From the IMG/VR virus record IMGVR_UViG_3300008267_000436, positions 1 through 22,333 of that record: DNA of 22,333 bases; one strand, written 5' to 3'. The notes beneath the pieces were generated by a model. The model was not told the origin of the DNA and did no database searches. It worked only from the letters and a program-made list of their open reading frames with translations. Below are positions 1-22,333 of the stretch, one piece after another. The stretch is from a virus. Within the stretch, counting starts at the first letter, position 1. Every line of letters begins with the position of its first letter. Both the position numbers and the translations under genes were made by a program.

Positions 1-108
1 CTTGAGTTTGAATTAGAACGCCAAATCCACCTATCAGTCCAAGATGAGCAACGAGCAACAAGCACAACAAGCGAAGTCAAATCAGTTGAGTATGCAGTAC
101 TATACTAA
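1..108 (+). CDS. 3' end of an upstream gene (partial, unknown)
   Basis: From the first base one frame stays open for 35 codons and ends at a TAA at 106-108; the other two forward frames close within about 16 bases. The visible tail is polar (begins LEFELERQIH) and matches no family I recognise. If real it overlaps the next gene by 65 bases, or by 17 if that gene starts at its internal ATG at 92. Long overlaps do occur elsewhere here (71 bases at 4058-4128), so this is possible but not proven. Confidence 0.4.
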   Translation, partial: LEFELERQIHLSVQDEQRATSTTSEVKSVEYAVLY

Positions 109-292
109 CCCCGCCAAACGCAGAAAGATTGACTTCATCCTTGAGGAGTGCGCTTCGCTCTTTGCTAACTGCGATTCAACCTACGAGGCTCGCCAACAGG
201 CGAAATACAAAGAGCAAGAGCTTCTCTCGGAGATAGCCAAACTTGACCTCCACTTCGCCATCCAATGTGGATACCTACAACAGGACAACTAA
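44..292 (+). CDS. Hypothetical protein, 82 aa
   Basis: A polar, Gln/Ala/Lys-rich protein of 82 residues that I do not recognise. The first 16 residues are low-complexity (QQAQQAK) and a second in-frame ATG lies at 92 (MQYYTNPAKRR), which would give a 66-residue product, so the start is uncertain. The rest looks helical, with a basic patch (AKRRK, about residues 24-28). It overlaps the RusA-like gene by 28 bases, which suggests translational coupling in the early recombination operon. No transmembrane segment or cysteine motif is apparent. Confidence 0.6.
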   Translation: MSNEQQAQQAKSNQLSMQYYTNPAKRRKIDFILEECASLFANCDSTYEARQQAKYKEQELLSEIAKLDLHFAIQCGYLQQDN

Positions 293-651
293 AGTCCTAC
301 CATGTGGTTGTGGGCAAAGTCCCAAGCCTAAACGCCTTCTACGCATCCAAGCATTGGACAGTCCGTGCAAAGGCAAAGGACAAGCATTGCGCTGAAGTAC
401 TTGCCCAACTTAATGAGTACGACTGCGTACCCATTCAGCACGTCTACATCACCTGCAAGGTCAACTACCGCTACGACATTGACAATTCCATAATGGCGGT
501 GAAGTTTGCGCTTGACGCATTCCGCAAATGGGGTGGCGTAAAGGATGACTCAAGAGCCTATGTGCGTAAGCTGAAGATGGAACACGATCCAGAGATTCAC
601 CCCGACACCGCAGAAATTACCTTTCAAGGTTTGGTGGTTAACCAAAGTTGA
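265..651 (+). CDS. RusA-like Holliday junction resolvase
   Basis: This 128-residue protein has the RusA pattern: an N-terminal P-S-L-N-A-F segment (20-25), then D71-x-D73-N74, K80, D84, and the pair D94-D95 after a GGV turn. In E. coli RusA the catalytic residues are D70, D72, K76 and D91, so spacing and length (about 120 aa) agree well. RusA-family enzymes are dimeric nucleases that cut Holliday junctions and are common in phages, where they resolve recombination intermediates and branched DNA before packaging. The call rests on motif spacing; the symbol is left blank because the group is diverse. The start overlaps the upstream gene by 28 bases. Confidence 0.85.
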   Translation: MWIPTTGQLKSYHVVVGKVPSLNAFYASKHWTVRAKAKDKHCAEVLAQLNEYDCVPIQHVYITCKVNYRYDIDNSIMAVKFALDAFRKWGGVKDDSRAYVRKLKMEHDPEIHPDTAEITFQGLVVNQS

Positions 652-660
652 TTATATTTG
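630..660 (+). promoter_or_regulatory. Bacteroidota-type promoter
   Basis: TTTG at 630-633 and TATATTTG at 653-660 are separated by 19 bases, matching the Bacteroidota -33 TTTG and -7 TAnnTTTG elements. The -33 box lies in the 3' end of the RusA-like gene. Transcription should start near 667, so the AAAACCAATC leader would sit at the very 5' end of the mRNA. The same arrangement with the same spacing recurs at 5137-5166. Confidence 0.7.
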
Positions 661-667
661 TCAAACT

Positions 668-681
668 AAAAACCAATCACA
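668..681 (+). promoter_or_regulatory. Conserved start-codon leader, copy 1
   Basis: AAAAACCAATCACA lies immediately before the ATG at 682. The ACCAATC core is 3 bases from the start codon. The copy at 5176-5189 is identical, and close relatives precede at least four other early genes. It replaces a Shine-Dalgarno site. Confidence 0.6.
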
Positions 682-822
682 ATGACACTATCACTCTCTC
701 AAGAAACCTACACGCAAGCGCTGCAAGTTCAGCAGGCGCAAATCAAAGCACTCCAAGAAAAAGTCCTTGAGCTTCAAGCAAAGGTTGAAGTATTGGAGCA
801 GCAAGCAATTCTATTCATTTAA
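682..822 (+). CDS. Small coiled-coil peptide, 46 aa
   Basis: A short ORF with a strong start: a promoter at 630-660 and a perfect AAAACCAATCACA leader. From residue 10 on it reads as one amphipathic helix rich in Gln, Leu, Val and Glu, with leucine/valine heptad spacing (around KALQEKVLELQAKVEVLEQQ), so a short leucine-zipper-like oligomer is likely. It has no membrane segment. It is the first gene of a unit that continues into the putative ssDNA-binding protein; its stop overlaps the next leader. Function unknown; it may be a regulator or an oligomeric partner of a replication protein. Confidence 0.7.
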   Translation: MTLSLSQETYTQALQVQQAQIKALQEKVLELQAKVEVLEQQAILFI

Positions 823-835
823 AACCAATCTAACA
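820..835 (+). promoter_or_regulatory. Conserved start-codon leader, copy 2
   Basis: The stop codon of the 46-residue ORF (820-822) forms the first bases of TAAAACCAATCTAACA, which runs up to the ATG at 836. It is the same leader as copy 1 with the ACCAATC core 5 bases from the start codon, and it fixes 836 as the start. Confidence 0.55.
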
Positions 836-1270
836 ATGGCAAAAATCGTAAGCATCACCCCAAAAGGGCAATGGCAAGACCTGTTTAAGTTGGAACTCCG
901 TTTTGATAACGGGGACTTCGGAACGGCCTTCGCCAAATCACCAACCCCATCTTATGCCGTAGGCGATGAGGTGGACTACACCAAGAACGAAAAGGGTACT
1001 ATCAAAATCAATAAACCATTTACTGGTGGATTTAGTGGAGGTACAGGAGGCAGCTTCGCCAATACTTCAAAAGTGTCAGGTGATGAACGCTCCGCCTCCA
1101 TTATCCGCCAAGTAGCTTTGAAGGCTGCGGTGGAGTACGCTTGTGCCGCAGGTCACGATGTCAATACTATCTTGGCTAACGCAGCAACATTCAATGAGTG
1201 GATGAACGGTAACCAATCAACCACCACTCACCAAGAGCATTTTGCTTCACGCAACGAGAGTCCGTTCTGA
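836..1270 (+). CDS. Putative phage single-stranded DNA-binding protein
   Basis: A 144-residue protein started at 836, where the conserved leader sits; the frame is open further upstream but without a good start. Residues 1-62 look like an OB fold: alternating strands (FKLELRF), a Gly turn (NGDFGTAF), then YAVGDEVDYTKNEKGTIKI. A Gly/Ser linker follows (62-80), then an Ala-rich helical segment (86-123), and a polar tail ending NESPF. The OB-like start, Gly linker and terminal acidic-x-P-F resemble SSB architecture, where the C-terminal tip binds partner proteins. Family identity is inferred from layout and from its place beside a helicase and recombination enzymes. Confidence 0.5.
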   Translation: MAKIVSITPKGQWQDLFKLELRFDNGDFGTAFAKSPTPSYAVGDEVDYTKNEKGTIKINKPFTGGFSGGTGGSFANTSKVSGDERSASIIRQVALKAAVEYACAAGHDVNTILANAATFNEWMNGNQSTTTHQEHFASRNESPF

Positions 1271-1295
1271 TTGGTTTCTTCGGACGTTGCGTAAG

Positions 1296-1318
1296 AGCCT
1301 CCTTCGGGAGGCTTTTTT
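1296..1318 (+). terminator. Rho-independent terminator
   Basis: AGCCTCC (1296-1302), loop TTCG (1303-1306), GGAGGCT (1307-1313), then a T run to 1318. It is a perfect 7-bp stem with a stable UUCG tetraloop, and it ends the transcript carrying the ssDNA-binding protein. Confidence 0.9.
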
Positions 1319-1326
1319 ATTTGACT

Positions 1327-1358
1327 TATGTTTGTATATTAGCATCACCAATCAGAAT
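1327..1358 (+). promoter_or_regulatory. -7 promoter element and leader for the helicase gene
   Basis: TATGTTTG at 1327-1334 fits TAnnTTTG and lies just after the terminator, 25 bases before the helicase ATG. The expected -33 TTTG is not evident (only TTCG in the terminator loop at about the right distance), so the promoter may be weak or need an activator. The segment between it and the ATG contains ACCAATC (1347-1353), the core of the shared leader. Confidence 0.5.
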
Positions 1359-2303
1359 ATGAAACATCCCGACTTACTACCAAACGAAGCCTCGCTTCCC
1401 TACCTTCAAAGGGCATTGAAGGGCAAATACTTTGACACAGGCAAACTCGGTGTCTACGAACTTGATGAGTACATCCGCTTCAAGGATGGCGAGTTCATCG
1501 TAGTCACAGGCCACGCTAACGTGGGCAAGACCCACACGCTGATGTACCTGATGCTTTTGCAGTCCTACAATATGGGTAAGAAGTGGTTGATCTACTCGGC
1601 AGAGAACGAGGTCGCATCGCTCAAGCGCAAGCTCATTGAGTTTATGGTGTGCAAACCCATTCAAGGAATTGATGAACTCACGATGCACCGCAAGCTTGAC
1701 TGGATAAACGAGTACTTCCAATTCATTGATGGCAACAGGCTATTTAACGCCTTTGATCTGATTGAGGTGATGGAGTCCATCAAGAATGAATGGGACTATA
1801 CAGGTGCGCTCATTGATCCCTACAACTCACTCACCACCGACCAGAAGAAACTCGGCAAGACAGGGATGCACGAATACCACTACGAGGTGGCAAGTGCCAT
1901 TCGGGTATATGCCCACAAGAACAACGTAACTACGATTGTAAACACCCACCCCGTTACGGAGGCGATGCGTAGGACTCACTACAAAGGCCACCCATACGAG
2001 GGTATGCCGATTCCTCCGATGACTTCGGATATTGAAGGAGGCGGCAAGTGGGGAAACCGTGCTGATGCCGTAGTCATCATCCACCGCTATTCGCAGCACG
2101 AAACGGATTGGATATACACCCACGTCCACGTGCGTAAGGTAAAGGAGATGGAAACAGGCGGAAGGGTAACACCTCTTGACACACCACTCGTTATGCAATC
2201 AATGATTGGTAACGTAGGATTTAAGATGAATGGTCGTAATTTGTTGACGCAAAAGAAAGATGAGCCTGTTGAACTAATCAATCCCGATGATGTACCCTTC
2301 TGA
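1359..2303 (+). CDS. DnaB/RecA-fold replicative helicase
   Basis: This 314-residue protein has a RecA-type ATPase core. Walker A is GHANVGKT (51-58), a catalytic Glu is in YSAEN (E82), Walker B is ALIDPYN (150-156), NTHP (195-198) sits at the sensor position, and GNRADAVVIIHR (232-243) matches the segment before the arginine finger in DnaB, T7 gp4 and Twinkle. The DnaB N-terminal domain and a primase domain are absent, so it resembles short phage DnaB-like or RepA-like helicases that move on ssDNA. It ends PDDVPF, like the C-terminal tip of bacterial SSB. The start at 1359 is chosen because it follows a terminator, a TAnnTTTG element and the ACCAATC leader; the frame is open upstream through the terminator. 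Confidence 0.8.
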   Translation: MKHPDLLPNEASLPYLQRALKGKYFDTGKLGVYELDEYIRFKDGEFIVVTGHANVGKTHTLMYLMLLQSYNMGKKWLIYSAENEVASLKRKLIEFMVCKPIQGIDELTMHRKLDWINEYFQFIDGNRLFNAFDLIEVMESIKNEWDYTGALIDPYNSLTTDQKKLGKTGMHEYHYEVASAIRVYAHKNNVTTIVNTHPVTEAMRRTHYKGHPYEGMPIPPMTSDIEGGGKWGNRADAVVIIHRYSQHETDWIYTHVHVRKVKEMETGGRVTPLDTPLVMQSMIGNVGFKMNGRNLLTQKKDEPVELINPDDVPF

Positions 2304-2601
2304 AGAACTCCATGACCTGTACATTAGGGAGAAGCAGCTGATGCTTTCGGGTACGGCTATCTGGCTTGCCCATCAAGCAGCAGACAAATCCAACGGAAGG
2401 GAAGTGCAGGATGAACTACTTGACCACGTGATGAACTGCCATAACGCAGACCAACTCTTGCAGCAATTTATTGACTACCGATTGTTCGCAAACCGCAAAC
2501 TCAACGAGGTGATGCTTGCAAACGCACAACTCCGAATCAACAATGAGGAGATGGTGATGGAGATAGAACGCCTGCAACGAATTATTGAGGACAATCTATG
2601 A
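2287..2601 (+). CDS. Hypothetical protein with C-terminal coiled coil, 104 aa
   Basis: Overlaps the helicase gene by 17 bases; two ATGs (2287, 2290) are available. The protein is largely helical and ends in a long amphipathic segment (about 70-102, including VMEIERLQRIIEDN) that should form a coiled coil. It is acidic overall, with His/Asn/Asp in the centre (MNCHNADQLL). I do not recognise the family. Its position directly behind a helicase that lacks a loader, in an overlapping frame, makes a helicase loader or accessory factor possible; that is inference only. Confidence 0.65.
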   Translation: MMYPSEELHDLYIREKQLMLSGTAIWLAHQAADKSNGREVQDELLDHVMNCHNADQLLQQFIDYRLFANRKLNEVMLANAQLRINNEEMVMEIERLQRIIEDNL

Positions 2602-2828
2602 AGCAGATCTTCTCTCCGTTTCAGCAGTACGAATGCTTCCGTGTGGATGGCGTTGACTACATCTGCTTGGACTACCAAATCATCCAAGACTACCAAGACA
2701 AACTTGTGGAGTGGTGCAGCTTCTTTAAGTTCAAGAGGCTATCCGACCACAAGCACTTTGAAGTATCCATCACCAAAATAATAGAAACCACTAAAGAGGG
2801 CAGAGCAACACTCTGTAAATGCAAATGA
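2598..2828 (+). CDS. Hypothetical protein, 76 aa
   Basis: Coupled to the upstream gene by ATGA (2598-2601). The protein has many aromatic residues (FSPFQQYECF, CLDYQIIQDYQ, WCSFFKFKRL) and five cysteines, ending in a CKCK tail. It lacks a signal peptide and looks like a small globular cytoplasmic protein. I recognise no family. It may bind metal through C12, C23, C40 and the terminal pair, but the spacing fits no standard zinc motif. Confidence 0.6.
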   Translation: MKQIFSPFQQYECFRVDGVDYICLDYQIIQDYQDKLVEWCSFFKFKRLSDHKHFEVSITKIIETTKEGRATLCKCK

Positions 2829-3055
2829 AAAAGACATCAATGCAGCTTGTTTACGAATTACTTAAATCAGGTTTAACACCTGAACAAGTAGTGAACTACC
2901 TTTTAATAGATGAGGAGTTAATGCTTGAGAAAGAGAAGGAGCAGATTGAAGATGCGCATATAGAAGGACAAAGAGTATTTGATGACTACCCACATACTCA
3001 ATGGACTAATGACCAAGCCGAAGCATACTACAAAAACACATACAAAAAGCAATGA
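2825..3055 (+). CDS. Hypothetical protein, 76 aa, A+T-rich gene
   Basis: Two in-frame starts exist, 2819 and 2825; 2825 is preferred because it makes the ATGA overlap with the preceding stop that is usual here. The protein begins MKKTSMQLVYELLKSGLT, with a helical N-terminal half (LTPEQVVNYLLIDEEL) that could be a small helix-turn-helix or dimerisation unit, then an acidic Lys/Glu helix and a polar tail. The gene is visibly richer in A+T than its neighbours, which may mark recent acquisition. It overlaps the next gene by ATGA. Function unknown. Confidence 0.6.
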   Translation: MKKTSMQLVYELLKSGLTPEQVVNYLLIDEELMLEKEKEQIEDAHIEGQRVFDDYPHTQWTNDQAEAYYKNTYKKQ

Positions 3056-3465
3056 GAGCCTTTGAACTACAACAACTCAAGCGAGCAAAGAATGCTTTGA
3101 TGACACGTCTTGGACTTGATGACAAGGACACACGCAAAAGAGAATACACGCTCGCAAGAGGCGCATTTATCAACGCTTACCGACACAAAGCCACGCTGAT
3201 GGAACTTGGTAGCATCATTGACCGTGACCACTCATCCGTAGTACACGCCCAAAAGGAACACAAATCAAGACTCAATTACAAAGACTACCGATGGGCATAC
3301 AAAGTAGCCTGCGAGATTCGTGATGAGTACCCGATTGATGTGCTGGATGCGGTAGATTTGAAGTCCCTTGAGGATGAAATCAAAAAACTCAACGATGTCG
3401 TTAACGAGTTAATTAAATATAAAGAACTATATTTAACCCTGAAAAAGACATTTGATGAATTTTAA
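3052..3465 (+). CDS. DnaA domain IV-like DNA-binding protein
   Basis: A 137-residue protein coupled by ATGA to the gene before. Residues 34-72 resemble the C-terminal helix-turn-helix domain of DnaA: a helix with an Ala/Tyr core (LARGAFINAYRH), then ATLMELGSIIDRDHSSVVHAQ. DRDHSSV aligns with the DnaA signature G-R-D-H-(S/T)-T-V, which contacts the DnaA box. The DnaA ATPase domain is missing. Residues 100-135 are a Leu/Lys/Glu-rich coiled coil that could dimerise the protein. It may recognise the phage origin or block host DnaA sites. The domain match is by eye and the role is inferred. Confidence 0.6.
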   Translation: MRAFELQQLKRAKNALMTRLGLDDKDTRKREYTLARGAFINAYRHKATLMELGSIIDRDHSSVVHAQKEHKSRLNYKDYRWAYKVACEIRDEYPIDVLDAVDLKSLEDEIKKLNDVVNELIKYKELYLTLKKTFDEF

Positions 3466-3604
3466 CGTAGGCTTCTACCCCATCTACGGCTTGGTTCTTG
3501 GTGTTAACTGGTCAAAGACCGAATACCTTGATGAAGAAGAAACAATCCAACAGGTTCAGGTAGCACTCGGCATATTTATGCTTGAAATATCTTGGAACTC
3601 CTAA
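3455..3604 (+). CDS. Small conserved-looking protein, 49 aa
   Basis: A 49-codon ORF filling the gap between the DnaA-like and sigma-like genes, overlapping the first by 11 bases and the second by 13. The protein starts MNFNVGFYPIYGLVLGVNW, then an acidic stretch (EYLDEEE) and a hydrophobic VQVALGIFMLEISW end. The pattern of small aromatic and Gly residues looks selected rather than random and resembles short unnamed proteins of Bacteroidota phages. It may associate with the membrane through its two hydrophobic ends. Function unknown. Confidence 0.6.
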   Translation: MNFNVGFYPIYGLVLGVNWSKTEYLDEEETIQQVQVALGIFMLEISWNS

Positions 3605-4128
3605 ACGTACTTGCTGAACGGCACACCGACTGGATTCGGATGGTCAAGAGTTTTGGTGCAGATCAAGACCTTGCCAACGACATAGTCCAAGAGATGTACG
3701 TTCGCCTGTACAAATACGTGGGAGAGCCTGAGAAAATAATGTACAACGAGCAAGAGGTAAATACCTTCTTCGTGTACGTTACCCTTCGCAATATGTATGC
3801 AACCTTGATGAAGGCAAAGAGCCGCATTGAGTTTGTAGACGTCAGCCAACTTGAAGATGAACTGATCTTTGAGGAGGCTAACGAAGAAGCCGAAGTGCAG
3901 ATGGTTGCCCTCTACGATGAGATATGGGAGCAGGCATCCGATTGGCATTGGTACGACAGAAAGATATTTGACCTGTACCACAACACCGATATGAGCATTA
4001 GAACGCTCGCAGACAAAACAAAAATCTCAGCACGTTCAATCTTTAATACCCTAAAAAATGCAAGAGAACGAATCCAAACCGACTGCAACGGAAGCTACCA
4101 AGCGTGGAAGGAAGCCAAAGAGGAGTGA
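3592..4128 (+). CDS. Phage sigma-70-like transcription factor
   Basis: A 178-residue protein with ECF sigma features: region 2.1-2.2 at about 22-43 (DLANDIVQEMYVRLYKYV, the core-RNAP-binding helix), region 2.3-2.4 at 56-80, an acidic linker (86-105), and region 4 helix-turn-helix at about 122-162 (MSIRTLADKTKISARSIFNT). The start is TTG at 3592: an in-frame TGA at 3583 precludes an upstream start, and the first ATG (3640) would remove conserved N-terminal residues. The TTG lies inside the preceding ORF, so initiation is probably coupled. It probably redirects host RNA polymerase to middle or late phage promoters, consistent with the lack of TAnnTTTG promoters in the structural region. Confidence 0.75.
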   Translation: MELLNVLAERHTDWIRMVKSFGADQDLANDIVQEMYVRLYKYVGEPEKIMYNEQEVNTFFVYVTLRNMYATLMKAKSRIEFVDVSQLEDELIFEEANEEAEVQMVALYDEIWEQASDWHWYDRKIFDLYHNTDMSIRTLADKTKISARSIFNTLKNARERIQTDCNGSYQAWKEAKEE

Positions 4129-4471
4129 AGGTCTTGGCGATACGATAGAGAAAATCACCACCGCCACAGGCATCAAGGCTGCCGTTGACTGGTTCAGCGA
4201 AGCAACAGGCGTTGACTGCGGATGCGATGCCCGTAAGGAGAAGCTCAATAAGATCTTCCGTTATCGTAAGCCCGAGTGCTTGACCCAAACCGAGTACGAA
4301 TACATCGGTAAGATGAAAGGCCGCAATGTGGTGACTGCGTTTGAGCAGGTTGAACTGAATAAAATCTACAACCGAGTATTCAACGACAAGGTGCAGCCCA
4401 CTTCGTGCGGCAGTTGTATGCGTGGTAGGTTGCAAGAGCTTGAGGCTTTATACAACGCCTATGGTCAGTAA
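4058..4471 (+). CDS. Conserved-type phage protein with Cys motifs and basic tail, 137 aa
   Basis: The ATG at 4058 is inside the sigma gene (71-base overlap) and has an A-rich context (TAAAAA); no other Met occurs until residue 85. Residues 14-22 (TKRGRKPKR) resemble an AT-hook or nuclear-type basic patch. The body contains GLGDTIEKITTATGIK, then C54-G-C56, C74, and C117-x2-C120, five cysteines that could bind zinc. Similar unnamed proteins are known to me from Bacteroidota phages, but without a function. A DNA-binding role is inferred from the basic tail and cysteines. It overlaps the next gene by 11 bases. Confidence 0.65.
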   Translation: MQENESKPTATEATKRGRKPKRSEGLGDTIEKITTATGIKAAVDWFSEATGVDCGCDARKEKLNKIFRYRKPECLTQTEYEYIGKMKGRNVVTAFEQVELNKIYNRVFNDKVQPTSCGSCMRGRLQELEALYNAYGQ

Positions 4472-4964
4472 AGAGCGCAGGCAATACTCCAATCAAGTAG
4501 GTGATCTCACCGCACAACGCTTCGTTGAGGCTTGTGAGGCGATTGGGTATTCCTGCGAGAAGTCAGACCGCAACACCGACATCTACGATCACATTGACTA
4601 CTTTGTCACCCGACTGAACGATGAAACATCGGTAGACGTTAAAGGTGGCAACCATCCCAATACAATATGGGTGGAGTTCAAAAACGTGAACGGTGATGCT
4701 GGATGGCTTTATGGCAAGGCGGAGTATATCGCTTTTGATATGCCTGAGCTTGGTGGGTTTGTGATGGTACGCACATCGGAACTCGCACGGCTATCCGAGA
4801 AGATTGTTGAGCCTGTATTTGTGACAAAGCAAGAGGCTACAAGAAAATGGTATCAGCGAGCAGGCAGGCAAGACATCATCAGCCGCCTTGAGTTGCAAGA
4901 CCTTGAAAAATTAGTTTCATTTAAAATCCTAAAGTATGCCAATCCCCAAGCCGCAAAGTGGTGA
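4461..4964 (+). CDS. Putative PD-(D/E)XK nuclease
   Basis: A 167-residue protein started at ATG 4461, overlapping the previous stop by 11 bases; the frame is open 13 codons further but without better support. An N-terminal helix (NQVGDLTAQRFVEACEAIGY) precedes D46, then TSVDVKGG with D59-x-K61, followed by VEFKNVNG. This helix, D, (D/E)xK layout is that of PD-(D/E)XK nucleases such as Hjc or restriction-type enzymes. E72-F-K74 is a second (E/D)xK candidate. GWLYGKAEYIAF looks like a conserved core strand. The likely role is DNA repair, recombination or attack on host DNA. The fold is inferred from motifs. Confidence 0.55.
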   Translation: MVSKERRQYSNQVGDLTAQRFVEACEAIGYSCEKSDRNTDIYDHIDYFVTRLNDETSVDVKGGNHPNTIWVEFKNVNGDAGWLYGKAEYIAFDMPELGGFVMVRTSELARLSEKIVEPVFVTKQEATRKWYQRAGRQDIISRLELQDLEKLVSFKILKYANPQAAKW

Positions 4965-5073
4965 GAAGCAATCCGACTACATCCAGCGTTGCATGGAAGC
5001 CATCGGAAGCGAGTATCCAGACAAAGACCAAGCGATAGCAGTTTGCTACACACAATGGAAGGAGGGCAAATAG
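4936..5073 (+). CDS. Small Cys peptide of a widespread phage type, 45 aa
   Basis: A 45-codon ORF overlapping the nuclease gene by 29 bases. It begins MPIPKPQSGE, continues with YIQRCM (C19), EYPDKDQA, and ends AVCYTQW (C37). This arrangement of F/Y-I-x-x-C-M, E-Y-P-D and A-V-C-x-x-x-W is familiar from many phage proteomes, as short ORFs or as a domain in head proteins, but I know of no assigned function. The pairing of two cysteines and a tryptophan suggests a tiny metal- or disulphide-stabilised fold. Its TAG stop lies in the loop and stem of the terminator that follows. Confidence 0.7.
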   Translation: MPIPKPQSGEKQSDYIQRCMEAIGSEYPDKDQAIAVCYTQWKEGK

Positions 5074-5084
5074 CCCTCTTTTTT
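5062..5084 (+). terminator. Rho-independent terminator overlapping the 45-aa gene end
   Basis: GAGGGC (5062-5067), loop AAATA (5068-5072), GCCCTC (5073-5078), then six Ts. The upstream AAG can also pair with the T run. The last codons and the TAG stop of the 45-residue gene are within the hairpin, so a translating ribosome would cover its 5' arm. Confidence 0.85.
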
Positions 5085-5136
5085 ATGCAATGAATATTTG
5101 TTTTGATGCAAATGCTTGATTTTTAGGAATGGCCTA

Positions 5137-5166
5137 TTGTTGGTTCAATTAACCTGCATACATTTG
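5137..5166 (+). promoter_or_regulatory. Bacteroidota-type promoter of the second unit
   Basis: TTG at 5137-5139 and TACATTTG at 5159-5166 are 19 bases apart, the same spacing as in the promoter at 630-660. Expected transcription start is near 5173, a few bases before the leader. The remaining intergenic bases 5085-5136 are A+T-rich with no other feature seen. Confidence 0.7.
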
Positions 5167-5175
5167 GGTATCATT

Positions 5176-5189
5176 AAAAACCAATCACA
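5176..5189 (+). promoter_or_regulatory. Conserved start-codon leader, copy 3
   Basis: AAAAACCAATCACA before the ATG at 5190, identical over 14 bases to the copy at 668-681. Together with the -7 element at a similar distance it forms a repeated promoter-leader-start cassette. Confidence 0.6.
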
Positions 5190-5363
5190 ATGAAAACTTT
5201 TTACACTTTTGAGGTCAACTACTTTGAGAACGACCTGTTTGACTTTGTCACTTCAGTTGCTGCTGACAACTTCTCTGAAGCACTAACAAAGGTTTACTTA
5301 AAGTCTATTGAGAAAGCCGAAGGTAGATTCTCCATGACCTTCAAGAATTGCTACATCGGATAA
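5190..5363 (+). CDS. Small hypothetical protein, 57 aa
   Basis: First gene after the 5137-5166 promoter, with the perfect leader before its ATG. The protein (MKTFYTFEVNYFENDLFDFV at the N-terminus) is rich in Phe and Tyr, with two predicted strands, a helix (NFSEALTKVYLKSIEKAE) and a final strand with one Cys. A small alpha-beta fold is likely. I do not recognise it. As the first gene of a strong-looking early promoter it is probably expressed soon after infection and could act on host functions. Confidence 0.7.
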   Translation: MKTFYTFEVNYFENDLFDFVTSVAADNFSEALTKVYLKSIEKAEGRFSMTFKNCYIG

Positions 5364-5367
5364 TTTT

Positions 5368-5381
5368 AAAAACCAATCAAA
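5368..5381 (+). promoter_or_regulatory. Conserved start-codon leader, copy 4
   Basis: AAAAACCAATCAAA before the ATG at 5382. It differs from copies 1 and 3 at one base (C to A) and keeps the 3-base distance between ACCAATC and the start codon. Confidence 0.55.
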
Positions 5382-5501
5382 ATGAATCAAATCTCTGCAC
5401 ACCAAGTCAAAGTCTTCTTTGCGAAGCTCATTGCCTCTATCGTTATCATTGGCGGCCTTATGGGGTCAATGGCTATTGTTGAACTAATTGCTGGACTGTA
5501 A
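5382..5501 (+). CDS. Small single-pass membrane protein, 39 aa
   Basis: A 39-codon ORF behind a leader copy. After a polar start (MNQISAHQVK) residues 11-38 are almost entirely hydrophobic (FFAKLIASIVIIGGLMG and onward), long enough for one transmembrane helix. Such tiny membrane proteins in phage early units can serve as superinfection-exclusion factors, holin-like proteins or modulators of host membrane enzymes; nothing here selects one. Its stop overlaps the next start as TAATG. Confidence 0.65.
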   Translation: MNQISAHQVKVFFAKLIASIVIIGGLMGSMAIVELIAGL

Positions 5502-5815
5502 TGCTATTTGAAATTGATGACCTTCAGATGTGGCTTGAGGACTCTCACGAGATGCCACAGGCTTATTGGGATGCCGTAGAAGCAGGAACCGATCAAGAAT
5601 ATCTTGCTGAGTGGCTTGGCTACGAATCACCAATGAAGATGTACACGTACGAGATGATTATTGAGTACAAGGAAGAATCCTACAACGAGGATGGCTACAC
5701 CAACACCACCGCATATCCGACCTCACACATCAGCAACCCGCCTACCAAGATGGATATGCAGTTGTACTACAAGTGGATTAATTGGGCAACGTCAGTAGCC
5801 GCAGATGAATACTAA
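5501..5815 (+). CDS. Strongly acidic hypothetical protein, 104 aa
   Basis: Coupled by TAATG to the membrane peptide. By my count it has 21 Asp/Glu against 4 Lys and no Arg, and it is rich in Tyr, Trp and Met (for example WLEDSHEMPQAYWDAVEAG). That charge pattern is seen in phage DNA mimics that block restriction enzymes or nucleoid proteins, but many unrelated small phage proteins are also acidic. There is no signal peptide or transmembrane segment. Not recognised as a named family. Confidence 0.65.
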   Translation: MLFEIDDLQMWLEDSHEMPQAYWDAVEAGTDQEYLAEWLGYESPMKMYTYEMIIEYKEESYNEDGYTNTTAYPTSHISNPPTKMDMQLYYKWINWATSVAADEY

Positions 5816-5816
5816 A

Positions 5817-5993
5817 ATGAAAACACCATTCACCGTGTTCTTTGAGAACCATCCCGAATTCAGCGATGCCACAAAGGAATCCTACCTTCACATTGAAAAG
5901 ATGCACATACAATCAGCCTACTTCACGGGCAAGGTGCAGTACGATAGTGCCAAGACCGAAGAAGAATTTTGGTTGCAGCGTTATGAAGATTAA
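5817..5993 (+). CDS. Hypothetical protein, 58 aa
   Basis: Start chosen at 5817, one base after the previous stop, in the A-rich context ACTAAA-ATG; an in-frame ATG at 5805 inside the previous gene is the alternative (62 aa). The protein (MKTPFTVFFENHPEF...) is a single helical, aromatic-rich small protein with no known motif. It overlaps the methyltransferase gene by 11 bases. Function unknown. Confidence 0.6.
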   Translation: MKTPFTVFFENHPEFSDATKESYLHIEKMHIQSAYFTGKVQYDSAKTEEEFWLQRYED

Positions 5994-7035
5994 TCAGCTT
6001 GACCTGTTTAGCGGAATCGGTGGATTCCATCTTGGCTTTGAGAGAGCAGGATACGAAGTGACATCCTACTTCTCGGAGATAGACCAACACGCTATCGCAG
6101 TTTACAAACATCAATTCCCAACCTCTACTTATGTCGGATCAGTTACAAATGTTCGGGGAGCAGACCTTCCCCGAATTGACCTCATCACTTTTGGAAGTCC
6201 TTGCCAAGATTTCTCATTGGCAGGAAAACGACTTGGGATGGAAGGAGAAAGAAGTTCTCTTATCCTCCAAGCAATCCGCCTTATTAGCGAATGCCGACCA
6301 AGTGTATTTGTCTGGGAAAATGTTAAAGGGACGTTCTCCTCAAATGATGGCGCAGACTTTTGGGCAATTATCCAAGCCTTTACCAACATTGGGGGTTATA
6401 GACTTGAATGGCAACTGCTTAATACAAGTTGGTTTCTACCCCAAAATAGAGAGCGCATATACCTTGTCGGATATTCTACAACCACAGGAGGAGATTGGCG
6501 AGGAGTATTTCCTATCGCAGCAAACGGCAGAAAAGCTCTTGAGCCAAGCATAAAACAAATCGGAACTAAACTTGACTCCAATAGTGGAACACAACCCTAT
6601 CAGCAAGACCGAGTTTACGATGCTGATGGTATTGTGCCTGCTCTAAATAAAGGAAAGAGTGATCTCATTCTGCGAGTCAAGTCAGCCACCTCTCAAGGCT
6701 ACGAAGAAGCAACAATCGGTGATAGCATCTACACTTCTCGTACTGAGAGCAAAACTCGCAGAGGCCGTGTAGGAAAGCAGAAAGCCCAAACGCTTGAAAC
6801 GAGCTGCAACCAAGCAGTAGTAGAAGGATACCGAATCCGTAGGCTCACCCCTATTGAATGCGAACGCTTACAGGGATTTCCTGATAACCATACCGCCTTT
6901 GGCAACTACGATGGTGTGGTCAAACCAATGAGCAATACCCAACGCTACAAGCAATGCGGCAACGCAGTAACCGTTGATGTTGTGTCGGAAGTTGCAAAAA
7001 ATTGTTTACCTTTATTCAAAACCAATCAACAATGA
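5983..7035 (+). CDS. C5-cytosine DNA methyltransferase
   Basis: A 350-residue enzyme that moves a methyl group from S-adenosylmethionine to C5 of cytosine in DNA. All key motifs are present in order: I LFSGIGGFHLGFERAG (8-23), IV FGSPCQDFS (70-78, catalytic C74), VI ENVKG (112-116), VIII QNRERIYLVG (154-163), a target-recognition region about 165-280, IX RRLTPIECERLQGFP (286-300) and X CGNAV (325-329). It starts at 5983 directly before motif I; the frame runs open upstream but overlaps another gene. No cognate endonuclease is adjacent, so it is an orphan that probably shields phage DNA from host restriction. Target site not deducible. Residues 50-190 are overlapped by another long ORF. Its last codons contain the leader of the next gene. 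Confidence 0.95.
   Translation: MKINQLDLFSGIGGFHLGFERAGYEVTSYFSEIDQHAIAVYKHQFPTSTYVGSVTNVRGADLPRIDLITFGSPCQDFSLAGKRLGMEGERSSLILQAIRLISECRPSVFVWENVKGTFSSNDGADFWAIIQAFTNIGGYRLEWQLLNTSWFLPQNRERIYLVGYSTTTGGDWRGVFPIAANGRKALEPSIKQIGTKLDSNSGTQPYQQDRVYDADGIVPALNKGKSDLILRVKSATSQGYEEATIGDSIYTSRTESKTRRGRVGKQKAQTLETSCNQAVVEGYRIRRLTPIECERLQGFPDNHTAFGNYDGVVKPMSNTQRYKQCGNAVTVDVVSEVAKNCLPLFKTNQQ
6131..6553 (+). CDS. Possible overprinted ORF inside the methyltransferase gene, 140 aa
   Basis: An ATG-to-TAA ORF in the +1 frame relative to the methyltransferase, lying wholly within it and spanning motifs IV, VI and VIII. The product begins MSDQLQMFGEQTFPEL and ends with YTLSDILQPQEEIGEEYFLS and a Leu/Ala helix. 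Its composition is protein-like (balanced charge, plausible helices). The TLSDIL...YFLS pattern is reminiscent of small phage proteins I have seen near methyltransferases, though that is memory, not a search. It is the longest same-strand alternative-frame ORF here. It has no leader before its ATG. It could be a chance shadow. Confidence 0.25.
   Translation: MSDQLQMFGEQTFPELTSSLLEVLAKISHWQENDLGWKEKEVLLSSKQSALLANADQVYLSGKMLKGRSPQMMAQTFGQLSKPLPTLGVIDLNGNCLIQVGFYPKIESAYTLSDILQPQEEIGEEYFLSQQTAEKLLSQA
7018..7031 (+). promoter_or_regulatory. Conserved start-codon leader, copy 5 (inside a coding end)
   Basis: AAAACCAATCAACA before the ATG at 7032. It also encodes the final K-T-N-Q-Q of the methyltransferase, whose TGA overlaps the ATG. 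The leader therefore persists even where it must double as codons. Confidence 0.55.
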
Positions 7036-7802
7036 AAATTATAGAACTACTTGATGGAAGCACTTGGGATCTTGAAACTATCAAATCCAAGATGCACGAT
7101 GATGACTTCTACTACGGCAACCTCTCAAAGAATGCCCTGTCATCTTCAGCGTGTAAATTATTATTAACCTCACCAAAGACCTATCACTACGTCACCAAGT
7201 ACGGCAGCGAGGATTCAGATGCCTTCTCGGTAGGTAGGCTCGTTCACCTGATGGCGCTTGAGCCGCATCGTGTGGAGGAGTACAACGTGATTGAGGTGCA
7301 GAGCAAGAACGCAAAGGCGTGGCAAGAAGCAAAAGGCCAACGCAACATCTGCACCCGTAAGGAGATGGATGAAGCGCAGCGCATTGCTGATGCCCTGCTT
7401 CGGAACGAATACTTTTTGTCAATGATTCAGGGCTGCGAGTTTGAGCAACCTGCAATCGGATTGATTGAGGGCATTCCATTCCGAGCAAAGGCAGACATCA
7501 TCGCTGATGGCTTCTTGGCTGATCTGAAAACAACAACCGACCTACGGGCGTTCCCTTACTCAGCAAAGAAGTACGGCTACGATGTACAGGCGTTCATCTA
7601 CACCCGACTATTCGGTGTGCCGATTGACAAGTTCTACTTCATCGCTATTGACAAGGCGAGCTTGGATGTGGGTATCTACTCCATCACTCCTGAATTTGTA
7701 GCAGAAGGCGAAAGAAAAACGCTTGAGGCCATCCAACTCTACAAGCAGTTCTTTATCTTGGGTGAGGACATTGACTCGTACACCATCTTTGGAGAACTTT
7801 AA
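7032..7802 (+). CDS. RecE-like PD-(D/E)XK exonuclease
   Basis: A 256-residue protein with the layout of RecE C-terminal/YqaJ-type exonucleases: LSSSACKLLLTSPKTYHY (36-53), then VGRLVHLMALEP (67-78, conserved H72), E138, KADII (D155), ADLKTT with D164-x-K166, and YDVQAFIY (183-190) forming the Q-x3-Y motif. Such enzymes resect double-stranded DNA ends 5' to 3' to expose ssDNA for annealing. No RecT, Erf or Beta annealase is recognisable in the window, so the partner may lie upstream or be the ssDNA-binding protein. The start is fixed by the leader; the ATGA overlap couples it to the methyltransferase. Confidence 0.8.
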   Translation: MKIIELLDGSTWDLETIKSKMHDDDFYYGNLSKNALSSSACKLLLTSPKTYHYVTKYGSEDSDAFSVGRLVHLMALEPHRVEEYNVIEVQSKNAKAWQEAKGQRNICTRKEMDEAQRIADALLRNEYFLSMIQGCEFEQPAIGLIEGIPFRAKADIIADGFLADLKTTTDLRAFPYSAKKYGYDVQAFIYTRLFGVPIDKFYFIAIDKASLDVGIYSITPEFVAEGERKTLEAIQLYKQFFILGEDIDSYTIFGEL

Positions 7803-7820
7803 AACCAACGAGAAATGAAA
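7799..7820 (+). repeat. Direct repeat/leader variant, copy A
   Basis: Contains AAAACCAACGAGAAATG, ending in the start codon at 7815 and followed by AAA. A 22-base stretch is identical to copy B at 8150-8171. It is a variant of the early-gene leader with CCAACGAGAA in place of CCAATCACA. Confidence 0.75.
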
Positions 7821-8153
7821 CTAAAATTATCACTTATTGCAATTGTAATGCTAATTAACTTTCAGGAGGTAGCAGCTCAATCTGTATGCAATTGCATATT
7901 TTGCAGAAACTCAGATTCGCAAACTTGGAGAGCTATAACTGTAAAGAAAAAATATACAATACAACAAGTACAGAGAGGCTGGTTATCTCACACCAGTATA
8001 ACAAAGTATTACATTGTTGGAAAAGACAACAAAGCATACATAGTAAACAGAGTAGAAGACTGGATGGTTTGTGAAGTTGGAGATATTATGTGGACAGACA
8101 ACGGCTCAAGCGTTCAAATAAAAAAGAGGCAGTATGAATTTTTGGGAGATTAA
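7815..8153 (+). CDS. Exported small Cys-containing protein, 112 aa
   Basis: The N-terminus is a clear Sec signal peptide: MKLKLS, a hydrophobic core (LIAIVMLI), and a cleavage region EVAAQ ending around residue 21-22, the A-Q form common in Bacteroidota. There is no lipobox, so the mature protein should be periplasmic or secreted. Just after the cleavage site are C25, C27 and C30, with C86 later; disulphides are possible. The mature part looks beta-rich (KYYIVGKDNKAYIVNRV). The gene is A+T-richer than its surroundings and is bracketed by two identical leader repeats. Candidate roles are superinfection exclusion or envelope modification, neither demonstrated. Confidence 0.7.
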   Translation: MKLKLSLIAIVMLINFQEVAAQSVCNCIFCRNSDSQTWRAITVKKKYTIQQVQRGWLSHTSITKYYIVGKDNKAYIVNRVEDWMVCEVGDIMWTDNGSSVQIKKRQYEFLGD

Positions 8154-8171
8154 AACCAACGAGAAATGAAA
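8150..8171 (+). repeat. Direct repeat/leader variant, copy B
   Basis: Same 22 bases as copy A, beginning within the stop of the exported protein and covering the ATG at 8166. Copies A and B are 351 bases apart and enclose exactly one gene. Confidence 0.75.
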
Positions 8172-8378
8172 ATAACTGACGAAATAAAAAACGAAACATT
8201 GGTATGGGTTCTTGCATCAGTATCTGATGTGGAATTACAATCACAATGCGATAAAGATGAAATTGTAGTAGAGCCTCACGGCAGAAAATCAATGCCTGTA
8301 TATGCAAGCAAGGATTGGGTAAAGCCCCTAACTAAAAATGAGGTTAGAGAATACTACAAGGAAATTGAAAACCTTTAA
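8166..8378 (+). CDS. Hypothetical protein, 70 aa
   Basis: Sits between leader copies B and C. The protein is acidic (MKITDEIKNETLVWVLASVS at the start, ending REYYKEIENL), with one Cys and no membrane segment; predicted strands then a C-terminal helix. Gene composition is A+T-rich like the exported protein before it. I do not recognise it. It is probably part of a swappable accessory cassette. Confidence 0.65.
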   Translation: MKITDEIKNETLVWVLASVSDVELQSQCDKDEIVVEPHGRKSMPVYASKDWVKPLTKNEVREYYKEIENL

Positions 8379-8393
8379 CACCAACGAGAAATG
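8377..8393 (+). repeat. Direct repeat/leader variant, copy C
   Basis: AACACCAACGAGAAATG, one base different from copies A and B over 17 bases, ending in the start codon at 8391. Confidence 0.7.
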
Positions 8394-8597
8394 AGAGAGC
8401 AATTTGTTCGGATAGCAATGGCTCGCCTACGCAGCATCTATCCGTTTAAACCCCAACGCCAAGCAATAGCTGCTCGTATGTGGGTTCAATATCTTGAACG
8501 CTACGCCAAGCGTGAGTGGGAGCGTAACGAAGAAGAAATGAACAAACGCATGGACATCATCGGGCAGAACGGCAACACAGGCGAACACTATGAGTAG
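8391..8597 (+). CDS. Small basic hypothetical protein, 68 aa
   Basis: Third gene with the CCAACGAGAA leader. The first 50 residues are Arg-rich and helical (MREQFVRIAMARLRSIYPFK, then QAIAARMWVQYLERYAKREW), with a charged tail. The positive helices could bind nucleic acid. Base composition is closer to the main phage than the two genes before it. It overlaps the glycosyltransferase gene by 8 bases. Function unknown. Confidence 0.65.
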   Translation: MREQFVRIAMARLRSIYPFKPQRQAIAARMWVQYLERYAKREWERNEEEMNKRMDIIGQNGNTGEHYE

Positions 8598-9531
8598 GCC
8601 GTTCGTTGTGGCCTTCCATAAGGTAAACTCAGGGGTAGCATACCATCGTGTGTTTGCCCCTTTGATTTGCCACCAAGAGGCAGACGTAATGTTCGTTGAG
8701 AAGATAACGGACATTGAGCCTGAGGTATGGCCTAAGATCACTCACTTCTTCTCAAGTCGTGCATTCCCTGTTGAGCCGTTTGATGACTTCGTTAGGCTCT
8801 GCCGCAAGGAGGGTATCAAGCTAATCATTGATAACGATGACTGGTGGGTGCTACCCCCTAACCATCCCCTCAACGGATTCTACGGAAGGCAGATGAAAGA
8901 CCGCATCATTCGGTCTATGAAAGCAGCAGATGAGGTATGGGTAACCAACAAGCACCTCGCTTCAAAGGTGAAGAAGTACAACACCAACATCCGAGTAATC
9001 CCCAATGCCATCAGCGTACCCACTTGGCAGATAAACCGAGAGCCATCAGAGAAGGTGCGCTTCGGCTACATCGGAGGAAACCACCACCAAGCTGACATCC
9101 GAGATTCAACCATTGACCTATCTGGTTACGAATCGTATGTGGCGGAGGTAGATAACTACCCCGATATGATGAAAGCAGCATACAAGCTACCCACGATGCC
9201 TCCTACGCACTACCATCGCCTATACGAATACTTTGACGTTAGCCTTGTGCCGTTAACGACAAGCGAGTTTGCTAAGTGCAAATCACACCTAAAGATGCTT
9301 GAGGCGGGATTCAGCAAGTGTGCGCTGATTGTTAGCAACACACATCCCTACGAACCCTACATCACCAAAGAAAACTGCATTGCTATCAATCACCCAAGCG
9401 AATGGGCAGGAGCAATCAAGAGGCTAAACGAAAACCCCAACCAAGTCCAAGACCTAACCGAATCTCTATACGAGTACGTGCAGGATTTCACAATGGACAA
9501 AATAAACGAACTGCGATGCTTTACATTGTAA
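8590..9531 (+). CDS. GT-B family glycosyltransferase
   Basis: A 313-residue protein with features of family 1/4 glycosyltransferases: an N-terminal Rossmann-like half with KLIIDNDDWW (77-86) and ADEVWVTNKHLASKV (113-127), the inter-domain VIPNAI (136-141), and a C-terminal half starting RFGYIGGNHHQADI (157-170). The donor-binding region includes HLKMLEAGFSKCALIVSN (233-250), equivalent to the E-x7-E segment. It would transfer a sugar from a nucleotide donor to an acceptor. Phage acceptors include modified DNA bases, virion proteins and host surface glycans. It overlaps the next glycosyltransferase gene by 16 bases, so the two probably work on one product. Confidence 0.8.
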   Translation: MSRPFVVAFHKVNSGVAYHRVFAPLICHQEADVMFVEKITDIEPEVWPKITHFFSSRAFPVEPFDDFVRLCRKEGIKLIIDNDDWWVLPPNHPLNGFYGRQMKDRIIRSMKAADEVWVTNKHLASKVKKYNTNIRVIPNAISVPTWQINREPSEKVRFGYIGGNHHQADIRDSTIDLSGYESYVAEVDNYPDMMKAAYKLPTMPPTHYHRLYEYFDVSLVPLTTSEFAKCKSHLKMLEAGFSKCALIVSNTHPYEPYITKENCIAINHPSEWAGAIKRLNENPNQVQDLTESLYEYVQDFTMDKINELRCFTL

Positions 9532-10043
9532 CCCCTTGCTCACGCCCACAAAATCTCAAACGCATCAAGCAGTACATTCCTGAATGGGCTACGTGGGTGG
9601 TGATGATGGATGCCTCTACCGACTTCAAAGAAGCAACAGGCGCAAACGTAACCCACTACTCAAAAAAAACAGGACATTGGGGTAACCCCCTACGCAATGA
9701 GTTCCTTGACCTATACCAAGACCAATTCACGCAAGATGACTGGGTATACTACTTGGATGATGATAACATCCTACACCCGAAGTTCAACGAGCAATGGTCA
9801 AGCCTACATAACCTTGACTCCTCAATCGTAACGTGGGGACAAGAGGGAAGGCTTCGCCCTACCGACCAACCAGCAATCGGGAACATAGACACCGCATCTT
9901 ATATGTTCAAACCATACCACCTTCCCAAGCTGCGCTTTGAGAATATCTATGAGGCGGATGGTTTATTCGCTAACGCAGCAGCAAGGCAAGGAACGCTCAT
10001 CTGCGTAGATGCTTACCTTTGCTACTACAACGCTCTGCGATGA
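9516..10043 (+). CDS. GT-A type glycosyltransferase
   Basis: A 175-residue protein with the GT-A core: N-terminal strand LYIVTPCSRP (2-11), a second strand with D32, and WVYYLDDDNILHP (76-88) containing the metal- and donor-binding DxD. A later aspartate in EADGLFANAA (147-156) fits the catalytic position. It is shorter than most family 2 enzymes, so it may be a minimal catalytic domain. The ATG at 9516 is the start directly before the first strand; the frame is open upstream inside the previous gene. It ends in an ATGA overlap with the PP-loop enzyme gene. Confidence 0.75.
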   Translation: MLYIVTPCSRPQNLKRIKQYIPEWATWVVMMDASTDFKEATGANVTHYSKKTGHWGNPLRNEFLDLYQDQFTQDDWVYYLDDDNILHPKFNEQWSSLHNLDSSIVTWGQEGRLRPTDQPAIGNIDTASYMFKPYHLPKLRFENIYEADGLFANAAARQGTLICVDAYLCYYNALR

Positions 10044-10897
10044 AAACAGTAAACTCACTATCGGGAGGTAAGACCTCATCGTTTATGGCGGTACACTATC
10101 CTGCCGATATTGAGCTATTCTCGTTGGTGCGTACCGATAGCGAGAAGTGTTTGTTTCCAGATGCGTCAATAAGGAAGCAAGTATCCGACCGCATAGGACA
10201 CGAATTTATTGGAACGCTTGAGCAAGATGAAATCATCTACACGATGCTTGACCTTGAGCAATACATAGGGCGCAAGATTCAATGGATAAGCCCCAAGACC
10301 TTTGAGGATGTCCTTGCCTCTACAAGAGGGACAAAGCCTGATGGAACGGAGTACCGCTACCTTCCGAATGTGATGATGCGCTACTGCACCACCGAACTAA
10401 AGGTGAAGCCAATCACCCAATGGCTCTACGACAACACCGAACTACCCGTAAGGATGCGTATGGGCTTTCGTGCGAGCGAACAGGAACGAGCGCAGCGTAT
10501 GCTGCTCCGTCAAACTGAAGGCATTGAATACGCAAAGGTGATTGTCGGAAAGAGCAAGAGCCGAAACAAATGGAAAGACGTTGCCTATCGTATAGCAGAG
10601 TTCCCATTGATAGAAGACAATATCTACAAAGACACCATTGAAGCCTATTGGCAAGACAAGCCTGTACGCTTTGCCTATATGAACAACTGCGTGGGATGCT
10701 TCCACCGAAGCCCAATGCTCCTCAAGCATATGAGTGACAAAGCTCCCAATAAGTTTGATTGGTTCATTGAGCAGGAGCAACACGGAGCGCAATGGAAGAA
10801 AGAAACAACATACGCAAAAATCAAAGCACACAAATCGCAGCATACGCTATTTGATGATGACTTCAACTCTTGCGATTCAGGATACTGCGGACTATGA
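10040..10897 (+). CDS. PAPS-reductase/adenine-nucleotide alpha-hydrolase-like protein
   Basis: A 285-residue PP-loop ATPase-fold protein. The PP-loop motif LSGGKTSS is at 7-14; RYCTTELKVKP (115-124, C116) matches the conserved segment of CysH/DndC-like proteins. C217-x2-C220 and the C-terminal C278 and C283 could hold metal or an Fe-S cluster. Enzymes of this fold activate substrates by adenylation in sulphate reduction, tRNA thiolation or DNA phosphorothioation. Phage versions are common but mostly uncharacterised. Coupling to two glycosyltransferases suggests a role in nucleic-acid or nucleotide modification, but the other phosphorothioation genes are absent here. Confidence 0.75.
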   Translation: MKTVNSLSGGKTSSFMAVHYPADIELFSLVRTDSEKCLFPDASIRKQVSDRIGHEFIGTLEQDEIIYTMLDLEQYIGRKIQWISPKTFEDVLASTRGTKPDGTEYRYLPNVMMRYCTTELKVKPITQWLYDNTELPVRMRMGFRASEQERAQRMLLRQTEGIEYAKVIVGKSKSRNKWKDVAYRIAEFPLIEDNIYKDTIEAYWQDKPVRFAYMNNCVGCFHRSPMLLKHMSDKAPNKFDWFIEQEQHGAQWKKETTYAKIKAHKSQHTLFDDDFNSCDSGYCGL

Positions 10898-11157
10898 AGA
10901 ACCACACCAAAGTCTACCTAAAGGGGATGGGCTACGATACAAACTCGTGGATTCCTTGCGAAGTCTGTCAAGCACAGGCGAATGCGGTGCATCACATCCG
11001 ACCAAGAGGGATGGGTGGAAGCAAGACACGAGATAACATAGAGAATCTTATGGCACTATGCCAATCTTGTCATCACGAAGCAGACTTTGGAACAAAGCTA
11101 TCAGAGGAGTACCTATCTGAAGTTCACAACCACCACTTATCAAAGCGGGTTATTTAG
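10894..11157 (+). CDS. HNH endonuclease
   Basis: An 87-residue HNH protein: C22-x2-C25, VHHIRPRG (H33, H34), N48 and N51 in DNIENLMAL, C56-x2-C59 and H60-H61. The four cysteines should bind structural zinc, and the His/Asn/His set the catalytic metal. Small HNH genes directly upstream of terminase are typical of tailed phages, where HNH activity supports terminase cleavage during packaging. Start at 10894 by ATGA overlap; an upstream in-frame Met at 10870 is less likely. Confidence 0.88.
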   Translation: MKNHTKVYLKGMGYDTNSWIPCEVCQAQANAVHHIRPRGMGGSKTRDNIENLMALCQSCHHEADFGTKLSEEYLSEVHNHHLSKRVI

Positions 11158-11179
11158 TTGAATTATACAATTCCATACA

Positions 11180-11479
11180 ATGCCATTTGAAAAAGGAGTA
11201 AGCGGCAACCCTGCGGGCAAACCAAAGGGAGCAGCAAACAAAACGACCAACAAGATTCGTGAGGCGTTCCAGAATCTCATTGAAGCCAACCTTGACAATA
11301 TGACCTTATGGCTCACACAGGTAGCTGCTGATGATCCGAAGGGCGCACTTGACCTGCTGAACAAGATGGCGGAGTACACAACACCCAAGCTTGCACGGGT
11401 GGAGAACTCCCACGAAGCAGCAGATGAACTCACCCAAATCAAAGTAGAGATTGTCCGTACTCCAAGTCAAGACAAGTGA
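11180..11479 (+). CDS. terS: Terminase small subunit (probable)
   Basis: A 99-residue protein starting MPFEKGVSGNPAGKPKGAAN, the G-x-S-G-N-P-x-G-(R/K)-P-K-G motif found at the N-terminus of many phage small terminase-like proteins. A helical region follows (NKIREAFQNLIEANL to LLNKMAEYTTPKL), ending in a polar tail. It recognises viral DNA and recruits the large subunit. The next gene, a clear terminase large subunit, overlaps its 3' end by 29 bases. The 22 bases before the ATG are A+T-rich (TTATTTAGTT at 11150-11159) with no TAnnTTTG promoter. Confidence 0.75.
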   Translation: MPFEKGVSGNPAGKPKGAANKTTNKIREAFQNLIEANLDNMTLWLTQVAADDPKGALDLLNKMAEYTTPKLARVENSHEAADELTQIKVEIVRTPSQDK

Positions 11480-12611
11480 ACTCTTTGAAAGGAACTACAC
11501 CGCACCTACACGGATAGTAGTTAATCAGGGAGGATCTCGTTCAGGTAAGACCTACTCCATCTTGCAGATGCTAATTGTCATCGCAATGCAAGAGAAGGGT
11601 AAGGTCTTTTCCATTGTGCGCAAGTCGCTGCCATCGCTCAAGATGACGGCCTACCGTGACTTCTTTGAGATACTCAACAAACTTGATTTGTACGATGAGT
11701 CACGCCACAACAAGAGCGACTACACCTACACGCTCAACGGCAACCTCTTTGAGTTCATTTCGCTTGACCAACCGCAGAAGAAGCGTGGAGCAAGACGTGA
11801 CTACCTATTCTGCAACGAGGCTAACGAACTATCTTGGGAGGACTTCTTCCAGCTCTTGGTTCGCACCACAGGCAAGATATGGATTGACTACAACCCATCA
11901 GATGCCTTCCACTGGATATACGACCGACTGCTAACCCGTGATGATGTAACGTACATACAAAGTACTTACAAAGACAATCCGTTCTTGGATGCCTCCATCG
12001 TAGCAGAGATTGAACGCCTCGCAACAACCGATGAGGACTACTGGCGTATCTACGGATTGGGTGAGCGTGGTATGAGCCGTGCCACCATCTTCCAATTCGG
12101 GATGAACGAGATACCTGCTGACGCAACCTTGCTTGCTTACGGGATGGACTTCGGCTACACCAACGACCCCACCTCGCTTGTTGCGGTGTACAAGTCGGGA
12201 GATAATCTGTACGCTGATGAACTCATCTACCAAACAGGACTCACAAACCCCGACATCAGCAACAGGCTAAAAGACCTAAACCTTGACAGGCGCACGGAAA
12301 TATTTGCGGACTCTGCTGAACCCAAATCCATTGAGGAGCTGCATCGTATGGGATGGAACGTAAAACCCACGCAGAAGGGCGCAGATAGCGTCATAGTGGG
12401 TATTGATGTACTGAAGCGACACAAGCTATTCGTTACCCCACGAAGCAGCAACCTAATCAAAGAGATGCAGAACTACAAGTGGACTGAAGACAAGAACGGA
12501 AACCTGCTGAACAAGCCCATAAATGCGTTTGACCACGCCATTGATGCAATGCGCTACGCAACATACAACAAGCTATCTAAGCCGAACTACGGCAGGTATG
12601 CTATACGCTAA
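11451..12611 (+). CDS. terL: Terminase large subunit
   Basis: A 386-residue packaging motor. ATPase: Walker A GGSRSGKT (27-34), Walker B with catalytic Glu YLFCNEANE (118-126, E123), and WIDYNPSD (144-151). RNase H-like nuclease: GMDFGYTNDPT (231-241, D233), FADSAEPKS (286-293, D287), and AFDHAIDAM (359-367). Length and order match the PBSX/Terminase_3 group. The start must be TTG at 11451: an in-frame TAG lies at 11445 and the first ATG is at residue 40, past Walker A. The TTG is inside terS, so translation is probably coupled to it. Confidence 0.95.
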   Translation: MSVLQVKTSELFERNYTAPTRIVVNQGGSRSGKTYSILQMLIVIAMQEKGKVFSIVRKSLPSLKMTAYRDFFEILNKLDLYDESRHNKSDYTYTLNGNLFEFISLDQPQKKRGARRDYLFCNEANELSWEDFFQLLVRTTGKIWIDYNPSDAFHWIYDRLLTRDDVTYIQSTYKDNPFLDASIVAEIERLATTDEDYWRIYGLGERGMSRATIFQFGMNEIPADATLLAYGMDFGYTNDPTSLVAVYKSGDNLYADELIYQTGLTNPDISNRLKDLNLDRRTEIFADSAEPKSIEELHRMGWNVKPTQKGADSVIVGIDVLKRHKLFVTPRSSNLIKEMQNYKWTEDKNGNLLNKPINAFDHAIDAMRYATYNKLSKPNYGRYAIR

Positions 12612-12633
12612 ATTCTAAAGGTTATTTTATTAG

Positions 12634-13350
12634 ATGGAACTGAAAGTAGTAGTACCAACCGACCTATCGGAGATCACCCTTGAGCAATACCAAAGGTTTG
12701 CTCGGCTTGAGGGTGATGAGGAGTTCCTTACCCACAAGATGCTGGAAATCTTCTGCGGCCTTCCGTTATCGCAGTTGCCCAATGTGCGAATCAAGGATGT
12801 GAGCCACATCACCAAACATATCCAAGATATGCTTGAGCAAAAGCCGAATCTAACCCCGAGTTTTAAACTTGGAGAAAATGAGTACGGCTTTATACCAGAG
12901 ATTGACAATATTACCTACGGTGAGTTCGTAGACCTTGACACCTACCTTCAGGATGTTCAGAGCCTGCATAAGACTATGGCGGTATTGTACCGACCCATCA
13001 CGTCAAAGGTCAAGAGCCGATATTTAATAGAGCCATACGAGTCAGCAAGCAAATATGCGGAGCTGATGAAGCAAGCCCCGATGGATGTAGTAATGGGTGC
13101 GGTGCTTTTTTTTTATCGTTTAGGGAACGAACTATTGCAAGCTACGATGAACTATTTGGAGGAGAACAAGACAACGAGTTCAGCCGCCAATCGCAGTTTA
13201 ACAAACGATGGGGATGGTATGCGACATTCTATCAGCTTGCTCAAGGAGATGTTAGAAGGCTATCCGAAATATCAAAACTTGAACTTCACGAGTGCCTTCA
13301 GTTCCTCACCTTTGAAAAGCAAAAGCAAGAAGTTGAAAACGACATCCTAA
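12634..13350 (+). CDS. Zero-frame product of a frameshifted gene; candidate tail assembly chaperone
   Basis: A 238-residue product. Residues 1-160 form the main body (MELKVVVPTDLSEITLEQYQ; GEFVDLDTYLQDVQSLHKTMAVLYRPI), largely helical, of a type I associate with unnamed Bacteroidota phage proteins. Near residue 157 the gene crosses a nine-T run (13106-13114), after which the -1 frame also stays open. In this frame the tail continues YRLGNELL, then becomes low-complexity and basic (SSSPLKSKSKKLKTTS). Two products from one start, in a gene between terminase and tail genes, is the pattern of G/GT tail chaperones. The assignment is inferred from that. Confidence 0.7.
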   Translation: MELKVVVPTDLSEITLEQYQRFARLEGDEEFLTHKMLEIFCGLPLSQLPNVRIKDVSHITKHIQDMLEQKPNLTPSFKLGENEYGFIPEIDNITYGEFVDLDTYLQDVQSLHKTMAVLYRPITSKVKSRYLIEPYESASKYAELMKQAPMDVVMGAVLFFYRLGNELLQATMNYLEENKTTSSAANRSLTNDGDGMRHSISLLKEMLEGYPKYQNLNFTSAFSSSPLKSKSKKLKTTS

Positions 13351-13367
13351 AGAAATCTATGAAATGA
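12634..13367 (+). CDS. -1 frameshift (GT-like) product, 244 aa, join 12634..13113 and 13113..13367
   Basis: If ribosomes slip back one base on T-TTT-TTT (13107-13113), the first 160 residues are joined to 84 more in the -1 frame, ending at a TGA at 13365-13367. The added part looks strongly protein-like: KRWGWYATFYQLAQGDVRRL, then LELHECLQFLTFEKQKQEVE and a Lys-rich end. This segment has no ATG of its own before its last few codons, so it needs the upstream start. Its TGA overlaps the next gene's ATG as ATGA, the usual junction here, while the zero-frame stop does not. The -1 extension is therefore very probably translated. Confidence 0.65.
13106..13130 (+). promoter_or_regulatory. Putative -1 frameshift site: T9 slippery run and hairpin
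   Basis: Nine Ts (13106-13114) are read as CTT TTT TTT TAT in the zero frame, giving the slippery heptamer T-TTT-TTT at 13107-13113. TCGTT (13116-13120), loop TAGGG, and AACGA (13126-13130) form a perfect 5-bp hairpin 2 bases after the heptamer; it is short and closer than the usual 5-9 base spacer. T9 could also promote polymerase slippage. Confidence 0.6.
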
Positions 13368-13831
13368 GGCAGTTTTACGACATCACCACCAAACTCAAGG
13401 ATACGCTTGAAGCACATAGCCAAGTCAACGTAGTCACCACAGGTGATCTATTTGACATTGATTTGAACAAGCAGACCATCTTCCCATTGAGCCACATCAT
13501 CGTAAACCAAGCGACCTTTGAAGGTCAGGTGGTACGGATGAGCGTAAGCCTCGTTTGCATGGATGTGGTTGATGACACAAAGGAAGACCCACGAGCGCAA
13601 CCAGAGCCTTTCTACGGCACTTCTAACGTACAAGACATACTCAACACCCAACTCGCAGTAATAAACGATGTGGTGCAAGAATTACGCAGAGGCACTTTGT
13701 ACTCTGACTTGTACCAATTAGATGGTAACCCAACCTGCACTCCGTTCTTGGAACGCTTTGAGAACCTGCTTGCTGGATGGACTGCTACGTTTGATGTGCT
13801 GCTTGCCAACACCGAAATCAGCGTTTGCTAA
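13364..13831 (+). CDS. Putative tail/connector protein, 155 aa
   Basis: Starts within ATGA, overlapping the stop of the frameshift product. The protein begins MRQFYDITTKLKDTLEAH, continues TTGDLFDIDLNKQTIFPLSH, and has an amphipathic segment VINDVVQELRRGTLYSDLYQL and an ERFENLLAGWTATFDV end. It resembles unnamed structural-module proteins of Bacteroidota phages. Its size, mixed alpha-beta pattern and place before a gp10-like gene would suit a tail terminator or head-tail completion protein, but no diagnostic motif is visible. It ends in a TAATG overlap with the next gene. Confidence 0.65.
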   Translation: MRQFYDITTKLKDTLEAHSQVNVVTTGDLFDIDLNKQTIFPLSHIIVNQATFEGQVVRMSVSLVCMDVVDDTKEDPRAQPEPFYGTSNVQDILNTQLAVINDVVQELRRGTLYSDLYQLDGNPTCTPFLERFENLLAGWTATFDVLLANTEISVC

Positions 13832-14364
13832 TGACACGGGAGGAGCGCATACAAGCGGTGCTTGATAAGTTCGGAAAATACGTTGTGCAGCAGGCGAGAG
13901 CAAACCTCACCCGTCAAAACAGGAACGTAAGTAAAGAGCTTTACAATAGCATCCAATGGAATGCTGAAGCCTCCAAGAGTGGCGAGTCGTTTACGGCATC
14001 ACTATCAATGCTTGACTATGGTCAGTATCAAGACAAGGGTGTGCGTGGTAAGATAGCCTCACCAATCAACACACGAGAAAGCCCATTTCGCTTCGGCACA
14101 GGCACAGGTCAAAAGGGTGGCCTTACCGCAGCCATACAAAAGTGGGTACGCTCAAGACGCATTCAGTTCCGCCAAGAGAACGGAAAATTTATGAGCTACG
14201 ATAGCACGGCATTCCTTATCGCAAGAAGCATATACCAAAAGGGAATACCTGCCACGTTCTTCTATTCACGCCCATTCAACATCGCATTTAAAAAGTTGCC
14301 TGCTGAATTAATAGAGGCATACGCACTTACCCCCGATGACTTTAAAGAATTTTTGAGAAAATGA
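13831..14364 (+). CDS. HK97 gp10-like tail/connector protein
   Basis: Start chosen at ATG 13831 because of the TAATG junction; a TTG two codons earlier is possible. The 177-residue protein has an N-terminal helix (KFGKYVVQQARANL), then a KELYNSIQW strand-turn region and LDYGQYQDKGVRG, the surface loop characteristic of HK97 gp10/neck-type proteins (L-x-Y-G-x-Y-Q-x-x-G). It ends with basic segments and a helix (KKLPAELIEAYALTPDDFKEF). These proteins act at the head-tail joint or tail completion. Fold assignment is by motif and context. Followed by an ATGA overlap. Confidence 0.6.
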   Translation: MTREERIQAVLDKFGKYVVQQARANLTRQNRNVSKELYNSIQWNAEASKSGESFTASLSMLDYGQYQDKGVRGKIASPINTRESPFRFGTGTGQKGGLTAAIQKWVRSRRIQFRQENGKFMSYDSTAFLIARSIYQKGIPATFFYSRPFNIAFKKLPAELIEAYALTPDDFKEFLRK

Positions 14365-15626
14365 GTATACCTGTTTCAGCGACTCCTGCGTCTATCGCTA
14401 CGGCTCGCAGCCCCATCTTCATCACGGGAAAGAACAACACGCTACCCAACGACTCGCTGGATGCGATGAGCGTGAACATCAGCTCATACACGGGAACACA
14501 AACGCCCGTAGTAAACCCGACCACCTACACGCTATCCAAGAACTACTCCATCAACGAGGTCATCAACTTTGAGGTGTCTGACCTGATCCGTGAGAAGTTT
14601 CAGCATCCATTCGGTAAGGCATTCATCACCGAGCCAAGCGCATCCGAAACAGGCGAAGCGGTATGGGTACGCAGAACAGGTGACTGGACTTATTCTAACA
14701 ACGGAGCAGCACCCGAAAGCGGATTAATTGGTACGGTTTACTTCTTGGCTCTTGATGGCTATAAGTCTTTAGGAGAACTCCAGAACGCAGGAGTCACTCA
14801 AGCAGGACTTGTTACTTCACGCCCATTCCAAGTGCTTGCAGGAAACTCGCAGAGCCTTGCGGTATCTTACAACACCTACTCAGGCGTTAACGGATTCACG
14901 ATTGAGATTAATGGTGTAGAATACTGGTTCTCGCTAAAGGATGAATTGGGATGGGCTAACACAACCACGACCTCTACGCAGATGGTCATCTACATTCCGA
15001 GTGGGGTAACCAACGTAGCAACATTCTTGGGCATAACACCTACCGATGATTACACCATCAACCTGCTTGTCAATAACGAGTGCATCAGCTACAATGACAG
15101 AGTGAAGGCTGATGGCGGAACGGTAGAAGCACTTGGCTGCTTATGCGAAGCGGTAGATGATCTTGGCGGTAATGATGACAAGGTAGCCTACGACTTTGAA
15201 GTGGTATGCGAGCCTAAGTACGACCCATACCTCATTCAGTTCGTAAACAAGTACGGGGTATCTGACTACCTGACGTTCTTCAAGAAGTCAACCGAGCAAG
15301 GTAACTTCACACAAGACCAATACCAAAAGAGCATCTATGCGGATGCGTATACGGATGTCAACTACGTGAACGGCAAATACCAATCGTTCAATATCAACTC
15401 TCGCAACACGCTAACGCTCAACACGGGCTTCGTGGATGAGTCGTATGGTGCTATTATGGAGGAGATCTTGATGAGCGAGAAGGTAGCCGTATACGAAGAT
15501 GGGCAATGGGTTGCTATCGTTCCGAATCGTGGAAGCATTGACTACCAGAAGTCGGTAAACGACAAGACCATCAACTACACGATGAGCTTTACCTATGCGT
15601 TTGACCAACGGATGCTTGTACGATGA
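14361..15626 (+). CDS. Large beta-rich structural protein, 421 aa (tail or baseplate)
   Basis: Coupled by ATGA to the genes on both sides, in the tail module. The sequence is rich in Thr, Ser, Asn, Gly and Tyr with alternating hydrophobics and few Lys/Arg clusters, typical of a beta-sandwich virion protein. Residues about 150-245 (from SRPFQVLAGNSQSLAV) look like an inserted domain. There is a cysteine cluster at about 253-258 (ALGCLCEA). The C-terminal third contains short aromatic motifs (YDPYLIQFVNKYGVSDYLTF). No signal peptide. I do not recognise a named family; a tail-tube or baseplate role is inferred from location. Confidence 0.6.
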   Translation: MSIPVSATPASIATARSPIFITGKNNTLPNDSLDAMSVNISSYTGTQTPVVNPTTYTLSKNYSINEVINFEVSDLIREKFQHPFGKAFITEPSASETGEAVWVRRTGDWTYSNNGAAPESGLIGTVYFLALDGYKSLGELQNAGVTQAGLVTSRPFQVLAGNSQSLAVSYNTYSGVNGFTIEINGVEYWFSLKDELGWANTTTTSTQMVIYIPSGVTNVATFLGITPTDDYTINLLVNNECISYNDRVKADGGTVEALGCLCEAVDDLGGNDDKVAYDFEVVCEPKYDPYLIQFVNKYGVSDYLTFFKKSTEQGNFTQDQYQKSIYADAYTDVNYVNGKYQSFNINSRNTLTLNTGFVDESYGAIMEEILMSEKVAVYEDGQWVAIVPNRGSIDYQKSVNDKTINYTMSFTYAFDQRMLVR

Positions 15627-17632
15627 ATAAGGTTGATATTTATGTCAATGGTCAACGGCTTGATGTATTCCAAGATGAGGAGATAAACCTCAACATCTCG
15701 GTGCAGAATGTTCAGGACATCAGCAAGGTGTTCACCGACTTCACGCAAGGGTTCACCATTCCTGCTACGCCAACGAATAACGCCATCTTCGGATACTACT
15801 ACCGCACCGATTTTAGTGGCACGTTTGATGCTCGCTTCCGCCAAGATGCGTTCATTGAAATCAACTCATTGCCGTTTCGCTCTGGCTCGGTAGAGCTTGA
15901 TGGTGTACAACTAAAGGGTACTGAACCATACGCCTACAACATTACGTTCTATGGCGGCTTGGTAAACCTTACTGATTTGTTTGGTGATGACTACCTGTAT
16001 GACTTAAACTTCAGCGCATACGACCACGAGTACACGGATGATGCAATCTTTGATCGCTTCACTACCGAGTACGACAATGCGTTCTTTTATCCGTTGATGA
16101 GTCCTGTAAAGAATTGGTTTTACAATTCAAGTAATAGTAGTCACGATGATTCAAATATAGCTTGGCATAGCCTAAGCGAAGCGCACGGAATTCACTACTA
16201 CGAGTTGAAGCCTGCGATGAAGGCATACGCCATCTTAGATGCGATAGAAGCAAAATACGGAATAACCTTTACGGGTTCATTCTTATCGGCTAACCCATTC
16301 GTAGACCTATCGCTATGGCTTCACCGCTTTGAGGGGTATATGTTTGAGTCGGGTAACGACATTGAATGGAAGCTCATTAACTTCAACCGAAACACAGGCA
16401 GCGGTAGCCAATTTAATCTGACCACCGAAACGTGGACAGTACCAGAGAGCAAGGAGTACGACCTTGACATCACGATGGCTAACGTAGACCAGAACTACGA
16501 ATTAGGTGTATTCCGCAATGGTGTGTTTGATTATTCGGTTTTAGTAGATGCACATCCTTCTTCATCGGTTACAAGCACGATGGAGAACTTGCTCTACACG
16601 GAGGGTGATACGATTCAATTATTCATCCGACCACAGGTAGCAGCATCTATGAACTACCAATGCACGGACTATTCAGGCATCAACTCTTTAGCAGGTGTTG
16701 AGTTCTCGGTAGACCAGACGCTTGCTGCGGTATATACCTTCACGGTCATAGTTACCGACCTAATGCCTGAAATTAAGGTAAGGGACTTTCTTGCTGGTAT
16801 CTTGAAGATGTACAACATGGTCATCGTACCTACCACATCTACCTCGTTCTTACTTCAGCCGTTGGATGATTGGTACGCAGCAGGAAGCGACAAGGACTAC
16901 CAGCAATACTTTGACATCACGGAGTACTCGGTAAACCGACCTCCGCTATTTAGGGAGATTGAGTTCAAATACCAAGACACGGAGCAGATACTCGGATTCC
17001 AATATCAAAAAGTAAACAATACTGGATTTGGTGACCTTCGCAACTTCTTTGCATTTGATGCAGAGGATTTTATTATTGAAGTCCCGTTTGAGTGTCCATT
17101 GTTTGAGAGGCTTACCGATTTAGACACAGGAGTATTAACCAACGTACTTGTTTACAAAAGCATTACGGAGAATACAAACGAGGATGGCACATTTAACAAA
17201 TACTTAGGTGCGCCTGTTGTTTTTTATGCTTCGTATGGTGATTACAACATCAGCTCCAATCCCGTTGCTTTTGTTAACTCGGACAATACAAGCAGTCGGC
17301 AGGTAGACTATTGTTGGTATGCTAATACATCAAATCTGCCCACCAGCGCAGGAGCATCGTACTCCACGTGCTTTGGTGCAGACATTGACCCATATCATTT
17401 GCAAAGCGTAAGCCGTAGTTTATACAACGAATACTGGAGCGACTACATCACCGATCTTTACAACGTAAGGCGTAGGCTCTTTCAGGTTGATGCGGTTTTA
17501 CCGCTTGGTGCTATGCTATCTATGAACCTCCAAAACGGAGTAATCTGGAACAACAACAAGTACATTGTCAATTCCGTGCAGGTGGGTTTGACTACGGGCA
17601 AAGCAACATTTGAACTCCTTAACGTAGTATGA
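15623..17632 (+). CDS. Large tail/baseplate protein, 669 aa
   Basis: ATGA-coupled to the gene before. It begins MNKVDIYVNGQRLDVFQDEE, then DFTQGFTIPATPTNNAIFGY and PFRSGSVELDGVQLKG, a start I associate with conserved structural proteins adjacent to tape-measure genes in Bacteroidota phages. The whole sequence is beta-rich, with many Asp, Tyr, Phe and Asn, and no coiled coils or membrane segments. The C-terminal end (QNGVIWNNNKYIVNSVQVGLTTG) looks like a hub or carbohydrate-binding-like beta region. Size and position before the tape measure favour a distal-tail, hub or receptor-facing role. Not proven. Confidence 0.6.
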   Translation: MNKVDIYVNGQRLDVFQDEEINLNISVQNVQDISKVFTDFTQGFTIPATPTNNAIFGYYYRTDFSGTFDARFRQDAFIEINSLPFRSGSVELDGVQLKGTEPYAYNITFYGGLVNLTDLFGDDYLYDLNFSAYDHEYTDDAIFDRFTTEYDNAFFYPLMSPVKNWFYNSSNSSHDDSNIAWHSLSEAHGIHYYELKPAMKAYAILDAIEAKYGITFTGSFLSANPFVDLSLWLHRFEGYMFESGNDIEWKLINFNRNTGSGSQFNLTTETWTVPESKEYDLDITMANVDQNYELGVFRNGVFDYSVLVDAHPSSSVTSTMENLLYTEGDTIQLFIRPQVAASMNYQCTDYSGINSLAGVEFSVDQTLAAVYTFTVIVTDLMPEIKVRDFLAGILKMYNMVIVPTTSTSFLLQPLDDWYAAGSDKDYQQYFDITEYSVNRPPLFREIEFKYQDTEQILGFQYQKVNNTGFGDLRNFFAFDAEDFIIEVPFECPLFERLTDLDTGVLTNVLVYKSITENTNEDGTFNKYLGAPVVFYASYGDYNISSNPVAFVNSDNTSSRQVDYCWYANTSNLPTSAGASYSTCFGADIDPYHLQSVSRSLYNEYWSDYITDLYNVRRRLFQVDAVLPLGAMLSMNLQNGVIWNNNKYIVNSVQVGLTTGKATFELLNVV

Positions 17633-17781
17633 AGCAGACGTATTTAGGTTATTTGATTGAACTCCTCAACTCGGATGAGTGGATTGGTGCAGGCGAGAAT
17701 ATAGAAATCGCCAAAGGCAAGCACAAACTACCCGAAGGATGGAACGAATATATTAAGTTGCAATGGCGGCAGTTGAAGTAA
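17629..17781 (+). CDS. Small protein between tail genes, 50 aa
   Basis: A 50-codon ORF that begins in an ATGA overlap with the 669-residue gene and ends 19 bases inside the tape-measure gene, so it fills the gap exactly. The protein (MKQTYLGYLIELLNSDEWIG at the start, then KLPEGWNEYIKLQWRQLK) is basic and helical with three tryptophans. It could be a small tail assembly factor, but has no recognised motif. The junction structure and amino-acid pattern support translation. Confidence 0.65.
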   Translation: MKQTYLGYLIELLNSDEWIGAGENIEIAKGKHKLPEGWNEYIKLQWRQLK

Positions 17782-19580
17782 TTGAGATTAAAGGCGATGC
17801 CTCCTCCGCTATTGCGGCACTTAAAGCCGTAGGCATTGAGGCACAGAAGACCCAAGAGAAAGCAACAGAGGCTAATGATGCTATCAAGGATGGCCTTGAG
17901 GCGTTAGACAAAAGGACAGGCGGAGCAGTATCTGCGTTCAAGAGTTTAGTTGGTGGGGTAAAGAGTGCGGTGTCTGCATTCACCACGCTAAAGGGAGCAA
18001 TCATTGCTACTGGTCTTGGAGCATTGCTTGTAGCAGTAACCTCGCTCGTAGCCTACTTCAAAGAAACGGAACGAGGCGGTGATGCTTTAGCCGTTGTAAT
18101 GGGTGCAATCGGTGGCGCAGTACGCAAGCTTACTGATGTACTCGTTACGCTTGGAGAAACGCTCTTTAATGCCTTCAGCGATCCGAAGCAAGCGTTGATT
18201 GACTTCGGCAACGCCATCAAAGAAAACATCACCAACCGAGTAGAGGGGATGCTTGAGCTTCTGCCTGCTCTGGGTAAAGCCATCAGCCTTGCATTTAGTG
18301 GTGAGTTCAAGGCAGCAGGAAAGGTTGCTGCTGATGCGGTAGGCAAGGTAACGCTTGGCGTTGAGAACGTAACCGATAAGGTAGGTGGTGCTATTGATGC
18401 GCTTAAGGAGTTGGGCAAGTCAGCGATTGCCGCAGGCCGTGAGGGAGCAAGAGTCGCACGACTACTAAACGATGCAGAAGATGCCGAACGTGCGCTTATC
18501 GTACAACGAGCCAAAGCAAACAAGCAGATTCAAGAGGCACGCTTCATTGCTGATGACTTAACCAAAAGCACGGAGGAGCGTATCGCTGCCGTGCAGCGAG
18601 CAGCAGCACTTGAAGAAGAAGTAGCCAACGCTGAAATCAAAACGCAGAAGCTACGCCTTACAGCACTCAAGGCACAGGTAGCAATAGGCGAGGCATCCGA
18701 AGACCAACTTGTACAGGTAGCAGAAGCCGAAGCCCGTGTTCAGGAATTAGAAACGGCAAGCATCGCTCGCAAGCGCAGACTCGGTACGGAGGTAAAAAGC
18801 CTACGTGCAGAGGAGAAGGCACGACTTGATGAGCAGATAAAGGCAGAAGAAGAACTCCGCAAGGTTCAAGATGAAGCGCAGTCAGCATTCCTTGCAAGCC
18901 AAAGCCAAAAGCTTGACCAAGCGTATGACCTATTGCTCACGGATCAGCAGCGTGAGATAAACGCAGTTCGTGACAAATACTTTGCGTTGCTTCAGTTGGA
19001 TGAGCTATCGGCCGAGCAGCGTCTTGCCCTTGAGCAAAAGCAGAGCGATGAAATCCTTGCCATCAACAAGAAGACTGCTGATGCTCAAAAGGCTATTGAC
19101 AAGGCTACGGCAGATGCTAAGGCGGCAATGATGAACCAAAGCATAGATGCGGTTCAAGGTGCGCTTACTGCTTTGTTTGGCGAGAGCAAGGCGGTAGCAT
19201 CAGCAAACGTGCTTATTGATGCAGCGCAAGCAGCAGTCGGTATATTCAAAAGCAGCACTTCACTACCAGAACCATTTGGCTCAATCAACAGGGGTATTCA
19301 GTTGGCGGCTCTTGCTGCAACGGCTGCTGCATCTATCCGCAACATCAATAGCGCAAAGCCCTCAAGCTCATCGGCTGCACCAAGCGTACCTACTGCCGTT
19401 CCTACGGCTGCATCACAAGCACCGCAGTTTAACGTGGTAGGGCAATCAGGAATCAACCAACTTGCACAAAGCATAGGTGGTCAGTTTCAGCAGCCAATCC
19501 GTGCGTATGTGGTCAGCCAAGATGTAAGCACCGCACAACAACTGCAACGCCAACGAGTAAGAACCGCAACATTCGGATAA
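17763..19580 (+). CDS. Tail tape-measure protein
   Basis: A 605-residue Ala/Lys/Glu-rich, mostly helical protein. It has Ala/Gly-rich N-terminal helices, a hydrophobic segment (about 79-99, AIIATGLGALLVAVTSLVAY) of the kind found in tape measures, then a long heptad-patterned coiled coil (about 225-460) and a Ser/Pro/Ala/Gln-rich C-terminus. Tape measures set tail length at roughly 1.5 angstrom per residue, which would suggest a tail near 90 nm if all of it spans the tube. It is the longest coiled-coil protein in the structural module and follows tail genes, which supports the call. Stop/start TAATG with the protease gene. Confidence 0.75.
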   Translation: MAAVEVIEIKGDASSAIAALKAVGIEAQKTQEKATEANDAIKDGLEALDKRTGGAVSAFKSLVGGVKSAVSAFTTLKGAIIATGLGALLVAVTSLVAYFKETERGGDALAVVMGAIGGAVRKLTDVLVTLGETLFNAFSDPKQALIDFGNAIKENITNRVEGMLELLPALGKAISLAFSGEFKAAGKVAADAVGKVTLGVENVTDKVGGAIDALKELGKSAIAAGREGARVARLLNDAEDAERALIVQRAKANKQIQEARFIADDLTKSTEERIAAVQRAAALEEEVANAEIKTQKLRLTALKAQVAIGEASEDQLVQVAEAEARVQELETASIARKRRLGTEVKSLRAEEKARLDEQIKAEEELRKVQDEAQSAFLASQSQKLDQAYDLLLTDQQREINAVRDKYFALLQLDELSAEQRLALEQKQSDEILAINKKTADAQKAIDKATADAKAAMMNQSIDAVQGALTALFGESKAVASANVLIDAAQAAVGIFKSSTSLPEPFGSINRGIQLAALAATAAASIRNINSAKPSSSSAAPSVPTAVPTAASQAPQFNVVGQSGINQLAQSIGGQFQQPIRAYVVSQDVSTAQQLQRQRVRTATFG

Positions 19581-20512
19581 TGAAACTTATTGAACTAATC
19601 TTAGATGAAACGATGGCACTCACGGGGATTGATGCCATCAGCCTCGTAGAGCATCCTGCTATTGAGGAGGACTTTATTGCACTCAAATCCGAGCGTGTAG
19701 AGTTCGCTGCACAGGATAACGAGAAGCGTATCCTAATGGGAGCAGCACTCGTACCCAATAAACCCATCTACCGAGTGAATGGTGAGGAGGAGTTCTACGT
19801 TTACTTCAGCCAAGACACCATTCGCAAAGCGAGTGAGATGTTCTTCCAGAAGGCTAAGCAGAACAATGCTACGCTTGAACACGAGGTAGGCATTGATGGA
19901 CTCACGGTTGTAGAGTCGTGGATCATTGAGGATGAGGTTCACGACAAGAGCAAGAAGTACGGATTTGAATTGCCTGTTGGTACGTGGATGGTTTCCATGA
20001 AGGTCAACAACCCAGAGATTTGGGATGGCTTCGTAAAGACTGGCAAGGTCAAGGGATTCTCTATTGAGGGCTACTTCGTTGACAAGATGAACTTCGCCAA
20101 GCAGGAGATGGAGCGCCTTGAGGAGCAAGAGGCGGCTTTGCTGCTATCGCAAATCGTAGCCATCATCAAGAAGGATGGTCGCAAGAAGTCAGGCAAGCGT
20201 ATGGAATTGGAATCCTACTCGGACTACCCACAAGCGGTACGCTCTAACGCCAAGCGTGGTATCGTGCTTAACGAGAAGAACGGCAACAAATGTGCTACGC
20301 CTGTTGGTAAGGTGAGAGCGCAGCAGTTGGCGCAAGGCAAACCTGTGAGCGTAGAAACCATCACCCGTATGTACTCGTACCTATCAAGAGCCGAAGAATA
20401 CTACGATGAGAACGACACTACCGCCTGCGGCACGATTAGCTACCTTCTATGGGGTGGCCTTGCTGCAAAGCGTTGGGCTGAATCTAAACTTAAAGAATTG
20501 GGCAAATTATGA
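19580..20512 (+). CDS. XkdF-like prohead protease with C-terminal phage domain
   Basis: A 310-residue protein. Residues 1-170 resemble the XkdF/S78-type serine protease: GIDAISLVEHPAI (16-28), LMGAALVPNKPIYR (52-65), NNATLEHEVG (95-104, candidate catalytic H101) and KVKGFSIEGYF (156-166, candidate nucleophile S161). A charged helical linker (172-205) leads to a separate domain (211-308: SDYPQAVRSNAKRG, KCATPVGKVRAQQLA, TACGTISYLLWGGLAAKRWA) with C238 and C283. That domain is common in phage head proteins but has no known function to me. The protease part would mature the prohead, cleaving scaffold. Its place before scaffold and capsid genes fits. Confidence 0.75.
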   Translation: MKLIELILDETMALTGIDAISLVEHPAIEEDFIALKSERVEFAAQDNEKRILMGAALVPNKPIYRVNGEEEFYVYFSQDTIRKASEMFFQKAKQNNATLEHEVGIDGLTVVESWIIEDEVHDKSKKYGFELPVGTWMVSMKVNNPEIWDGFVKTGKVKGFSIEGYFVDKMNFAKQEMERLEEQEAALLLSQIVAIIKKDGRKKSGKRMELESYSDYPQAVRSNAKRGIVLNEKNGNKCATPVGKVRAQQLAQGKPVSVETITRMYSYLSRAEEYYDENDTTACGTISYLLWGGLAAKRWAESKLKELGKL

Positions 20513-20670
20513 TACGACCACAAAAGCTACCCGTATCCTCACCAAGAGGCGGCAACAGAGGATGCCTATGCAAGGATAATACCTACTCACGTAAATGCTG
20601 CGATGGCTCTCTTCCTGCTCAGGGCATCGGCTCATTGACTGGTCAAGGTGATGTAGAACTCAACCCATAA
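20509..20670 (+). CDS. Small Cys-rich phage peptide, 53 aa
   Basis: ATGA-coupled to the protease gene. The protein contains SPRGGNRGCLCKDNTYSRKC, followed by CDGSLPAQGIGSL, with C19, C21, C30 and C31. Peptides with C-L-C-x-D-x-x-Y-S-x-x-C-C-(D/E)-G and a Q-G-I-G end are familiar from phage structural modules, where they sit near capsid genes. Four close cysteines suggest a zinc-binding knuckle or disulphide pair. It may be a minor head component. No function is known to me. Confidence 0.7.
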   Translation: MIRPQKLPVSSPRGGNRGCLCKDNTYSRKCCDGSLPAQGIGSLTGQGDVELNP

Positions 20671-20709
20671 AATGTAACAAACAACCAACCCTCTTTTATT
20701 TAGTTAGAT

Positions 20710-21303
20710 ATGAAAGCAAATAATATCCTTAACCGCATCCTTGCCGAACTTAGCTCCATTCGTGAGGTTAAGTTTGAGCAAATGACCCTTGAGAACGGTG
20801 CTGTTCTTGAGGCTGAAGTGTTTGAAGCAGGAAACGAAGTATTTGTCGTTAGTGGCGAAGACCGTGTTCCTGCTCCTGTTGGTGAGCATCTCCTTGCTGA
20901 TGGCCGTGTATTGGTTATCGCTGAAGAAGGTGTAATCGCTGAAATTAAAGAGAAGGCTGAAGAAGTAGAGGAGAAGGTAGAGATTGAAGTTGAGGCTTCA
21001 GTTGAAGAACCTGCTACCGAGCTTGCTGAAGTTGAAGTAAAAGAAGAAGCTCCTGCCGTTGCAGCCATCGTGGAGAAAGTCCTTGAGGAGATTGCAATGA
21101 TGCGTGAGGAGATGAAAGCAATGCGTGAGGAGATGGGCGGCTACGCCAAGAAGGAAGAGATGGCTGCCGTTAAAGCTGAGCTGTCTGCTGCACCTGCTGC
21201 TAAGCCCATCAAACACAACCCCGAAAAAAAGCAAGTCAACAAGGTAGAATTTAACCGCCCTGCAAAGGCGATTGACCGAGTCCTTGCACGTCTTAACAAA
21301 TAA
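20710..21303 (+). CDS. Putative capsid scaffolding protein
   Basis: A 197-residue protein directly upstream of the capsid gene. Residues 1-80 are compact (FEQMTLENGAVLEAEVFEAG, GEHLLADGRVLVIAEEG), 80-115 are a Glu/Val-rich acidic stretch, 118-165 are coiled coil (EEIAMMREEMKAMREEMGGY), and the last 35 are basic (AKPIKHNPEKKQ...RVLARLNK). An acidic coiled coil with a basic C-terminal helix is the general plan of scaffolding proteins, which bind capsid by the C-terminus and are cleaved by the prohead protease. It is preceded by 39 bases with a TTATTTAGTT motif (20696-20705) and no TAnnTTTG promoter. Confidence 0.6.
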   Translation: MKANNILNRILAELSSIREVKFEQMTLENGAVLEAEVFEAGNEVFVVSGEDRVPAPVGEHLLADGRVLVIAEEGVIAEIKEKAEEVEEKVEIEVEASVEEPATELAEVEVKEEAPAVAAIVEKVLEEIAMMREEMKAMREEMGGYAKKEEMAAVKAELSAAPAAKPIKHNPEKKQVNKVEFNRPAKAIDRVLARLNK

Positions 21304-21315
21304 TAAAACCCGAAA

Positions 21316-22242
21316 ATGGCTACGACCACTTCAATCACTACTTCGTACGCTGGACAATTTGCCTCCAAGTACATCTCTGCTGCTCTGTTGAGCGCAGACA
21401 CGCTGGACAAGGGACTCATTGAGATCCTTCCCAACGTAAACTTCAAGACCACCCTGCAAAAGGTTAACACCAACGACATCGTAAAAGACGCTACTTGCGA
21501 CTTTGACGCTACGTCTACCTTGACCTTGACCGACCGTGTTCTTGAGGTTGAACCGTTCCAAGTTAACCTGCAACTCTGCAAGAAAGACTACTACGATTCT
21601 TGGATCGGTGGTCAAATGGGCTTCTCTGCTTACGATAGCATCCCTGCTTCTTTTGCTGACTTCCTTATCGCCCACGTTGCTGCCAAGACTGCCCAAAAGA
21701 TTGAGCAGAACATCTGGAATGGTAACGCTGCTTCTGCTGGTGAGTTCTCTGGCTTCCTGTCTTTGATGGCTGCTGACTCTGACGTTATTGACGTAACTGC
21801 TACTACCGTAACGGCTGCTAACGTAATTACCGAGCTTGGCAAGGTTGTAGACGCTATCCCTGCTGCCCTTTACGGCAAGCAGGACTTGACCATCTACGTT
21901 CCGCAAAACGTGGCTAAAGCCTACGTGCGTGCGCTTGGTGGCTTCGGTGCTTCAGGTCTTGGTGCTAATGGTGTTGAAAACAAAGGCACGATGTGGTACG
22001 GTGACCAACCCTTGTACTTTGACGGAATCCGTGTAGCTATGGTTAACGGTCTTCCTTCTAACAAGATGGTTGCTGCTGAATCAAGCAACCTTTTCTTCGG
22101 ATCAGGACTCCTGAATGAGAGAAACGAAGTGCGCCTGTTGGACATGTCGGACCTCGACGGTAGCGATAATATTCGTGTGATCTTGCGCTTCTTCGCAGGT
22201 GTTCAGTACGGTATCGGAACTGACGTAGTTCTCTACTCTTAA
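21316..22242 (+). CDS. Major capsid protein (probable)
   Basis: A 308-residue protein placed after protease and scaffold genes and before a strong terminator. It has the composition of HK97-like capsid proteins from Bacteroidota phages: a Thr/Ser-rich N-terminus (MATTTSITTSYAGQF), an early helix (FASKYISAALLSADTL), then mixed alpha-beta with DFLIAHVAAKTAQKIEQNIW, a typical spine-helix-like segment, and a C-terminal beta region (RVILRFFAGVQYGIGTDVVL). Codon choice is more uniform (GCT, GGT, CGT, AAC) than in other genes, as for a highly translated gene. Fold assignment is by context and pattern. Confidence 0.8.
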   Translation: MATTTSITTSYAGQFASKYISAALLSADTLDKGLIEILPNVNFKTTLQKVNTNDIVKDATCDFDATSTLTLTDRVLEVEPFQVNLQLCKKDYYDSWIGGQMGFSAYDSIPASFADFLIAHVAAKTAQKIEQNIWNGNAASAGEFSGFLSLMAADSDVIDVTATTVTAANVITELGKVVDAIPAALYGKQDLTIYVPQNVAKAYVRALGGFGASGLGANGVENKGTMWYGDQPLYFDGIRVAMVNGLPSNKMVAAESSNLFFGSGLLNERNEVRLLDMSDLDGSDNIRVILRFFAGVQYGIGTDVVLYS

Positions 22243-22266
22243 TCCGAGTACATAGATTAAACCACG

Positions 22267-22299
22267 AGGGGGTGTGGGTTCTGCCCCGCCCCCTTTTTT
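22267..22299 (+). terminator. Strong GC-rich rho-independent terminator
   Basis: AGGGGG (22267-22272) pairs with CCCCCT (22289-22294); inside, a T-G wobble and four G-C pairs with one bulged T enclose the loop TTCTG. A six-T run follows. It ends the highly expressed capsid transcript. Confidence 0.88.
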
Positions 22300-22316
22300 A
22301 ATTCAAACAACAAACA

Positions 22317-22333
22317 ATGGCTTGCGATTTAAC
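22317..22333 (+). CDS. Start of a downstream structural gene (partial)
   Basis: ATG at 22317 in an A-rich leader (CAAACAACAAACA) gives MACDL before the window ends. The position directly after capsid and terminator, and a start resembling unnamed MACDLT-type proteins of Bacteroidota phages, suggest another virion protein. Only five codons are visible. Confidence 0.45.

Follow-up and report, generated by a model that had tools for sequence, protein, structure and literature searches.

A nearly invariant run of nine T residues joins two coding frames of a gene next to the terminase in a family of phages

Introduction

Does the gene that follows the terminase in this viral contig encode one protein or two? 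The window, by which we mean the whole stretch of 22,333 nucleotides that was analysed, contains a run of nine T residues (T9) after which two reading frames stay open. It is well known that assembly genes of phages can carry programmed frame transitions, and a first, sequence-only reading of this DNA proposed such a transition here. We looked at the site itself, at related loci in other phages and at the genes around it. The features that we refer to are as follows.

11451..12611, + strand: terminase large subunit, directly upstream of the recoded gene
12634..13113, + strand: shared N-terminal domain of both predicted products, 160 aa (phrog_32199, unknown function)
13106..13114, + strand: T9, the putative slippage site, with the in-frame heptamer T TTT TTT at 13107-13113
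13113..13367, + strand: -1 frame C-terminal extension, 84 aa plus TGA; the fused product would have 244 aa
13114..13350, + strand: zero-frame C-terminal tail; the product of standard decoding has 238 aa in all
13115..13350, + strand: predicted dual-coding region, with purifying selection on both frames
13116..13130, + strand: 6-bp hairpin after T9, present in the window only and not conserved
13364..13831, + strand: next gene, 155 aa, starting within the ATGA that it forms with the -1 frame TGA
17763..19580, + strand: tape measure protein (phrog_20660, E 7.7e-8)

Two open frames after the T run

T9 is the only T run of at least seven bases in the window, and the zero-frame codons across it read CTT TTT TTT TAT. 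The zero frame is an ORF from 12634 to 13350 (238 aa), and the -1 frame, free of stops from 12972 on, ends with the TGA at 13365-13367, so both frames do continue past the run as the sequence-only reading had described, the zero frame to 13350 and the -1 frame to 13367. The extension starts LSFRERTIASYDELF and includes NKRWGWYATFYQLAQGD, with a WGWY motif within it. It had been said to lack a start of its own, which we confirmed: the sole start codon is the ATG at 13359, three codons before the stop. We considered an independent start for the extension and ruled it out because no start codon occurs before 13359. The TGA of the -1 frame forms an ATGA junction with the next gene, also as first proposed, and the stretch read in both frames comes to about 236 bases where about 238 had been estimated.

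Conservation of the site among relatives

Relatives were collected from IMG/VR by searching with the zero-frame protein, with the extension and with alignments of either one, which gave several hundred loci. The search with the N domain was made without the extension, so that search is not biased towards genes that carry it. We counted the 447 loci that have both parts. Many of these are nearly identical to one another or come from one contig that was retrieved twice, and collapsing them at 80% nucleotide identity left 84 clusters. One locus with a shortened N domain (L296) was excluded from the cluster statistics; it also has T9.

The run was T9 in 442 of the 447 loci, T10 in three and T8 in two, and it was never shorter than T8. 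The in-frame T TTT TTT T is invariant in 84/84 clusters, which share less than 80% nucleotide identity with one another, and the in-frame heptamer T TTT TTT is present in all loci with a run of any of these three lengths. In 446 of the loci the extension lies in the -1 frame. The original claim of a programmed -1 transition joining two coding regions is upheld by this persistence of site and frame relation in hundreds of loci, which excludes chance as the source of the observation. What we found, in short, is a conserved slippery site followed by a conserved frame with no start of its own. The T8 and T10 loci deserve a closer look, since a run of either length that merged the two frames would have spoken against recoding. 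Such homologues do exist, and their frame relation is still -1; in the T10 loci the extra T sits at the edge of the run and does not alter it, so the two frames stay separate.

The sole exception is a locus (L421, positions 1-420) where the zero frame runs straight into the extension. The merged frame seems to come from an indel some 50 nt past T9, near a G5 run and at the edge of the contig; it may be an error of the contig edge or a merger that exists in nature.

The same T9 and the same frames are found in two isolated phages, the Nonlabens phages P12024L and P12024S, at 27-30% protein identity. Their genes (40/41 and 38/39, phrog_32199) were deposited as two hypothetical proteins each. They differ from the window in that the zero-frame tail extends only 74 nt past T9.

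Codon choice at the site is unlike that in the rest of the genes. Of 682 Phe codons outside the site in these genes, 222 are TTC, but the wobble positions at the site are always T. The first Leu codon of the -1 frame is TTR in 80/80 cases at the site compared with 36% elsewhere. Judged by these codons, the site is conserved at the nucleotide level.

Single-ORF counterparts

Duneviridae and other flavophages encode the shared domain and the extension together, in a single ORF without interruption (259-301 aa; phrog_25418). Examples from Duneviridae are Flavobacterium phages FPSV-F7 (QCW20227) and laban6-1 (gp17) and Cellulophaga phage Ingeline_1 (gp05), and further carriers are Polaribacter phage Leef_1, Bacteroides phage BT-TP2 and two phages labelled Microcystis. 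Siphovirus morphology has been described for Ingeline and Leef (PMC8776804). The Ingeline_1 gene sits between the adaptor and tape measure genes.

We aligned a profile of the 84 conceptual -1 products with a profile of six single-ORF proteins using hhalign, which gave a probability of 98.5 and an E value of 1.4e-15 over 233 columns that span the junction. The -1 product is thus homologous from end to end with proteins that need no frameshift, and it follows from this alignment that it corresponds to a real protein. The single-ORF counterparts lend indirect support to the making of a trans-frame protein. We saw no evident short isoform in the single-ORF relatives. After FF the T9 family has no residue other than Leu or Phe, whereas the single-ORF proteins vary there.

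Flavobacterium phage 6H (NC_021867, 10047-10927) has its phrog_25418 gene split in two frames and annotated as a shorter gene. We rejected a frameshift in this phage because the gene is intact as one ORF in near-identical relatives, among them FPSV-F7 (293 aa); a local indel or a sequencing error in 6H is the most likely cause of the split. As for the two phages labelled Microcystis (MZ447863 and MZ570427), the single-ORF gene is otherwise found in Bacteroidetes phages, and the host label may be wrong.

Ribosomal or transcriptional slippage

On the comparative evidence we are highly confident that recoding itself takes place at T9. By what means the frame would slip is close to an even question, as slippage by the ribosome and slippage by RNA polymerase both fit, and we treat the two as choices of mechanism inside the best explanation and not as rivals to recoding. 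For the earlier claim of -1 slippage, this means that a conserved -1 transition with dual coding stands, while a ribosomal origin is about as likely as a transcriptional one.

Ribosomal -1 frameshifting on T TTT TTT with no strong stimulator has, in our estimate, an even chance of being the mechanism. The heptamer has the X XXY YYZ form and is kept in frame at all T8, T9 and T10 loci, and the known phage G/GT pairs use -1 ribosomal shifting at a low level (PMC5009743). However, E. coli ribosomes shift modestly on U UUU UUU, less than on A AAA AAG (PMC5009743), no alternative slippery heptamer was found in the 84 clusters of relatives, and the run nearly always exceeds the seven bases that a ribosome would need.

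For transcriptional slippage, which we put just short of even, RNA polymerase would add one U (or drop two) at T9 and the ribosomes would not slip. Avoidance of A/T runs in genes becomes evident at a length of nine in a large share of bacterial genomes, which has been attributed to transcriptional slippage, and runs of about nine are used for such slippage in IS elements and in Shigella mxiE (PMC1088944). Nine is also the length found in 442/447 loci here, with nothing below T8. C in place of the eighth T was never seen. With TTA or TTG as the -1 codon, that substitution would alter neither protein and T TTT TTC would remain, so its absence speaks for a requirement for the run as such. The restriction of the residue after FF to Leu or Phe and the lack of a downstream RNA structure signal point in the same direction. 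On the other side, the lambda-type chaperones use ribosomal slippage, and T TTT TTT is itself a -1 heptamer that the T8 loci keep in frame. The outer T's can also be explained in part by the amino acids needed in each frame; since this could account for some of the invariance, we leave the mechanism near even. The likeness to mxiE and the IS elements lies in a run of about nine and a longer product made through slippage (PMC1088944), while the gene here belongs to a phage structural module and its slippage is a candidate only.

Downstream stimulatory structures are common at ribosomal -1 sites, although they are not obligatory. A 5-bp hairpin had been reported after the run; the window does have a hairpin, of 6 bp (13116-13121 pairing with 13125-13130), but it is not conserved, and homologues give no structure signal at its place (mean z -0.12). 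Likewise, 60-nt windows in 84-85 representatives, folded with a model that excludes pseudoknots, gave no signal of a conserved structure upstream or downstream of T9 (mean z near 0).

Taken further, the polymerase alternative would mean that the proportion of the two isoforms of a phage assembly protein is set by RNA polymerase slipping at a near-invariant T9, and not by the ribosome, with both tails read from the same roughly 200 nt, two frames under selection, and cousins that encode only the long form as one ORF. We offer this tentatively and would bet somewhat against it.

Selection on both frames

If only the -1 fusion mattered, the zero-frame tail would be a by-product that is open by accident. 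To see how long an accidental frame should be, we computed the open length to be expected for a sequence that encodes the -1 protein with N-domain codon usage. After T9 the zero frame is open for a mean of 202 nt (median 189 nt) against about 50 expected, which is about four times longer, and in 75 of the 84 representatives fewer than about 5% of the simulations attain the observed length.

Substitution at fourfold-degenerate sites was measured in 93 independent pairs of genes that are 80-95% identical. The change at these sites was 0.329 in the N domain. It fell to 0.023 over the 42 nt that adjoin T9 (13115-13156 in the window, and the homologous positions), was 0.08-0.13 in the rest of the overlap (up to 0.132), and rose again to 0.243 beyond the zero-frame stop. 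An analysis of third positions agrees with the drop in the overlap. As the rate recovers after the zero-frame stop, the constraint ends where the zero frame ends. These rates argue that the zero-frame product is also under selection and that the dual coding is real.

The accidental by-product is accordingly improbable in our judgement, given the excess open length and the point at which the constraint stops, although two observations speak for it: the distal part of the zero-frame tail has a low-confidence structure prediction, and the zero frame ends early in the Nonlabens phages. A break at T9 from sequencing error, or a true indel that split one gene, would be in keeping with error-prone homopolymers, with the broken gene of phage 6H and with the apparent indel in L421, but it is refuted for the family by the same T9 and frame relation in hundreds of contigs and in isolated phages, and we give it practically no weight.

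The hyper-conservation of the 42 nt after T9 is an observation in its own right. Double coding may suffice to account for it, and a cis-acting element is also possible. Four bases after T9 lies a nearly invariant TTTAG motif, which places a stop in the +1 frame.

A possible role in tail assembly

Recoding at T9 remains our preferred reading, and the full form of it is that two proteins share the start at 12634. Decoded in the standard way, the gene would give the 238-aa protein, and a slip into the -1 frame, by ribosome or RNA polymerase, would give the 244-aa protein with its different, helical C-terminus of 84 aa. We infer that the slip would occur at a useful efficiency in infected cells, and that the two isoforms would cooperate, as lambda G/GT do, in the assembly of the tail (or the neck and tail), with the short form the abundant one. 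We give this explanation as a whole, recoding into two isoforms together with the tail-assembly role, a probability of roughly 0.6.

The likeness to G/GT is that a small protein is extended in the -1 frame and that its gene belongs to a phage structural module with a tape measure gene. With lambda G/GT, P2 E/E' and HK97 gp13/14 the gene shares a single start, a -1 shift, a small C-terminal extension and a place in a structural module with a tape measure gene; it differs from them in its homopolymer site, its position after the terminase and the lack of a significant sequence match. The zero frame also runs further past the site, about 190-230 nt in most T9 members compared with about 20 nt in lambda and P2 (the lambda G and T annotations overlap by 19 nt, and in P2 the shift is at 19685 and E ends at 19705). 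A G/GT chaperone would be expected to have its short form in excess, to bind the tape measure protein and to be absent from the virion.

The tail assembly chaperone pair that the first reading had inferred is no more than a candidate here, as there is no significant match to a chaperone family, the gene lies directly after the terminase, not between the major tail protein and the tape measure as G/GT genes do, and its single-ORF cousins lack an evident short form. Pfam gave nothing above cut-off for either part, chaperone families included; one member matched Phage_TAC_7 weakly, below cut-off (E 0.043). Comparison by hhalign with nine known chaperones, including lambda G/T, P2 E, Mu gp41, HK97 gp13, TP901-1 and A118, had low power and gave no significant match. 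PHROGs returned only families of unknown function and weak matches to phrog_166 ("tail protein"). In the structure prediction the N domain is confident, and so is the extension, which is all-helical (mean pLDDT 86). Searching the PDB by sequence and by fold found no relative, and the fold lists are dominated by a long helix and prove nothing; one protein annotated as a chaperone was matched by fold at E 0.21. A G/GT-like working of the pair is our best guess from analogy, and we do not claim membership in a chaperone family.

We found no description of this site or family in the literature that we searched. What is unusual here is the combination of a nearly invariant homopolymer site, a long overlap with measurable selection on two frames, and natural single-ORF counterparts. 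The 84 divergent clusters and their single-ORF outgroups make a clean natural data set for how recoding sites persist and for how a gene passes between single-ORF and recoded forms. Selection can be measured on both frames of the long stretch that would be dual-coding, unlike in the short overlap of lambda and P2 as annotated. For annotation, the two hypothetical proteins after the terminase in T9 phages would be one recoded gene.

Gene order and hosts

The recoded gene lies upstream of an HK97 gp10-like gene (a weak match) and the rest of the structural module. It had been called unusually far upstream of the tape measure gene, and the distance is indeed about 4.4 kb. A homologue of the next gene follows the same gene pair in Nonlabens phage P12024L; homology with the downstream neighbour of the gene in the single-ORF phages was not supported. 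The gene order in the window (11451-22242) is itself unusual: terminase, recoded gene, tail genes with the tape measure, an XkdF-like protease and a probable capsid gene. We identified no portal gene in the window.

Phages with the T9 gene probably infect Bacteroidetes. Looking for prophages, we found the gene on only one Bacteroidetes MAG contig among genome contigs and, in a second search, in one of 395 genomes of that phylum, and this near-absence from Bacteroidetes genomes suggests that these are probably mostly lytic phages.
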